Below the pieces are notes generated by a model, which was not told the origin of the DNA, did no database searches, and was given only the letters and a program-made list of their open reading frames with translations. Source: a virus. From it: 51,586 bases of DNA. Numbering within the stretch: position 1 is the first letter of the stretch; each line of letters begins with the position of its first letter. The stretch is from positions 1-51,586 of the IMG/VR virus record IMGVR_UViG_3300032242_001840. One strand, written 5' to 3'. Positions 1 through 51,586 of this stretch are shown in pieces. The position numbers and the translations under genes were made by a program.

Positions 1-159
1 AGCGGCAGGGCTGGCAGCAGCGGCAGGGGCTGGCAGCAGCGGCAGGGGCTGGCGACGAGCGGCAGGGCTGGCAGCAGCGGCAGGGGCTGGCAGCAGCGGC
101 AGGGGCTGGCGACGAGCGGCAGGGCTGGCGGCAGCGGCAGGGGCTGGCAGCAGCGGCAG
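1..159. repeat. GC-rich tandem repeat with higher-order 57-base unit
   Basis: Eight full units plus a partial one of a sequence like AGCGGCAGGGGCTGGCAGC. The unit lengths cycle 18, 19, 20 bases (1-18, 19-37, 38-57; then 58-75, 76-94, 95-114; then 115-132, 133-151), so there is a 57-base higher-order repeat. The 20-base unit ends in GACG instead of AGC. No credible gene overlaps it. The left window edge cuts the array, so its true length is unknown. Function is not shown; a replication, packaging or simple expansion role are all possible. Confidence 0.9.
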
Positions 160-162
160 AAT

Positions 163-359
163 ACCCCCGAACGTGGAAACGCGCAGTATGCAACGCAGCA
201 CACAACACAATACCCCCGAACGTGGAAACGCTGGGGGACTCCGGCCGGGTCTGGCAGCCGCTGCCGATACCCCCGAACGTGGAAACCGCGGCAGCACCCC
301 CGAACGTGGAAACGCTGGGGGACTCCGGCCGGGTCTGGCAGCCCCCGAACGTGGAAACG
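163..359 (+). repeat. Array of five start-associated elements without genes
   Basis: Copies of ACCCCCGAACGTGGAAACG lie at 163-181, 212-230, 269-287 (last base C), 296-314 and 341-359 (first base G). Copies two and four are each followed by the same 28-base GC-rich tail (231-258 and 315-342), giving an 84-base duplication. All copies face rightward. Unlike the copies further right, these are not followed by convincing coding sequence; when read through they encode the peptide TPERGN, which creates a spurious open frame from 188 to 769. They may be remnants of deleted small genes, or a GGA-rich RNA or DNA target array. Confidence 0.9.
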
Positions 360-360
360 G

Positions 361-621
361 TTATCGCCCGCGGCGGTTGCCCGCGTTCTCTATTGAGGCT
401 GCCACGATTTTTGCGACTGCCGCGGAATCGTACTGGTCAAGAATCCAGCCCCAATCGTCTCCCGGTTTCAGACCCTGCCCCATGGCATGCCGCCAGATGA
501 CCCCTGCGATATCCTCCGCGGCGGCTGCCGCTGCCGCGGGCGGCTGGCCTACCGTATGGGGCGCGGCCTGGGAGCATGCCCAGTCGAATAGCTCCGGCAA
601 ACTGCTGATGATGTGTTGCAT
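361..621 (-). CDS. Hypothetical 86-residue protein
   Basis: A leftward frame of 86 residues with an alanine run near residues 28-35 and a protein-like C-terminal half containing GDDWGWILDQYDSAA. No family is recognised. There is no clear Shine-Dalgarno sequence, but a TAGAAT hexamer ends seven bases before the ATG, so the message could be leaderless, as proposed for the nuclease gene at 12185. Against it: it stands alone, opposite in direction to the flanking start-associated elements, and the region is GC-rich, where open frames arise easily. Existence is uncertain. Confidence 0.4.
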   Translation of the reverse strand: MQHIISSLPELFDWACSQAAPHTVGQPPAAAAAAAEDIAGVIWRHAMGQGLKPGDDWGWILDQYDSAAVAKIVAASIENAGNRRGR

Positions 622-655
622 GCCCGCATTCTACCCGGCCCGACAATCGAGCGCC

Positions 656-725
656 ACCCCCGAACGTGGAAACCGACAAATTCTCACAAAACCAAATGTC
701 CACCAGACCCCCGAACGTGGAAACC
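656..725 (+). repeat. Two more start-associated elements without genes
   Basis: Copies at 656-674 and 707-725, both ACCCCCGAACGTGGAAACC, 51 bases apart and just upstream of the first promoter of the early operon. Neither is followed by a start codon at a usual distance. The stretch from 622 to 765 holds nothing else that can be supported. Confidence 0.88.
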
Positions 726-765
726 AGCGAGGAAACAGCCCAAAAATATTTTTCCAGTTAAGGTA

Positions 766-793
766 TTGACCCGCTCTAAGACGATGCTAGGAT
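766..793 (+). promoter_or_regulatory. Early operon promoter (sigma70-like)
   Basis: TTGACC (766-771), 16-base spacer, TAGGAT (788-793). It is the only good promoter-like sequence ahead of the first gene of the rightward operon (start at 836), giving a leader of roughly 35 bases that contains one start-associated element (813-830). The TAGGAT -10 resembles the TAG-N-CT form seen in other promoters of this genome. Confidence 0.7.
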
Positions 794-835
794 ATGTGTG
801 TGCGACAGAGACACCCCGAACGAGGAAACGAGAGA

Positions 836-1018
836 ATGACCCCGACCGTCACCTACCGCATGATCAAAATCCAAGACCCCCGCAGCCCTGGCTTTTTCTG
901 GTACGAGATCGAATCCCGCACCCCCGCCGGCGAAACTCACACGGTTGCCGTGTGCGACACTCGCGAGGAAGCAAAGGAGACGATTGCCGCCATGCGGGCG
1001 GCTGTTCAATGCTCTTGA
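836..1018 (+). CDS. Small early protein, 60 residues
   Basis: First gene of the rightward operon. The ATG at 836 follows the element ACCCCGAACGAGGAAACG by five bases; an upstream in-frame ATG at 794 would place the element inside the gene and is rejected. The protein begins MTPTVTYRMIKIQD, contains an aromatic patch (PGFFWYEIES) and ends in a short acidic helix (TREEAKETIAAM). No signal peptide, membrane segment or known domain. Probably a small soluble early protein of unknown role. Confidence 0.75.
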   Translation: MTPTVTYRMIKIQDPRSPGFFWYEIESRTPAGETHTVAVCDTREEAKETIAAMRAAVQCS

Positions 1019-1101
1019 TTGGCTACCCACCAAGAAATCAGAACCCGGCGCGTTGCCGGCGGCCGGATGGATCGACAGACCCCTTCTTAGGAACCCAAAC
1101 A

Positions 1102-1305
1102 ATGCCCCGCCTGGAACGAGAGCTGCTTGAAGAATGCCGCACCATTGCTGCCCACTCCGGCGCGGCGCTGGTCGATGTGCTGCGCGACTGCCACCGATTT
1201 TGGATTACCGCCGGTCGGTCGATACAGCCGCGGGGGTGGGTGGCCCGCGCCAACGCTGCCAAACGGCTCCTCGCTCGTCACAGTGAGCAGCAGCAGGCAG
1301 TCTAG
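1102..1305 (+). CDS. Small early protein, 67 residues
   Basis: Starts at ATG 1102, preceded by TAGGAAC and by a degenerate leader (GATCGACAGACCCC near 1070). A GC-rich hairpin-like sequence (GGCGCGTTGCCGGCGGCC, about 1046) separates it from the previous gene. The protein is basic and helical, with an N-terminal helix (ERELLEECRTIAAHSGAALVD) and an arginine-rich C-terminus (ARANAAKRLLARHSEQQQ). It resembles small phage proteins that bind nucleic acid or other proteins, but no family is recognised. Confidence 0.68.
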   Translation: MPRLERELLEECRTIAAHSGAALVDVLRDCHRFWITAGRSIQPRGWVARANAAKRLLARHSEQQQAV

Positions 1306-1387
1306 TCAACCGACCGACAATATGCCTGGGGCGCGTTGCCCCGGCCGCCAGTGGATCGATAGACCCCCCGCAGAAGGAAACGAGAAA

Positions 1388-1588
1388 ATGACCACCTATA
1401 AAATCGTGCGTATGTATCTGCGTGACGACCAGCGCTCCCGCACACTCCGGCGCGGCCTGACGCTGGAGGCAGCGCAGGCACACTGCCGCACCCCCGAGGC
1501 ATCGAGCAGCAGGGCGACAAGTGCCGCCGCTCGTCGCCGCACCGCGGCCCGCGGGCCTTGGTTCGATGGATATGACGTTGACCGTTGA
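1388..1588 (+). CDS. Conserved phage protein, WFDGY type, 66 residues
   Basis: Starts at ATG 1388 behind an AAGGAAACGAGAAA leader. The layout is typical of a small conserved protein found in many actinophages and other tailed phages: N-terminal YKIVRMY, then RGLTLEAAQAHC, a serine-rich SSSRATSA stretch and the C-terminal GPWFDGY. That recognition is from memory of the family pattern. Its function is unknown in all phages I know of; the pattern suggests one small folded domain. Presence in an early operon fits a role in takeover or DNA metabolism, which is inference. Confidence 0.82.
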   Translation: MTTYKIVRMYLRDDQRSRTLRRGLTLEAAQAHCRTPEASSSRATSAAARRRTAARGPWFDGYDVDR

Positions 1589-1694
1589 CCCCCCGCTCCC
1601 CCGGCCCCGGCAACCGCCGGCAGCCGGGACTGCGGGCGGCCACCGTGGCCCCCCGACCGTGAGAACCCTAAACCCCCGTAGAAGGAAACGACAA

Positions 1695-2141
1695 ATGAGC
1701 GCTATAGCCGATGCGATGGTTGAAGTGATCGAGGCCGGAGTTGTGCCGGTTTTTTGCCCCGATTATTGCCCCGACCTAGAGCAAGATGGAGAGCATGGGT
1801 TGGTGTGGGTGACGATCACCACCCGCTTTGGAGAACCGCTGCGGCTTTCCGGCCTGCTGCCGGAGGACGCGGACGACTACCTCGAATCCTGCGGCACAGA
1901 CAACGAGGTTGGGCAGTCGATGCAGATGATTCTGGATTGCGACCACATGCGCAGTTGCATGGGTGCTGACGGGCAGGACACCCCGAACGATTACGAATGC
2001 ACCCACTGCGGAAAAACCTGGAACGCCTACAACACGACCAACAACCGCTCCGGCCGCCGCAGCCCCTGCCCGTCATGCCGGGAGATGTGCCGGCCGACTG
2101 CCGCCAGCCAACAGGCATACCGGGAGAGCATGTACAGCTAG
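1695..2141 (+). CDS. Zinc-ribbon early protein, 148 residues
   Basis: ATG 1695 follows GTAGAAGGAAACGACAA. The N-terminal part is acidic (CPDYCPDLEQDGEHGLVWV). Near residues 106-111 stands CTHCGKTW and near residue 128 CPSCREMC, a treble-clef or zinc-ribbon pair. The C-terminus is short and polar. Such proteins in phage early operons often bind nucleic acid or host polymerase, but no specific partner can be named. A further element-like CCCCGAACGA occurs inside the gene at 1981 and looks like coincidence. Confidence 0.8.
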   Translation: MSAIADAMVEVIEAGVVPVFCPDYCPDLEQDGEHGLVWVTITTRFGEPLRLSGLLPEDADDYLESCGTDNEVGQSMQMILDCDHMRSCMGADGQDTPNDYECTHCGKTWNAYNTTNNRSGRRSPCPSCREMCRPTAASQQAYRESMYS

Positions 2142-2221
2142 ACCCCCTCGGCGCGTTGCCGGCGGGACGATTTTGGACGACACTGCACATGACCCCCGAA
2201 CGGGGGAACCTTAAGGGAGAG

Positions 2222-2515
2222 ATGATCATGGAACTGATTTTGACGGAATGCGGAAGCGGCTTCCCGCGCGTCGGTGAGTTGGTCGGGCGCTGGCACGACG
2301 GGGAGGCCCGCGTGTGGCTGATCACGTCGGGCGGACGGATCACCACCGGGCAGGCTGGCAGCGGCCAGCCGAACACCTGCGAGGCCGAGGGCGAGGAATT
2401 GAGTCAGCAGCAAATTGAGGCAGCAGCAGCCCGCGGGCAGATCGATCTGGACGATCCGCAGGGATTCCTGGGGCTGCGATCAGTGTCGGTCAAACCAGCA
2501 GGCGACGACGCCTGA
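2222..2515 (+). CDS. Hypothetical early protein, 97 residues
   Basis: Starts at ATG 2222 (a second in-frame ATG at 2228) with AAGGGAGAG as Shine-Dalgarno sequence. The start-associated element here (2192-2210) is changed to a near-perfect CCCCC-GAAC-GGGGG hairpin and lies further upstream, with the ribosome site supplied separately. The protein has an N-terminal beta-rich part (VGELVGRWHDGEARVWLITSGG) and a C-terminal acidic helix (EELSQQQIEAAAARGQIDLDD). Function unknown. Confidence 0.72.
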   Translation: MIMELILTECGSGFPRVGELVGRWHDGEARVWLITSGGRITTGQAGSGQPNTCEAEGEELSQQQIEAAAARGQIDLDDPQGFLGLRSVSVKPAGDDA

Positions 2516-2612
2516 CGACCCCCCGCTCCCCCCGGCCGGCGAAACGCTGGTCGGGGACTGCGGGCGGCCGACCGGCAGCCTGGAACGATTACCCCCGAAC
2601 GAGGAAACGAGC

Positions 2613-2993
2613 ATGAACACGACCATAGAACCGAATGCCCGATCTGCTGGTGAACTGCGGCGCGACCTGGGCGAGGCTCTCGCGCTGCTGCGTGAGATTG
2701 TCGACATGGAACGGGTGATGATGGACAAAAACGACAACGCTTCTCAGGAGGAGTTTCAGAAGGCCGCCGATGCGTTCTACGCAAAAATCGACACCGCGGC
2801 AGAGTTCATTGACCTCGTTGCCGAACCGATCACGCTCAATGTCACCGGCGGCAAACTGACTCTGATCGATTTTGACCTGCGCTACTGCTGGTTTCTGGAT
2901 GACACCGACACCGGCGTGTCGGGCCTGACAGTCGATGAGGCTCGAACGGCAGCCTACGCCGCGTGGCCGGAGGCGCACGACCTCAACCTGTAA
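2613..2993 (+). CDS. Hypothetical early protein, 126 residues
   Basis: Starts at ATG 2613 behind the consensus element GAACGAGGAAACGAGC. The first 60 residues are predicted helical (AGELRRDLGEALALLREIVDMERVMMDK), followed by a mixed domain with LIDFDLRYCWFLDDTDTG and a C-terminal helix (VDEARTAAYAAWPEA). No known domain is recognised. The gap to the next gene (2994-3095) carries a degenerate element and a GC hairpin built on GGTCGGGCCG. Confidence 0.75.
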   Translation: MNTTIEPNARSAGELRRDLGEALALLREIVDMERVMMDKNDNASQEEFQKAADAFYAKIDTAAEFIDLVAEPITLNVTGGKLTLIDFDLRYCWFLDDTDTGVSGLTVDEARTAAYAAWPEAHDLNL

Positions 2994-3095
2994 CGCGACC
3001 CGACCGCACCCCCCGACCGTGGCAACACGCGGGGGAGACGGTCGGGCCGTGTGGCCCGACGATGGACGATTACCCCCGTAGAAGGAAACGAGAAC

Positions 3096-3647
3096 ATGAC
3101 CGCAATCAGCATTTCGATCTGCCCCACCGACCTGGAATTCCGCAACGGCGATATGTACGACCAGCAGTCGCTGCTGGAGGCTATTCGGGATTTTGCGACC
3201 GCTCACCACCCCGACGCCACGATCACCTGCCTTCAGATCGGCCATCGGCAGGGCGATTCTTGGGCGACGGTCGATGGGGACGACGAGGCCGGGCAGGCGC
3301 TGATGGAGGATTTCTGGGCGGCCCGCGGGAGCGATGCCGATCTGTTTTCCGCCACGCCCACAGTGTCGCTTGGGGATTACGCCAACGCCCGCGGCTGCGT
3401 TGTGGTGTTCGTGGCTGGTGTCGGCTGCCCGGCCGGCGAGTATTTTGCCGCTGGCGATCCCAGCGACAGCGTTGACAGTCTGCTTGAAAACCTCGCGATC
3501 CAAGGTGGCACTGTCGATTCCAGCGGCGACTGGCACTGGGACGGCAGCGGCAATCCGACCGATTACCGCGGCAACACGATTTACAAAATCCACGCCTATA
3601 TCGACGCCAAGAAATGGGCCAGCCTCACTGAAGACTCGGCAGTTTGA
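3096..3647 (+). CDS. Hypothetical early protein, 183 residues
   Basis: Starts at ATG 3096 behind GTAGAAGGAAACGAGAAC. An acidic soluble protein with many W, D and G residues. The N-terminal half has LLEAIRDFATAHHPDA and RQGDSWATVDGDDEAGQALMEDFW; the C-terminal half has GDWHWDGSGNPTDYRG and ends in an alpha-beta segment (YKIHAYIDAKKWASL). No family is recognised. The low pI and compact size would suit a DNA-mimic or anti-host protein, but this is a guess. Confidence 0.75.
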   Translation: MTAISISICPTDLEFRNGDMYDQQSLLEAIRDFATAHHPDATITCLQIGHRQGDSWATVDGDDEAGQALMEDFWAARGSDADLFSATPTVSLGDYANARGCVVVFVAGVGCPAGEYFAAGDPSDSVDSLLENLAIQGGTVDSSGDWHWDGSGNPTDYRGNTIYKIHAYIDAKKWASLTEDSAV

Positions 3648-3723
3648 CCTGACCCCCGAACGACGAAACGGATTCACTTCACACCCTGCCGCCCCCGAGC
3701 GGCGAAACGAGAGGAGCCTGACC

Positions 3724-4437
3724 ATGGAACAGCAGACGAAAACAGACTGGGAACAGGTGGGGCGCAGCCTCGGCCCACACGTCGGCCGATTGACCCTGCG
3801 AACCACGCTTGAAGCGGCTGGCCTGGTGGTCAACACCCCCGACTACCAGCGGGTGCTGGCGGCCATTCAGCGGGGGCAGAATGCGAAGCGGCGTGAGCTT
3901 GAGGCGGCGCAGGCAGCCCGCGAGGAGGCCCGCCTGGCACCCTATCGCGAGGAGGCGCGTGCCAATGTCCTCGCATGGGGATGCTGGGAGGAGGACGGCC
4001 CAGAGGGCAACCTAGAGGCGTTCCTGGAGGATTGCCGGGAGGAGGCTAGCCGCATGGCCGACGAGGCCGAGCAGGTTGCCGCAGAGGCAGAGGAGACTGC
4101 CCAGCGGGAGGCTGCCGAACTGCTGCACTACCAGCGGTCGGTGGCCGCCATCAACGCCGCTTGCGGGGCGGCCGCCGCGGCATGCCTGGAGGCAGGCTGG
4201 CGGCTGGAGCCTCGGCGGGGCGGCAGTGAATTGTCCTGCTATTTCCACGCCTGCCGACTGGACGAAAACGGCGACGAAGACCTGGTGCTGACGGTGCGAA
4301 TAAGCGATCACTACGCACCCAATGGCAGCGGCTGGAACGAGTCTGCGCAGACGCAGCACGACCGGCCCGACGTAAACATCGTGATGAGCAGCAGCTATTC
4401 GTTCACCTTGGAGCGACTGCTGGAGCGACTTGACTGA
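3724..4437 (+). CDS. Coiled-coil early protein, 237 residues
   Basis: Starts at ATG 3724 with GAGAGGAG eight bases before it; two start-associated elements precede (3652-3670, 3691-3709), both with GCGAAACG in place of GAGGAAACG. Residues about 45-150 are charged and alanine-rich (AIQRGQNAKRRELEAAQAAREEARLAP; ASRMADEAEQVAAEAEETA), a likely long coiled coil. The C-terminal 80 residues form a separate mixed domain (LSCYFHACRLDENGDEDLVLTVRISDHY). No known family. Confidence 0.75.
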   Translation: MEQQTKTDWEQVGRSLGPHVGRLTLRTTLEAAGLVVNTPDYQRVLAAIQRGQNAKRRELEAAQAAREEARLAPYREEARANVLAWGCWEEDGPEGNLEAFLEDCREEASRMADEAEQVAAEAEETAQREAAELLHYQRSVAAINAACGAAAAACLEAGWRLEPRRGGSELSCYFHACRLDENGDEDLVLTVRISDHYAPNGSGWNESAQTQHDRPDVNIVMSSSYSFTLERLLERLD

Positions 4438-4491
4438 CCCCCGACCGTGGAAACGAGCGATCCCCTAACCCCCGAACGAGGAAACGCGACG

Positions 4492-4707
4492 ATGGCAATT
4501 CAAATTCTGCTTGGTGATCGTGAAGGCGCAGCGATTGGAGTCTATGTCGATTCCTGCTGCGGACGATGCGGCTACGGGTCAGACCGCGGAGACGAATCTC
4601 CGGTGGCCCTGGCTTCAGCGAAGGATGTTCTCAATGGCGAGGTGCTTTGCCTGCGGTGCTTTGCTGAGGAGATCGGCGACAGGCTGAGTGCAACCCACAA
4701 ACTCTGA
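4492..4707 (+). CDS. Small zinc-finger early protein, 71 residues
   Basis: ATG 4492 follows the second of two elements (4437-4455 and 4468-4486). The protein has CCGRCGYG near residue 22 and CLRCF near residue 53, so one four-cysteine zinc site. It resembles small DksA- or zinc-ribbon-like phage proteins only in a general way. Function unknown. Confidence 0.75.
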   Translation: MAIQILLGDREGAAIGVYVDSCCGRCGYGSDRGDESPVALASAKDVLNGEVLCLRCFAEEIGDRLSATHKL

Positions 4708-4715
4708 CTCAAGCC

Positions 4716-4746
4716 TTGACACATAAACTGTCGATCCGTAGCCTAC
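4716..4746 (+). promoter_or_regulatory. Internal early promoter with GTAGCCTAC element
   Basis: TTGACA (4716-4721), 17-base spacer, TAGCCT (4739-4744). The -10 is part of GTAGCCTAC (4738-4746), an almost palindromic sequence that recurs at several leftward promoters in this genome. It would drive the genes from 4808 onward. Confidence 0.72.
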
Positions 4747-4807
4747 ACGCCTGGGGGTCATGCCGCCGACCCCGAGCGTAGAAACCCCGTGCGGCGAAAC
4801 GAGAACG

Positions 4808-5035
4808 ATGATGGCAAAGAAAAAGGCGGCTCCAGCCAAATTTGGCTATTACTACGAAACGACTCCCTACGGAGTCGAGCAGAAGGGAAAGAAGTTTGCT
4901 GTAGTGCAGTCATGGTGGGGCAAGACGATTTCCATTCACGGCACAAAGGAACTGGCCGAAGAGGCTTGCGTGGAGGAGGCGAGAACGCGCGGATGCCTCC
5001 AGCGAATCAGATACAAAATCACACCCCGAACGTAG
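4808..5035 (+). CDS. Small basic early protein, 75 residues
   Basis: Start at ATG 4808 (or the adjacent ATG 4811), after two overlapping elements (4769-4786, 4785-4801). Basic N-terminus (MMAKKKAAPAKF), an aromatic stretch (YYYETTPYGVEQKGKKF) and a C-terminal arginine-rich part. The stop codon TAG lies inside the start-associated element of the next gene. Probably a nucleic-acid binding protein by charge; no family recognised. Confidence 0.72.
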   Translation: MMAKKKAAPAKFGYYYETTPYGVEQKGKKFAVVQSWWGKTISIHGTKELAEEACVEEARTRGCLQRIRYKITPRT

Positions 5036-5051
5036 AAACGAGAGATCCGAA

Positions 5052-5243
5052 GTGAACTTGAACATTCGACTGACAGCCATGGAAGCCGAGGCTCTTCGGC
5101 GAGCGTTGGCAGGGTTGGTGGCAGATGAGCGTCAGCGTTTTTGGGGAAGGACTCGAGCCAGCAGGATCGAGCTTGCCGCCGTGAGCCTCTACGAAAAAAT
5201 CTTTGATCGACACCCGTCCGACTCCAAGGAACCCCGACCATGA
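5052..5243 (+). CDS. Small early protein, 63 residues (GTG start)
   Basis: Starts at GTG 5052 after the element ACCCCGAACGTAGAAACG (5023-5040) and GAGAGATCCGAA. The sequence, with NIRLTAMEAEALRRALAGLVADERQRF, is helical and may dimerise. It overlaps the next gene by four bases (5240-5243). No known family. Confidence 0.65.
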   Translation: MNLNIRLTAMEAEALRRALAGLVADERQRFWGRTRASRIELAAVSLYEKIFDRHPSDSKEPRP

Positions 5244-5416
5244 CAAACCGAATTTCCATGTATGAGGCTGGCTGGTTGACGTTTTTGGTCAAGGCCAATT
5301 TGACTACCGAGCAACACGCCCGCGAAGCGATGAAGCGGGCGGCAGTGTCGATTGCAGAGCGGTTGAATCATCGCAGGATCGATAGACTTCCCACCAACAG
5401 AAAGGGTCAAGAATGA
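5240..5416 (+). CDS. Small early protein, 58 residues
   Basis: A short gene that begins at ATG 5240, overlapping the previous stop, and ends TGA at 5414-5416. It encodes MTNRISMYEAGWLTFLVK at the N-terminus, then a charged helix (TEQHAREAMKRAAVSIAERL) and a basic tail (NHRRIDRLPTNRKGQE). It is coupled on both sides: four-base overlap upstream, ATGA overlap with the next gene. Its 3' end carries GGATCGATAGAC, similar to the box before other early genes. Function unknown. Confidence 0.65.
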   Translation: MTNRISMYEAGWLTFLVKANLTTEQHAREAMKRAAVSIAERLNHRRIDRLPTNRKGQE

Positions 5417-5685
5417 CCACCACCCCTGTTTTCGTCGCCTACGTCAGCAAGTCCGAACGTGGCATCCGGCCGGTCATCCGCGAGTTGCGGCGGGGCGTCA
5501 TCGTCACCGATGGCATCGAGCATGTCTTCTATCTGGATTCTCTCGGCAACGTCGCCAGCGTTTTCGTGTCGTTCGAGCAGGTGTTCACCACCCGACGCGA
5601 GGCTTGCCGGTTCCTGGCCGCCGAGGTGCGGCGGGAAATCGAATTGCTCAGGGTCGAGGCCGACCAGTTGGAGTTCGCGATATGA
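5413..5685 (+). CDS. Hypothetical early protein, 90 residues
   Basis: ATG 5413 overlaps the previous stop (ATGA) and has AAAGGGTCAAG upstream. The protein has a beta-rich N-terminal part (VFVAYVSKSERGIRPVIRELRRGVIV), a middle GIEHVFYLDSLGNV and a C-terminal amphipathic helix (REACRFLAAEVRREIELLRVEADQLEF). No family recognised. It is followed by an ATGA overlap with the next frame. Confidence 0.72.
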   Translation: MTTTPVFVAYVSKSERGIRPVIRELRRGVIVTDGIEHVFYLDSLGNVASVFVSFEQVFTTRREACRFLAAEVRREIELLRVEADQLEFAI

Positions 5686-5813
5686 AAAAAATCTGGGACG
5701 AATGGATTCGCGCCTTGGTTCTGATTCGTTTTGGGCAGGAACTCGGCCAGTCAGGACGACTAGCCGAGACGATTGCGGGCGTCTTAGACATGATCCTGAA
5801 GCTAGGGTCGTAG
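5682..5813 (+). CDS. Very small early protein, 43 residues
   Basis: ATG 5682 overlaps the previous stop (ATGA). The 43 residues (MKKIWDEWIRALVLIRFGQ...) form one or two amphipathic helices. Support rests on the overlap and protein-like composition only. Function unknown. Confidence 0.5.
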   Translation: MKKIWDEWIRALVLIRFGQELGQSGRLAETIAGVLDMILKLGS

Positions 5814-5818
5814 CGGCG

Positions 5819-5847
5819 TTGCCCGCCGCCGCTGTGACCCGTACAAT
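5819..5847 (+). promoter_or_regulatory. Promoter for the small HTH gene
   Basis: TTGCCC (5819-5824), 17-base spacer, TACAAT (5842-5847). The -35 lies in a small GC inverted repeat (AGCGGCG ... CGCCGCT) that may also act as a barrier for the upstream operon. A start-associated element follows at 5863-5881, ending two bases before the ATG at 5884. Confidence 0.62.
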
Positions 5848-5883
5848 GACAGACCTACCACCACCCCCGTATATGGGAACGAC

Positions 5884-6216
5884 ATGTTCACTGATTACCT
5901 GACGATTGACCAAGCCTCCAAAGCGGTCGGATGCACCCGCAGGACGCTGTATCGCATCATCGAGAAGTTTGCCCCTGGCGAGGTCGTCACGCCGGCATTC
6001 GGGCGGCAACTGATTCACATCTCGAAGCTGCCAGCGCTGCGCGAAAACTACTTCCCGTTTGGCAGCGAGCGCCGGTCGGCGGCGGCCAAGATTTGGGGGA
6101 AGGGAGGCGGGACGCAGAAAAAGATCAACCTGGAGGGTGCAGGGTCTTCGCGGAGTGGCACCGCAGGCAAAGCAGTTGCAGGCCCGAAAGGCCGGCGGCG
6201 GTCGCCGGCTCGTTGA
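5884..6216 (+). CDS. HTH protein, excisionase or MerR-like, 110 residues
   Basis: ATG 5884 lies close behind the element ACCCCCGTATATGGGAACG. Residues 5-30 (YLTIDQASKAVGCTRRTLYRIIEKF) match the helix-turn-helix of excisionase and MerR-type DNA-binding domains; the following segment (VVTPAFGRQLIHISKLPAL) would be the wing. The C-terminal third is low-complexity and basic (GTAGKAVAGPKGRRRSPAR). Likely a DNA-binding regulator or excisionase, although it is 21 kb from the integrase. The last 92 bases overlap the convergent HNH gene. Confidence 0.75.
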   Translation: MFTDYLTIDQASKAVGCTRRTLYRIIEKFAPGEVVTPAFGRQLIHISKLPALRENYFPFGSERRSAAAKIWGKGGGTQKKINLEGAGSSRSGTAGKAVAGPKGRRRSPAR

Positions 6217-6427
6217 GAGCCTTCTCCTCGATATGGTCGATCTGCGCGTCTTTCGGCCCGTTGCAGATTCGACCGCATTCCTGGCACACCCCCTCGTCCC
6301 TGGCGATCACGGCCAGCCGCAGTCGCTGCCACGCGGCAGTACAGTAGCCGCGGGCGGCGGCGGTCGGCCGGTGGCCGTCTCGCCGGCCGACGCGAGGCGG
6401 CCTATACGGCTGGGGGCGTCTGGGCAT
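6125..6427 (-). CDS. Small HNH endonuclease, 100 residues
   Basis: The N-terminal part is basic (MPRRPQPYRPPRVGRRDG). The HNH zinc core is visible: CQECGR near residues 48-52, the catalytic pair D64-H65 in DAQIDHIEEK, and CLRCHSAK near residue 87. Start at ATG 6427 with GCAGGGTGG upstream. Such free-standing HNH proteins in phages are homing nucleases or partners of terminase for DNA packaging. It is the last gene of the leftward operon and overlaps the convergent HTH gene by 92 bases. Confidence 0.82.
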   Translation of the reverse strand: MPRRPQPYRPPRVGRRDGHRPTAAARGYCTAAWQRLRLAVIARDEGVCQECGRICNGPKDAQIDHIEEKALNEPATAAGLSGLQLLCLRCHSAKTLHPPG

Positions 6428-6752
6428 CGCGGCACCACCCTGCGATAAGAACCTCGTTGGCGCGGCGCTTCTCGACCCAGCGCACAATCGCGTTGACGAC
6501 CAACTGCACCAAAATCGACATGATAAACGTGGCGATGATCGATCCGTACTGATCCCGTACCCGTCGATTCATTCGAGCCTTCAACACCTCGGCCCGGCGG
6601 GACGGCGGGGCGTCGGCAGGCCATTCTTCGACCGCCATCTCGACCAGACGGTCGCGCAGCCCCCCGTGCATGGAAACGCGAGCGGGGGACGATTCGGCCA
6701 CGAAGTTCTTCAGCGTTTGATAACGACTGGCGGGCATGTCCCGGTCGGGCAT
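6402..6752 (-). CDS. Small membrane protein, 116 residues
   Basis: ATG 6752 with AAGGGAG seven bases upstream. The N-terminal 70 residues are charged (VEEWPADAPPSRRAEVLKARMNRRVRDQ); a transmembrane segment follows (IIATFIMSILVQLVVNAIV, about residues 72-90). It lies next to a lipoprotein and a protease, so a role in lysis such as holin or spanin is possible. Its first 43 bases overlap the end of the upstream gene. The antisense strand carries a copy of the early start-associated element at 6661-6678. Confidence 0.75.
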   Translation of the reverse strand: MPDRDMPASRYQTLKNFVAESSPARVSMHGGLRDRLVEMAVEEWPADAPPSRRAEVLKARMNRRVRDQYGSIIATFIMSILVQLVVNAIVRWVEKRRANEVLIAGWCRDAQTPPAV

Positions 6753-7021
6753 GGTACGGCTCCCTTCTTTTTGCATCCGCAGGACTCTGGGCAGCGGCAG
6801 TTCACTAGAGCGATGCCGTCCCCAGATTTCTCCTTCCCCGTACCGTTGCACTTGCAGCCCTCCACGCAGCCCTTTTCGGGCGTCACGGGCTTGGGCGGCG
6901 CACCGGCCGTCAGCAGGGCGTAATGGCCGGAAACGGCCACCCACGGGGCCAGATCGAGGTGCTGGGCCGCCGGCGTACACCCGAGCGACGAAACGACAGC
7001 GAGAGCGACGATCCAGCGCAT
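6710..7021 (-). CDS. Cysteine-rich lipoprotein, 103 residues
   Basis: The start at ATG 7021 gives a lipoprotein signal: MRWIVALAVVSSLGC, lipobox SLGC with lipidated Cys15. The mature part has a cysteine-rich stretch (CVEGCKCNGTG, NCRCPESCGCKKKG, CPTGTC) of nine or more cysteines. It overlaps the protease gene by one base (TGATG). Small phage lipoproteins next to lysis genes can be outer spanins, but the cysteine-rich part is unusual for that role. Could also be a superinfection-exclusion lipoprotein. Confidence 0.78.
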   Translation of the reverse strand: MRWIVALAVVSSLGCTPAAQHLDLAPWVAVSGHYALLTAGAPPKPVTPEKGCVEGCKCNGTGKEKSGDGIALVNCRCPESCGCKKKGAVPCPTGTCPPVVIKR

Positions 7022-8025
7022 CAGATATGCCCCCTGGCACCGTAGGTGTGCAGCTTCGGCCGGGGCCAGCCGGCAATGCTCGAGAATGCGATCAGTCGGC
7101 AGCGGTCGATCGTGGAGGCCAGCGCCCAGTAGGCTCCCTCTGGGATCAGCAGATCGGTGCCGCGCACTTTTCGCGGGCCGGAGTTCCACTTGCTACCCCA
7201 GTTGTTGAGCCACAATACAAGCGCTTGACCATACTTGGAAACAGTCTCAGGACGGTCGTCGTAACCGACGAGCGATTGCGAGTGCTGCCATGTGCCAACC
7301 TGCCTGCTGTAGCCATCCTCGTTTCTGGTGTCCTCAAAGCCGAGCGCCGAGCATGTATTAACACCATACCCCGCGGCCAGAAAGTCACGCACCTGCTCGC
7401 GGCCGTTCAACACCGTGGCGGTGCGGGCCTTGTGCAGGAAAGCCTCGGCGGCAATGAATGAGTTGGGTTGCTTTGACCCGTACAGCCGCAGGTTACTGTC
7501 GCTGTACTTTGTCAGGTCGATCTTCAAGTCGGGGTATGGCTTGCGAACAAGGAAACCCTTGGTTGTTGCCACCTGCGCGGCGTCGGCACAGCTCCAGCCG
7601 TCCCCGTCATATCCACGCCACCACCATAGCGACTCACATGAGATCGGCACGTTTTCGATTGCGGCGGGGGACAGTTCAGGAATGCCTTCGGGGCGGCCCG
7701 TCTCTTCGTCGGGTAGACCGTTGACCACCTCGCAGCACATCGACAGCAGTACGGAATTCGCCGTGCCATGCGCTACGCAGTCGCCAATAACCTGCGCCGG
7801 CCCCGGCCAGCAGCCTGGGAAGACACGCTCAACCGACAGCCACGGGGTGGACAGCTTGCCTTTGCCGGCCTCAGCCAGCCCCCATTCGTAGGCCACGCGG
7901 CCACCGTCAGGATCGCCGCCTGCCCGCATGATGGAGTCGCACAGCACCTCATGCGCTCGAGGATCGAACCGGCAGCCGACGAGGCCAGCAGAATACGCTA
8001 TCTTCGGGTCGAAACTACTCGCCAT
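7021..8025 (-). CDS. Papain-like cysteine peptidase, 334 residues
   Basis: Catalytic elements of the C1 (papain) fold stand in the right order: Q78 and C83 in AQVIGDCVAHGTA, H248 in WQHSQSLVGYD, and N274 or N275 in LNNWGSKWNSG, followed by the EGAYWALAS strand near residue 300. ATG 8025 is chosen for the GGAGG ten bases upstream; a TTG nine bases earlier would clash with it. No signal peptide is seen. Flanked by membrane proteins and a lipoprotein, it occupies the place where an endolysin is expected, and no peptidoglycan hydrolase is visible elsewhere. Role in lysis or in protein processing is inference. Confidence 0.82.
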   Translation of the reverse strand: MASSFDPKIAYSAGLVGCRFDPRAHEVLCDSIMRAGGDPDGGRVAYEWGLAEAGKGKLSTPWLSVERVFPGCWPGPAQVIGDCVAHGTANSVLLSMCCEVVNGLPDEETGRPEGIPELSPAAIENVPISCESLWWWRGYDGDGWSCADAAQVATTKGFLVRKPYPDLKIDLTKYSDSNLRLYGSKQPNSFIAAEAFLHKARTATVLNGREQVRDFLAAGYGVNTCSALGFEDTRNEDGYSRQVGTWQHSQSLVGYDDRPETVSKYGQALVLWLNNWGSKWNSGPRKVRGTDLLIPEGAYWALASTIDRCRLIAFSSIAGWPRPKLHTYGARGHI

Positions 8026-8494
8026 GGATCGCAAGCCTCCACGCGAGAGCCTTGCAACAGCGGATGTATCGATCGGCCAGCGCCGAATCGACCGACTTCA
8101 CGTCGGCATCCCCGGCCGCGGCAATGAATGCGGCGTCGATCTTGTCGCCCAGCCCCGGCACCTTGCCGACGTTCTTTTGCTCAATCGCCAGATCAAGGCT
8201 GCCAGCGTGGAAGCGGGCGAACTTCTCTGAGGTGTCGATCAGCCGACTGGGGCGGGTGCCGTCGTTACGGATGATGCTGCCCAGTGCGTCATAGAACGCA
8301 GAGTAGTACTGCCGATCCGCCGGAGCGATGTCATTGATGGGGATGTCGGCCGTCCACTTCATCGCCTCGTCGTCGGGACGCTGGATTGAAACGCCGTCCT
8401 GCGATGGCGTCAGCCACTTGAGGGAGTCGATCTTCCCCCGCCATGCAAACACGAGCATAACGGCCACGATAGCGATCCTTAAACGGGCATTCAC
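8015..8494 (-). CDS. Membrane-anchored protein, 159 residues (GTG start)
   Basis: GTG 8494 overlaps the previous stop (GTGA), which fixes the start. An N-terminal hydrophobic segment (LRIAIVAVMLVFAW) is followed by a charged outer or periplasmic domain with DRQYYSAFYDALGSIIRNDG and DKIDAAFIAAAGDADVKS. It precedes the peptidase and may be its membrane partner. No family recognised with certainty. Confidence 0.75.
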   Translation of the reverse strand: MNARLRIAIVAVMLVFAWRGKIDSLKWLTPSQDGVSIQRPDDEAMKWTADIPINDIAPADRQYYSAFYDALGSIIRNDGTRPSRLIDTSEKFARFHAGSLDLAIEQKNVGKVPGLGDKIDAAFIAAAGDADVKSVDSALADRYIRCCKALAWRLAIHGE

Positions 8495-8784
8495 GGCTTG
8501 TCTGAGCCTCCAACGAGGGCGAGGGTCAACGTGTCAATTGCCGCCTTCTGCGGGTCAAGGAGCAACTCTGTCTTCAAGAGCCTGGTGCGCACGTTGGCGA
8601 GGTCGGCAATGGCTTCGTGATACGAACCCGTCTCTGCGGCGGGGGCGGGCGTATGCGGCGTAACAAGCTTGTCGGCCACCGCCCCACCAACTCCGGCGGC
8701 TGCCTTCTCAAACAGGCCGGAGAGGTGGGGCCAAAAGGCGACAACCGCAGCCAAGGCCGAAATGGCGATCTGCTCAAAAGTCAT
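8491..8784 (-). CDS. Small membrane protein, 97 residues (holin candidate)
   Basis: ATG 8784 overlaps the previous stop (ATGA). The N-terminal stretch (IAISALAAVVAFWPHLSGLF) is a single membrane segment; the rest is a charged helix (EAIADLANVRTRLLKTELLLDPQKAAIDTL). Short single-span proteins beside a lysis enzyme can be holins or pinholins. This assignment rests on context. Confidence 0.7.
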   Translation of the reverse strand: MTFEQIAISALAAVVAFWPHLSGLFEKAAAGVGGAVADKLVTPHTPAPAAETGSYHEAIADLANVRTRLLKTELLLDPQKAAIDTLTLALVGGSDKP

Positions 8785-9074
8785 TTCTTCGGCCCCTCCA
8801 CTTGCGCCACGATCCAGTCAAAGAATGCCGTACCCTCTGGCGACTTCAGAATCGCTTCAAGGTGTTCCAGGGCTTCGTCGTCCAAGTGTGTTGCCGACTT
8901 GCCGGCAGCCCACAGGCAGGTGTCAAGAAACGCCACCGCGCGAGCGTGTGCGTCGGGGGCGGCCATCACCTGCTGGAGACGCAGTAGCAGCGGCCCCCAG
9001 TCGGACAGCAACTTGATCTTTTCAAATGTGCTGAGTCCAGCACCGAACTGTTCGTCGTCAAATTGTTCGTTCAC
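8781..9074 (-). CDS. Hypothetical protein, 97 residues (GTG start)
   Basis: GTG 9074 overlaps the previous stop (GTGA). Soluble and helical: FEKIKLLSDWGPLLLRLQQVMAA, then HARAVAFLDTCLWAA and DDEALEHLEAILKSPEG. Part of the coupled run from 9443 to 6125. No known family. Confidence 0.72.
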   Translation of the reverse strand: MNEQFDDEQFGAGLSTFEKIKLLSDWGPLLLRLQQVMAAPDAHARAVAFLDTCLWAAGKSATHLDDEALEHLEAILKSPEGTAFFDWIVAQVEGPKK

Positions 9075-9295
9075 TTATTCGCCTCCTTGCGAATCTGTTT
9101 TGCACGGGCATCGGCCAGGAATTTCGTATACGCAGCGGACTTTTTGCTTGTGACTTTGCCCCAATGGCTGGGGGGCTGTTCTGGAACCCGCGAGATGAGC
9201 GGGGTGGAGTCGTCACCGTAGGACAACGGAGTCAGAATGTCGGATTCGTCATTCTGGAGGGTGGACAAGGTATTGCATCCAATCGTAAATCTCAT
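9071..9295 (-). CDS. Hypothetical protein, 74 residues
   Basis: The end is secure because its stop overlaps the next GTG start. The start is uncertain: ATG 9295 lies 46 bases inside the upstream gene and has no clear Shine-Dalgarno sequence; a TTG near 9271 is an alternative. The C-terminus is basic (GKVTSKKSAAYTKFLADARAKQIRKEANK). Function unknown. Confidence 0.55.
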   Translation of the reverse strand: MRFTIGCNTLSTLQNDESDILTPLSYGDDSTPLISRVPEQPPSHWGKVTSKKSAAYTKFLADARAKQIRKEANK

Positions 9296-9443
9296 CAAAG
9301 GCCATACGGCCGGCGATCTTGGCTACATCAGTCTGCATTTGCTTCGGCAGAATCCAAAGCTCCTGCTCAAGCACTTTCTCGCCGGATGTGAGGACAAGGG
9401 TAGCCTGCGTTTTCGTGATAGTCAGCGTGACTTCCGCAAGCAT
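9249..9443 (-). CDS. Hypothetical protein, 64 residues
   Basis: ATG 9443 with GGAGG ten bases upstream. A beta-hairpin-like N-terminus (EVTLTITKTQATLVLTSG) is followed by a helix (KQMQTDVAKIAGRMAFDEIYDW). Function unknown. Confidence 0.65.
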   Translation of the reverse strand: MLAEVTLTITKTQATLVLTSGEKVLEQELWILPKQMQTDVAKIAGRMAFDEIYDWMQYLVHPPE

Positions 9444-9462
9444 GCATATTGTCCTCCAGTAG

Positions 9463-9726
9463 TCATTCTACCCGATGGGCAGCGTCGATGCGGCGGTCAC
9501 GCTCCACCTGCGTCCACTGCGACTTTATCGCCGTTTTCGCCAGCATGATCTGCTCCGGCGTCGGAATGTAAACCTCGACCTGCCGGGGGTAGGGGAGCTT
9601 CATCTGCGCCGCCGCGGCGGCAAGCTGCGCTTCCGAAAACCCCATCTCGTCGCAGATTTCGTCTTCAAGCGAGTCGCTCTTCCACAGTCGCTGTAGCTTC
9701 TGCTTCTGGCGGGTCGATAAGTCCAT
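9463..9726 (-). CDS. HTH protein with WTQxERDRR tail, 87 residues
   Basis: ATG 9726 shares TGATG with the previous stop and has AGGGAGG upstream. Residues about 8-45 (RQKQKLQRLWKSDSLEDEICDEMGFSEAQLAAAAAQM) look like a GcrA- or resolvase-type helix-turn-helix. The C-terminal IPTPEQIMLAKTAIKSQWTQVERDRR belongs to a motif shared with the proteins at 12217, 12583 and 17965. Likely DNA-binding. Confidence 0.72.
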   Translation of the reverse strand: MDLSTRQKQKLQRLWKSDSLEDEICDEMGFSEAQLAAAAAQMKLPYPRQVEVYIPTPEQIMLAKTAIKSQWTQVERDRRIDAAHRVE

Positions 9727-10616
9727 CAACCCTCCCTAATCAGTGCCGCATAACGGCTACCAGGGTTCAGATACATCCGCACCCACGGGTATCCGCCGTC
9801 TGTCTTGTCGGCGATCGACTTGTGCAGGCAGACATGCTCGCAGTCCTCGCCGGAATACTTGCCCAACAACCAGTAGCGGGTCTTGTAGACGGCCAGCCCG
9901 CCAAAACAAGAGTTCATCGGCTGCACGGGTGCGGCGACCGGCGGCAAGAACATCGAGAACCACCCCAGGCCGATTTCCTCGCGACGATCCTCCCACCAGC
10001 AGACAGGCCGGGCGGCCCACGAATCGTAGTGAGCGATCTGCGCCCTTTCTGGCTTGCCAGCCTCCTGCGTCAGGTAGAGCGAGTAGCTCCCCATGCCGTA
10101 GGCCGAAGGGGTCGCGTCCAACTGAGCGATCGAGTTGAAAATGCCATCGACGCTGAAGCCCCCCTCTGGGTCAACGTCCAGCACGATCACATAGTCGGCA
10201 TGTGGGGCGTTTTCCCTGACCCATTCCATGCACTTCTGCCGGTACTCTGCGAGCGCCTCAGTTCGCGGGCCGGCGAACTCCCCCGGCAGGTGCGGCCGGT
10301 TGAGCGTGGCATGCTCAACCGTCATGTAGCCGTTGGCCGCGGCGTGAGCGTCAAGCATCTCGGCGGTGCCGTCGTCCGAATCGTTCTCAAAAACGTACCA
10401 GTGCGGCTTCGCCGGCCCGAGGCAAGACAGCGACCGGAACTGCTCCACAAGCGCCAGCGTGTTGGGCAACATGCGGGCGGCGTTCCTGGCGATCGACACG
10501 ATGACGATGCTGCTGCACAAAGCAGTGTTCATCCCCTCGGCCACCGCATCGCGGTAGTCCTCAATGTACTTGTCGTCGATATTCCAGAAGTCTTCGGGGC
10601 AGATTGTCGGCTTCAT
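9726..10616 (-). CDS. Glycosyltransferase, GT-A fold, 296 residues
   Basis: ATG 10616 overlaps the previous stop (ATGA) with GAGGTG upstream. N-terminal nucleotide-binding strand (SIVIVSIARNAARMLPNTLAL) and YVFENDSDDGTAEML, then the metal-binding DYVIVLDVDPEGGF near residue 150. The C-terminal part has aromatic acceptor-site segments (SWAARPVCWWEDRR; CFGGLAVYKTRYW). The substrate cannot be told. It forms a coupled set with the next two genes, so together they may modify virion or host glycans. Confidence 0.8.
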   Translation of the reverse strand: MKPTICPEDFWNIDDKYIEDYRDAVAEGMNTALCSSIVIVSIARNAARMLPNTLALVEQFRSLSCLGPAKPHWYVFENDSDDGTAEMLDAHAAANGYMTVEHATLNRPHLPGEFAGPRTEALAEYRQKCMEWVRENAPHADYVIVLDVDPEGGFSVDGIFNSIAQLDATPSAYGMGSYSLYLTQEAGKPERAQIAHYDSWAARPVCWWEDRREEIGLGWFSMFLPPVAAPVQPMNSCFGGLAVYKTRYWLLGKYSGEDCEHVCLHKSIADKTDGGYPWVRMYLNPGSRYAALIREG

Positions 10617-11287
10617 ATGAAACACCTCTTTTTGAGTTCGTCGGCACGATTGGGCCACTGCGTGGCGTGGAAAAAGTAGGATGCGTCTGCGACTTGCTTT
10701 GGCGTTCCAGCCCCAGGCCACCCCCTCTTGTCGTTGAGGTGTGGGTTCCACACAAGATGCAGGTCGCGGTTGCAATGCACCGTGTTGGCATACAGGTCGA
10801 TGAACGCTGCCTGCTCCCACCAGTGGTCTGCTCGAGGGGCGTCAGTGTGGTTCCAGATACGCTCAAGCATGTCTGATACTTTGCAGCCAGCGGCATCCCC
10901 CTTGACCAGCCAGACGCCGCAATTCGGCACGGCCCCGTCTGCGGTCTGGTGGGTCACGCAGTTAAACGGCCGGCGGCCAGCCGCATGCGACAAAATGTCG
11001 ATGTACGGGTCAACGATCCCCACGTCGGCATCAAGCCACAGGGCTACGTCGTAGCCAGTCGGTGTGCTGTATTCCCGGCGAATCTTGTAAACGATCGCAT
11101 CCTGAATCGCCTTGACCTTGAACCAGCTTGCATGTCGGCCGTCGTCAACCTTCTTGAACGTCTCGCGAGTCGGACACCACAGGTCGTAGCCATGCAACCT
11201 GGCATACGCCTCCTTACCCGGCAGCGTGATCCGGTGAAGCTCTTCGTTCTCCTCCCCCCACCCGTAGGTGATCAGCAGTTTGTTCAT
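10613..11287 (-). CDS. Glycosyltransferase, GT34/GMA12-like, 224 residues
   Basis: ATG 11287 overlaps the previous stop (ATGA). Typical order for the galactosyl transferase GMA12/MNN10 type: AYARLHGYDLW, then SWFKVKAIQDAI, the metal-binding DVALWLDADVGI near residue 87, PNCGVWLVKGD and the WWEQAAFIDLY segment. The family transfers hexoses to glycans. In a phage it may glycosylate a structural protein or host surface polymer. Donor and acceptor are unknown. Confidence 0.82.
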   Translation of the reverse strand: MNKLLITYGWGEENEELHRITLPGKEAYARLHGYDLWCPTRETFKKVDDGRHASWFKVKAIQDAIVYKIRREYSTPTGYDVALWLDADVGIVDPYIDILSHAAGRRPFNCVTHQTADGAVPNCGVWLVKGDAAGCKVSDMLERIWNHTDAPRADHWWEQAAFIDLYANTVHCNRDLHLVWNPHLNDKRGWPGAGTPKQVADASYFFHATQWPNRADELKKRCFI

Positions 11288-11898
11288 GGCTTTCTCAACA
11301 GAAACGACGTGTACCCGTCCATGGCGATGCCGTGCATCGGAATGCCTTTGTCGGCCATGAACTCATCCACCGCGGCCTTGACCCCCATGTGGTTGTAGTA
11401 CTCGGCGTTGACTACCTTGGCCGGATTGACTGAGTAGTCATGTCCCCCGAGGTAACCGCCGCGGCGAAGGCAACGCCAGGCTTCCTTCAGGTCGGCCTTG
11501 ACGGCCGGGTAGCTGTGGTCGGCGTCGATGTAGATGAAATCAAAGGTGGCGCTGCCCTGCATCGCGAACCAGTCGGTGGTGGAGTACCTGTAGCCAGTAA
11601 TTGACGGCCCCGCCAGACCCCTGCCAGAAAAACGATCATGCACCATCCCTAGAAGCTCGTCGCCTTTCTTAAACGTCCGCGGGTTGCCGCCGTTCTCATC
11701 TGCCGAAAAACAGTTGTCGGGCCAAAGGTCAACCATCTCGAAAAACTTTGGCTGGCATCGGGCCACAATCTCCGCAGCGAAGTCGCCTGCGAACACGCCA
11801 AGCTCTGCTACCGTCCCGCCCTTGGGCAAATAATCAAGCATCGCTAGGCGGTTCCCAAACGCTTCGGTGTAGCAGTGGTTATTCGATTGCATGTCCAT
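11284..11898 (-). CDS. SAM-dependent class I methyltransferase, 204 residues
   Basis: ATG 11898 with GGGGAGG upstream shares TGATG with the previous stop. Motif I is VAELGVFAGDFAAEI (about residues 29-43), motif II FFEMVDLWP, and FDFIYIDADHSYPAVKADL is the acidic strand after it; LRRGGYLGGHDY closes the fold. This is the MT24-type layout found next to glycosyltransferases, where O-methylation of sugars is usual. Target unknown. Confidence 0.85.
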   Translation of the reverse strand: MDMQSNNHCYTEAFGNRLAMLDYLPKGGTVAELGVFAGDFAAEIVARCQPKFFEMVDLWPDNCFSADENGGNPRTFKKGDELLGMVHDRFSGRGLAGPSITGYRYSTTDWFAMQGSATFDFIYIDADHSYPAVKADLKEAWRCLRRGGYLGGHDYSVNPAKVVNAEYYNHMGVKAAVDEFMADKGIPMHGIAMDGYTSFLLRKP

Positions 11899-12185
11899 CA
11901 CAACCTCCCCAGGAACTGGCGGGCATCCTCGGCCGACCGCACAACGGAGCAGTGGCAGCCGGCCGCCATAAGCTGCGCCATGACACGCACCTGCACCGGC
12001 GTCGGCTTGCCCCCCGGCCGCTTCACCTCCATCCAGACGGCGCGGCCGTCTTTGATGCAGATAACGTCGGGCAGCCCGGCCAGCGAATACGCCGAGCCAT
12101 GGTTTTTTGCGCACCACCACCCCAGTTTGCGGGCGACATCCATGACGCTCTTGACGATCACACGCTCAAGAGGGGCGCTTTGCAT
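11898..12185 (-). CDS. VRR-NUC type nuclease, 95 residues
   Basis: A short stand-alone VRR-NUC domain of the PD-(D/E)XK superfamily. Catalytic residues are visible in GLPDVICIKDGRAVWMEVKRPGG: the Asp in PDV, then the E-V-K signature. The family acts on branched or flapped DNA in repair and replication. Start ATG 12185 lies six bases after the -10 hexamer of its promoter with no Shine-Dalgarno sequence, suggesting a leaderless message. Confidence 0.87.
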   Translation of the reverse strand: MQSAPLERVIVKSVMDVARKLGWWCAKNHGSAYSLAGLPDVICIKDGRAVWMEVKRPGGKPTPVQVRVMAQLMAAGCHCSVVRSAEDARQFLGRL

Positions 12186-12191
12186 GCTTGT

Positions 12192-12220
12192 ATTATGACG
12201 GCAAGTAGCCTACGGATCAA
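12192..12220 (-). promoter_or_regulatory. Leftward promoter with GTAGGCTAC in spacer
   Basis: Read leftward: TTGATC (12220-12215), 17-base spacer, CATAAT (12197-12192). The spacer contains GTAGGCTAC right after the -35. The -10 ends six bases before the ATG at 12185, so transcription should start at or within the start codon. It would drive the nuclease, methyltransferase and glycosyltransferase genes. Confidence 0.8.
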
Positions 12221-12573
12221 GAGTAGGCGTCGGGGCCAAACAAATCTTTGCTGGTCACCAGGGCGACCTCCTGCCGGCTGTCTGCGGTGCGGCGGTTCCG
12301 CTCCACGTCAGCACTCCACTTTGCCCTGCATATAGCCGCCCGCTCCTCAATCTGGGCCTCGGTGGGGTCATCCACGCACCAGCCGTTGTACTGCTCGTCT
12401 ACCTGCCTGTCGGCCCGCTTCGGCAGGGCATATATACCCTTGAGCCGCCAGAGCGTAGGGACGCTGCACCCAAGCTCACGGGCGATATCCTCCGGCCTCT
12501 TCGTCTCGTCGTTCCACAGCCGGAACAACAGCGGCACCGACACGCTCTCCTTAAATCGCAGAATCCTGCCCAA
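12217..12573 (-). CDS. HTH protein with DPTEAQIEERAA motif, 118 residues
   Basis: TTG start at 12573, supported by AGGAGGA five bases upstream. An N-terminal region (PLLFRLWNDETKRPEDIARELGCSVPTLWRLKGIY) is a helix-turn-helix of the resolvase type. The C-terminal DPTEAQIEERAAICRAKWSADVERNRR belongs to a family of four related tails in this genome. Likely DNA-binding. Its 3' end overlaps the -35 of the nuclease promoter. Confidence 0.74.
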   Translation of the reverse strand: MGRILRFKESVSVPLLFRLWNDETKRPEDIARELGCSVPTLWRLKGIYALPKRADRQVDEQYNGWCVDDPTEAQIEERAAICRAKWSADVERNRRTADSRQEVALVTSKDLFGPDAYS

Positions 12574-12582
12574 GATATCCTC

Positions 12583-12891
12583 CTAGAAGTCGTAGCATGC
12601 ATGCACTGGCTCTCGAGCAAACGCCCGATCGCTGTCCCAATCACGCCGCAGGGCGGCGGCCCTCTCCTCAATCTCCTGCCTCGTCGGGTCTGGGATCGCC
12701 ACCCCAGCGTTGGCCCGCCGGTAATAGGGCGAGTTGAGCCTGGGCGGCAGCCCCTCCCTCTTGGCAATATCGGACAGCGAATTCGGGTGGATGCCAGCCT
12801 CCTCTGCAATGTCGGCGTTGGTCAGATCGTCCCTGCCCCACAGGGCTTTAATTGCCGCGACAATCTCGCGTTTGCGTCCCTTCTGAGTCAC
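12583..12891 (-). CDS. HTH protein with DPTRQEIEERAA motif, 102 residues
   Basis: GTG 12891 overlaps the previous stop (GTGA) and has AGGAGATG upstream. A helix-turn-helix is visible in IVAAIKALWGRDDLTNADIAEEAGIHPNSLSDIAKREGL. The tail DPTRQEIEERAAALRRDWDSDRAFARE aligns with the neighbour downstream (12217), so the two are paralogues. Likely DNA-binding regulators or adaptors. Confidence 0.76.
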   Translation of the reverse strand: MTQKGRKREIVAAIKALWGRDDLTNADIAEEAGIHPNSLSDIAKREGLPPRLNSPYYRRANAGVAIPDPTRQEIEERAAALRRDWDSDRAFAREPVHACYDF

Positions 12892-13034
12892 TCTTCATCT
12901 CCTATGATTGTCACCGTCTCCTCCTGCGTGATCCCGTACACACGAAGCAAAAACTTCACCCTCTGCTCTGGCAATGTCTCGGCCAGAAACCGACGCACCG
13001 CCGCACAGACGGCTTTTTCTTGTTCTGGTGTCAT
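12888..13034 (-). CDS. Small protein, 48 residues
   Basis: ATG 13034 overlaps the stop of the upstream gene (ATGA). Helical: EKAVCAAVRRFLAETLPEQRVKFLLRVYGITQEE. Ends in GTGA overlap with the next gene. No known family; the overlaps on both sides support it. Confidence 0.65.
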   Translation of the reverse strand: MTPEQEKAVCAAVRRFLAETLPEQRVKFLLRVYGITQEETVTIIGDEE

Positions 13035-13147
13035 CGGCGTTTGTCCAACAGGACAACGATGATGCCGAGAGCGGCCACCGCCACCATCGTCACGCCGCTG
13101 ACAATGAGCGACTTGATGTACCAGTCTAAATACATTGCCCAGGTCAT
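13031..13147 (-). CDS. Small membrane protein, 38 residues
   Basis: Starts at ATG 13147 with GGAGG five bases upstream and stops at 13031, coupled on both sides by ATGA overlaps. It encodes MTWAMYLDWYIKSLIVSG and then a hydrophobic segment (VTMVAVAALGIIVVLL) with a basic end (DKRR). One membrane span. Function unknown. Confidence 0.68.
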   Translation of the reverse strand: MTWAMYLDWYIKSLIVSGVTMVAVAALGIIVVLLDKRR

Positions 13148-13344
13148 TTGTCACCTCCGATCGCTGCGCCACACGATCCGCAAAGAGGCAGAGCGCATGG
13201 GAAACCTTTGCCATCAAAATAAAAAACGGCGTGAAACATGGTGAGAAAACATTGATACCCACAGATCAAGCAGTGCGAACCGTCCGCAGCGGTTTCCGCC
13301 CATGCAAAAGTGCCACTCACAACCAGTTGCGCAATGTCGCTCAC
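13144..13344 (-). CDS. Small cysteine-rich protein, 66 residues (GTG start)
   Basis: GTG 13344 overlaps the stop of the upstream gene (GTGA) and has GGAGG upstream. Cysteines form HCLICG near residue 24 and PLCGSCG near residue 55, a likely zinc site, with an aromatic loop between them (MFHAVFYFDGKGFP). Longer upstream starts would overlap the neighbour heavily and are rejected. Confidence 0.66.
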   Translation of the reverse strand: MSDIAQLVVSGTFAWAETAADGSHCLICGYQCFLTMFHAVFYFDGKGFPCALPLCGSCGAAIGGDK

Positions 13345-14162
13345 TCCCCACCTCCCAGCCGCTTCAGCATGGATTCCAGTAGCAAGAATGATGCAGAAGA
13401 CGGCAGCATCCAACTTAAAGCGTTCCTGATTGCCGTCCGCTCCTCCCGCCGCAGCCGCAGCCGCTCCACCTCGCTGCGGAGCGCGGCGTTCTCGCTCGCA
13501 GCCTTTTGCAGCGCGTCGGCCAAAATCGCATTCCCCTGAGCCGAAAGACCGTAGACCTTGTGCCGTAACTCTTCCCACGCATCGCTAGCGTCTGGCGTTG
13601 CCTGTTGCTCAGGCGTCACGCGGCGGCGGTAGCGTTTACCTGAGAAGAGAGAGTCGCGGACGATACTCCCCGCAGAAAACTTTGGGACGCAACTCCAGTC
13701 CTCCGGCGTAGAAATGTAGGCCCATTCATCACCATCACGCAGGACTGCCCCTTGATGAAGAAAGTCCCACTTAGGGCCAACGTCAGGCTCCTGTCGCTCC
13801 CCGCTACACGTCGCCGCGTCGTGTCGCGGTTCCGCAGAAACGGCGACAGGTGGCGGTGAGCGGTAGAGCGGAACAACGCGGCCTTCAAAGCCTTGATCTT
13901 TGCCGGGAAGTTCGCTGCACATTTTTGCGTAGTATTGCGCGTCCGCGACACGAAGAAATAATTCCTCTACGATGCCGTCATCGTATTCGACCGCCCACGC
14001 CACTGGCGTCGGCTCAACGGCAGGAACGGCAACCATATCGGCCCACTGCTTGTCGATCTGATCTGCCATCGCAGTAAGCATGCGGCACTGCATGCGGTTC
14101 ACCTGCCGCATGAATTGTCCCCACGCTTGGCGGGCGTCTTCGGCTACTTTCGGGTCAAGCAT
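13341..14162 (-). CDS. Phage protein with VPLYR domain and coiled coil, 273 residues
   Basis: ATG 14162 with AAGGA seven bases upstream. An AWAVEYDDGIVEELF ... VVPLYRSPPP domain near residues 55-110 recalls the small 'PLYR' domain common in phage proteins of unknown role. The C-terminal 80 residues include a coiled coil (LADALQKAASENAALRSEVERLRLRREER). Function unknown. Confidence 0.7.
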   Translation of the reverse strand: MLDPKVAEDARQAWGQFMRQVNRMQCRMLTAMADQIDKQWADMVAVPAVEPTPVAWAVEYDDGIVEELFLRVADAQYYAKMCSELPGKDQGFEGRVVPLYRSPPPVAVSAEPRHDAATCSGERQEPDVGPKWDFLHQGAVLRDGDEWAYISTPEDWSCVPKFSAGSIVRDSLFSGKRYRRRVTPEQQATPDASDAWEELRHKVYGLSAQGNAILADALQKAASENAALRSEVERLRLRREERTAIRNALSWMLPSSASFLLLESMLKRLGGGE

Positions 14163-14373
14163 GTGTGATCCTTCTTGCATGAGCCGGCCGGCTCTGTGTC
14201 GTTTCTGGATGTTCAACCTTGAAAACGTGCCACCATCGCTTCTTTATGCCGATCGGCAAAAAGGACAACGGATTGCAAGCCACGCACAGATCGACGTATT
14301 GCCAGTACATTTCCTCGCGCCGTTCTGGCGTTGCGTCAGGCGGGTATGGCCTCATAGGCGGAATGTAAACCAT
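14155..14373 (-). CDS. Hypothetical protein, 72 residues
   Basis: Stop at 14155 overlaps the start of the next gene by eight bases. Either ATG 14373 or GTG 14382 may be the start; GAGGAAAG precedes both. The leader contains AACGAGGAAA, ten bases identical to the core of the early start-associated element but without its C-run. The protein is rich in proline and aromatics (MVYIPPMRPYPPDATPERREEMYWQYVDLC; KKRWWHVFK). Function unknown. Confidence 0.6.
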   Translation of the reverse strand: MVYIPPMRPYPPDATPERREEMYWQYVDLCVACNPLSFLPIGIKKRWWHVFKVEHPETTQSRPAHARRITHA

Positions 14374-14418
14374 GCGTTGCACTTTCCTCGTTGCTACCTA
14401 TTTCCGACGCCGGAAAAG

Positions 14419-14492
14419 GGCTGGGTGCCGGAATCGAACCAACGTCTGCGGGGTTATCTTTCCCGCCGCTCTGCCAACTGAGCTAACCCAGC
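14419..14492 (-). tRNA. Aberrant tRNA, anticodon uncertain (possibly Ile-GAT)
   Basis: Read leftward from 14492: acceptor GCTGGGT / ACCCAGC, TA, D arm GCTC-AGTTGGCA-GAGC, T arm GTTGG-TTCGATT-CCGGC with the usual TTCGA loop. The anticodon stem GCGGG / CCCGC closes a nine-base loop AAAGATAAC instead of seven, and the usual T33 is missing; the central triplet is GAT. The variable loop is four bases. CCA is not encoded. A seven-base loop is possible only with an A-C mismatch at the stem top. It may be a degenerate or non-decoding tRNA. Confidence 0.75.
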
Positions 14493-14517
14493 CATGCACG
14501 CTAACACCGTCAATGTT

Positions 14518-14841
14518 CTAGTGCAGCGGCGGCGGGGTGCCGCACAAAAGCCGAAGCCGCACACCCCGCCGCAGCGCCGCCGGTCGTTCGCCCCCCGGCT
14601 CTAGACATTCCAGCGGGCTACTTAACCGTTGCTTGTTCATCTGACTCATCGCCTGCCGGCTCCGATCGCTGCGCCAGCATCCACATGATTTGATTTTCCC
14701 CTGCCGCAGGTCGCAGCCCCTGACGACCTTCGTTGTCCCGCAGTCACACCGGCAACGCCACGCCGGTATCTTCGGCTCGCCGGCCACGCGGGCCAGCACC
14801 GTGAACCGACCGCATCGCATGCCTGCCATGTCAATCGTCAT
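14518..14841 (-). CDS. Phage zinc-ribbon protein, 107 residues
   Basis: ATG 14841 with GAGG six bases upstream. The pattern GMRCGRFTVLARV ... WRCRCDCGTTKVVRGCDLRQGKIKSCGCWR is that of a phage zinc-ribbon protein often seen in phages, with cysteines in CRCDCG and SCGC. The C-terminus is arginine-rich (ALRRGVRLRLLCGTPPP). The family is often next to HNH or recombination genes; the exact role is unknown. Confidence 0.78.
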   Translation of the reverse strand: MTIDMAGMRCGRFTVLARVAGEPKIPAWRCRCDCGTTKVVRGCDLRQGKIKSCGCWRSDRSRQAMSQMNKQRLSSPLECLEPGGERPAALRRGVRLRLLCGTPPPLH

Positions 14842-14986
14842 CTGCGGCCTCCTCGGCCAGCACAGCATCTGCAATCTGCTGGAGGGCGTGCGCCACGACT
14901 CGCCTGGTGATCGCTGCGCTGGCAACGATCAATGCCGCCCCCGTCGCCAACAAGCAGACGCCGAATGCAATATCGGACAGCCTCAT
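14831..14986 (-). CDS. Small membrane protein, 51 residues
   Basis: Starts at ATG 14986, overlapping the PhoH stop (ATGA), with GGAGG upstream. It encodes MRLSDIAFGVCLLATGAALIVASAAI (one membrane segment) and a helix with an acidic end (LAEEAADDD). Function unknown. Confidence 0.68.
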   Translation of the reverse strand: MRLSDIAFGVCLLATGAALIVASAAITRRVVAHALQQIADAVLAEEAADDD

Positions 14987-15672
14987 TTCAGCACCTCCAG
15001 AACTGCCGTCAGGATCGGATGCCGCACAATCGCAGAACCGTCGAATTCGTAGAGGCCGATGCCAGCGATCGGACGCAGCTTCTTGACCACCTGCCCAAGC
15101 GCCTGCTGGCTGGCCGGCAGGTCGGACTGCGTCAGATCGCCGGTGATGATCAATTGCGATCCTTTTCCGAGCCGACTGATCACCAGCCGCAGTTGCTGCG
15201 AGGTGCAGTTTTGGGCCTCGTCAAGGATTACGATCGCGTCGTCAAATGTCCTGCCCCGTAGATAGGCAATCGGGGCAATCGTGATCGCTGCATTGAGTTG
15301 ATCGCGGCGGCGGCCGACACGGCCTGCCACCTTCTCAAAAACGTCGTAGATCGGTGCGAGGTACGGGGCAGCCTTCTCTTCATACGTCCCCGGCAGATAC
15401 CCCAGCGACTCGCCGGCCTCGACCACCGGCCGGGTCAGCACGACTCGTTCCACCTGGGCGTCGGCCACCATGCGGGCGGCGTGTGTGCAGGCGATGTGAG
15501 TTTTCCCCGTCCCGGCGGGGCCGACGAGGAACGTGATCACGCACTCGCGGATCAGCCGTGCCGCGGCGTCCTGCTGCCGGTTCAGTGGCGAGGTGGCGGC
15601 CAAGTCCTGCATGCATGCATCGCTTGCAGTGATTGGCCGCCGCGGCTTTTTTGTCTTGGTGTGTTTTTTCAT
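14983..15672 (-). CDS. phoH: PhoH-like ATPase, 229 residues
   Basis: Walker A is GPAGTGKT (residues 51-58) and Walker B VILDEAQN, followed by the QLRLVISRLGKGSQLIITGD segment and the VVLTRPVVEAGESLGYLPG signature of PhoH. The N-terminus is short and basic. PhoH proteins are frequent in phages; they are ATPases linked to RNA metabolism, with unclear phage role. The leader is about 90 bases long and contains a strong inverted repeat. The Shine-Dalgarno sequence is weak. Confidence 0.92.
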   Translation of the reverse strand: MKKHTKTKKPRRPITASDACMQDLAATSPLNRQQDAAARLIRECVITFLVGPAGTGKTHIACTHAARMVADAQVERVVLTRPVVEAGESLGYLPGTYEEKAAPYLAPIYDVFEKVAGRVGRRRDQLNAAITIAPIAYLRGRTFDDAIVILDEAQNCTSQQLRLVISRLGKGSQLIITGDLTQSDLPASQQALGQVVKKLRPIAGIGLYEFDGSAIVRHPILTAVLEVLK

Positions 15673-15697
15673 TGTTGCCGTGTGTCAGACCCAGCCA

Positions 15698-15740
15698 GCC
15701 AGGCACGCGCTGCGGGAGAGAGCGCTGCTGCATGCCTGGC
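15698..15740 (-). promoter_or_regulatory. Leader hairpin upstream of phoH
   Basis: Arms 15698-15708 and 15730-15740 (GCCAGGCAYGC) pair over 11 bases with one wobble, around a 21-base loop. It lies between the promoter at 15768-15796 and the phoH start at 15672. It is not followed by a U run, so it is more likely a stability or control element than a terminator. Confidence 0.6.
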
Positions 15741-15767
15741 GGCCGGGCGGGAGAAACCAACGCAATA

Positions 15768-15796
15768 AATATGACGGTGGGTAGCCTACCAGTCAA
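15768..15796 (-). promoter_or_regulatory. phoH promoter with GTAGGCTAC in spacer
   Basis: Read leftward: TTGACT (15796-15791), 17-base spacer, CATATT (15773-15768). The spacer starts with GGTAGGCTACC, a palindrome-like box. Same architecture as the promoter at 12192-12220, including a following CCGTCATA. Confidence 0.78.
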
Positions 15797-15992
15797 GAGC
15801 GGTCACGGTCGCTTTCTCCCATGATCGCCTGAGTGTCGCGATGTGAGCCTCAATTGCCTCTGCCGCCAGCAACGCAGAAAACTGCATACCGCGGCAGCGT
15901 CCGTTATCCTTGGCCCAAATGGCTGCCTCGTTCTTCGCAGCCGCCGCCACCGCTTCCCACTGCATGCAAAGCTGTTCTAGTCCACCGGGCAT
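15786..15992 (-). CDS. Hypothetical helical protein, 68 residues
   Basis: ATG 15992 is used; GTG 16001 and TTG 16016 are possible. Helical: GGLEQLCMQWEAVAAAAKNEAAIWAKDNG, then FSALLAAEAIEAHIATLRRSWEKATV. It overlaps the previous gene by 16 bases and its last bases overlap the phoH promoter. No known family. Confidence 0.6.
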   Translation of the reverse strand: MPGGLEQLCMQWEAVAAAAKNEAAIWAKDNGRCRGMQFSALLAAEAIEAHIATLRRSWEKATVTALDW

Positions 15993-16414
15993 GCTGTCCA
16001 CGTCCCTTCGTCGCAAAGAAAATAGGTCGCGCTGGTGCAGCCAGCCCCTCTGGCGACGTTAAGCATGGTGATTCTGAACACAGCTACGGGCGCATCAAGA
16101 ACGAGCCAGCCATCGTCAGCCAGAGCTTTCGCCCCAAGCTTCGCATTCCCTTGGCTGCGGTGTGCCGGGAGGGTGTACGCTTCCAGCGTCATGTAGTCGA
16201 TCTGAGTGCCTGGGTCAGTCCACATCTCCGATCGCGTCCACGACACGATCTCCCCATGCTCGACCACCAGAGCAATCTTGCCAGCCCCTTGAAGGTTGCA
16301 ATTTTGGATGGCCCGCTGGAAGTCAGACCCGTCTCTGGTCATGTGCCTGGCGATCCAACGTCGCTGCACAGAGTCCAGCGAGTCGGTGAACAGGACGGTT
16401 ACGGTCGGTGTCAT
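15977..16414 (-). CDS. GNAT-like acetyltransferase, 145 residues
   Basis: ATG 16414 overlaps the previous stop (ATGA). The layout fits the GNAT fold: KIALVVEHGEIVSWTRSEM strand pair, then DYMTLEAYTLPAHRSQGNAKLGAKALADDG where RSQGNA stands for the acetyl-CoA binding R-x-x-G-x-G/A loop, and a C-terminal strand-helix. Substrate unknown. Match to the family is moderate. Confidence 0.62.
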   Translation of the reverse strand: MTPTVTVLFTDSLDSVQRRWIARHMTRDGSDFQRAIQNCNLQGAGKIALVVEHGEIVSWTRSEMWTDPGTQIDYMTLEAYTLPAHRSQGNAKLGAKALADDGWLVLDAPVAVFRITMLNVARGAGCTSATYFLCDEGTWTACPVD

Positions 16415-16662
16415 GTCATCCTCACAAACAAGGGGCCGTTCTCTCCGACATACGCACCGAGCGTGTTGAACTCCAGAAACTCTTGCGCCTCTTCCGCGGT
16501 CATGCCGTCGCGTGTGACCAGATGATCGATGCACTTCTGTATGTCGTAGACCGCCACCGCGGGGTGGTGGTGGTTCACCGTGAAACCGATGATCGCCGGC
16601 TCGAGGCCGTCAGCCAGGAGGGCGTCAGGGTTGATCTCGGCTAAGTATTCAGTTGCAGACAT
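16411..16662 (-). CDS. Conserved phage protein, VAVYD/EFNTLGAYVG type, 83 residues
   Basis: ATG 16662 with GGAGG upstream, starting inside the end of the methyltransferase-like gene. The pattern PAVAVYDIQKCIDHLVTRDGMTAEEAQEF and LEFNTLGAYVGENGPLFV is a small protein found in very many phages, known only as hypothetical. I recognise the pattern; function is not known. Confidence 0.82.
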   Translation of the reverse strand: MSATEYLAEINPDALLADGLEPAIIGFTVNHHHPAVAVYDIQKCIDHLVTRDGMTAEEAQEFLEFNTLGAYVGENGPLFVRMT

Positions 16663-17312
16663 TTGCCACCTCCCCACTGCGTTGCCATGGCTGCTGCCCA
16701 GCCTGCGTAGGTTTCGCTTCTGATCTTCCACCTGTCCTCTGAGGGAGGTTCTTTGTTCTGGCCTCCGGCCGTCTGATTGCCCCACCGAAACGCATAGCTC
16801 CTGCCATCAGCAGACCCCTCCAGCCGGGGGGGGGCTAGCGATGTTGGCAAAAGCTTGGGCAGGTTTTTAAGCCAGAGGCATGTCCTCTTGCTGGCGTCCT
16901 CGCCGTATTCGTATGGCTGAATGAACTGGTCAGGCTCGCGCCATCGGCTCGACAGAACGCCGATCGGGTTCTCAATGGCAATCCGTTCAATCGGGGCAGT
17001 CGCCAGCGACATGACGAACTCAACGGCCTTCTCACGAGCGTCCCGCCGGGCTTGGCCGATCAGCGTCCCTGGCTTCATCTTCTTGGTCTGCACGTCACGG
17101 TAGGCCCACTCTGCTGCGATCGTGAGGAACGTGCATGGCGGGTGGGCGATCATCAAGTCCCACCCGTCGCCAATGATGTCCATCACGTCGCCCTGGTAGT
17201 GAGGGCCGATACTGTCGGTGGGTAGCAAATCGCAGCTAAGAGCGTCGTGGCCGGCGGCCAAAAACGCATCCCTGACACGGCCGCTGTATTCGCAGGCAAC
17301 AAGGACTTTCAT
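16641..17312 (-). CDS. DNA cytosine methyltransferase-like protein, 223 residues
   Basis: N-terminal VLVACEYSGRVRDAFLAAGHDALSCDL resembles the SAM-binding motif region, and DLMIAHPPCTFLT contains the Pro-Pro-Cys that gives the catalytic cysteine in C5 methyltransferases. IAIENPIGVLSSRW resembles the ENV region. The protein is shorter than full C5 enzymes (usually above 300) and lacks an obvious target-recognition domain. Phage proteins of this type are often annotated as cytosine methyltransferase; activity is not certain. Confidence 0.75.
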   Translation of the reverse strand: MKVLVACEYSGRVRDAFLAAGHDALSCDLLPTDSIGPHYQGDVMDIIGDGWDLMIAHPPCTFLTIAAEWAYRDVQTKKMKPGTLIGQARRDAREKAVEFVMSLATAPIERIAIENPIGVLSSRWREPDQFIQPYEYGEDASKRTCLWLKNLPKLLPTSLAPPRLEGSADGRSYAFRWGNQTAGGQNKEPPSEDRWKIRSETYAGWAAAMATQWGGGKCLQLNT

Positions 17313-17548
17313 TTCCCCTCCTCCGGCAGCGGCGGCAGCGGCATCCAGTGGGTGACATCTTTCAGGTCAACAGAGCCGGCCCAGCCCACGTTGTGTCTTT
17401 TTTCTTTGAAAACCATCCACCAAGGCTCGTCGCAATCGTCCTCAGACCCAGGGAGCCGAATCTCACCTGCTGAAACTGAACCGCCAGTCGCCACAAGCAC
17501 TGTTTCGTATTCGGTCGGCAGCCGTTCGCTTACGGGAATCCAGTTCAT
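17309..17548 (-). CDS. DUF551 domain protein, 79 residues
   Basis: ATG 17548 overlaps the previous stop (ATGA) with GGAG upstream. WIPVSERLPTEYETVLV at the start and VTHWMPLPPLPEEG at the end are the hallmark of DUF551, a short domain very common in phage and prophage genes. Function unknown. ATGA overlap with the next gene. Confidence 0.88.
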   Translation of the reverse strand: MNWIPVSERLPTEYETVLVATGGSVSAGEIRLPGSEDDCDEPWWMVFKEKRHNVGWAGSVDLKDVTHWMPLPPLPEEGK

Positions 17549-17952
17549 TTCGTCTTCTCCGTAAAAAGGATGCGAATCGTCCACTCTGGATAATGCCAGC
17601 TTGTCTTCGACACATCGACATTGCAGTCCAACTCGGCACGAAGGTTTGCGACAGCAGCAGGAAGTCTGGCGTCATTGAACTCAAGGTACGGCTCAAAAAC
17701 GTAAGCCAGCTTGCCGTCAATATGCGTCTTTCCTGCGTGGTCAAGCATGGCGTAAAAGCACGACGGCCCGTACTTCTTCTCCATCGACAAAAGAAACTCC
17801 AGCATCGGGTAAAACGCCCTAGCGTTACCCCCTAGCCGTTTGGTCGCAGCAGCAACCTTTTTGCTCAACCATTGAGGCGGATTTCCATATACCACCTTTG
17901 ACACACCCGACTTGACTCTCTTTTCAGCCAGCCCTGGATTCCTTGCTGTCAT
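17545..17952 (-). CDS. Hypothetical protein, 135 residues
   Basis: ATG 17952 with GGAG eight bases upstream is preferred over TTG 17958. N-terminus is basic (KRVKSGVSKVVYGNPPQWLSKKVAAATKRLG), followed by a mixed domain (YGPSCFYAMLDHAGKTHIDGKLAYVFEPY) and an acidic end. No known family. Confidence 0.68.
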   Translation of the reverse strand: MTARNPGLAEKRVKSGVSKVVYGNPPQWLSKKVAAATKRLGGNARAFYPMLEFLLSMEKKYGPSCFYAMLDHAGKTHIDGKLAYVFEPYLEFNDARLPAAVANLRAELDCNVDVSKTSWHYPEWTIRILFTEKTK

Positions 17953-17964
17953 TGTCAATTCTCC

Positions 17965-18264
17965 TTAAGCCATTGCCTTCGCAACCCTGCCCAAAACCCT
18001 GGCAGCACCCTGACGACGGCGCTGCGTTGTCTTAAGCGTCCAACCCGCTTGAAACTGCTGGCATCGCACTCTAATCATTTCCTCAGACGGATCGCCAAGC
18101 TGCCTCTCTTGGGTGAAAGCCTGCTGTTGCCTATTCCAGACCTTCAAGCCGTTGTGGCATGCCTTGCAGTGAGTCATGTAGCGATAAAACTTCGTTGCAG
18201 GCTTGCATTCTCCGCAGTCGCAACACGTCATCTTCTCGGGCGTTGTGTACTCAATTCCCCTCAT
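17965..18264 (-). CDS. Zinc-finger protein with DPSEEMIRVR tail, 99 residues
   Basis: ATG 18264 with GAAGGGA upstream. The N-terminal zinc site has CCDCGECKPATKFY and HCKACHN, like small HNH-related or recruitment zinc proteins. The C-terminal DPSEEMIRVRCQQFQAGWTLKTTQRRR is a fourth relative of the tail motif at 9463, 12217 and 12583. Confidence 0.75.
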   Translation of the reverse strand: MRGIEYTTPEKMTCCDCGECKPATKFYRYMTHCKACHNGLKVWNRQQQAFTQERQLGDPSEEMIRVRCQQFQAGWTLKTTQRRRQGAARVLGRVAKAMA

Positions 18265-18469
18265 GTGTCCCTTCCCACTCACCACACCAGTTGCCCGCCG
18301 CCACCACCGGAAAGCGACACGCCTGCCCGCCGTCATCGTCGGTCATGTAGGTCGGCGGGAAGCGGCGGCACTGCACCACCTTCTCGCCGTTCTTACTGAC
18401 CTCGCCGGCCACAACACCAAAGCCGCAGTTAAGGCACGTCGGGGTGCCGTCTTCGGTGGGAGAGATCAT
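18251..18469 (-). CDS. Small zinc protein, 72 residues
   Basis: ATG 18469 overlaps the previous stop (ATGA). Cysteines in CLNCGFG, VQCRRFPP, QACRFP and NWCGEW look like a metal-binding set. The PTCLNCGF ... CRRFPP ... WCGEW layout is common in phage and bacterial small proteins of unknown role. Confidence 0.7.
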   Translation of the reverse strand: MISPTEDGTPTCLNCGFGVVAGEVSKNGEKVVQCRRFPPTYMTDDDGGQACRFPVVAAGNWCGEWEGTHEGN

Positions 18470-18678
18470 CGGTTCACCACCATCCTCTGAAACTCGTCAA
18501 TTTCCTCTGACATCAACTGCATTCTCTCTGCCACCCGCCCTTGGATCGAATTACGCTTCACAAGTTCTGACGCAAGCCGAGCGTTCTCTGCCGCAAGACT
18601 GTCACGCTCTTCCTTTAGCTGCGCAACCTCCTGTTGCAACTCAGCCTGCCGGTCAAACATCCAAGCGAACATGCTCAT
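18466..18678 (-). CDS. Coiled-coil protein, 70 residues
   Basis: ATG 18678 overlaps the previous stop (ATGA) and has AGGAG upstream; GTG 18687 is an alternative. The sequence is one continuous coiled coil (RQAELQQEVAQLKEERDSLAAENARLASEL), probably dimeric. Function unknown. Confidence 0.72.
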   Translation of the reverse strand: MSMFAWMFDRQAELQQEVAQLKEERDSLAAENARLASELVKRNSIQGRVAERMQLMSEEIDEFQRMVVNR

Positions 18679-18980
18679 CGGTTGCACTCCTGCACAAAGG
18701 CACGGCAGACCTCGGTCTGATCTAACTCGGTCAAGTAATAGCCGCCATCGACGTTGCCGTACTTCTTGACGACCCAGCCGGCGTCAGCGGCGGCCTTGGC
18801 AAACTGTTGCTCAGTAGAAAAGTCGATGCCCAGCACCCCGAGGTAGCTGGAGAGAAAAGCCACTGAGACATATCCGGTCGGTTCGTGTTTCACGAACTTC
18901 GACAGGAATTCGGCAATCGGGCAGGTGGGCGTCAGGTCGGTGACGTTCCAATCCATGGACGGCAGCCAGGCTTGTGTCAT
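18675..18980 (-). CDS. Hypothetical protein, 101 residues
   Basis: ATG 18980 overlaps the csrA stop (ATGA), so it is translationally coupled to csrA. TCPIAEFLSKFVKHEPTGYVSVAFLSSYLG and AKAAADAGWVVKKYGNVDGGYYLTEL suggest a winged-helix-like fold, but no family is recognised. A regulator partner of CsrA is only a guess. Confidence 0.68.
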   Translation of the reverse strand: MTQAWLPSMDWNVTDLTPTCPIAEFLSKFVKHEPTGYVSVAFLSSYLGVLGIDFSTEQQFAKAAADAGWVVKKYGNVDGGYYLTELDQTEVCRAFVQECNR

Positions 18981-19186
18981 TTCACGCCCCCCCGTTGCAG
19001 CAGTGGGCGAAGCTCCCGACTGGTCGCAACAAGCTCAGAGCGAGCAATCCTGACCTCGGCGGGGGCGGCGATCGCGAGGGTGACCTTCTTGCCCGATACT
19101 CGAGCAACCATGACCTCAATCGGTTCTTGGCCCGGCGTTTTCAAGACCAGCTTTTCGCCGATCAATCGCGAGATAGACAATGGCAT
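18977..19186 (-). CDS. csrA: CsrA-like RNA-binding regulator, 69 residues
   Basis: Alignment with CsrA/RsmA by eye: SRLIGEKLVL corresponds to the conserved TRRVGETLMI, a middle VMVARVSGKKVTLAIAAPAEVRI to [23 protein letters not shown], and ARSEL to HREEI. Arg7 and the Arg before SEL match the two RNA-contacting arginines of the family. Length is near the usual 60-65. CsrA proteins dimerise and bind A-N-GGA sites near ribosome-binding sites, changing translation or mRNA stability. Its own leader (TGGAAAGGACTCCC) contains two GGA motifs, which suggests autoregulation. Driven by its own promoter at 19216-19244. Confidence 0.87.
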   Translation of the reverse strand: MPLSISRLIGEKLVLKTPGQEPIEVMVARVSGKKVTLAIAAPAEVRIARSELVATSRELRPLLQRGGVK

Positions 19187-19215
19187 GGGAGTCCTTTCCA
19201 GTTGTGTCGTCCGGT

Positions 19216-19244
19216 AGTCTACGAACCTTGACCAGAAGCGTCAA
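19216..19244 (-). promoter_or_regulatory. csrA promoter with GTAGACTAC at -10
   Basis: Read leftward: TTGACG (19244-19239), 17-base spacer, TAGACT (19221-19216), the -10 being part of GTAGACTACC. It overlaps the end of the preceding gene and would start an RNA about 25 bases before the csrA start. Confidence 0.75.
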
Positions 19245-19683
19245 GCCACGCCTGACATGCTTTTTTGACCGCCAGATTCGGGTGCCTGCTTGCAGCAAAC
19301 CGCAGATACTCCATCCCGCCTGACTCCTCGGAAACTTCGTCCAAAGTCAATCCTTTGTAGACCCCCTCCCTCAACTGGAACGACTTCGGTTTCTGCTTGA
19401 TGTACCCGACGATGGCGTCCACCCATTCCGCCCGCAGGCAGAAATTACACTGCACCAGCCACTGCCGGCGATCCTCATGCAGGATGTCGTGGCTCATCGC
19501 TTGACAGCCTTCGCAGAGGAATGTGTCCTCAATCCTCCCGATGGCCCGAATCGCCTTCACGGGCTTTGCAGGAGGCTGCGGGGGCGGCTCTGCCTCCACA
19601 GTCACCTGCGTCGGCCGCTTGGCGGCGGTCTTCTTCTTGACTTGGTCGTCCTGGGGGGCGACGGGAAACAGAGTCTCGCTCAC
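19219..19683 (-). CDS. Zinc protein with C-terminal DEV..YLRFAASRHP motif, 154 residues
   Basis: GTG 19683 overlaps the helicase stop (GTGA). The N-terminal part is charged and proline-rich (KKKTAAKRPTQVTVEAEPPPQPPAKP). A zinc site is formed by FLCEGCQ and QCNFCLR. The C-terminus (LTLDEVSEESGGMEYLRFAASRHPNLAVKKACQAWL) is a module found at the ends of several phage and bacterial nuclease-associated proteins. Likely accessory to the helicase in recombination or repair. Confidence 0.7.
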   Translation of the reverse strand: MSETLFPVAPQDDQVKKKTAAKRPTQVTVEAEPPPQPPAKPVKAIRAIGRIEDTFLCEGCQAMSHDILHEDRRQWLVQCNFCLRAEWVDAIVGYIKQKPKSFQLREGVYKGLTLDEVSEESGGMEYLRFAASRHPNLAVKKACQAWLDASGQGS

Positions 19684-21326
19684 TTCGGCAACTCCATCGA
19701 AAAAGGTTCGTCAGACTCGCAGATCACCAGATTCTGCCGAGCGCGGGTCACGGCAACGTATTCAATCCTGCACTCCTCGTCGTATGCCTCTGGCGAGTTT
19801 TCCTGCGCCTCCTCTGTTCGCCTGGATGTGTTGGTGCAGAGGATCACATCGTCAGCCTCCATGCCTTTCGCGCCGTGAATCGTTGACAACCGCACCTTCG
19901 GGGAGGTTGCCATCTCAGGGCCGTGCTTTTTGGCAGCGTCCAGCCACTTCATGCCGCCGTCCACCAGAGAACCCCACTCACCTTTCTTGACGATGTCCAT
20001 TAGGAAAGTGGTTGCGCCGCCGATGCTCTCGATGTCGTCTGGCCGCAGAAAGTCGCAGGCTTCGTCCATTCTTCCGTCAAGCCACTTTGCCTTGAAGCCG
20101 TGCCGAAGCAGAGGCTCCTTCAAGTGATTCTTGACGGGCAGATACTCAGCGGCCGCCTTCCATTCGCTGCCTCCGACAGGCTGGCCGTGCTGAATACGCC
20201 ACAGGCAGTTGTATGCCGCCATCGACGTGCTGTCGGACTTGCTGGCAACCGACGCATGGGGGATTCGTCGCTGGTTGAGAATGTCTCTGAAACGCTCCAG
20301 CGAAAATCCGCAGCGGGCGAGGATCAATGTGGTGCGGTTGATGTCGATCTTGGAGATGGCCTGCTCAATTGAGCATCCGCGCCGGATCGTCCCCTCATGG
20401 CCGGCTGGGGCAATGCCCCGGTCAAAGTACCCGTTCTTCATCCGCTTCAGGCACCGCTCTCCAAGCTCCATGATCGGCCGCGGGCAGCGATACGACTGCG
20501 GCATTGTCCGCACCTCATCGGCCTCCCAGCCCATGAAGTGCCTGTAGTCGGCACCCCCGAAGGCAAAGATGCTCTGGAACGGGTCTGCGGCGATAAGAGT
20601 CCACTTTACATCGTCTCCGCTCGCCAGCCTGCGGCAGACACGATCCACCAGCGCGCTGCTGTCCTGAGCCTCGTCAAACACCCACGCCTTCACCGGCGGC
20701 AGGCCGCCCTCCGGCTCAACCTCTTCGGGGCCGTCCATAGTGAACCGAACGCCACCGTACCGTGCCACAACGTCAACGAAGTCGCTCTTCCCCTCCTGCT
20801 TTTTGGCATGTTCGTAAAGCTTGACGTAGTGCTTCACTACCGCCCAGCTTGGAATAGTCTCGCCGCACCTTGACAGCCGTGTGTGTGCCTCCAAGAGAGT
20901 CTCCATGCGACTTCTGGATACGTCCCAGACCGAAAGAGACTGCGTGGCCTCGTCGTCGTTGACGACCGTCGAAAAGCCACTCCCTTCGATCATCTTGCGT
21001 TTGACCGTGGCTCCCAGTTTCCCGGCGATCCACTTCATCGATGCATCGCTGTCGGTGAGAAGATTGTCGCTAGATACCTTCAGCATCTTGATGCAGGTCG
21101 AGTGAACCGTCCGAAACCACCCGCCGTTGCCCGAAAGAGTCTCCTCCGGGCATCCAAACGCCTCGGCCACCCGAGCCACCATTTCACCCCTCGCCGCCCT
21201 GGTAAACGAGGCGAACCCGATCGCTGTCGGATCGCCTCCAAGGTGCGGCAACATCCGCTCCATACTTTGCTTAAGTTCCGTAGTCTTCCCAGTCCCCGCA
21301 CCACCGATCAACTTTACGACCTTCAT
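19680..21326 (-). CDS. UvrD/Rep-like superfamily 1 helicase, 548 residues
   Basis: Walker A GGAGTGKT (residues 8-15) stands at the very start from ATG 21326. Then FASFTRAARGEM (motif Ia), KAWVFDEAQDSS (motif II), TLIAADPFQSIFAFGGAD (motif III), QSYRCPRPI (motif IV), VRLSTIHGAKGMEADDVIL (motif V) and EYVAVTRARQNLVI (motif VI). A complete SF1A helicase that should unwind DNA in replication or repair. An in-frame GTG at 21407 would add 27 residues; the ATG has AAAGGA eleven bases upstream, and TGTGACAC sequences surround it, so the start is not certain. Confidence 0.9.
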   Translation of the reverse strand: MKVVKLIGGAGTGKTTELKQSMERMLPHLGGDPTAIGFASFTRAARGEMVARVAEAFGCPEETLSGNGGWFRTVHSTCIKMLKVSSDNLLTDSDASMKWIAGKLGATVKRKMIEGSGFSTVVNDDEATQSLSVWDVSRSRMETLLEAHTRLSRCGETIPSWAVVKHYVKLYEHAKKQEGKSDFVDVVARYGGVRFTMDGPEEVEPEGGLPPVKAWVFDEAQDSSALVDRVCRRLASGDDVKWTLIAADPFQSIFAFGGADYRHFMGWEADEVRTMPQSYRCPRPIMELGERCLKRMKNGYFDRGIAPAGHEGTIRRGCSIEQAISKIDINRTTLILARCGFSLERFRDILNQRRIPHASVASKSDSTSMAAYNCLWRIQHGQPVGGSEWKAAAEYLPVKNHLKEPLLRHGFKAKWLDGRMDEACDFLRPDDIESIGGATTFLMDIVKKGEWGSLVDGGMKWLDAAKKHGPEMATSPKVRLSTIHGAKGMEADDVILCTNTSRRTEEAQENSPEAYDEECRIEYVAVTRARQNLVICESDEPFSMELPK

Positions 21327-21407
21327 TGTGACACTTTCCTTTGGTTTAAAATCCGTCACGCCCGCCGTCACGAAAAAACTCTCCATAAACTGTTGATCGG
21401 TAGCCAC

Positions 21408-21510
21408 TTACGAAAACCTGTGACACTTTTCCGCTTGTGACGCCCTCCAAGTGAAAACAAAAAAGTGTTTTCACTTTGACCCCCTATAGTAGAAGAAGGG
21501 TGGAACAGCG
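21408..21510 (-). promoter_or_regulatory. Operator-like region before the helicase gene
   Basis: About 100 bases between the Prim-Pol stop and the helicase leader. A perfect 10-base inverted repeat AAGTGAAAAC / GTTTTCACTT (21449-21458 and 21467-21476) has an 8-base loop. TGTGACAC-like boxes lie at 21328-21335, 21420-21427 and 21437-21443. No clear -35/-10 pair is visible, and the inverted repeat lacks a U run, so an operator is more likely than a terminator. Confidence 0.6.
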
Positions 21511-23268
21511 TTACGCCGTCGCCTCCACGGGGTGGGCGATGGTTTCCAAGGCGTCAATGTGACGCTGTTCCCAAACGATGTAGCGGCGTTGAGTGCCGTT
21601 TTCGCTCCTAGCCCGCTTCGCATAAAACTCGGAGTCTCCGGTGGCAATCAGAATCCTCCGCTTCAGAGACACCATCTCGCCGTCCAGGACATTGACCTTC
21701 CGACTCTTGCGGATGTCCTCAAAGACCCTGTTCCAAGAGAAGTACAAGTCAAAACGCCCGTCCTTCTGCCTGACCCATGAAGGCTTGCCGGAGGCGTGAG
21801 GCTTGTCGTCGTCGGGGTTTGTGCCGTCAGGGAAGCCAGTGTTGGTCAGGGCGTCCAGCAGCCAGCCGGCCAACAGAACGTACCGCTGCTGCTCCGGCGG
21901 CGGAATCTCTTCGGTTCGCTGATCCATCAGCTTGACCTTCAGCCCTCTAACTGGCGGGCATTTCTTCGTGGAAGCCTCCACAATGTCTTCGCCGTCGCTG
22001 TCAATCTTCTTCTTCTTGACCTTCTTCGGACGCATCGAATAGCCGTTCCAAATTTTGGCCCACTCCTTTGGGTTTGGATCGGTCACGTCGATGGTTGCCG
22101 TGGCCTCAAGAATCTTGCGGGCCACTGTCACGGGCTGAGTCCAATCAGAAGAAGAGAGGCTGACAAACGTGTAGATTAGGTCTTCTTCGTCTTCGATAGG
22201 AAGCGGCTTCCTGTCTAGCCCCAGCTTGAGGTTCGTCGGCACCGCCAGTCGATACTCGCACGGGTCTGACATCACGACCGCCAGCTTCCACTTGCCCGGC
22301 CACCACTCCCCGTCGCGGAACTCCAAGCCATTGAGGGCATGGGGGTTCTCCTTCATCTTCGTGTCAACGATTTCGTTGGCCTTCTCGTCTGTCGAAGCCA
22401 CGTCATAGACACCGGCTGCTCGAGCCTTCATGCCCCAGCGAAGCTGCCCTTGCCAGATGCTCTTGAGTTCTGCATCCGGCAGCGGCGGGCGGCAGATTGT
22501 TTGGTTGAGAGCGTGGAGAATGGTCATCACCACCTGCTGCTCTGATGGGTCGTGAGGATCGCGCATCCGCATGATCTCGCTGCTGATGAGCCTCACCATC
22601 CCAGTGTGCCGTTCAGTGATCTCAAGGCCACTCTGCACGATCGACATGGCCGGGACGTTCCTGCGGATGGAAAGCTCGTTGTCGCCTCCACCGCCCTCGG
22701 CCTCAATCAGCGCCGCCATGAATGGCTCAGGCAGACTCGCAAGCTCCACCTCATCCGGCGACAGCCCAGGCAGCCACTTGTAGACCGTGCCGCTGGAGTG
22801 CCGGCTGGGGGGCAGCAGGCTTTGCGCCCCGCGTTTGTCGCCGCCAATCCGCACCTCCAAGCCGCCCAGCTTGGCAACGGCCTTGCGGGGGAGGCGGCTG
22901 TCGAACTTCCACAGCCGGTGCTGGCCGCGGGATGATTCGTAGGTCGGGGTGGCGATCTTCGTCAGCCCGTATTTCTCGGCGACCGCCTTGGCGTCGGCGT
23001 TGTCCCATTCGGTATCGACAACACCCGACTTCGCACCGAACACCAGCCCAATATTTGGCTCGCTACCATTGAGGAACCAAGAGGCGATTTCGTCCTCGTT
23101 GGTTGTGCCGCGCTCCTGCCAGTTTCGATCCAGCGGGTGCTTGCCAGGCGTCGAGCATTCCGCCCCCAAGTAGCAGGCGCAGGTGCCGTCAGCGCGGATG
23201 CCGGAAACGCGAATGATGTTCCAGCCGATGGCGGCATACTTGGCCGCCGCGTCAAAAATGAGGCTCAT
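21511..23268 (-). CDS. Bifunctional primase-polymerase (Prim-Pol) domain protein, 585 residues
   Basis: ATG 23268 with GGAGG five bases upstream. The N-terminus is the Prim-Pol (archaeo-eukaryotic primase) fold: AAKYAAIGWNIIRVSG, a CACYLGAECSTPGKHPLD zinc-like loop, then NIGLVFGAKSGVVDTEWDNADAK with the catalytic acidic pair (D-x-E) and a conserved RGQHRLWKF region. A middle region (residues 230-310) recalls the primase C-terminal type; the C-terminus carries lysine-rich linker and a domain resembling a DNA-binding module. Such proteins make primers and may extend them; no separate DNA polymerase is seen in the window. Confidence 0.85.
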   Translation of the reverse strand: MSLIFDAAAKYAAIGWNIIRVSGIRADGTCACYLGAECSTPGKHPLDRNWQERGTTNEDEIASWFLNGSEPNIGLVFGAKSGVVDTEWDNADAKAVAEKYGLTKIATPTYESSRGQHRLWKFDSRLPRKAVAKLGGLEVRIGGDKRGAQSLLPPSRHSSGTVYKWLPGLSPDEVELASLPEPFMAALIEAEGGGGDNELSIRRNVPAMSIVQSGLEITERHTGMVRLISSEIMRMRDPHDPSEQQVVMTILHALNQTICRPPLPDAELKSIWQGQLRWGMKARAAGVYDVASTDEKANEIVDTKMKENPHALNGLEFRDGEWWPGKWKLAVVMSDPCEYRLAVPTNLKLGLDRKPLPIEDEEDLIYTFVSLSSSDWTQPVTVARKILEATATIDVTDPNPKEWAKIWNGYSMRPKKVKKKKIDSDGEDIVEASTKKCPPVRGLKVKLMDQRTEEIPPPEQQRYVLLAGWLLDALTNTGFPDGTNPDDDKPHASGKPSWVRQKDGRFDLYFSWNRVFEDIRKSRKVNVLDGEMVSLKRRILIATGDSEFYAKRARSENGTQRRYIVWEQRHIDALETIAHPVEATA

Positions 23269-23286
23269 ACAGCCCTCCATGGTGTG

Positions 23287-23329
23287 CAGAAAAATCCCTC
23301 CCGGCCGGCATTGCTGCCAGCCGGGAGGG
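23287..23329 (-). terminator. Rho-independent terminator just upstream of Prim-Pol
   Basis: Arms CCCTCCCGGC (23296-23305) and GCCGGGAGGG (23320-23329) pair perfectly over 10 bases, with an inner GGCA/TGCC helix in the loop, and on the leftward strand the stem is followed by ATTTTTCT. It sits only 19 bases before the Prim-Pol start, so it would stop transcription from the upstream gene before reaching it, or act as an attenuator. Confidence 0.85.
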
Positions 23330-23479
23330 GAATGAATTCGCCAGCGAGGGCCAGGGGAATGAGAGAACCTGACTGATCTCGCCAACTTCCTGCCGTTACA
23401 TCGCCACAGCAGGCTGGGCTGCGGGCCAGCGGGGCTATGAACCGCCGGTTTACGGTCGCCCGCCCGACACGAATGACAA
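23330..23479. other. Intergenic gap without a recognised gene
   Basis: 150 bases between the terminator and the stop of the next gene to the right. No frame with a credible start and no promoter motif could be supported. The leftward strand contains several GC-rich short inverted repeats (for example GGCGGGCGACCG). Probably part of the 3' leader. Confidence 0.5.
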
Positions 23480-24235
23480 CTAGGAATTCGCGCCGAACGG
23501 GGGCTGCGAGAACATGGCGGTCAACGGGATCGTGTAAATCTCGTTCGCCACCTCGCCCTCGGCCTCGCTGATCACGCCGACCAGCCGGGGGACGATCCGC
23601 GAGTAAGGCTTGCCGCCGGCAGACTTCTCCTTCGCCAACCGCAGGCCGATCACGCACTCATAGTGGAAGGCGGGCAGCCGCTTCATCCACGGGAGAAACT
23701 CGCCGATCGAACCGCCGCCAACGCTGACCAGCACAGGAAACGTGTCGCCTTCGCGAAGGATCGCCAGCATCCTGCTTTCCTTGACCCGCTTGCCGTGGCC
23801 GTCCTTGCCACTCTTGAATCCGAACTCCTTCGAGTTCGACATCGCCACCCAGTCATAGGTGCGGTCGCCCGTCCTGAACTTCTCCAAGTCTTCGGGATCG
23901 ACTTCACCAAAATCGTCTCCAACCCGATAGCCAGTGATCCCGTCGTTGGTGGTCACCACCGGGCGGGCCTCGGTCGGATCGAAACTCGGCCAGAGATTTC
24001 CTCTGATCCCATGGGCCACCAGCAGACCGACGATCTCGTCAAACTGCTGGTCGTTGCCGTTGACATTCACAGTCCAACTGGTGCCGCCTCCCGCCGGCGT
24101 GGCAACCTTGACCAAATCCTGCTCACGCATCGGCTCGCCGGCCAGATTGGCCTTGATGATCCTGGCGTGGCGGCTATTCGGCACCAGCGCCGGGTAGCTG
24201 ATCGTCGGCTCGCTCAAACTAATCGCTGTAGACAT
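23480..24235 (-). CDS. Replication-region protein, possible ssDNA-binding, 251 residues
   Basis: ATG 24235 with AGGAGATAG upstream. Sequence marks: VPNSRHARIIKANLAGEPMREQDLVKVATPAGGGTSWTV near the start, then IVGLLVAHGIRGNLWPSF and a charged segment (GFKSGKDGHGKRVKES); the C-terminus is hydrophobic beta (YSRIVPRLVGVIS). Similar proteins with an A-G-G-G-T-S/A-W motif sit next to Prim-Pol genes in other phages; binding of ssDNA is inference from that context. Confidence 0.65.
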   Translation of the reverse strand: MSTAISLSEPTISYPALVPNSRHARIIKANLAGEPMREQDLVKVATPAGGGTSWTVNVNGNDQQFDEIVGLLVAHGIRGNLWPSFDPTEARPVVTTNDGITGYRVGDDFGEVDPEDLEKFRTGDRTYDWVAMSNSKEFGFKSGKDGHGKRVKESRMLAILREGDTFPVLVSVGGGSIGEFLPWMKRLPAFHYECVIGLRLAKEKSAGGKPYSRIVPRLVGVISEAEGEVANEIYTIPLTAMFSQPPFGANS

Positions 24236-24260
24236 GCGTCTATCTCCTGAGAAAAAGAAA

Positions 24261-24704
24261 TCAACCAGTGGTCACATGTCGCAGCGTCGGCTGGACATAC
24301 TCAGACACCAAACCCTCAAACACCGTCCCCTTGGAGTGCAGTTCACGGCCATCCCTGCCCGCAGCCATCTCCTTCAACAGACTCTTCAGGCCAGCGGTAT
24401 TCACGCCGCGGACTGCATCCAGCAAGCCAATCGACGCCGCGGCCTCAAGCAACTCCTCCTGCTTGTCCTTGGGGACGCTGGCGAAGTGGTCATAGGCCAC
24501 CCGCCACGACCTTCCGGCAACCTTCACACCATCAACCTGGGCCAACTGCATCTCTTCGACCGCCCGTGCCGCATATTGCTCACGGGTAGCCTTAAGGCTA
24601 GCGAGAGCATCGCTGGCCTGCTTGATTTCCCCGTCCATCTGCGCCACCTTTTCCAGCAGCGCCGCCATCGATCCGCTCTCTGTGAGAGTAGTAGTCGAGG
24701 ACAT
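24261..24704 (-). CDS. Coiled-coil protein of the replication operon, 147 residues
   Basis: ATG 24704 with AAAGGAAG ten bases upstream; its first 107 bases overlap the SNF2 helicase gene in another frame. N-terminal coiled coil (AALLEKVAQMDGEIKQASDALASLKATREQYAARAVEEM), then a small domain (VDGVKVAGRSWRVAYDHF) and a C-terminal LVSEYVQPTLRHVTTG. Layout resembles small phage proteins that accompany recombination genes. Function unknown. Confidence 0.72.
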   Translation of the reverse strand: MSSTTTLTESGSMAALLEKVAQMDGEIKQASDALASLKATREQYAARAVEEMQLAQVDGVKVAGRSWRVAYDHFASVPKDKQEELLEAAASIGLLDAVRGVNTAGLKSLLKEMAAGRDGRELHSKGTVFEGLVSEYVQPTLRHVTTG

Positions 24705-26055
24705 AATCGATCACTTCCTTTCTTTCTGACAAGGCATCGTAAATCCGTCCATCCATCGTTTTGTGGCTGCGTAGTGTAGCAACCAGCGAGTAAAAATGCG
24801 TGGTCTTTTCCTGGCCGGGGCGGTGGAGGCGAGCGACCGCCTGAAGATATTCGGAGAGGGAATAGCCCAGAGAAAAGAAGCAGCCGTAGGCCGCTCTGGT
24901 GAGGTCGATGCCGATTCCGCCCGACTGAATCTGGGCGATCAGCACCGATGTCTTGCCTAGCTGCCAGTCGGCAAGATCGTTCATTTTACCACTGAGTTCG
25001 CTGCAGGATCGGCCCATCCGCTCGCAAACGGCACGACACTGAGCTATGTCGCTGCGGAACCGTGCAAAGATCACCACCGGCTCCAGTTGGTCAAGGCAAT
25101 CCAGCATGTCGGCCAGCGCCGCCGCCTTCGGCGACACGTCATCGATCGCCGTGGACATCTCCGTTTCGTCGTAGCGGGCGTAGCCGTTGCATACCTCAAG
25201 TTGCCGCAGCACCTTCGTCAACACATTGCTTGGGGTGATCGTGCCGTCATCGCAGCCGGCAGCAAAGTCGTCGTCAAGTGAGTCGTAAAGCTTGGCCTGC
25301 TTCGGCGTCATGTCGCAGGGTATTTCTTGGTGCAGGATCGGCGGCAGATCAAGGACATCTTCGGAGCGACGATGAAACGTCGTCTCCGCGACCTTGGCCG
25401 AAAACTCCGGCTCGTTGATCATCCGCTTCGCATCGAACGCCCCCGGCACCCCCCGCATCGGCAGGAAGTAGCGGGTGCGGAAGCTCGTCACATACTTGCC
25501 CCAGGTGGTGCAGTCGGGCGACTCGACCGCCCGCCAGGTGCCAAAGGCGTCCATCGGGGACTGAGAAAGGAGGGTGCCGGAGAGAGCCAAGCGTTTGGCG
25601 TTGGGGTTCTTTTTGCCGATCTCGGCGGCCCATTTGGACGCCTTCCCGCCGGGGGACTTGAGCCGGTGGACTTCGTCCCACACCAGACAGTCCCACTTGA
25701 CCTTATCCAGCGATTTCATCCGCCACAGGGATTCGTAGTTGCCGCAGATGAGTATCGGGCCAGACAGACGCTCCATCGTCTCAAACACCAAGGTGTCCTT
25801 GTCGGCAGAGCTTCCGCCGATCAGCGGCAAGACCCGAAGCTCCGGCCACCAGAGGGCCACTTGCTTCGGCCAATTGGGGACAACCGCTTTCGGGCATCCC
25901 AGCAAGAACCGGCCAGCGCGACCACAGAATTCTTCCTTGAGTGCCTCCAATGCGATGCGGCTTTTGCCGCATCCCATGCCGAGATGCAGAATGCAGTTCT
26001 GCCGCCCCCGACACCACTCAATGGCTTCGCGCTGATGCTTCCATGCGTCTGACAT
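24598..26055 (-). CDS. SNF2-family helicase, 485 residues
   Basis: ATG 26055 with GGAGG six bases upstream. Walker A LGMGCGKSR (about residues 25-33), DEVH box near residue 127 (CLVWDEVHRLKS), ALSGTLLSQSPMD (motif III), then a second RecA-like domain with PVVIFARFRSDI, VLIAQIQSGGIGIDLTRA and the QAVARLHRPGQ motif VI. A complete superfamily 2 DNA translocase. In phages such proteins act in replication start or fork repair. Its C-terminus (GGAAGKGGADGRGNQAGQRCSR) is low-complexity and overlaps the next gene. Confidence 0.92.
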   Translation of the reverse strand: MSDAWKHQREAIEWCRGRQNCILHLGMGCGKSRIALEALKEEFCGRAGRFLLGCPKAVVPNWPKQVALWWPELRVLPLIGGSSADKDTLVFETMERLSGPILICGNYESLWRMKSLDKVKWDCLVWDEVHRLKSPGGKASKWAAEIGKKNPNAKRLALSGTLLSQSPMDAFGTWRAVESPDCTTWGKYVTSFRTRYFLPMRGVPGAFDAKRMINEPEFSAKVAETTFHRRSEDVLDLPPILHQEIPCDMTPKQAKLYDSLDDDFAAGCDDGTITPSNVLTKVLRQLEVCNGYARYDETEMSTAIDDVSPKAAALADMLDCLDQLEPVVIFARFRSDIAQCRAVCERMGRSCSELSGKMNDLADWQLGKTSVLIAQIQSGGIGIDLTRAAYGCFFSLGYSLSEYLQAVARLHRPGQEKTTHFYSLVATLRSHKTMDGRIYDALSERKEVIDYVLDYYSHRERIDGGAAGKGGADGRGNQAGQRCSR

Positions 26056-26079
26056 CCATGCCTCCGGTTTCGTGGAGGC

Positions 26080-26108
26080 AATGTAGCGGCCTGTTGGCTA
26101 CTCGTCAA
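26080..26108 (-). promoter_or_regulatory. SNF2 helicase promoter
   Basis: Read leftward: TTGACG (26108-26103), 17-base spacer starting with AGTAGCCAA, TACATT (26085-26080). The box after the -35 is a partial GTAGNCTAC. The expected start of RNA, near 26073, cuts through a GCCTCC...GGAGGC inverted repeat (26062-26079) that would otherwise hide the Shine-Dalgarno sequence of the gene. Confidence 0.75.
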
Positions 26109-26141
26109 CACCCAAAATTCTGGGCAGCATTCTTAAGGGCA

Positions 26142-26168
26142 TTGCATGGCTTTGCATGGCTTTGCATC
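26142..26168. repeat. Short tandem repeat TTGCATGGCT
   Basis: Two perfect 10-base copies (26142-26151, 26152-26161) and a partial third (TTGCATCA). They lie in the gap between the putative regulator gene and the SNF2 promoter, near another GCATGC. They could be binding sites or an origin-like element, but the array is too short to be sure. Confidence 0.6.
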
Positions 26169-26198
26169 AAATGTTGTGCGCCGTGCATGCCGTTAGAA

Positions 26199-26744
26199 TT
26201 AAGTGCCGCCCCGCGGGCGTCCAACTTTTTGGCCGGCGGCCTCGACCTTCAACACTCGAGCCGCTTCCTTCAAGCACGACTCTCGCGAGAAAATCCACAG
26301 CCGGGGGGCGCGGGCTTTGTCGCTCCGCTGGCTCCAGAGCAGTCGCCCGACGATCCGCCCCGCCCGTGCCACCCTGGGCGGGAACGACCAGTGGATTCCG
26401 AGAATGTCGGCCACCTCGGCCACGCCGATGGCGTCATTGAAAAGGATCGGCTTTTCAATCTTCGCCAAGTACTTCAACACCTTCGGCCGAAGCTCTTCGT
26501 GCGCCCTGGGGCGGCGGTCGGTCTTGCCGCCGGCGGCGTCCCGCTTCTTTTTGTATTCCTCCCAGTCGCTGTCGCATTCGGCAGCGGAGAACAGCGTGAA
26601 GACCCGTCCCTGACCTGAATCAACGGGCGAGGGGATGACGCGCGACAAGATTGCCCCCGCCGTCGCCAACCGCTTTGGCCGCGTGAAATGGACGCCCATC
26701 AATGCCGCGGCCTCAAACGCCCCCACAGCATGATCTACTTTCAT
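26199..26744 (-). CDS. Two-domain putative DNA-binding regulator, 181 residues
   Basis: ATG 26744 with GGGAGG upstream. The protein has an internal duplication: VGAFEAAALMGVHFTRPKRLATAGAILSRVI (residues 6-36) and IGVAEVADILGIHWSFPPRVARAGRIVGRLL (about 103-133) match each other, each followed by a strand like RVFTLFS or RLWIFS. Each half looks like a winged helix-turn-helix. It is divergent from the integrase pair, the usual site of a phage repressor, and flanked by GGGGTG repeats. Role as immunity regulator is inference. Confidence 0.72.
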   Translation of the reverse strand: MKVDHAVGAFEAAALMGVHFTRPKRLATAGAILSRVIPSPVDSGQGRVFTLFSAAECDSDWEEYKKKRDAAGGKTDRRPRAHEELRPKVLKYLAKIEKPILFNDAIGVAEVADILGIHWSFPPRVARAGRIVGRLLWSQRSDKARAPRLWIFSRESCLKEAARVLKVEAAGQKVGRPRGGT

Positions 26745-26762
26745 AATCGCACCTCCCTCTTT

Positions 26763-26841
26763 CACCCCTAATGATTGGGGTGCGTTGCAGGCAAATCAAT
26801 GCTGAACGGGCGATCAGCGTCCTTCCCTCATTTTTGGGGTG
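26763..26841 (-). promoter_or_regulatory. Divergent control region with GGGGTG operators
   Basis: A leftward promoter reads TTGATT (26799-26794), 17-base spacer, AATCAT (26776-26771). GGGGTG occurs at 26777-26782 and 26836-26841 (59 bases apart), with the inverted CACCCC at 26763-26768 forming a hairpin or dyad with the first. TTGACA at 26861-26866 would be the rightward -35, but no good -10 follows. Looks like a regulated divergent region. Confidence 0.55.
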
Positions 26842-26949
26842 AGTTTTTTTGCGACAGAACTTGACACAAGGCAGTGGAGGCGGCAACACTCTACTCCGTT
26901 GGGGACGACCGGCGTCCCCGCCAGTTTCTCTTGAGCGGAGTTTCCCGGC

Positions 26950-27144
26950 ATGGATGCGCAATGGGTTGTGGCGGTTTCATGGATTGACGGTGACGTTGAG
27001 GACTGCGACGAGGTGACGGTGGCAGCGCCCACCGAATTCCAAGCAGTCTCCAAAGCCCTCCGCAAGTGGCAGAAGACCACCAAGGGCGGACGGGTCACGG
27101 GAGCCATGGCTCTCACTCAAGAAAATATCCTGAAATCTATTTGA
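26950..27144 (+). CDS. Small protein before integrase, 64 residues
   Basis: ATG 26950 with GCGGAG eleven bases upstream. Acidic start (WVVAVSWIDGDVEDCDEVTVAA), then a basic helix (QAVSKALRKWQKTTKGG). It may be an excisionase-like or accessory protein to the integrase, but no HTH is seen. The gene ends about 50 bases before the integrase start. Confidence 0.6.
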   Translation: MDAQWVVAVSWIDGDVEDCDEVTVAAPTEFQAVSKALRKWQKTTKGGRVTGAMALTQENILKSI

Positions 27145-27195
27145 CTACCTGCCAGCATGGCGCATTCTCCTACTGGCGGGGGGAGAAAACACACC

Positions 27196-28053
27196 ATGCT
27201 TTGCGTCGAACTGCTGCGGGACTTCTACGCCCCTTTGAAGGGGCTGTCCCCAAGGACTGTCGATCTCTACGGCTATAGCATTGCTGCGATGTCGGCGTTT
27301 GTTCGCAGGCCGGCGACCGTAGACGACTTTGACGAACTGACGGTCGCCAGATTTCTGGCGGCGCGTCGGGCCACGCACAGCGTTGCCACGGTGGCGAAGG
27401 ATCGTGCGCAGATACGCGCCTTGTGGGAGTTTGCCGCCCGTCGGGGTTTCTGCAAAACCTTTCCGACGATCGCTCTGGTGAAAATCCCAGAGAGGGTGCC
27501 GGAGTCTTGGCTCACCTGCGACGTGGAGCGTCTGCTTGAGTCCTGCGCTCAAGAGCAGACCTACATTTGCAGCATCCCATCAGCCCTGTGGTGGCGGGCC
27601 TGCATCCTCGTCTGCTACCAGTCGGCCGAACGCATCAACGCGGTTCTGTCTCTGAAGTGGCAGGACTGCGTCGGATGCTCGCTCCTCTTTCGAGCGGAGG
27701 GGCGGAAGGGGCAGACTCGCGACATCCTCCGCGAGGTGACGGTCGAATGCGCCGACGCGATGCTGGCGATCCGCAACGGCCGCCGCGGCGACCAGCACGT
27801 CTTCCCTTGGGATCGAGGCCGCACCTACCTCTGGAAACGGATGGGCATCATTCTTGAGCGGGCGGGCCTGCCGGCCACCAGGCGGGACAAGTTTCATCGG
27901 CTGCGCAGAACATGTGCATCCTATTTCGCCGCGGCGGGGGGCGATGCCCAGCGGCTGCTGGATCACGCCGATCCAGCCACGACACGCAAATACGTTGACC
28001 CCAGGATCGCCAGAACGCCGCAGGCTTGCGACCTCATTCCGAAGGTCGGCTAG
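27196..28053 (+). CDS. int: Tyrosine recombinase (integrase), 285 residues
   Basis: ATG 27196 with GGGGGAG ten bases upstream. N-terminal core-binding domain (residues 1-90) with FYAPLKGLSPRTVDLYGYSI; catalytic domain with R146 (AERINAVLSL), a lysine in EGRKGQTR (K171), H234-R-L-R237 (box II), H257 (LDHADPATTRKY) and the nucleophile Y266. All expected catalytic residues are present. The protein lacks an arm-binding N-terminal domain like that of lambda Int. It should catalyse integration into the host chromosome; no attP could be identified. Rightward and convergent with the HNH gene, overlapping it by 20 bases. Confidence 0.92.
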   Translation: MLCVELLRDFYAPLKGLSPRTVDLYGYSIAAMSAFVRRPATVDDFDELTVARFLAARRATHSVATVAKDRAQIRALWEFAARRGFCKTFPTIALVKIPERVPESWLTCDVERLLESCAQEQTYICSIPSALWWRACILVCYQSAERINAVLSLKWQDCVGCSLLFRAEGRKGQTRDILREVTVECADAMLAIRNGRRGDQHVFPWDRGRTYLWKRMGIILERAGLPATRRDKFHRLRRTCASYFAAAGGDAQRLLDHADPATTRKYVDPRIARTPQACDLIPKVG

Positions 28054-28363
28054 CCTCGGCCAGTTTTTTGCGGTATGCGGCGCAGTCTTCGACCACGCTT
28101 TTGTTGCTGCGTAGCCATGACATCAGATGCCCGTGGACGATGTGGCACGGGTCAGCGCAGAGAGTGATAAGGTTTTGTGGGTCAAGCTCTAAGGCAGGAT
28201 TGTCATGGAAGGGGCGAATGTGATGCACCTCCATCTCCTTCGTCCTGCCGCATGCTTGGCACTCTGGCTGGCGGGAAAGATGCTCGCGGCGAACGCGGGG
28301 CCACTGGCCGGAGCGTGGTGCGCCGTAGTCGTCGGGCCGGCGGTTGAGGAGCCATCCGAACAT
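28034..28363 (-). CDS. HNH endonuclease, 109 residues
   Basis: ATG 28363 overlaps the previous stop (TGATG). Zinc site C35-x2-C38, catalytic H47-H48 in EVHHIRPFH, N64 in DPQNLITLC and H74 in CHIVHGH. This classic HNH layout is often found beside packaging or tail genes. Its C-terminus overlaps the integrase 3' end by 20 bases. Confidence 0.88.
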   Translation of the reverse strand: MFGWLLNRRPDDYGAPRSGQWPRVRREHLSRQPECQACGRTKEMEVHHIRPFHDNPALELDPQNLITLCADPCHIVHGHLMSWLRSNKSVVEDCAAYRKKLAEASRPSE

Positions 28364-28707
28364 CAGAGTGACGCCGCCTCTATGAATGCGGCGTCAATGG
28401 CAGCGGCGTCCATGCCAAACGCTTGAGCCATCGACACAAGGGTGCTGCTGCTTCGGTGAACCGTGCCGCTGTACTCCCACTCAATGCGGGTGGATTCGCG
28501 TGTTTCTTCTGGCAACGCTGCAATGGCCGCGTCAACCTGTTCAAGCGTGATCCCGTGAGCCACCAACCACTTTCTGATCTGTACCGCCGTGATCGTTTCT
28601 GGCACGGCAAAGGGCATTGATTGATTCACGCCAACAATATCACCCGCATCGTTGTACACGTTCCAAGTCTTTAACCCATCCACAAGACCAACGTACTCTG
28701 TTCGCAT
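28363..28707 (-). CDS. Tail-region protein, 114 residues
   Basis: ATG 28707 with GAGG eight bases upstream shares TAATG with the previous stop. N-terminal EYVGLVDGLKTWNVYNDAGDIVGVN, a middle ITAVQIRKWLVAHGITLEQVDAAIAALP and a C-terminal helical part. The middle resembles tail-fibre assembly or chaperone-type regions; not certain. Confidence 0.65.
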   Translation of the reverse strand: MRTEYVGLVDGLKTWNVYNDAGDIVGVNQSMPFAVPETITAVQIRKWLVAHGITLEQVDAAIAALPEETRESTRIEWEYSGTVHRSSSTLVSMAQAFGMDAAAIDAAFIEAASL

Positions 28708-29648
28708 TATGAAAGCCTCGCATACAGGCAAATGGTTGTGATTGCCACTGTGTTTGTTCCAGCCGTTGGCAGGTCTGTGGTGGAGACAACCTGCCCCGCA
28801 ACTCTTGGGTACAACGCACCGATTCCAGTTGCGCCACCGAAAGGCTTGGAAACAATCCTTGCATAAGTAGTCGCAGTCATGCACGAACCGATTGCGTACC
28901 TTGTCCCAGCCACGAGGTTGTAGGACGCTGGATATCCACCGACTGTCGAAAACGATCTCGTGTACCCGGTGTATGTGGACGCAAACATGCTTGTGTCATT
29001 GTCAATTCGTGCCACTAACGCCAACGTGCCTTGCCCGGTTGTGAAATTAGAGGATGTAAATGTGTAAAGCCCCATTCTAAAAAAAGTCAAACCGGAGCAG
29101 GCAACGTCGTATGAATACATCGTCATCTGCGTGACCGTCTTTGAAACAAGAGGCGTGAAAAAGCTAATCAGCATGTTTCCAGTAGAGTGATTCTGTGCGC
29201 CGATACATTGACTGACCGGGAAGTTTTCAACCCAACTTGGGTTAATGTCAAAGCTTGACTGAAACTGAGGAACAGTCATCTGGTTGCCAGTCAGCCTTGC
29301 ATCGTCCAGAGCTCCGGTGAGTGCTGCCGCAGAACCGCTGGAAGCAACAGAGGACAGGCCAGATACATCCCCCGGCACGATCACCACTGAGCCACTTCGA
29401 CCAGCAACTGTCCTCACATTTGAAGACACTGTACCCGCCGCTACTCCCAATCCGCTGCCAACAATTACGCTTCCGGCAGCAGACGCTGTAGCCAAGCCGG
29501 GGGTAAAGAGCTTTACCGATCCACCCGAATCCTTCCCATAGATTTTCTTGTCAGCGTAGTTGATTGCGATTTCGCCTTCGGCCAACGCAGAAGCAGACGG
29601 TACAGCAGTCGCTGTGTTGCTTCGTTTTGGGCGAACAGCGTTTGCCAT
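28707..29648 (-). CDS. Tail fibre-like protein, 313 residues
   Basis: MANAVRPKRSN at the start, LAEGEIAINYADKKIYGKD and VRTVAGRSGSVVIVPGDVSG as fibre-type repeats, then a C-terminal receptor-like part (SKTVTQMTMYSYDVACSGLTFFRMGLYTF). It is a close paralogue of the next gene to the right (29651). Probably a side fibre or base protein that contacts the cell surface. Confidence 0.82.
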   Translation of the reverse strand: MANAVRPKRSNTATAVPSASALAEGEIAINYADKKIYGKDSGGSVKLFTPGLATASAAGSVIVGSGLGVAAGTVSSNVRTVAGRSGSVVIVPGDVSGLSSVASSGSAAALTGALDDARLTGNQMTVPQFQSSFDINPSWVENFPVSQCIGAQNHSTGNMLISFFTPLVSKTVTQMTMYSYDVACSGLTFFRMGLYTFTSSNFTTGQGTLALVARIDNDTSMFASTYTGYTRSFSTVGGYPASYNLVAGTRYAIGSCMTATTYARIVSKPFGGATGIGALYPRVAGQVVSTTDLPTAGTNTVAITTICLYARLS

Positions 29649-29650
29649 TG

Positions 29651-30574
29651 CTACGACAGCCTGTTGTAAAACATATTGCCGTTGACTGAGATTATTCCAG
29701 TGCCTGACGCTGGAAGGTCGGCGTATCCGGCGAGCGCTCCGCTGGTGCGCGGGAACAATGCGCCAGTCGCCGATGCTGCTATGTTTGATCTTCCAAACTG
29801 AGTGCCAACCGTGGTTGCAGACAGAGTGAACGCAACAGCGTACCTTGTCCCAGCCACAATGCTATAAGAGGTCGGGTATCCGCCCGTTGCCGAAAACGAT
29901 CTGGTGTACCCGGTATTTGCTGCCGCAAACAAGGTTGTGTCATTGTCTGTTCTTGCAACAAGGGTCAGGGCGTTCGTGCTTTCGTTGTATGTATACAAAC
30001 CCATTCTTGCAAACGTCACGCCGCTTGATGCTGCGTTTGTGTACATCGTCATCTGCGTAACGGTCTTCGATATCAGCGGAGTAAAAAAAGAAACCCAGCT
30101 ATTCCCGGTCGTGACTGCAAGCGCGGTGATAGCCAAGCTAGCCGGGTAAGGCTCAATCCACGTTGTGTTGAAGTTGTAGTAGTTCATGTACTGGCTTGTG
30201 AGCAAGACATTACTGCTGAGTCTTGCGTCCGCCAGAGTTCCAGTAAGGTCTGCCGCCGACCCGCTGGTTGCCACTGCCGCCAAGCCAGAGATGTCACTGG
30301 CCGAAAGGGTTATAGCCCCAGTTCTTCCCGCCACGCTCAAGACGTTTGCGGATACGGTGCCTGCGCTGACGCTCAACCCGCTGCCAACGATCACACTTCC
30401 AGCGGCTGCGGTGGTTGCAAGGCCACCAGAGAGAGTCTGTACGTTTCCCGCAGCATCCTTGCCGTAAATCTTCAAATCAGCAAAGTTGGCTGCAATCTCG
30501 CCTTCGGCCAACGATCCAGCCAATGGCACCGCTGCCGCTGTGTTGCTCCGTTTTGGGCGAATGGCATTTGCCAT
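29651..30574 (-). CDS. Tail fibre-like protein, paralogue, 307 residues
   Basis: ATG 30574 is preferred over TTG 30580, which shares TTGA with the previous stop. The N-terminus (MANAIRPKRSN), EGEIAANFADLKIYGKDAAG and LSVAGRTGAITLSASDISG match the neighbour at 28707. The C-terminal domains (SKTVTQMTMYTNAASSGVTFARMGLYTY; NTGYTRSFSATGGYPTSY) are also similar. Tandem duplication with divergence suggests adaptation of receptor contact. Confidence 0.82.
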   Translation of the reverse strand: MANAIRPKRSNTAAAVPLAGSLAEGEIAANFADLKIYGKDAAGNVQTLSGGLATTAAAGSVIVGSGLSVSAGTVSANVLSVAGRTGAITLSASDISGLAAVATSGSAADLTGTLADARLSSNVLLTSQYMNYYNFNTTWIEPYPASLAITALAVTTGNSWVSFFTPLISKTVTQMTMYTNAASSGVTFARMGLYTYNESTNALTLVARTDNDTTLFAAANTGYTRSFSATGGYPTSYSIVAGTRYAVAFTLSATTVGTQFGRSNIAASATGALFPRTSGALAGYADLPASGTGIISVNGNMFYNRLS

Positions 30575-30576
30575 GA

Positions 30577-32535
30577 TCAATATGTCCCGCCGTCAATGTC
30601 GCTGCTTGTGGAAAGGGCATCTGTAATTCCATATCCAGAGAGCGTCGTTGGGTTTGTGCCTGCTGTGACTCGCCCTTTGGCGTCTACGGTTACGCTTTTG
30701 TATGTGCCTGCTGTTGCCCCGCTTGCGGAAAGCGTTGTCGCAAACGATCCTGTGCCTGAGCCTGTCACATCTCCCGTAAGGGTGACAGTCTGATCTCCAG
30801 TATTGGTTCCGCTGCTGCTGCCGCTGAACGTACCAGATTGCGTTGCAAGAGAGCCAAGTCCGATCACGTCTAGTGCTGCGATCGTCACCGCTCCGGTGCG
30901 GCCCGCAACGGATTGCACGGGTGCCGCTGCCGACGCTGCTGCGTTGAATCCGCTCACATCTCCAGAGGCGATCACGACCGCCCCGGTGCGGCCGGCAACA
31001 GACTGCACGGGTGCCGCAGCCGACGCTGCTGCGTTGAATCCGCTCACATCTCCAGAGGCGATTACTACCGCTCCGGTGCGACCAGCCACGCTGGTGACGG
31101 GCGGCGCGGCATATCCGCTCACGTCGGAGGTGCTGATCACGACCGCGCCAGTGCGTCCAGCAACAGACTGAACCGGGGCTGCTGCCGAGGCTGCTGCCGT
31201 CAGTCCGCTCACGTCGGCGGCGGCGATTACGACTGCGCCGGTGCGGCCCGCAACGCTCGTCACGGGCGGCGCGGTGTATCCGCTGACATCGCTTGTGCTG
31301 ATCACGACCGCCCCTGTCCTGCCCGCCACGCTCGTCACGGCTGGAGCCACATACCCGCTGACATCGCCTGTGCTGATCACGACTGCTCCGGTGCGGCCGG
31401 CCACCGACTGGACGGGGGCTGCGGCCGACGCTGCTGCTGTCAGTCCGCTCACGTCTGCTGCGGCGATCACGACTGCGCCTGTCCTGCCGGCCACGCTCGT
31501 CACGGGCGGCGCTGTGTATCCGCTGACATCGCTTGTGCTAATCGTCACCGCTCCGGTGCGACCAGCTACCGACTGGACGGGTGCCGCTGCCGATGCGGCT
31601 GCTGTCAGTCCGCTTACGTCCGCGGCGGCGATCACCACTGCACCTGTGCGGCCCGCCACGCTCGTCACGGGAGGCGCTGTGTATCCGCTGACATCGCCAG
31701 TGCTGATTACGACTGCACCCGTTCTGCCAGCCACGCTGGTGACGGCTGGCGCGACGTATCCGCTCACATCGGAGGTGCTGATCACGACCGCGCCGGTGCG
31801 CCCTGCCACCGACTGCACGGGTGCCGCTGCCGACGCTGCTGCTGTCAGACCGCTCACGTCCGCTGCGGCGATCACGACCGCCCCTGTCCTGCCGGCCACG
31901 CTCGTCACGGGCGGCGCGGTGTATCCGCTTACGTCGGAGGTGCTGATCACGACCGCTCCGGTGCGGCCGGCCACCGACTGAACGGGGGCCGCTGCGGCAA
32001 CGCCGCTCACGTCTGAGGCTGCAAGCACGACCGCCCCTGTCCTGCCAGCCACGCTGGTGACGGCTGGCGCGACGTATCCGCTCACGTCGGAGGTGCTGAT
32101 CACGACCGCTCCGGTGCGGCCTGCCACCGACTGCACGGGTGCCGCTGCCGACGCTGCTGCCGTCAGTCCGGTCACGTCGCCAGAAGCGATCACGACCGCC
32201 CCTGTCCGGCCAGCCACGCTCGTCACGGGCGGTGCGACATATCCGCTCACATCGGAGGTGCTGATCACGACCGCGCCGGTGCGGCCGGCAACCGAACTGA
32301 CCTGCCCCTGCGAACTCAAAACGCCACCGGCCGTCACGGACAGACCGCTGCCGACGATAATGACGCCCAATGCGGTCGTTGTGGCCGGGGATGTGGTTCC
32401 TGCCGGCCCTGCGGCCCCCTGCGGGCCGATGCCGCCGCTGGCGGTCACGCTGACGGCCGTGCCGGGGGCGGTGACGGTCACGTTCTGGTCGTTGACCGTG
32501 ACGTTGACGGGGTTGGTGGGGACGGTGATGTTCAC
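30577..32535 (-). CDS. Repetitive tail fibre protein, 652 residues
   Basis: Eighteen repeats of the form VxSVAGRTGAVVIxxxDVSG (about residues 79-560), alternating with YxAPP and LTAAASAAAP links. A GPQGAAGPAG collagen-like piece stands near residue 38. The C-terminal 85 residues are a known fibre module (GTNTGDQTVTLTGDVTGSGTG ... VTVDAKGRVTAGT). The protein should be a long, thin, trimeric fibre. Repeat number is likely to vary between strains. Confidence 0.9.
   Translation of the reverse strand: MNITVPTNPVNVTVNDQNVTVTAPGTAVSVTASGGIGPQGAAGPAGTTSPATTTALGVIIVGSGLSVTAGGVLSSQGQVSSVAGRTGAVVISTSDVSGYVAPPVTSVAGRTGAVVIASGDVTGLTAAASAAAPVQSVAGRTGAVVISTSDVSGYVAPAVTSVAGRTGAVVLAASDVSGVAAAAPVQSVAGRTGAVVISTSDVSGYTAPPVTSVAGRTGAVVIAAADVSGLTAAASAAAPVQSVAGRTGAVVISTSDVSGYVAPAVTSVAGRTGAVVISTGDVSGYTAPPVTSVAGRTGAVVIAAADVSGLTAAASAAAPVQSVAGRTGAVTISTSDVSGYTAPPVTSVAGRTGAVVIAAADVSGLTAAASAAAPVQSVAGRTGAVVISTGDVSGYVAPAVTSVAGRTGAVVISTSDVSGYTAPPVTSVAGRTGAVVIAAADVSGLTAAASAAAPVQSVAGRTGAVVISTSDVSGYAAPPVTSVAGRTGAVVIASGDVSGFNAAASAAAPVQSVAGRTGAVVIASGDVSGFNAAASAAAPVQSVAGRTGAVTIAALDVIGLGSLATQSGTFSGSSSGTNTGDQTVTLTGDVTGSGTGSFATTLSASGATAGTYKSVTVDAKGRVTAGTNPTTLSGYGITDALSTSSDIDGGTY
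30850..32301 (-). repeat. Eighteen-copy coding repeat in the fibre gene
   Basis: Units of about 75-90 bases encode SVAGRTGAV-VISTSDVSG. Many units are near-identical at DNA level, so unequal crossing-over can add or remove copies. The other strand and other frames are open over long stretches because of the GC-rich repeat, which explains several false frames. Confidence 0.88.
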
Positions 32536-32855
32536 CGGGTGACCTCAAGTATGCCGGTAAGTCCAGTCCTCTGGACGCTGCCAGCCTGGTTCCACACTTG
32601 CCGCCAGCCGTAGGTTCCGGCGGGCAGAGCGGCGGTCTGGGCCTCGGTCATGGAGATGTAGGCGGTGCTGACGCCGCCCGACACGACCAGCGTCGTTGTC
32701 ATCGTCGCCACGTTCGCGCCGGTGACCTGAGAGTAGACGGTCGAGGTGGCCGTCGTGCCGGTGAGGTCAAGGCCGATGCCGGGGGCAACGCCAAGCTCGT
32801 CGCCCCCGCGGACGATGATGTTCAGCGTCCCTGGGACGTTTGAATAGGTCGCCAT
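32532..32855 (-). CDS. Small virion protein, 107 residues
   Basis: ATG 32855; the stop overlaps the fibre gene start. Beta-rich sequence (TLNIIVRGGDELGVAPGIGLDLTGTTATSTVYSQV), ending GRTGLTGILEVTR-like. Similar to small immunoglobulin-like or fibre-attachment proteins. Function by context. Confidence 0.68.
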   Translation of the reverse strand: MATYSNVPGTLNIIVRGGDELGVAPGIGLDLTGTTATSTVYSQVTGANVATMTTTLVVSGGVSTAYISMTEAQTAALPAGTYGWRQVWNQAGSVQRTGLTGILEVTR

Positions 32856-32857
32856 GG

Positions 32858-33163
32858 TCAGTTTGCCCCGGCGGTGTCTGGCAGGCGGTCAACGGCATGC
32901 TGGAGGTCACGCTGTCCGATGGCGATCTCTTGGAGGGTCTGCTGTGATGCTTTTTGTGTCTCTTCGATTCCCTCTAAAGTCTTCTGCGTCGTCTCCAGGA
33001 ACTCGACATGCCCGCGGACGACAGGCTCAACGACTGTCTTGTTTAGGCTGACAGCCGCGTCCCGAAGGAACCACAGAAGAACGGCAAGAATAAGCACGGG
33101 AACGCCGAAGCGTTCGCCGACGCGCAGTATCGTGTCTGTGAGGGGCTTGGGTTCGCTCACCAT
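32858..33163 (-). CDS. Membrane protein with coiled coil, 101 residues
   Basis: ATG 33163. A membrane segment (VPVLILAVLLWFLRDAAV, about residues 20-37) is followed by a coiled coil (FLETTQKTLEGIEETQKASQQTLQEIAIGQRDLQ). Layout is like that of some phage holins or haemolysin-XhlA-type proteins; the role is not proven. Confidence 0.68.
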   Translation of the reverse strand: MVSEPKPLTDTILRVGERFGVPVLILAVLLWFLRDAAVSLNKTVVEPVVRGHVEFLETTQKTLEGIEETQKASQQTLQEIAIGQRDLQHAVDRLPDTAGAN

Positions 33164-33249
33164 TTCCCCTCATTCATAATGGCGTAGCAGAACAAACCAA
33201 ACGGGACGATAGTCCCGCCGACGACGAATCCGGCGATGAAATAAATCAT
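33157..33249 (-). CDS. Very small membrane protein, 30 residues
   Basis: Starts at ATG 33249 with GGAGG five bases upstream and stops at 33157, seven bases inside the next gene. It encodes MIYFIAGFVVGGTIVPFG and a short charged end (MNEGKW): one membrane span. With the coiled-coil membrane protein it could be part of a lysis or entry function; no proof. Confidence 0.6.
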   Translation of the reverse strand: MIYFIAGFVVGGTIVPFGLFCYAIMNEGKW

Positions 33250-33282
33250 GGTGGCCTCCATGCCTTATCTCATTTTACACCC

Positions 33283-33831
33283 TCACGCGCCGCCGCGGTA
33301 AGCACACATGACCTCCCCGCGGAACTCATCAACACCGCTGGAATTCATGACTATTCTGTCGATGTAGCTCTCTGGGATACCAGCTTCGCTGACATGCTCC
33401 AGAACATCGGCGGTGCCGGGCCGGATAATGTGCCAAATCTCGCCCCCCAGCCCCTTGATCATTTTGGCTTCGTTTTCAAAGCGAACGTCGGTGATCACGA
33501 TATCGCGTTCGATGCCGTTCCACCATTCCATGTGGTCAATCCGCCGCCTGAGAATGTCCACCCAGAAGTTCTCGCCGACCAGCTTCCGCCCCCACTCGGT
33601 GCCGAGGGTCTGGAGCAGATACCGTGGCGATTTGCCAATCCAAGGGATGACAGCTTCCTTGAACTCGCGGTCTTGATACTGCGTCACGCCGACCTTTGTG
33701 ATCACAGAAATCGCTTCGTAGAGAGGTTCAGCGAACGCCATCCGTTGGGCCGTGACCTCCTGCCGCAGGATCGTCGCCGCCGTGTCTTTGCCGCATCCTG
33801 CCTTGCCGTACAGACCAATGATCTTCTTCAT
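33283..33831 (-). CDS. Deoxynucleoside monophosphate kinase, 182 residues
   Basis: ATG 33831 overlaps the previous stop (ATGA). Walker A GLYGKAGCGKDTAA near residue 9, then FAEPLYEAISVI and the LQTLGTEWGRKLVGENFWV segment, and VITDVRFENEAKMI. This order matches phage dNMP kinases of the T4 gp1 type, which convert dNMP to dNDP for phage DNA synthesis. Coupled with a dCMP deaminase. Confidence 0.88.
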   Translation of the reverse strand: MKKIIGLYGKAGCGKDTAATILRQEVTAQRMAFAEPLYEAISVITKVGVTQYQDREFKEAVIPWIGKSPRYLLQTLGTEWGRKLVGENFWVDILRRRIDHMEWWNGIERDIVITDVRFENEAKMIKGLGGEIWHIIRPGTADVLEHVSEAGIPESYIDRIVMNSSGVDEFRGEVMCAYRGGA

Positions 33832-34298
33832 AGAAAAACTGCCCTTCCATCAAACATGATTGTCACGCCCATTTTCTCGTTTACCCACCGCAGGTTCACG
33901 CCGGCGTCAGTCAGCATCTCGTCAGCCGTCTCGATCGGTTTCTTCCACTTCTCTGCCGTCAGGTCGCGAAGCATGCACAGCCCCACGACCTCCTTGATTC
34001 CGGCGAGAATAATGGCTCTCGCGCAGTCGGGGCAGGCAAACCAAGGCGCGTACATGACGCATCCCTTGGTCGCGACTCCATGGCGGGCGCAGGCGTAGAT
34101 CGCCGCCCGCTCCGCATGTTCCATGTATTCGCCCTTGCGACCTTGTTTCTGCGGGCAGCCGGCAGGGAAGTGGTTGACGCCCCAAGCCAGCTTGTCTTCC
34201 TCAACATTGCAGATCAGCGCGGCGCACTGCGTTCTGGCGTCGTGCGACTCCTGCCTCGCAGTGCGGCATGCCAAACGCAGAAACTCAGCGTCTGTCAT
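33828..34298 (-). CDS. Deoxycytidylate (dCMP) deaminase, 156 residues
   Basis: ATG 34298 overlaps the previous stop (ATGA) with GAGGAC upstream. Zinc and catalytic motif HAERAA (MEHAERAAIYACARHG) and PWFACPDCARAII. The enzyme makes dUMP from dCMP and so feeds thymidylate production. Together with the kinase it forms a nucleotide supply unit. Confidence 0.92.
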   Translation of the reverse strand: MTDAEFLRLACRTARQESHDARTQCAALICNVEEDKLAWGVNHFPAGCPQKQGRKGEYMEHAERAAIYACARHGVATKGCVMYAPWFACPDCARAIILAGIKEVVGLCMLRDLTAEKWKKPIETADEMLTDAGVNLRWVNEKMGVTIMFDGRAVFL

Positions 34299-35461
34299 TT
34301 GCCGTCCTCCTCGGGGCCGGCAAACAACATGCCCGCCAGGCCACCCTCGGGCCGGTAGAAAAACGTCTCCATCCCCCGGCGGCTGCCGACGAAGCCATGG
34401 GCCGCATGCCAGTCGTCTGGTGGGCAGATGGCGGGGTGCGTCCGAACCACCACCGACGAGATCGTGTCGATCGCTGCCTGGCTGTGGAAATGGCCGGTGT
34501 GCATCTCGCGGTAGTGGCAGGCCGACCATTTGTCGGCGGCCTCATAGGCCATCAGTTCCGCCAGCTTCTTCTTGGCGGTGTTGCCGTGCGTGATGCCGAT
34601 CAAGTTCTTCCCGTGGCTGGTGTATGCCCGGTGGGTGTAGGAGTCGGCGATCGTCACCCGCTTGTCTTTGGCGAAGTGCATTAGCAGGATGCGGTGGAGC
34701 GCCCAGGAAAGTGCTTCGTCGTGGTTCCCGGCCACCAGCATCACGTCGGTCTGGCATGTCTCAGCCGATCGATGGATGAGGTTCAAGATCGACTCAGTGC
34801 CGACCTCAAGCATCTTCTGAATGCGGCCGTCGCGATCCAGCATCGTGCCGCCGGTGGTCGAGCCGGCCGGCGAGTCGTAGTGAAATATGTCCCCGCAGAG
34901 GCAGATCGTTCGACGCTCTGGCCGGAACACCGTATCGCCGTCATCGATCAGCCGGCTGGATGCCTGTCGCATCAACCGCTCCGCAATCGCTAAGTCGTAG
35001 TCGGCACCGCCCGTCGATCTGCCCCAGCAGTATTTGCCAAAATGCGGATCGGCCACCACCAGCACCTGCCAGATGCCAGTAGGACGCCGCCTGTGCCGTT
35101 TTGCGGGCCGGTAGACAACAGACCGCCTCGCACCCTCCAGAATCGCCTCAACGGCCTCCCGCTGGCCCATTCCGCCCTTGGGCCGGAGCCTGACGAATAC
35201 CCGGTGCAGGTCGGTGACCACAACCTGCCCGGTGGCGGGGTCTTTGGCACCGACCGCCCATTTGGTCGCCTCCGACCGCTCGACCTCAAAGCGGGTCATG
35301 TCGGCACCGATATGCCGCAGGAGGTCTTCGACGGTGCGGATCGTCTCCGAAACCGTGCAATGCTCGCGGGCATCGCCGTCCTGCTTTTCGACAACCTGGG
35401 GTGCGTCGGCAGGGATGGGCAGTGCGGCGGCGACCTTGGCTACCAAGCTCTTTTTAGCCAC
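34295..35461 (-). CDS. Metallophosphoesterase, 388 residues
   Basis: The calcineurin-like signature stands in order: VVADPHFGKYC, LCGDIFHYD, VAGNHDE, ITHGN and TGHFHSQ. The first 130 residues are a different domain (SETIRTVEDLLRHIGADMTRFEVERSEATKW). Phages use such enzymes as SbcD-like nucleases or phosphatases; the absence of an SbcC partner leaves the role open. Stop overlaps the deaminase start. Confidence 0.9.
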   Translation of the reverse strand: MAKKSLVAKVAAALPIPADAPQVVEKQDGDAREHCTVSETIRTVEDLLRHIGADMTRFEVERSEATKWAVGAKDPATGQVVVTDLHRVFVRLRPKGGMGQREAVEAILEGARRSVVYRPAKRHRRRPTGIWQVLVVADPHFGKYCWGRSTGGADYDLAIAERLMRQASSRLIDDGDTVFRPERRTICLCGDIFHYDSPAGSTTGGTMLDRDGRIQKMLEVGTESILNLIHRSAETCQTDVMLVAGNHDEALSWALHRILLMHFAKDKRVTIADSYTHRAYTSHGKNLIGITHGNTAKKKLAELMAYEAADKWSACHYREMHTGHFHSQAAIDTISSVVVRTHPAICPPDDWHAAHGFVGSRRGMETFFYRPEGGLAGMLFAGPEEDGK

Positions 35462-35697
35462 ACGACAACTCTATCGGGGCCGATGTTCGCGACGTTCTCT
35501 TCGGAGAGCGTCTTTGAGATAGCAGCCGCTGCCGGCTTGAGATGCTGGCCGAAAGTGCCAGCCCTCCACGCATCAAGCAGGTCGGCGAGCAGTTCTGCGT
35601 GTTCTGGCTTGACCTTTTCCCACCAGGGCTGGTTTCTTCTCCCCTGCGGGAAGTTTGCCAGCACCTTCTCGAGGATCGCGGTTTTCTTCGCAGCCAT
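35440..35697 (-). CDS. Small HTH-like protein, 85 residues
   Basis: ATG 35697 with GGAGG six bases upstream; the stop overlaps the next gene. N-terminal MAAKKTAILEKVLANFPQ, middle HAELLADLLDAWRAGTFGQHLKPAAAAISKTLSEENVANIGPDRVVVWLKRAW, which looks like a replication-type DNA-binding fold. No family recognised with certainty. Confidence 0.7.
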   Translation of the reverse strand: MAAKKTAILEKVLANFPQGRRNQPWWEKVKPEHAELLADLLDAWRAGTFGQHLKPAAAAISKTLSEENVANIGPDRVVVWLKRAW

Positions 35698-35791
35698 CCT
35701 TGCCCTCCAGCCAGACCATGCCGTCATCGTCGGGAATGCCGCCGCCCGCAGGCGTGTCGTCGTCGGGATCAAGATCGCCGAACGAACGCAT
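35573..35791 (-). CDS. Possible small acidic protein, 72 residues
   Basis: ATG 35791, overlapping the next gene by 125 bases in another frame. N-terminal half is acidic and plausible (DLDPDDDTPAGGGIPDDDGMVWLEG); the C-terminal half in the overlap is basic and less protein-like. The predicted start of RNA from the adjacent promoter would lie inside the ATG, so translation would need upstream RNA. Doubtful. Confidence 0.3.
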   Translation of the reverse strand: MRSFGDLDPDDDTPAGGGIPDDDGMVWLEGKDGCEENRDPREGAGKLPAGEKKPALVGKGQARTRRTARRPA

Positions 35792-35794
35792 AGT

Positions 35795-35823
35795 AGTCTA
35801 GCCCGGTAGCCTAGAGGGATCAA
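35795..35823 (-). promoter_or_regulatory. Promoter with two TAGNCTAC boxes
   Basis: Read leftward: TTGATC (35823-35818), 17-base spacer, TAGACT (35800-35795). CTAGGCTACC lies in the spacer and TAGACTAC spans the -10, so both element positions seen elsewhere occur in one promoter. It would drive the phosphoesterase, deaminase and kinase genes. Confidence 0.78.
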
Positions 35824-36088
35824 CACCTATCCCTATTTTAGCACCCCACTCATTCAGAACCTGTTGCCTGGCTGCACACCCCCCGCAGTCCCCCGTAATT
35901 GCCGCAACACGCTCCTGCGTGATGCCGACGAAGTCTAGGCCGGCCTTCACCATGTCGCCGAGGCCCATGGGGGGCGGCGGCTCGCCGGGGCATCCCCGGT
36001 CGTCGTCGCCGGAGGCGTGGCGGGCCAGCCGCAGGCAGACCGTGCAGCGGGCGTATTTACGGTTCACGGGGACGAGGTTGCATTTCAT
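35798..36088 (-). CDS. Cysteine-containing tail-region protein, 96 residues
   Basis: ATG 36088 overlaps the previous stop (ATGA). N-terminal RKYARCTVCLRLA with a zinc-like cysteine pair, then GITQERVAAITGDCGGCAARQQVLNEWGAKIGIG near the C-terminus. Proteins with a similar C-G-G-C-A-x-R-Q end occur in tail regions of other phages. Function unknown. Confidence 0.72.
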   Translation of the reverse strand: MKCNLVPVNRKYARCTVCLRLARHASGDDDRGCPGEPPPPMGLGDMVKAGLDFVGITQERVAAITGDCGGCAARQQVLNEWGAKIGIGVDPSRLPG

Positions 36089-37614
36089 GTGGGCGTCCAC
36101 CAGATTTGAAGGTTTGTGCAGACGTTGTAATCGCCGGGGTCGCCCAGCGTGATCACGTCGCCGGCCGACACGGTGAACGTGTTCGTGATTGCCCCGGTGT
36201 TGCCGCCGTCGTCGCCGGTTGAGTCGCTGCCGTATTCGATGACTTTGGTTGACCCGCGAAACACGCGCCACCAAAAATCGTAGTAGACGTTGTCGGCTGT
36301 GATGTGAATGACGCCGGCAATGTTTGCCTGTATCGTCGGCCTCTTGTTGAGGTAACCCTCGATGGTAACGCTCGCAACGCTGAACTTCGATTGATCTGTG
36401 CCACTCCCAGCAAAACCGCAGGCAGTCCAATACGAATTCGCCCACACAAACGGCTCTGGGTAGCCGAGTACCGGCTTTGACGAGACGTGACTTCCAGAGT
36501 AGATTCTGCCCGTTGTGCCGACATGATTGAACGCCGCTGGGCCGCCATACAGCCCAGGATATGGCTCCACGTTGTCGCTGTGAACTACGATGAATCCATC
36601 GTTTCTGAGGTCGCAGTCAGCCGAATTCTCGATGATGACAGAACCTGGGTACTGAAATACAGTCATAAGCGGGCTTGGCATTAAGTAGTGCGCCTTGCCG
36701 TTTGACGTGATCATCGGCAGGCCAAGTCCGTTGACTCTCTGCTCGTCCACTTCTCGAACGAGATACCACACAAAGGACGAATTGTAAGGAGTCACGTTAG
36801 ACACTAAATTCACATATGGACTGCCGCCGGTAAAAAGCGCGCAACTAGAACCAGCAAACTCCGAAACGGCCGGCGTGTATCCACCAAGCATGACTATGTA
36901 AAACCGGCTGCTAGCATAGCTTTCTGGAGCGCCCATAGCTCGAAGCGTTTCCGCAGAAAGACTGAAGTAGTTTTCTTCCTTAAAACCTTGGCTGTTTCTT
37001 AGGTTATTTGCGTTGCTGTATATGGCGTCTGGGCTGTAAGAGAAAACGTCGCCAGGCCTGTATCGAACTGCGATGTTTACCGCGTCCTGAACGCGACTTG
37101 CAAGCTCCTGCGGATGTGTCGAGGTAGCTGTTGCCGTATAGTCAAATTCGATTACATAGTTTTTGGGGTCAGGAAGGTGGCATCCAATTGGCTCACATCC
37201 GTTGCAGTTGTTTACAAGGGTGTAGTCGCGGACGCCTTCGTTAAATTCGTAGCCGTACTGCGAATAAGTAAAAAACAGTCTTGGCTCTGACGCACAATCC
37301 GTGCATGTGTAGTCTGGGCCTTTGACAAGCTTTATTCTTACAACTGAAGCATCCCTTGCGCCGCTTGGCTTGAAAGCATAGTTCTGAATGTTTGTTTTTT
37401 CATACAGCACAACACCCGGCGCGTTTCCTGCGCCCAAGATTCTTGAAAGCTCAAGGTAGGAAGAGGTCGCTGGGTTCCAGACGCTCAGTGTGTAGTCGTA
37501 CACCTCGCCATCAATAGATTCCCAGTAAGAACCTGGGCCTGTGTTGCCGCCGCCGTTCTTGACCTGTATGGTGCATCCGCTAGGGCCACAACAAAAGCAC
37601 CCCGGTATAAACAT
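36085..37614 (-). CDS. Large tail-associated protein, 509 residues
   Basis: ATG 37614 with GGAGGGG upstream. The N-terminus is cysteine-rich (FIPGCFCCGPSGCTIQVKNGGGN). The rest is beta-rich with many aromatic residues and further paired cysteines (DYTCTDCASEPRLFF; NNCNGCEPIGCHL), suggesting disulfides. No known domain. The place between the tail tip genes and fibres suggests a receptor-binding or tip protein. Confidence 0.75.
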   Translation of the reverse strand: MFIPGCFCCGPSGCTIQVKNGGGNTGPGSYWESIDGEVYDYTLSVWNPATSSYLELSRILGAGNAPGVVLYEKTNIQNYAFKPSGARDASVVRIKLVKGPDYTCTDCASEPRLFFTYSQYGYEFNEGVRDYTLVNNCNGCEPIGCHLPDPKNYVIEFDYTATATSTHPQELASRVQDAVNIAVRYRPGDVFSYSPDAIYSNANNLRNSQGFKEENYFSLSAETLRAMGAPESYASSRFYIVMLGGYTPAVSEFAGSSCALFTGGSPYVNLVSNVTPYNSSFVWYLVREVDEQRVNGLGLPMITSNGKAHYLMPSPLMTVFQYPGSVIIENSADCDLRNDGFIVVHSDNVEPYPGLYGGPAAFNHVGTTGRIYSGSHVSSKPVLGYPEPFVWANSYWTACGFAGSGTDQSKFSVASVTIEGYLNKRPTIQANIAGVIHITADNVYYDFWWRVFRGSTKVIEYGSDSTGDDGGNTGAITNTFTVSAGDVITLGDPGDYNVCTNLQIWWTPT

Positions 37615-37624
37615 CCCGCCCCTC

Positions 37625-37969
37625 CTATCCGCACTGGGCCGCGATGAGATACCAAGCGGTGCCGTCTTTCGCGATGCCGCAGTTCCGCGACGAGCTTGCC
37701 GTCCCGATCGACGCAAACAAATTGGTCGCCGATACCGTCGTGACCGACGTTGACCCAGACACCGGCAGCGTCACGGTGTTGGTGCCGTTGAGCGACCACG
37801 CCCCCGTGAACGTGCCGATGCGGAAAATTTTCTGCTGCGGGTACTGGACTTCCTCGAACCGCGTTTGGATGCGGGTGGGGGTCAGGGCCAGTTCGCTACC
37901 GTCAACAGCGGCGACCGTGCGGCGGATGTCGGCCAAGAGGTTTGGGCCTATGAGGTAGCCTTCGGCCAT
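37625..37969 (-). CDS. Virion-region protein, 114 residues
   Basis: ATG 37969 overlaps the previous stop by one base. N-terminal half helix-strand (LLADIRRTVAAVDGSELALTPTRIQTRFEEVQYPQQKI), C-terminal half polar (GTNTVTLPVSGSTSVTTVSATN). Probably a small tail component. Confidence 0.7.
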   Translation of the reverse strand: MAEGYLIGPNLLADIRRTVAAVDGSELALTPTRIQTRFEEVQYPQQKIFRIGTFTGAWSLNGTNTVTLPVSGSTSVTTVSATNLFASIGTASSSRNCGIAKDGTAWYLIAAQCG

Positions 37970-39129
37970 TATGTCAGCCTCAAGTTCAGCACTTTGACCA
38001 TATCGAACTCATACTGCGTCTGCTGGATCGTCAGCAGCGGCTGAAGCTTGTAGCCGTTTGATTGAGTTTTCCACAAGTTGCGAGGAGTGCCGTCAGCATT
38101 CAGCGCAACCGGAGATGACGACGGCCGCTGAAGCAACCCGCCGCTTTGGTATTCGGGGACGGTCACCATTGCCCGCGTGACTGTGTTCTGCACGTTCGTG
38201 GCGTATGATGTGGCTCCAGCGGTGAAGAGTATCTGCCCGTCCATGTGCTTTAGCGCAAGTGCTTTCCAATCAACGTCGGCGTCATCCTTGCGGTTGTTCA
38301 GGACATTGAAACCTTCCACGACTTGAAGGCGATCCCAGCCGATAACCGTCTGAGCGTATGGGATCGGGTCATTTGGGTCGGCCGAAGCGGTTGGCGGGCT
38401 GCCGTCTGGGTTCGGAAGCACAACCAAATTCGGATCGTAAAGAAGTTCGTATGTCGCCAGCCAGCCACGGAACGTCTGCGACCCGAACGTCTCAACATGA
38501 GGCTTGTAGGTAACCCCACGAAACATGAGCGTGTGAACTGGGAAATCGTAAGTGGTTCGCGTCGTCAGCCTTACGATCTTGCTGTTGATCCATCCGCCAT
38601 ATTTATTAAACTTGATTGGATCGTTTGGTTCGTACTGCTCAATGTGGAATGAGGTGACTGGCCGCAGGATCGTGACGCCGTCATAAAGGTCGCCGTTGGG
38701 ATTGGCGGGCCGCTTCCACAGGTCTGGGTTTGCTGGCGGATAAGTCCTCCAGATGTTTGCCGGCCGCTCCATGAGCGACATTGAAGTCGTCCAGTTCGCA
38801 ACGCGAATCTCTGGCGAGTCCTGCTTCGGATCGTGATCCTTCATCTGATCCGAGGCAAACTGACTGGCAAAGTTCTTGTATTTGAACGTGACAATGTTGA
38901 CTAGGCGACTGTCGCCATCGAACTTGCAATCGAATTCGTAGCAAGTCAAAAACTTGTTGTCTGGATGTGCGTCTCCGATTTTCACGCCGCAGAAGATTTG
39001 CGGGTCATACTTCTCGCTGGGGTATGACATCAGCACCTTGAACACTCGTTCTCGAGTGTCATGCTGGCCGTCAACCTCGGCGCTGCGGGTGAACGTCTGC
39101 GCCTGCCCAAGTTCTACGGATTGAATCAT
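37969..39129 (-). CDS. Tail protein, 386 residues
   Basis: ATG 39129. A soluble beta-rich protein with FTRSAEVDGQHDTRERVFKVL and segments (YDFPVHTLMFRGVTYKPHVETFGSQTFRGWLATYELLYDP; GWDRLQVVEGFNVLN). Position after the tape measure and before tip proteins fits a distal tail or baseplate hub component. No family named with certainty. Confidence 0.75.
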   Translation of the reverse strand: MIQSVELGQAQTFTRSAEVDGQHDTRERVFKVLMSYPSEKYDPQIFCGVKIGDAHPDNKFLTCYEFDCKFDGDSRLVNIVTFKYKNFASQFASDQMKDHDPKQDSPEIRVANWTTSMSLMERPANIWRTYPPANPDLWKRPANPNGDLYDGVTILRPVTSFHIEQYEPNDPIKFNKYGGWINSKIVRLTTRTTYDFPVHTLMFRGVTYKPHVETFGSQTFRGWLATYELLYDPNLVVLPNPDGSPPTASADPNDPIPYAQTVIGWDRLQVVEGFNVLNNRKDDADVDWKALALKHMDGQILFTAGATSYATNVQNTVTRAMVTVPEYQSGGLLQRPSSSPVALNADGTPRNLWKTQSNGYKLQPLLTIQQTQYEFDMVKVLNLRLT

Positions 39130-39131
39130 GG

Positions 39132-39500
39132 TCAGCCTTCTGTGATGTCAATGCGGAGACGTGTGCCGGAGGTGCCGGTGGCCTGGTACGTCGATCCGGC
39201 GACAAGCCTGAGAACCGCCGGCTCGCCGGCCCGCAGGTTGGCGAACGGGACGAACGTACCGCCACTCAAAACCCCAATGGCCGCGGTTGCCGCAGTGCTG
39301 GTCGAAAGGTTCTGGATGAACGCCACGCCGACGTTGGTCAAGTTGGCGGTGCTGATGCCAACGGCCGTTCCTGACAGCGAGAGCGTGTTGCTCTGAAAAC
39401 CAGAGTTCGCCATTGACGCGGTCGCGCCGGATACGCTGGCGCTGTTGGTCAGGTTGTCCTTGCTGAGAGAATAAGCGCAACTGATATTCAAGTCTGCCAT
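39132..39500 (-). CDS. Tail-associated protein, 122 residues
   Basis: ATG 39500. Serine-, threonine- and alanine-rich beta protein (NLTNSASVSGATASMANSGFQSNTLSLSGTAVG), ending RLRIDITEG. Small beta-sandwich protein likely in the tail tip or as a distal tail component. Function by context. Confidence 0.72.
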   Translation of the reverse strand: MADLNISCAYSLSKDNLTNSASVSGATASMANSGFQSNTLSLSGTAVGISTANLTNVGVAFIQNLSTSTAATAAIGVLSGGTFVPFANLRAGEPAVLRLVAGSTYQATGTSGTRLRIDITEG

Positions 39501-39508
39501 GATTTTCC

Positions 39509-42500
39509 TTAGTTGACGATGATGCCGGTGGCGTCTCTGATGCCATCTCTGATCTCGGCCAGCAGTTCCGACTGGTGTTTCATTTCAGCGAAATTCACAT
39601 CCTTGCTGGCGTCATCGCCGCGGAGCAGGCGGTTGAGTTCGCTTGAGCCGCCCGCTGAAGTTACGTCTGTGGCATTGAGCGCCGCCCGAGAAGGCCCGCC
39701 TGTCAGGGCGTTCTGTCTTTCGTCTTCGTATCCCTTAAGCGCTGTCTGCACTTCTTTCTTTTTGTTGTCAAAATACCCTTGCAGAAACTTCTGAGGGTTT
39801 GCCATTTCTGCTGCGGCTGCCCCTACAAGCTCGGCGTCTGTGGTAGCCGACTTAACTCGTCGCTCCTTTTCAGACCTTGCAAGGTCAAGGCCCGCCTTCG
39901 CTCGTTCGCGTTCGCGCTGCACTCCTTCTTGGCGGCTTTTGGCTTCGTCGGCTCGCGACTGTGCGTCCTCAAACGACTTTGCTGCTTTCCTCGCCTCTTC
40001 ATTGGCGTCAAAGCTGTTGACGGCCCCGCTGCTGATCGCTTGCATTTTTTCTTCGCGGGCGGCCTTTACAGCAGCCCTTGCAAGCTCAACCTGCTTCTTG
40101 GCGTCTTCTACTTTCTGTTCGTCTTTCGTCAAACCCGGCGGGTTAAATGGATTGTTTTCATCCCTGGGGTTTAACCGAAGATGCGCCTCTTTAGCGGCCA
40201 AGTCTTCCTCGGCGGTCTTTTGCGCTTTGATGGCATCTTGAACTCTTTGGCCTGCCTCTCTGGCGTTTTTGTCAGCCAATGCGTTCACTGCGGAAGCGTT
40301 CTTGGCGGCATCGTTATATGCCCGCCGCGCAGCAATCTCGTCGCGTGCGGCAACGTCTACGGCAAGAGATGATCCTTCCCCAGCCATCCCTCGCTGCCTA
40401 CGGAGCGCAGCAGATCGGTCGGCGAAGCTTGCGGAATCACGAACTGCGTTGTCGTACTGGCGCTGCGCTCTCTCTGTCGCTTCGGCTTTTTTTGCTGGGT
40501 TGCTCTCCATGGCAGCATCGTGCATCGCCATCATCGCGTTTGACAAAGCCCGCCCGGCCGCATCAAGCTCTACCTGGAAAGCAGCCGCACCCTTCACGCC
40601 GCGCCCGATCGCATCGGCAACGTCTGATTGCGCTGCGTCGATTTTGTCGCTGGCCGAAAGAGATGCGGTGACTATGTTTTCTGCGAGTTTGTCGCTTGCC
40701 GCCGAGACAGAATCCTCAAATTTCTTGATAATGGCGTCTACTGCCGCCACATCTTTTTCGCCCTGTATCCTTTGCAGGCGAGCCTTGTTTCCAAAATCAA
40801 AGCCAGTGGCGTCCCTGAAGCTGGCTTGAAATGAGTTCGTCAGTTCATTTGTCCGTTGCGCCCTGAATGCACGAAGTGCGTCAATCTTTGATTCGTCAAC
40901 AAGAGGTACGCTTGATGATGCGGCGTTTCTGGCCGATCGCTCCCTCCCCCTGGAGGACTCAAGTGCCATTTGGATACTGACGGCTTGGCCTGCGGTGGTG
41001 GCATTCTTGAGCTTTCGCTCCAGGGATGCTTGCAACGCTGACTCGCTGAGGACGCCTTCCGCCAAATCGCCAGACCGGCGGTTGCTGTTTGACCTGCGCA
41101 GGTCATCAATCTTGCCGATCATGTCGGCCCTAGCAATCCCCTTGCTGGCGTTCTCCGACTTCGACATTTCTTTCGCCAGATCGGCGTAGGCTGCTGACAG
41201 CTTTCCGACTCCATCCTTCTGCTTGTCAAGGGCGTCATTGAGAGCCTTTGACTTGTCTTCAGCGGTCTTGCCACCCTCTGCAAATTTCATGTACGCGATC
41301 ACGACATGAGACGTTATTACAGAGGCGAGAGCAAGATACAGCCCTGTGTTTCCGCCAGCAACAAACCCAAGCTGAGTTAAGTTATTTGAGATAGCCCGAA
41401 TCTTCTGCTCAATGCCGCCAGTTGCGGACATCCAGTCATCGACAGCGTAGGCAGCTTGATTCATTGCAAGCGCAAACTTGTCTGCGCCGCCGCGACCAAC
41501 GTCTCCAAAGTTTTTCTTCAACCCCACCAAAAACGATTTTGCTTGGCCGTTGTTGAGAAGTTTTTCGGCCACCGCAGCCTTGGCTATGGAGACGGTGAGC
41601 GACTCCATTTGATCGCGGGTCTGCTTCGTGCCGAGAACGCCTGTTTGCGAAGCGTCATGAAGGGCTTTTTCGTAGTTGTCTATAGCTTTTGCTGTTGGGC
41701 CACCAACAACTGCCCCCAGAGACATGAATCTCTGTTGAATGGAATCCAGTTGCGACTTGTATGCCTTGGGTGCTGCTTCATCCAAGAACTCTCCGAATGT
41801 TCCAGAAAAATCTTGAGATGTCTTGTGGTTTCCGACAGTTTTCTTTAAGGCATCAGCCGAAACTCTTGCGGCTTCTCTTTCAGAAAGAGTCGAAGCTGCC
41901 GTCAGCGCCACTACCTTGTCTTTGACGGCGTCGATTGCTGGGCCAAGAACTCTTTGAATTGGTATTGGGAGCTTTTCGATAACCGCAAGGGTTTGTTTTA
42001 CATCGGCCTCAAGGCTGGCGATCTGCTGGTCTGCCGAACCGATTTCAGAACCGAATACTCCAGCCGCCGTCCTTTGGTTTGCAAACGTGGCAATCCTGCC
42101 TGCCCTGCGTGTCAGCTTGGCTATGTCTGCGTCTTTCGATGCCGGGCTTCCACTCGCAGCAGCCAAGGCAACAGAGTCACTTTTCAGCTTGTTAAGAAAT
42201 CTCTCAGCCTGCGACTTCTTTGTGGCGTCCTTCATTTTTGCAACGTCTGCCGTGGCCTTCTGCACGGCGGCGTCAAAAGCGTCGATAGGCGCTGCGGGCG
42301 TCCCGATGGAGTCGGTTATCTTGGCAAGTTGTTTGTTGAACGCAGTTGCTTTTGCAGTCCGGTCGTCTAAGTCTTTGTTGTCTTGCTCAAACTTGGTTAC
42401 GCTTGCGCCAGCATAAGCCAACCCAGCGTTCGCTGAAGATATCTGACCAGCAGACATCGCACCATTTGGCCCCTCTGGGAATGCAATGCTGTGTCCCACA

Positions 42501-44206
42501 TCGGCTAAGTCGCTGCCGTGCCTGGCTTGAAGCTGCATCCTTTGCACGTCGGTGAGCTTTTCGATTCGCGAAATGAGCGTCCCGTAAGAGGAACTGACTT
42601 GATCGACGTTCTGGGCTTGCCCAGTGAATGCTCTATTGAGTGCATCTGCGTTTTTCTGGGCGGCCGACGCTGCGCTTTCCAGTTCCTTCTTGAGCCTGCT
42701 GGCGTCGTCTGCCGTGTCTTTCATTGCAGCGTCGGCAGCAATCTGATCGGCGACAACCTGCTTCATCTTGTCAAGGTGATCGTTGATGTCGGGCAACTGG
42801 TCTTTGTTGCCGCTGGAAATCATCGCTCGAGCTTGGTTGTCAAGGTCTTCCAGTTTTGCTGACGCAAAGGCCCGGCTTGCGGGGGCCATGCTGCCGACCT
42901 GCGAAAGAATCTGTTGCCGTTGCTGCGATGCCTGCTTGATGCTTTGGGCTTGGCCCGTAAAAGCAAACCTTGCGTCTTGCCCCATTTCGGAGTAGGTGCT
43001 GATGATCTTTTCAAGACTCTGCTGAAGTCGCTCCGTTTCGGCGGCTGCCTCCTTGGCACCGACATCCATCTTGTGCATGCCGTCAATCTGATCACTTATC
43101 TCTTTAATCAGCTTGAGCGCTTTGGGAAGCTGCGACTTTTTCTCTGAGGTAACCGCACCTGCAAGGCTGTCAACGGCATGGCCGCCAGACGTTCCTGCCG
43201 CGAATGCTTTCTTCTGCTCGTCAGACAGCCGGCTGATGGACGCTACGATCTGGTCATACTTTGCTTTTGCTTGGTCAAGGTTCTGTGGCAGTCCGCTCAA
43301 CGCGAATGCGGCAGAGGATCGAAGCTCTTCAAAGGCGGCAGTCGTCCGCTTGATCGTGGCAGCCTGCGTGTCAAGCTTGTCGTAGGCGGCGATCTGTCGG
43401 TTGATCTCCTCCGTTACATCCCGAAGCGAGGCCACCCGTGCATTCAACGCGCCCTGTGCTTCCGCAGAAGGGCTGGCTTGAAGGGCAGCGTTGTACTGGG
43501 CCACAGCATCTGCCGCGGCCTTCTGCTCTTGAACAAGCGCGACCAGTGACGGGGTCATCTGGTGTGCTGGCAGTGCGTTTACCTTTGCGTCCGCAGCGGA
43601 CGCACGACTCAACTCGTCATGTGCGCCTGGCTGCGAGAACCGAAAACCCTTCCCAGACGACAGCTTGCTGGCCATCTGTGCCGCTTCGCCGAGATTCTTG
43701 TATGCATCAGCCAGCCGCTCGACTTGCCTTTCTCCCTCAAGAATTTCGCCCTGCGTTACGGTTTGTCCTACCGTTTCAAGTTTGTCGCGAAGTCTCTCAG
43801 CTTCGGCCTGCGCCTTGATCAAGGCTGGGGCGAAAGCCTCGCGCATGGAGACAGACATTGCCTCCGTCTGCTTTGCAATCTGGGCGATCGGTGCCGTCAT
43901 AGAGAAGGCAACCGACTCCATCTTTCGCATGCTGTCGGCTGCTTCTTCCAGCGTCTTGCCTGGGAAGTTCTTCAGCCCAGCGAAGTCCAATTTTCCAGAT
44001 GTCGCCGCCCGCAGCATGCGCTCGAATCGCTGCGCCTTCGTGTACATCTGATCGAACGATGCGCCAGTCTGCCCGCTTGAGGCCGCCAGCGACCGAACAA
44101 CCTTGTTCGAGAACTTCGTGACTTCGTTAGCGCACCGATTCAACTTCGACTCAAAGTCGCCCGTGCTGACGCCAACGACCGCAGAGATTTTGCCGAGGTA
44201 TCCCAT
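39509..44206 (-). CDS. Tape measure protein, 1565 residues
   Basis: ATG 44206 with CAGGGTGA upstream. Begins GKISAVVGVSTGDFESKLNRCANEVTKFSNKV, the usual tape measure start. Long coiled-coil and alanine-, lysine-rich regions make up nearly all of it; a hydrophobic segment lies near residues 935-975 (GLYLALASVITSHVVIAYMKF), as often found in tape measures that form the channel in the host membrane. With the rule of about 0.15 nm per residue, a tail of about 230 nm is expected. Preceded by the frameshift chaperones. Confidence 0.93.
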   Translation of the reverse strand: MGYLGKISAVVGVSTGDFESKLNRCANEVTKFSNKVVRSLAASSGQTGASFDQMYTKAQRFERMLRAATSGKLDFAGLKNFPGKTLEEAADSMRKMESVAFSMTAPIAQIAKQTEAMSVSMREAFAPALIKAQAEAERLRDKLETVGQTVTQGEILEGERQVERLADAYKNLGEAAQMASKLSSGKGFRFSQPGAHDELSRASAADAKVNALPAHQMTPSLVALVQEQKAAADAVAQYNAALQASPSAEAQGALNARVASLRDVTEEINRQIAAYDKLDTQAATIKRTTAAFEELRSSAAFALSGLPQNLDQAKAKYDQIVASISRLSDEQKKAFAAGTSGGHAVDSLAGAVTSEKKSQLPKALKLIKEISDQIDGMHKMDVGAKEAAAETERLQQSLEKIISTYSEMGQDARFAFTGQAQSIKQASQQRQQILSQVGSMAPASRAFASAKLEDLDNQARAMISSGNKDQLPDINDHLDKMKQVVADQIAADAAMKDTADDASRLKKELESAASAAQKNADALNRAFTGQAQNVDQVSSSYGTLISRIEKLTDVQRMQLQARHGSDLADVGHSIAFPEGPNGAMSAGQISSANAGLAYAGASVTKFEQDNKDLDDRTAKATAFNKQLAKITDSIGTPAAPIDAFDAAVQKATADVAKMKDATKKSQAERFLNKLKSDSVALAAASGSPASKDADIAKLTRRAGRIATFANQRTAAGVFGSEIGSADQQIASLEADVKQTLAVIEKLPIPIQRVLGPAIDAVKDKVVALTAASTLSEREAARVSADALKKTVGNHKTSQDFSGTFGEFLDEAAPKAYKSQLDSIQQRFMSLGAVVGGPTAKAIDNYEKALHDASQTGVLGTKQTRDQMESLTVSIAKAAVAEKLLNNGQAKSFLVGLKKNFGDVGRGGADKFALAMNQAAYAVDDWMSATGGIEQKIRAISNNLTQLGFVAGGNTGLYLALASVITSHVVIAYMKFAEGGKTAEDKSKALNDALDKQKDGVGKLSAAYADLAKEMSKSENASKGIARADMIGKIDDLRRSNSNRRSGDLAEGVLSESALQASLERKLKNATTAGQAVSIQMALESSRGRERSARNAASSSVPLVDESKIDALRAFRAQRTNELTNSFQASFRDATGFDFGNKARLQRIQGEKDVAAVDAIIKKFEDSVSAASDKLAENIVTASLSASDKIDAAQSDVADAIGRGVKGAAAFQVELDAAGRALSNAMMAMHDAAMESNPAKKAEATERAQRQYDNAVRDSASFADRSAALRRQRGMAGEGSSLAVDVAARDEIAARRAYNDAAKNASAVNALADKNAREAGQRVQDAIKAQKTAEEDLAAKEAHLRLNPRDENNPFNPPGLTKDEQKVEDAKKQVELARAAVKAAREEKMQAISSGAVNSFDANEEARKAAKSFEDAQSRADEAKSRQEGVQRERERAKAGLDLARSEKERRVKSATTDAELVGAAAAEMANPQKFLQGYFDNKKKEVQTALKGYEDERQNALTGGPSRAALNATDVTSAGGSSELNRLLRGDDASKDVNFAEMKHQSELLAEIRDGIRDATGIIVN

Positions 44207-44210
44207 GGTG

Positions 44211-44851
44211 TCACCCTGTGAGCTTTCTTAGCTCGGCAATGATCTGTTCCTGCGTCTGCTCCGGCCGGTGGCTGGAGGGAATGAATGCTGACTCGTCGGG
44301 GATGTCGTTCTTCTTGTAGTTGCCGCTGGCACACATCACGATGCGAGCCAGGCGGGCCGTCTGCTGCCAAGGATCGGGGAGCGGCCACCTTTGGTCGAAG
44401 GCATACCACTCCGCGATCTCTTGGCTGTCGATTTCTTCCAGCAACTGCTTGACCGTCTTGCCGAGGGCCAGAGCTAGGCGGAAATAGAACCGTCGCTCGG
44501 GGCGCTCGGCGAATCTTTTCCCATGGCGTCAACGTCCTCCGGCCGGAAGTAGTTGAGCGCCCACGCAGCATCAAACAGCCGGTTCAGCACGACGCTGTTC
44601 TTGTCGCCGAGGGCGGCGATGTCAGCGTCGGAGGTGAACAGCCGCTTGCCAATGTCGTCGCACAGCGTCAGGGCTAGGAACCTTGACCGAATCGGCTTGT
44701 CCTTCTCCTTCTGGAGGCTCTCTTCAAACACGTCTCGGTCGGTGCCGCGGAGGACGCGGACGTAAACGTCGCCGTTCCACTCGGGGACGTTGACAAGCTC
44801 CAGCTTGGCGTCATTGGCGGCGAGAATGGCTTTTGCATCAAGAACTGGCAT
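44211..44851 (-). CDS. Tail assembly chaperone, long (-1 frameshift) product, about 213 residues
   Basis: Residues 1-112 are shared with the short product (44474-44851). At GGGAAAA (44522-44516) a -1 slip continues as RFAERPERRFYFRLALALGKTVKQLLEEIDSQE and then IAEWYAFDQRWPLPDPW, ending at 44211; about 101 more residues. The second part has no good start of its own and reads smoothly across the zero-frame stop, which supports the fusion. This is the G and GT type arrangement known in lambda and many siphoviruses, located just before the tape measure gene. Confidence 0.85.
44474..44851 (-). CDS. Tail assembly chaperone, short product, 125 residues
   Basis: ATG 44851. Sequence AKLELVNVPEWNGDVYVRVLRGTDRDVFEESL, SRFLALTLCDDIGKRLFTSDADIAALGDKN and VLNRLFDAAWALNYFRPEDVD is typical of phage tail chaperones. 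The protein coats the tape measure during tail assembly. It ends in SPSAPSDGSISA when no frameshift occurs. Confidence 0.9.
   Translation of the reverse strand: MPVLDAKAILAANDAKLELVNVPEWNGDVYVRVLRGTDRDVFEESLQKEKDKPIRSRFLALTLCDDIGKRLFTSDADIAALGDKNSVVLNRLFDAAWALNYFRPEDVDAMGKDSPSAPSDGSISA
44516..44522 (-). promoter_or_regulatory. Slippery heptamer GGGAAAA for -1 frameshift
   Basis: Read leftward the codons are ATG GGA AAA GAT, so the heptamer is in the X-XXY-YYZ phase. This is a classic -1 slip sequence, close to the lambda GGGAAAG. After the slip the frame opens for 101 residues. GC-rich sequence with possible stems follows. Confidence 0.88.
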
Positions 44852-44878
44852 TTGGCACCTGCGTAGGGACTGTAGAAA

Positions 44879-45328
44879 TCAAGACAAAAGGTATGGGTTG
44901 TAGTCCGACACTCGGAACTTCATAGACCCTCGCACAAGCTCTGCCGTGCGCACATCAAGAGAAACAGACTCAAGGACGACATGCCTAGCAACCGTGTAAT
45001 TGGCATAGCATGTGAACCTCAGAACGCCGTAACTTCCAGTCAGCGTCTGCATGTCAATGCCGGTAGCGTCGGCAATAAAATCAACGCTTACTGAGCCACC
45101 TGAATGCGCTCCAGTAGGCACGATTACCGTTGCGTCAGATGTGTCAGTGATTGAGGTCATGTCAGTAACCTCCGCGACCGGAGATTCAACTGACATCCCT
45201 GTAATTTTGGCGTAGATAGTGAAGTCAACTGGGCGATCTTGAAAATTCTGGTTGACAGTTCGAGGCGCAACCGTCCCGAAATGCCCGTAATAGACAAACG
45301 TCGCACCCTGTGGACTAAATCCCGCCAT
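44879..45328 (-). CDS. Major tail protein-like, 149 residues
   Basis: ATG 45328. Beta-rich: MAGFSPQGATFVYYGHFGTV, SVESPVAEVTDMTSITDTSDATVIV, ARHVVLESVSLDVRTAELVRGSMKFRVSDYN. The start and end (MAGxSxQGxTF ... GSxxFRV) match the next gene to the right, so they are paralogues. Position just upstream of the chaperones fits a tail tube subunit. Confidence 0.8.
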   Translation of the reverse strand: MAGFSPQGATFVYYGHFGTVAPRTVNQNFQDRPVDFTIYAKITGMSVESPVAEVTDMTSITDTSDATVIVPTGAHSGGSVSVDFIADATGIDMQTLTGSYGVLRFTCYANYTVARHVVLESVSLDVRTAELVRGSMKFRVSDYNPYLLS

Positions 45329-45337
45329 GCATCACCT

Positions 45338-45679
45338 TTACGCAACGCGGAAGGTGAGGCTGCCCTTGACGAGGTCTCCGATCGATCCACCGACGCTGCT
45401 GGAAACGATCGTGGCGTTGCCGCTGAAGGACAGCGGGCCGGTGATGGCAAGCGCGCCCGATGTACCGGCAGTCTGAAGGGACTGAGTGATGACATCGACC
45501 GATACTTCCCGCATCGTCGCGAATCCACCAACGTACTCACGCCGGCCGTTGGGGGCGATCCCCAGATGGCTGCCGTCGATGAGGTCTTGGCTGTCGCTGA
45601 CATTGACGCTGGTGATGATGAGGGTGGTTGCGGTCGTCGGGAACGTGAATGTCAGTCCCTGTGCGGAAATGCCTGCCAT
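45338..45679 (-). CDS. Major tail protein-like paralogue, 113 residues
   Basis: ATG 45679 with GGAGGCG upstream. MAGISAQGLTFTFPTTATTLIITSVNVSDSQDLIDGSHLG at the start, LVKGSLTFRVA at the end. Shorter than the neighbour at 44879. One of the pair may be the tube protein and the other a decoration or tail terminator; the sequence does not decide. Confidence 0.78.
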   Translation of the reverse strand: MAGISAQGLTFTFPTTATTLIITSVNVSDSQDLIDGSHLGIAPNGRREYVGGFATMREVSVDVITQSLQTAGTSGALAITGPLSFSGNATIVSSSVGGSIGDLVKGSLTFRVA

Positions 45680-45705
45680 CGTTGCGCCTCCTTGCGCTGG
45701 GTGTG

Positions 45706-46134
45706 TTACCCGGTAGCCTCTTGCCACCGAATCTGGTAAAGCTGCCTTACTTCATATGCTGGTGGAAGCTGCGATCCGTACATGGTGGGGTCAAGGAAAT
45801 CGTCCACCTCGGACACCAGCCTCATATCTTGTATTGTAACCCCTGCCAGCGTCCCAGTGTGACCATCCAGAGCGAGGCGAACTTCGTCGCCAAGTTCCCT
45901 CACTGTGTCATATGTCAACGCCCAAGCAGCGATCTGGAGGCTCACCAGCGGCATAAAGTTTGGCCCAGCCAGATTTGATTCTCGGCTGATATTCGCCCGC
46001 TTGTAGACGATGTACGGCAAGGCGGCATCTGTCCGCGGAACGGCGATCGGGTACACCTGAAAACCGACGATCCTTGCCACCGCAGGAGTGGTGACAAGGC
46101 GCATGTAGACGTGTTTTTCGGGGGTGAGGATCAT
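45706..46134 (-). CDS. DUF3168-like tail completion protein, 142 residues
   Basis: ATG 46134. The pattern ALPYIVYKRANISRESNLAGPN, LVSLQIAAWALTYDTVRELGDEVRLALDGHTG and VSEVDDFLDPTMYG is that of the DUF3168 family, which forms tail completion or terminator rings. Overlaps the next gene by four bases (ATGA). Confidence 0.87.
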   Translation of the reverse strand: MILTPEKHVYMRLVTTPAVARIVGFQVYPIAVPRTDAALPYIVYKRANISRESNLAGPNFMPLVSLQIAAWALTYDTVRELGDEVRLALDGHTGTLAGVTIQDMRLVSEVDDFLDPTMYGSQLPPAYEVRQLYQIRWQEATG

Positions 46135-46898
46135 TGGTATTTCCTGACTGCCGCCGAAAGCATGCTCTCAAGCGTCCGCAGCACGTCCGCTTGGCATTCG
46201 GTGATTGTGTCTCGCATCAAATGCATGGCTGGCATCGGGGCGATAGTTTCGCCCGGCTTCAAGGTGATCGGATGCTGCTTTCTGCCGTCGCCGTTAGGGC
46301 CTGTGCCTGCAAAGTCTCTTGAGTACGAATTACCAGGCCCACGCTCGCGAAGGCTCCCCATGAGGAAGTAGTAGCCGGCCCCGGCATTGGCGAACTGCTT
46401 GTCGTTCATGCTCTTGCCGGGATGGAGTCGCATTTTTCGGTTGACCAACTGATGCACATTGACGTAGGTGCGACGATTCTCGGTTCCCGGCCGGCGTGGC
46501 CCACTGCCGAACTCGACCAGCCAACTGTGATTACCCGATTCTTGGCCTGGCTGCGAGCCGACGTTGCCCGTCTGTCTCGGGCCTGTTACATCGACAACGG
46601 CCCTGCTTCCGTTGGCGTTTTTGTAATTGCGGGGCATGGTTGTCACCGACTTGGCAAGATTGCCAGTGGCGACATGCTGTCGGGCTTTGTTCTTGTACGT
46701 TTCTTCAACAATTTTTGAGGCCGTGCGGACGGCATGCTTCAGAATCGCGTCCGAAAGAGCTTCTCCGAGCATCTTGTCAAGCTGTTCGTAGAGGTTGCGA
46801 ACGCCCGAAGTTCTGATGGTCACGAACTGGTTGAGTTGATGCAGCGCCGTCGTGCCGTCGATATCCCGCGGCGTGGCGTTGTGCCTGTAAAGCGCCAT
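46131..46898 (-). CDS. HK97 gp10-like neck/tail protein, 255 residues
   Basis: ATG 46898 with GGAGG upstream shares TGATG with the previous stop. LYEQLDKMLGEALSDAILKHAVRTASKIVEETYKNKARQHVATGNLAKSV matches the gp10-like family start; the rest has GNHSWLVEFGSGPRR. Longer than the usual 120-150, with an added C-terminal part (LKPGETIAPMPAMHLMRDTI). Head-tail joining. Confidence 0.83.
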   Translation of the reverse strand: MALYRHNATPRDIDGTTALHQLNQFVTIRTSGVRNLYEQLDKMLGEALSDAILKHAVRTASKIVEETYKNKARQHVATGNLAKSVTTMPRNYKNANGSRAVVDVTGPRQTGNVGSQPGQESGNHSWLVEFGSGPRRPGTENRRTYVNVHQLVNRKMRLHPGKSMNDKQFANAGAGYYFLMGSLRERGPGNSYSRDFAGTGPNGDGRKQHPITLKPGETIAPMPAMHLMRDTITECQADVLRTLESMLSAAVRKYQ

Positions 46899-47215
46899 CA
46901 CTCCACCTCCCGTGCCAGGATTTCGTGCATCGTCCGCACATCCCGCTCGACAACGCTGGCAATCTCCAGCGTCTTGCCACGCCATAGCAAGCGGTGCTGG
47001 TGGGTAATGCCGGAGAAGAAGCGAATCCGAATTTTGTAGGTGACCAGCGCGTTGGCCTGCATGCCCATCATCACCTCGCGGCTGCTCAGACCGTTGACGC
47101 TCGCCCAGACCTCGCCGGCCGTCGCCCAGCCGATCGTTGACTCCCCAAGCGCATTGCGAACCGTCGTCGGTGCTTGGACGGTCACCCGCTCGCGAAGTGG
47201 GCCGGCGTTCTGCAT
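46898..47215 (-). CDS. Head-tail adaptor (SPP1 gp16-like), 105 residues
   Basis: ATG 47215. Typical pattern of the phage head-tail joining family: LRERVTVQAPTTVRNALGESTIGWATAGEVWASVNG, then VTYKIRIRFFSGITHQHRLLWRGKTLEIASVVERD. It seals the connector to the tail. Confidence 0.88.
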   Translation of the reverse strand: MQNAGPLRERVTVQAPTTVRNALGESTIGWATAGEVWASVNGLSSREVMMGMQANALVTYKIRIRFFSGITHQHRLLWRGKTLEIASVVERDVRTMHEILAREVE

Positions 47216-47216
47216 T

Positions 47217-47543
47217 TCACCCCACCCACACGGCTGTGTAGCTTGAGGCCACGGCGGGGGCGGTGACCGTGATCGTCGCCGTCACCGGCAGGACGGCCAG
47301 CCGGCCTGCGGCGAAATCCATGCCTGCGACTCGCAGGACGCCGTTTCCCGTGTTCTTGAGGGCCAGGGTGGAGATTGACGCAGGAGCGGCCAATGTCACC
47401 GCAGAAGTCCCCACAGTGCCGCTGGTGGAGGAGCAATAGAGCGGCGAGAGCCTCAGATGCTCCGACTGCACTCCCACGACCAGCGTCGTGCCGTCGTTGT
47501 CCTGGTAAACCACATCGGTGTCGATTCTGGCTTGAATGCTCAT
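47217..47543 (-). CDS. Virion-region protein, 108 residues
   Basis: ATG 47543. Beta-rich, alanine/threonine-rich (VTLAAPASISTLALKNTGNGVLRVAGMDFAAG). It lies between the adaptor and connector genes; perhaps a decoration protein. Overlaps the next start by four bases. Confidence 0.7.
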   Translation of the reverse strand: MSIQARIDTDVVYQDNDGTTLVVGVQSEHLRLSPLYCSSTSGTVGTSAVTLAAPASISTLALKNTGNGVLRVAGMDFAAGRLAVLPVTATITVTAPAVASSYTAVWVG

Positions 47544-48223
47544 CGGTAGGCTCCCCAGTCAGCGGCGGCCCGCAGGGTGTCAAATGTCATCGGGATCGCA
47601 CCGTAGTTGCCGACGCCGACCGACTCACGATTGACGTACCAGTGGCCGACCAAGAGCAGAATTTCATTCCGGTGCAGCCGGGGGACGCTGTCGCCGCTGG
47701 CCCCGTATCCGGCCTGCCAACGGACGATGACGCTGTTCTCGTCCCCTCGCACCGGCGGCCAGTAGTTGGCGTAGAGCGGCAGAATGCGGCCGGGGACGGT
47801 GTAGCGATCGACCTGAAACTGGCTGGCGGTGCTGGTGATCGACTGCATGTTGCCTTCTTGGTCGCGGTAGGTGACCGTGATGGCGGCGTCCAGCATTGGC
47901 GGGCGGGGCAGAACAAGCTCCCACAACGGGAAACAGTAGTAGCGAGTCTCCCAGGTAGACGTAATCAGCGTCACGTCGTGGATTTCTTCCACATACTCGC
48001 GGGCGGTGCTGATCAGACCCTGGATATAGGCGTCGTCGGCCTCTGTATCAACGCGGCAGTGGGCCTTCGCCTCAAGCAGACTCACAGGCTCGACGGTTGG
48101 CTGCACAACTCGGGCAAGACTTCGGTACGGAGTGATCGTCGGCGAGGAGTTTCTCGGCAAACCGTACAAGACCGTCGTCATTACTGACGGGCTTTGCGGG
48201 GCAGAGTAGTCGATGGAACTCAT
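47540..48223 (-). CDS. Head-tail connector, phiE125 gp8 family, 227 residues
   Basis: ATG 48223 overlaps the previous stop (ATGA). VSLLEAKAHCRVDTEADDAYIQGLISTAREYVEEIHDVTL, then LPRPPMLDAAITVTYRDQEGN and VIVRWQAGYG ... ILLLVGHWYVNRE is the usual order of gp6/gp8-type connectors. It joins the portal to the adaptor. Confidence 0.88.
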   Translation of the reverse strand: MSSIDYSAPQSPSVMTTVLYGLPRNSSPTITPYRSLARVVQPTVEPVSLLEAKAHCRVDTEADDAYIQGLISTAREYVEEIHDVTLITSTWETRYYCFPLWELVLPRPPMLDAAITVTYRDQEGNMQSITSTASQFQVDRYTVPGRILPLYANYWPPVRGDENSVIVRWQAGYGASGDSVPRLHRNEILLLVGHWYVNRESVGVGNYGAIPMTFDTLRAAADWGAYR

Positions 48224-48447
48224 TTCCTTCTCCGCACTTTGGTGTCTGGCATGTCTGCTCGTTCAAGTCCACGCTCCTCGGCGGCCTCGGCTGTTTCGAC
48301 CCGCTCTTCGGGGAACTCTTCAATGAACCCCTGCTTGATCAGTTCGATCGCCATGCCGCGATCCCAGTCAAAAACGCTGCCCACGGGGTAGGCACCGAAT
48401 CCGACCAGAACACGAATGCGAATGGCACCTTCTCGGACTGCACTCAT
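48220..48447 (-). CDS. Small head protein, 75 residues
   Basis: ATG 48447 overlaps the previous stop (ATGA). IRIRVLVGFGAYPVGSVFDWDRGMAIELIKQGFIEEFPEE, then a charged tail with KVRRRK. Short basic-acidic protein found in many phage head modules next to the connector. Role unclear. Confidence 0.75.
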   Translation of the reverse strand: MSAVREGAIRIRVLVGFGAYPVGSVFDWDRGMAIELIKQGFIEEFPEERVETAEAAEERGLERADMPDTKVRRRK

Positions 48448-49172
48448 CGGACGATCCCCCATGCTTCCTTCGGGCCTGCGCCGCCCTTCCAATACTCGGT
48501 TGTGTGCTGCTGCACCTTGCCCGTGCCTGTTTCGCGGCTGGGCCAGGTAATCATCGGCTCGATGTGGCCGATCGACACCGCGGTAGCGATGCCCAAGGTG
48601 TTGCCGGCGGCCTTCCACTGATTCCAGAAGAAGATGTCTTCGTCAACGTGATCGGGAGCCTCCCAGGTGCCGTCCGCACCGGCGGCGGCGAGGAACCATG
48701 GCTTTGGCAGCTTCTTGAGTGCCGACACCCGAATCAGCGTCAGTCCGAAGTGGGCGGTGTCCACCAACTGCACCGACTTCTTGAACCAGGCGTCATCGAC
48801 ATCCTTCTTCTCCTCGGGGCCGACGCCCGGCAGGGAGAGCATAATCGTGTTCGCCTCTCGCTTGGTCTGGAGCGGGGCGAGGGCATCGACGCCAGAGTGG
48901 CAGAATAAGGCCACCAAAGCCTCGAATGTCTTGGTGGAGAAGACGCTGTCGTAATCAATGGTCAGGATTACGTCATTGTCGTCCATGACAAACTGCATGG
49001 CTCTCTCAAGGCACTGCCCCCAGAACGCGCCGGTGACGCGATACGGCGATATGCCGTGTGGGGCAAGTGCCTGAGAAACACAGAACATGTTGTCGGAGAA
49101 GGCGAGTCGCGGGGTGGACATCACCGCCGCGATCTTCAAGTCCGCTTCAATGTTCCCGGTACGAATCAGCAT
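48444..49172 (-). CDS. Glycosyltransferase-like protein in the head module, 242 residues
   Basis: ATG 49172 with AAGGAG upstream. A GT-A type layout: VILTIDYDSVFS supplies the D-x-D site near residue 72, DAWFKKSVQLVDTAHFGLTLIRVSAL and DHVDEDIFFWNQWKAAGN follow. It is unusual for a head operon; it might glycosylate the capsid or be a cargo gene. Substrate unknown. Confidence 0.75.
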   Translation of the reverse strand: MLIRTGNIEADLKIAAVMSTPRLAFSDNMFCVSQALAPHGISPYRVTGAFWGQCLERAMQFVMDDNDVILTIDYDSVFSTKTFEALVALFCHSGVDALAPLQTKREANTIMLSLPGVGPEEKKDVDDAWFKKSVQLVDTAHFGLTLIRVSALKKLPKPWFLAAAGADGTWEAPDHVDEDIFFWNQWKAAGNTLGIATAVSIGHIEPMITWPSRETGTGKVQQHTTEYWKGGAGPKEAWGIVR

Positions 49173-49250
49173 CGAATCGCTCCTTGTAGGGAGCGGGCGC
49201 GCGTCCCTGCGCCTATTCGGCCATCCTTGGCCGTCCCGCAATATTGGGAC
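49173..49250 (-). promoter_or_regulatory. Intergenic region with four short hairpins
   Basis: Read leftward: GTCCC-AATATTGC-GGGAC, GGCC-AAGGAT-GGCC, a GCGC...GCGC stem and GCTCC-CTACAA-GGAGC. The last one covers the AAGGAG ribosome site of the glycosyltransferase gene. No U run is present, so control of translation or RNA processing between capsid genes and the glycosyltransferase is more likely than termination. Confidence 0.6.
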
Positions 49251-49688
49251 TTAACCGTTGACGATTGACAGCACACCAGCCGCCGTAGCGGACGATGGGC
49301 CGATGTGACCGCGGCTCAGGCGAGCCTCGATGGCGACGTTGACAGCCGTGGATGGCGTCACCAGCACCTTCAGGTAACGCTTCCGGTTGCGGCAGTCGAT
49401 TCCGATCTTGACCGCAGACACGCTGGTCGTGTCGGTCACGGTGGGGATCGTGAAACCGCCGGTGCCGCCGCCGACCAGTGCGGTCACGTCGGTGTAGGTG
49501 GAGTTGTCGTCAGACTCCTGCACCTTCAAGACGCTGGCGAAGGTCGTTGCGGAGTTGCTGGCCCGCGCCACCACAACGTCGGCGTAGTCGTAGTCCAGCC
49601 GATCGATCACCAAGTTCGCCGTGCCGCTGGAAGCGGTGGTCGAGGTGTCAAGGCTGAACAGTACCTTGGAAATCTGGGCGTGAATCAT
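49251..49688 (-). CDS. Head decoration-like protein, 145 residues
   Basis: ATG 49688. Beta-rich and threonine-, serine-rich: FSLDTSTTASSGTANLVIDRLDYDYADVVVARASNSATTFASVLKVQESDDNSTY, then VTDTTSVSAVKIGIDCRNRKRYLKVLVTP. Directly after the capsid gene, where decoration proteins usually lie. Likely head decoration. Confidence 0.72.
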   Translation of the reverse strand: MIHAQISKVLFSLDTSTTASSGTANLVIDRLDYDYADVVVARASNSATTFASVLKVQESDDNSTYTDVTALVGGGTGGFTIPTVTDTTSVSAVKIGIDCRNRKRYLKVLVTPSTAVNVAIEARLSRGHIGPSSATAAGVLSIVNG

Positions 49689-49706
49689 GTCAGGCTGCTC
49701 CTAAGA

Positions 49707-51047
49707 TCAAGAGGCGGCAGTCTTGAGGGCGACCACAGGGCCGACCTCCGACGTGCTGCCGAGGGAGTGATGGTTGATGTCGAATCGCATGGTGCCTTGC
49801 AGGAGAAGCTGATCGGTGGTCGCGTAGACCTGGTCGTAGAGCTTGACGCTGAAGTCACGCCGCTTGGCAAGGATCGAGGAGAGCTTCATGTTTCCGAAGA
49901 TCACCTTGACGGCCGAAGGATCGCTGGTCAGCGTGGTGTTCATCACATGCACAAGGTTGACCTTGTAGCCGAGGAACTCCAAGCCAGCATCGCCACCGAT
50001 CTGCTGCACAGCGTTACCGCCGGCAGAGTACTTGAGGCGAGCCATCGAGGCCGCGAAGCCAGCGGGCGAGACATACCACTCTGCACCCTGGCGAGCGTAG
50101 AGCGGAACCTTGCCCATGACGTTAAGGAAGTCGTTGAGCGTCAGGCTGCCGAAGGTCGTGCCGCCGGTGGCCGCGGTAACCACCGAAGCGGTGTAGTTTC
50201 CGTTGTTAATCTTCGGCACGATACCGTAGATTCCGCCGTAGGTCTGGGTGCCGTCGCCGAGCCAGCCGCATTGGTCAATTTTAAGGGCCAAGCTAGTACT
50301 AAATTCAGTTGTTACCTGATCGGCCAAGTTCACCAGCGCGTCTTCCATCACCTCCGTAGAGAGGCGGCACGAACAGGCCAATTTTCGGGCGATCAACTGC
50401 ACATTGCCGTAGGTCGGCTCCGACTCGTTGATGCTTCCACCTTCGCCCACAAAGTAAGCGGAGCTTCCCGTGAGACGCTTGGGGATAATAAGGGTATCGC
50501 GAGCCATCGTCTGGGATTCAGCAGCCGGCGGGAAGGTTCCATACGTCTCGACAAGTCGGATCACGCGATCTGCGAGTACGTCGGGAACGAGGGTTCCGCC
50601 GGCCGAATTGACACCCTCGTTGAGGGCGCGGCTTTCGACGCCATGGTCGCTGCACCACCGCAGGTCTTCTTCCTTGCGGAAGATCGACGCCCGCAGCCAG
50701 CGGCCGACCTTGTAAGCATCTTCGACGGCCGCGGGGCTGTCGTTGAACGCCGAGAGCGAGCGATAGTCGATGCTTGCGACCTGTGCAGGCAGCTTCCGCT
50801 TCTCTGGCTCAGTGGCAGCAGGGGCGGGGGCGGCGGCAGGCTCGATGACGCTGCGGAGTTCCTTTTCCTTGGCAGCCAGACGCTGCTCGAACTCCAGGTC
50901 GGCCTTGACGGTGTCGGCCTCGGTGTCGAGCTTTCGCAGTTCTGCGGTCTGCTCGTCCGAACGCTCCGACACGCCGGCCAGTTCATTCATCCGCGCTGCA
51001 ACGGCAGCGGCACGATCCTGAAGACGCTTGAGATTCGATGCGGCCAT
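49707..51047 (-). CDS. HK97-type major capsid protein, 446 residues
   Basis: ATG 51047. The N-terminal 100 residues form the delta (scaffold) domain with coiled coil (LKRLQDRAAAVAARMNELAGVSERSDEQTAELRKLDTEADTVKADL). The rest shows the HK97 fold: GGTLVPDVLADRVIRLVETYGTF, then TLIIPKRLTGSSAYFVGEGGSINESEPTYGNVQLIARKLACSCRLSTEVMEDA (A- and P-domain), DQCGWLGDGTQTYGGIYGI and a C-terminal LGYKVNLVHVMN ... VIFGNMKLSSILAKRRDFSVKLYDQ. The delta domain should be removed by a protease coded outside the window. Confidence 0.93.
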   Translation of the reverse strand: MAASNLKRLQDRAAAVAARMNELAGVSERSDEQTAELRKLDTEADTVKADLEFEQRLAAKEKELRSVIEPAAAPAPAATEPEKRKLPAQVASIDYRSLSAFNDSPAAVEDAYKVGRWLRASIFRKEEDLRWCSDHGVESRALNEGVNSAGGTLVPDVLADRVIRLVETYGTFPPAAESQTMARDTLIIPKRLTGSSAYFVGEGGSINESEPTYGNVQLIARKLACSCRLSTEVMEDALVNLADQVTTEFSTSLALKIDQCGWLGDGTQTYGGIYGIVPKINNGNYTASVVTAATGGTTFGSLTLNDFLNVMGKVPLYARQGAEWYVSPAGFAASMARLKYSAGGNAVQQIGGDAGLEFLGYKVNLVHVMNTTLTSDPSAVKVIFGNMKLSSILAKRRDFSVKLYDQVYATTDQLLLQGTMRFDINHHSLGSTSEVGPVVALKTAAS

Positions 51048-51188
51048 GGTGGCTTTGGCTCCGTATGGTGCCAACCACCAGGCATAGCAAGGCGGCTGGC
51101 GGGTGATGTTGTCCCGCTAGCGCGCCGCGACTTGTGCCGCTCGCACTGCTCTCTGCAAAATCCATCGCAGAGCAATGTGTCAGTCTGT

Positions 51189-51218
51189 AGCTTACACCAG
51201 AATGTTACTGCCGTGCAA
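51189..51218 (-). promoter_or_regulatory. Capsid operon promoter with GTAAGCTAC
   Basis: Read leftward: TTGCAC (51218-51213), 18-base spacer, TAAGCT (51194-51189) inside GTAAGCTAC. It lies in the end of the upstream gene, 142 bases before the capsid start. The leader carries a CTCTGC...GCAGAG hairpin. Same element family as the early and replication promoters. Confidence 0.65.
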
Positions 51219-51586
51219 CTGACTTGAGGAGCGCGGCGCGAAGTGATGCCGCTCTGCCTGCGTAATCGATCGGTGGCGTAACAACTGCTGGCGTAGTTTC
51301 TGGCGGCGCTTCGCTGCGGCCCGCCGGTGCCATCGTCATCTTGTCAGCGGGGATAACCCACAACTTGCAGACGCCGCCGGCTTCGATCTCGCCAGCGACC
51401 GCCTCGCACTTCCCGCCGCCCTTGAACATCACGCAGTTGGCACACACCAAGCCTGAGTCAGCAAATGGGCTTTCGCGCATGTAGTGTGCGCCGTTGGCAC
51501 CGTCCTGCGGCCACTGGCCGTTGACTTCGGCGATGCCTTCGATCGCTTCGTGCAGTTGGTCGTTTGCCGGTGTCAAGTCGTAGGCA
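51205..51586 (-). CDS. Cysteine-motif head-region protein (cut by right edge)
   Basis: The frame is open to the window edge; the visible part has ANDQLHEAIEGIAEVNGQWPQDG, then CANCVMFKGGGKCEAVAGEIEAGGVCKLWVIP with four cysteines like a high-potential iron-sulfur or zinc module, and a C-terminal proline-rich part. A TTG at 51576 is a possible start, but the frame continues upstream, so it is probably partial. Phage proteins with this cysteine motif lie beside portal or protease genes, consistent with the missing head genes to the right. Confidence 0.68.
   Translation of the reverse strand, partial: AYDLTPANDQLHEAIEGIAEVNGQWPQDGANGAHYMRESPFADSGLVCANCVMFKGGGKCEAVAGEIEAGGVCKLWVIPADKMTMAPAGRSEAPPETTPAVVTPPIDYAGRAASLRAALLKSVARQ

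Follow-up and report, generated by a model that had tools for sequence, protein, structure and literature searches.

A one-way repeat around the early promoter and between the early genes of a temperate phage family: candidate stoperator-like sites

Results

The window analysed here, a stretch of 51,586 nt (positions 1 to 51,586 of IMG/VR virus record IMGVR_UViG_3300032242_001840), carries at its left end an early operon of about 15 ORFs behind a sigma-70-type early promoter sequence (TTGACC-N16-TAGGAT, 766..793, + strand), the position and form of which are conserved across relatives. Two early products recur in nearly all relatives: a 58-aa protein of the early operon with the pattern NR-TPYEAGWL-xLV (5240..5416, + strand) and the product of the last operon gene, a 110-aa MerR/excisionase-like winged helix-turn-helix protein (5884..6216, + strand). 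Elsewhere in the window lie two genes with weak helix-turn-helix (HTH) matches (12217-12573 and 12583-12891) and a rightward tyrosine integrase gene (27157..28053, + strand), which is without the element described below and indicates a temperate lifestyle.

A profile search of the window (threshold > 14 bits) revealed 26 copies of a repeat, ACCCCCGAACG-N-GGAAACG, at 163-6995, all of them rightward, and the minus strand had none over this threshold. With up to three mismatches, 18 matches were found, again all on the plus strand, where 0.06 were expected from 100 dinucleotide shuffles. The consensus, CCCCGAnCGnGGAAAC, spans 16-19 nt and is non-palindromic, as an earlier note on this DNA had stated. 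Neither mismatch nor profile searches found a comparable density in the leftward 7-51 kb of the window, cellular genomes searched with the motif gave only single chance-like matches, and the motif string had one, unrelated, match in the literature text searched. The existence, place, direction and non-chance nature of the rightward family that the note had described in the leftmost part are thus confirmed. By position, the 26 copies comprise 11 before starts, seven upstream of the early promoter, six in other intergenic spacers, apart from the start-linked class, and two within leftward genes (6660 and 6977, + strand, from the profile). Among the early ORFs, those at 1102, 5240, 5413 and 5682 are without a clear copy.

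Seven copies (163-725) precede the early promoter. Five of them form an upstream cluster on the plus strand (163..359; copies 163-181, 212-230, 269-287, 296-314 and 341-359), all of the form GTGGAAAC, with no Shine-Dalgarno sequence and no credible start behind them; these lie beyond a leftward ORF (361-621) and therefore cannot serve translation. The other two (656-674 and 707-725, + strand, 51 nt apart) flank a conserved block, AATTCTCAC..ACCAA.TGTCCACC, just 5' of the early promoter, and relatives L012, L042 and L055 likewise have this block between two copies 51 nt apart. Every genome in which the promoter could be read, 16 with the window included, has three to eight copies 5' of it.

Within the operon, 11 copies sit 2-14 nt ahead of a start (ORF of at least 40 aa), often as the second member of a pair; all are on the plus strand. 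The first, CGAACGAGGAAACG (812..830), carries the Shine-Dalgarno sequence GAGGA ahead of ATG 836, and the next (1364..1382) reads AAGGA ahead of ATG 1388. They are followed by a pair 23 nt apart (1649-1667 and 1672-1690, ATG 1695), a hairpin-form copy, CCCCCGAACGGGGG (2192..2210), with a separate Shine-Dalgarno sequence, GGGAG, before ATG 2222 or 2228, and two pairs with a spacing of 63 nt (2528-2546 and 2591-2609, the second copy with GAGGA, ATG 2613; 3009-3027 and 3072-3090, the second copy with AAGGA, ATG 3096). Further downstream are pairs 39 nt apart (3652-3670 and 3691-3709, then a separate GAGGAG and ATG 3724) and 31 nt apart (4437-4455, which touches the stop codon of the preceding gene, and 4468-4486 with GAGGA, ATG 4492), an overlapping pair with a spacing of 15 nt (4768-4786 and 4783-4801, ATG 4808 or 4811), and single start-linked copies ahead of GTG 5052 (5022..5040) and of ATG 5884 of the winged-helix gene (5863..5881). 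The copies at 2192, 3691 and 5022 have the widest gaps to the start and are looser cases.

The earlier note had placed most copies directly before start codons, which does not hold: the fraction is 11 of 26 in the window and 28% in 24 related regions, where 132 of the 465 copies are followed at 0-12 nt by an ATG ORF, compared with 10.8% of random positions. The association with starts is significant, yet it is a property of a minority of copies. Accordingly, the note's proposal that the early genes take their ribosome site from the element holds for a minority of copies only: AGGA stands at Shine-Dalgarno distance in six window copies (812, 1364, 1672, 2591, 3072 and 4468), whereas copies without a start read GTGGA. 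GAGGA occurs 53 times among start-linked copies and three times among copies without a start within 30 nt, the latter reading GTGGA 87 times. The main difference between the two classes lies at positions 12-13, while conservation of the blocks CCCCG and GAAAC is about the same in both (184 start-linked copies and 465 others). The Shine-Dalgarno sequence is thus a variant of the element and not its core, and since both blocks are preserved without it in copies that have no start, those 5' of the promoter among them, translation cannot be the primary function.

Neighbouring copies, defined as those at most 70 nt apart, are separated almost exclusively by odd distances (125 odd and five even unique combinations of gene family and spacing). 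At least 32 changes in spacing were found within 23 gene families, all by even numbers and none altering parity, which speaks against shared ancestry as the cause. A regular-expression definition of the copies also gave 242 odd and 34 even spacings, and parity was gone at separations of 400-800 nt, so that an artefact of the profile was rejected as well. The ratio of odd to even spacings was 64:2 in the transcribed part and 42:16 upstream; the rule is strictest where the DNA is transcribed, which points towards RNA. None of the causes considered fits: the spacings (15, 21, 23, 25, 29, 31, 39 and 51) span many helical angles, which argues against helical phasing; residues modulo 3 fail to give the rule that modulo 2 gives, which argues against reading frame; an RNA stem between the members of a pair lacks covariation; and an (A-N)n dinucleotide spacer that provides a lattice of two bases, such as an Hfq-type RNA site, is insufficient, the A phase being weak in short spacers and absent from long ones. 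Distances from hairpin to copy showed no parity bias (42:37), and those from copy to ATG no parity constraint. Tentatively, the parity of site spacing may be under selection, with an even number of bases kept between 19-mers whatever the spacer, and might reflect a factor reading the early transcript or the DNA in a two-base register; we regard this as possible rather than probable. We know of no such "rule of two" for regulatory sites in any phage operon, and if it is upheld, any mechanism would have to satisfy this sharp quantitative requirement. It is not predicted by the stoperator-like model discussed below.

These data bear on the alternative that the element is a start-associated translation site on the mRNA, read by the ribosome or by a phage RNA-binding protein, that would set or shut off the translation of the early genes jointly, a role that has been proposed for the start-associated sequences of cluster K. 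The excess of copies ahead of starts, the near confinement of GAGGA to start-linked copies, the near-absolute odd rule in the transcribed region only and the GNRA-loop-like pattern at positions 14-18 (G-N-A-A-C) are all in its favour. However, the 72% of copies that are not start-linked retain both conserved blocks, and three to eight copies per genome precede the promoter, five of those in the window lying beyond the leftward ORF, making it a rather unlikely explanation.

Many intergenic spacers have, directly behind the upstream stop codon, a stem-loop whose 5' arm is a copy, as is the case for the copies at 2528-2546 (stop at 2515) and 3009-3027 (stop at 2993), and these stems covary (18 compensatory cells versus 6.1 in shuffles, with none of 500 shuffles reaching this value). 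Some other spacers contain hairpins with a GCGTT loop between two copies. Such structures would be expected if the nascent early mRNA were cut or bound at the element, as in RNase III-like processing between the early genes or antitermination, but the majority of copies form no such stem-loop, the two copies of a pair do not covary with each other, copies exist upstream of the promoter, and a search of Rfam matched no family; we therefore consider an RNA-level transcription or processing element unlikely. The presence of some copies within covarying hairpins also counts against a model of DNA sites.

A single family of temperate phages, represented by about 35 uncultured contigs in IMG/VR, carries the same element in one direction. 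Each genome, that of the window included, has 10-35 copies, which surround one early promoter and stand between the genes that it drives, which supports the earlier description of a one-way, regulon-like repeat limited to the early operon. Each genome has a preferred base of its own at position 9, be it A, C or G (z = 7.9). Such a preference would be expected if the sites follow a trans-acting factor, but shared ancestry or drift could also produce it. Although poorly conserved themselves, the early genes retain the element between them (98 families of downstream genes in 165 copy groups), as might be expected of a recombination boundary for swapping unrelated small early genes rather than a control site, but this very improbable reading leaves the upstream cluster, the strict orientation, the Shine-Dalgarno class and the preserved spacing parity unexplained. 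Among cultured relatives, the left 24 kb had no DNA match in phage records, two family-wide proteins gave no match either, and capsid and helicase gave matches at only about 25% identity. In the search for a host, the integrase was not found in three genomes bearing single chance matches to the motif.

The winged-helix protein encoded at 5884-6216 is a candidate for the protein that binds the sites. Its AlphaFold model (mean pLDDT 71) has a winged-helix pattern, and Foldseek returned RacA, BldC, RdfS and Xis as weak matches, none below an E-value of 0.001; proteins of the BldC type assemble head to tail on direct repeats (PMC5859096). Co-evolution with the motif was not above that of control proteins: the Mantel r with motif divergence was 0.32 for the winged-helix protein and 0.41 and 0.37 for two other phage proteins, so that the protein is not singled out.

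Discussion

The explanation that we favour, although with evenly divided confidence, is that the copies are dispersed asymmetric recognition sites for a predicted phage-encoded regulator of one early operon, similar to stoperators. The core CCCCGAnCGnGGAAAC, in which the blocks CCCCG and GAAAC are 11 bp apart and would thus be separated by about one helical turn, would be recognised on the DNA by this regulator at sites upstream of the single promoter, within its leader and in the spacers between genes, each pointing in the direction of RNA polymerase movement. Once bound, the regulator would block initiation and hinder elongation, keeping the operon silent in lysogeny or shutting it down later. 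Among the roles that the earlier note had considered, a putative silencing of the whole early operon as a single regulon fits best. In copies just ahead of a start, A replaces T at position 12 (GTGGA to GAGGA), so that the site doubles as a Shine-Dalgarno sequence and its occupancy could also gate translation.

Stoperators and operators of the temperate cluster A mycobacteriophages (L5, Bxb1 and TipsytheTRex) are 20-30 short asymmetric sites per genome that face transcription, are placed both at the early promoter and within short gaps between genes, and differ slightly in consensus among related genomes (PMC9283540, PMC6550527). The phage studied here shares with them the temperate lifestyle, the many short asymmetric sites (26 profile copies), an orientation that tracks transcription (all on the plus strand, and likewise in the relatives), a placement both at the early promoter and between genes, here also in the leader, and a consensus varying slightly by genome. 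In contrast to cluster A, its sites are unrelated in sequence, are 16-19 nt instead of 13 nt long, are limited to one early operon, with no comparable density beyond about 7 kb, instead of being genome-wide, and are often paired or arrayed in tandem at odd spacings; one class of them doubles as a Shine-Dalgarno sequence, and the immunity repressor, which in cluster A binds the stoperators and blocks elongation, is represented by candidate HTH genes only. Stoperator-like dispersed control has been described from actinobacterial phages (PMC9283540, PMC6550527). The present family would add an unrelated virus family with this layout, in which the binding-site-like and Shine-Dalgarno classes differ mainly by one base, and such a two-class element offers a direct way to tell DNA-level from translation-level models.

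The start-associated sequences (SAS) of cluster K mycobacteriophages, GGGATAGGAGCCC, are present in 11-19 copies, nearly all at starts, and a second element, ESAS, a 17-bp inverted repeat, lies upstream of a subset of them (PMC3203893). The resemblance in layout but not in sequence that the earlier note had seen is upheld: both are asymmetric repeats ahead of genes, with a Shine-Dalgarno-like core in start-linked copies and conservation past the part that pairs with rRNA (PMC3203893), and in both a second element stands upstream of a subset. Unlike in cluster K, GGGATAGGAGCCC is not the consensus, only a minority of copies stand at starts (28% lie no more than 12 nt from an ATG ORF), some copies are grouped 5' of the promoter, a further direct copy takes the place of the 17-bp inverted repeat as second element, and the Shine-Dalgarno sequence, contained in the SAS of cluster K, is confined to the start-linked class. 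BldC, whose protomers line up head to tail on direct repeats of a single orientation (PMC5859096, PMC11963761), and the excisionases Xis, Cox and RdfS may provide a further parallel, since a small MerR-like winged-helix protein with a weak structural match to this group is encoded in the operon. The repeats of BldC measure 9 bp per protomer and form short arrays, whereas the copies described here lie 15-65 nt apart within spacers and are spread over 6 kb.

Copies of the element are confined to the early region and share one orientation

The window, an entire IMG/VR virus record of 51,586 bases, was searched with the consensus ACCCCCGAACGNGGAAACG. With three mismatches or fewer allowed, it matched 18 times, always on the + strand and within 163–6995, compared with 0.06 expected from shuffles. 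A profile built from these 18 matches found 26 copies above the threshold of 14 bits at 163–6995 and 0 on the opposite strand. Rfam showed no family in the element region, its sole match being a tRNA elsewhere; the only tRNA gene of the record is tRNA-Ile (GAT), at 14418–14492 (−). When viral contigs were scanned with the element and its variants, about 35 contigs (metagenomic, some of them partial, with ORF-based gene starts) proved rich in copies, with up to 35 copies per contig, almost all on the same strand. Counts and strand were confirmed by searching whole records, for which the reversed pattern served as control (0–2 matches).

In the window, a sigma-70-type promoter (TTGACC-N16-TAGGAT, 766–793) precedes the early operon, and its family form, TTGAC-N16-TAnnnT, is conserved. 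Upstream of it the family carries a conserved block, AATTCTCAC..ACCAACTGTCCACC, which lies between two copies at 656–766 in the window and is found in many relatives. Wherever the promoter is readable, in 16 genomes counting the window, 3–8 copies lie upstream of it; the window has seven, and a leftward ORF (361–621), with a homologue in one relative, stands between five of them and the promoter. Downstream of the promoter, copies occupy the intergenic spacers, often as pairs with one copy close to the preceding gene's stop codon and the other close to the next start.

Across the family, the 184 start-linked and 465 other copies have CCCCG (positions 3–7) and GAAAC (positions 14–18) in common. 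Position 12 is mostly A in start-linked copies (GAGGA) and T in the others (GTGGA), GAGGA occurring in 53 start-linked copies versus 3 copies without a start within 30 nt. This pattern is as expected if the site is the older feature and a Shine-Dalgarno sequence was fitted in later at those sites that precede a start. Some start-linked copies lack an internal Shine-Dalgarno sequence, and a separate GAGGAG then follows (e.g. the copy at 3691 in the window).

Neighbouring copies are almost always separated by odd distances

Start-to-start spacings between neighbouring copies at most 70 nt apart are odd (15, 21, 23, 25, 29, 31, 39, 51 and others), a rule noticed while inspecting spacings rather than forecast. 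All 11 such spacings among the copies at 163–4801 of the window follow it (49, 57, 27, 45, 51, 23, 63, 63, 39, 31 and 15). When spacings were sorted into 98 families according to the downstream protein and each family-spacing combination was counted once, 125 were odd and 5 even, one of the latter from a divergent relative (contig G002/L011); the binomial p-value of ~4 × 10−31 presumes independent entries, a condition that holds only approximately. A more robust statement is that at least 32 spacing changes occurred inside gene families, 0 of which altered parity. Behind the promoter the rule has almost no exceptions (64 odd, 2 even), ahead of it the rule is weaker (42 to 16), and parity is lost at distances of 400–800 nt. 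A profile-free definition of copies had the same outcome (242 odd, 34 even), as did contigs added after the rule was noticed. Neither copy-to-ATG nor hairpin-to-copy distances showed a parity rule. None of the explanations tested or considered accounts for the odd spacing, be it helical phase, reading frame, pairing of one copy with another or a dinucleotide spacer.

Some copies behind stop codons form the 5' part of a covarying hairpin

In many spacers, directly behind the stop codon, the copy constitutes the 5' part of a stem-loop with an outer stem, a symmetric 3 × 3 internal loop, a CCCCCG/CGGGGG inner stem and, at the apex, a small stem with GAAA or GCAA. Among 23 distinct but related sequences, 90.5% of cells were paired, and double-sided changes numbered 18, compared with 6.1 for shuffled sequences (0 of 500) and 1–6 for slid controls; since the sequences were picked by inner stem and folding energy, support from covariation rests on the outer stem. 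The window has such stem-loops at 2528–2580 and 3009–3055, both behind stop codons and without Rfam match, each a possible processing site.

With moderate confidence, we propose that a putative phage regulator acts at the copies. It would recognise the asymmetric site and govern the one early promoter as well as elongation across the operon, in the manner of stoperators, while copies near starts would serve additionally as ribosome sites. That the element acts in translation is less likely, and a role in RNA processing or antitermination somewhat less likely still, but both are serious alternatives, chiefly on account of the parity rule and the hairpins. The three models are not exclusive and can hold together.

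Candidate binding proteins

Two early-operon proteins are shared by almost every relative. The first, of 58 aa (5240–5416, +), begins with the near-invariant NR(I/V)(T/S)PYEAGWL-xLV, and neither Pfam nor PHROGs gave a match for it. The second, of 110 aa (5884–6216, at the operon's end), has weak HTH matches and a winged-helix pattern in its AlphaFold model (mean pLDDT 71), for which MerR-type proteins, RacA, BldC, RdfS and Tn916 Xis were among the best Foldseek matches, none below E 0.001. BldC-type proteins bind head-to-tail on direct repeats (PMC5859096), a mode that, by analogy, would suit one-way repeats. Position 9 of the motif differs from genome to genome (z 7.9), and because the motif's divergence follows the 110-aa protein no more closely than control proteins, this protein is regarded as a candidate binder only. 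Two further small proteins with weak HTH matches (12217–12573 and 12583–12891, both −), found in 3–4 relatives, are possible repressors (an immunity repressor or a Cro-like pair).

Relation to known systems and to the virus family

Stoperators control a promoter and elongation through an operon (PMC9283540, PMC6550527) and have a layout similar to that of the element, but differ from it in sequence and in their genome-wide spread. The start-associated sequences of cluster K (PMC3203893) likewise are repeats placed before genes and have a Shine-Dalgarno core, which the element shows in its start-linked class only; they differ in sequence and in having nearly all copies at starts. Because two features of each system are thus lacking, the element was kept apart from both and filed as a new form of dispersed, oriented phage control sites.

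The window and the element-bearing contigs have replication and structural genes in common, and the family looks temperate, since the window encodes a tyrosine integrase, a Prim-Pol primase, helicases and a major head protein. The left 24 kb of the window had no DNA match among cultured phage records, nor had two family-wide proteins a match there. The window's left end, a 57/19-bp tandem repeat (1–159), is probably an assembly break and not a genome end, because the copy cluster is interior in some other contigs (near 20 kb in contig G026, near 22 kb in contig G033). Contigs are prone to break at this place, where several relatives carry another tandem array adjoining the copy cluster. Glycosyltransferase-like proteins are encoded at 9726–10820 and 10613–11287 (−), the former kept in all 14 relatives compared, and the minor tail protein gene holds long imperfect repeats (30886–32295) with periods of 75, 90, 165 and 405 bp.
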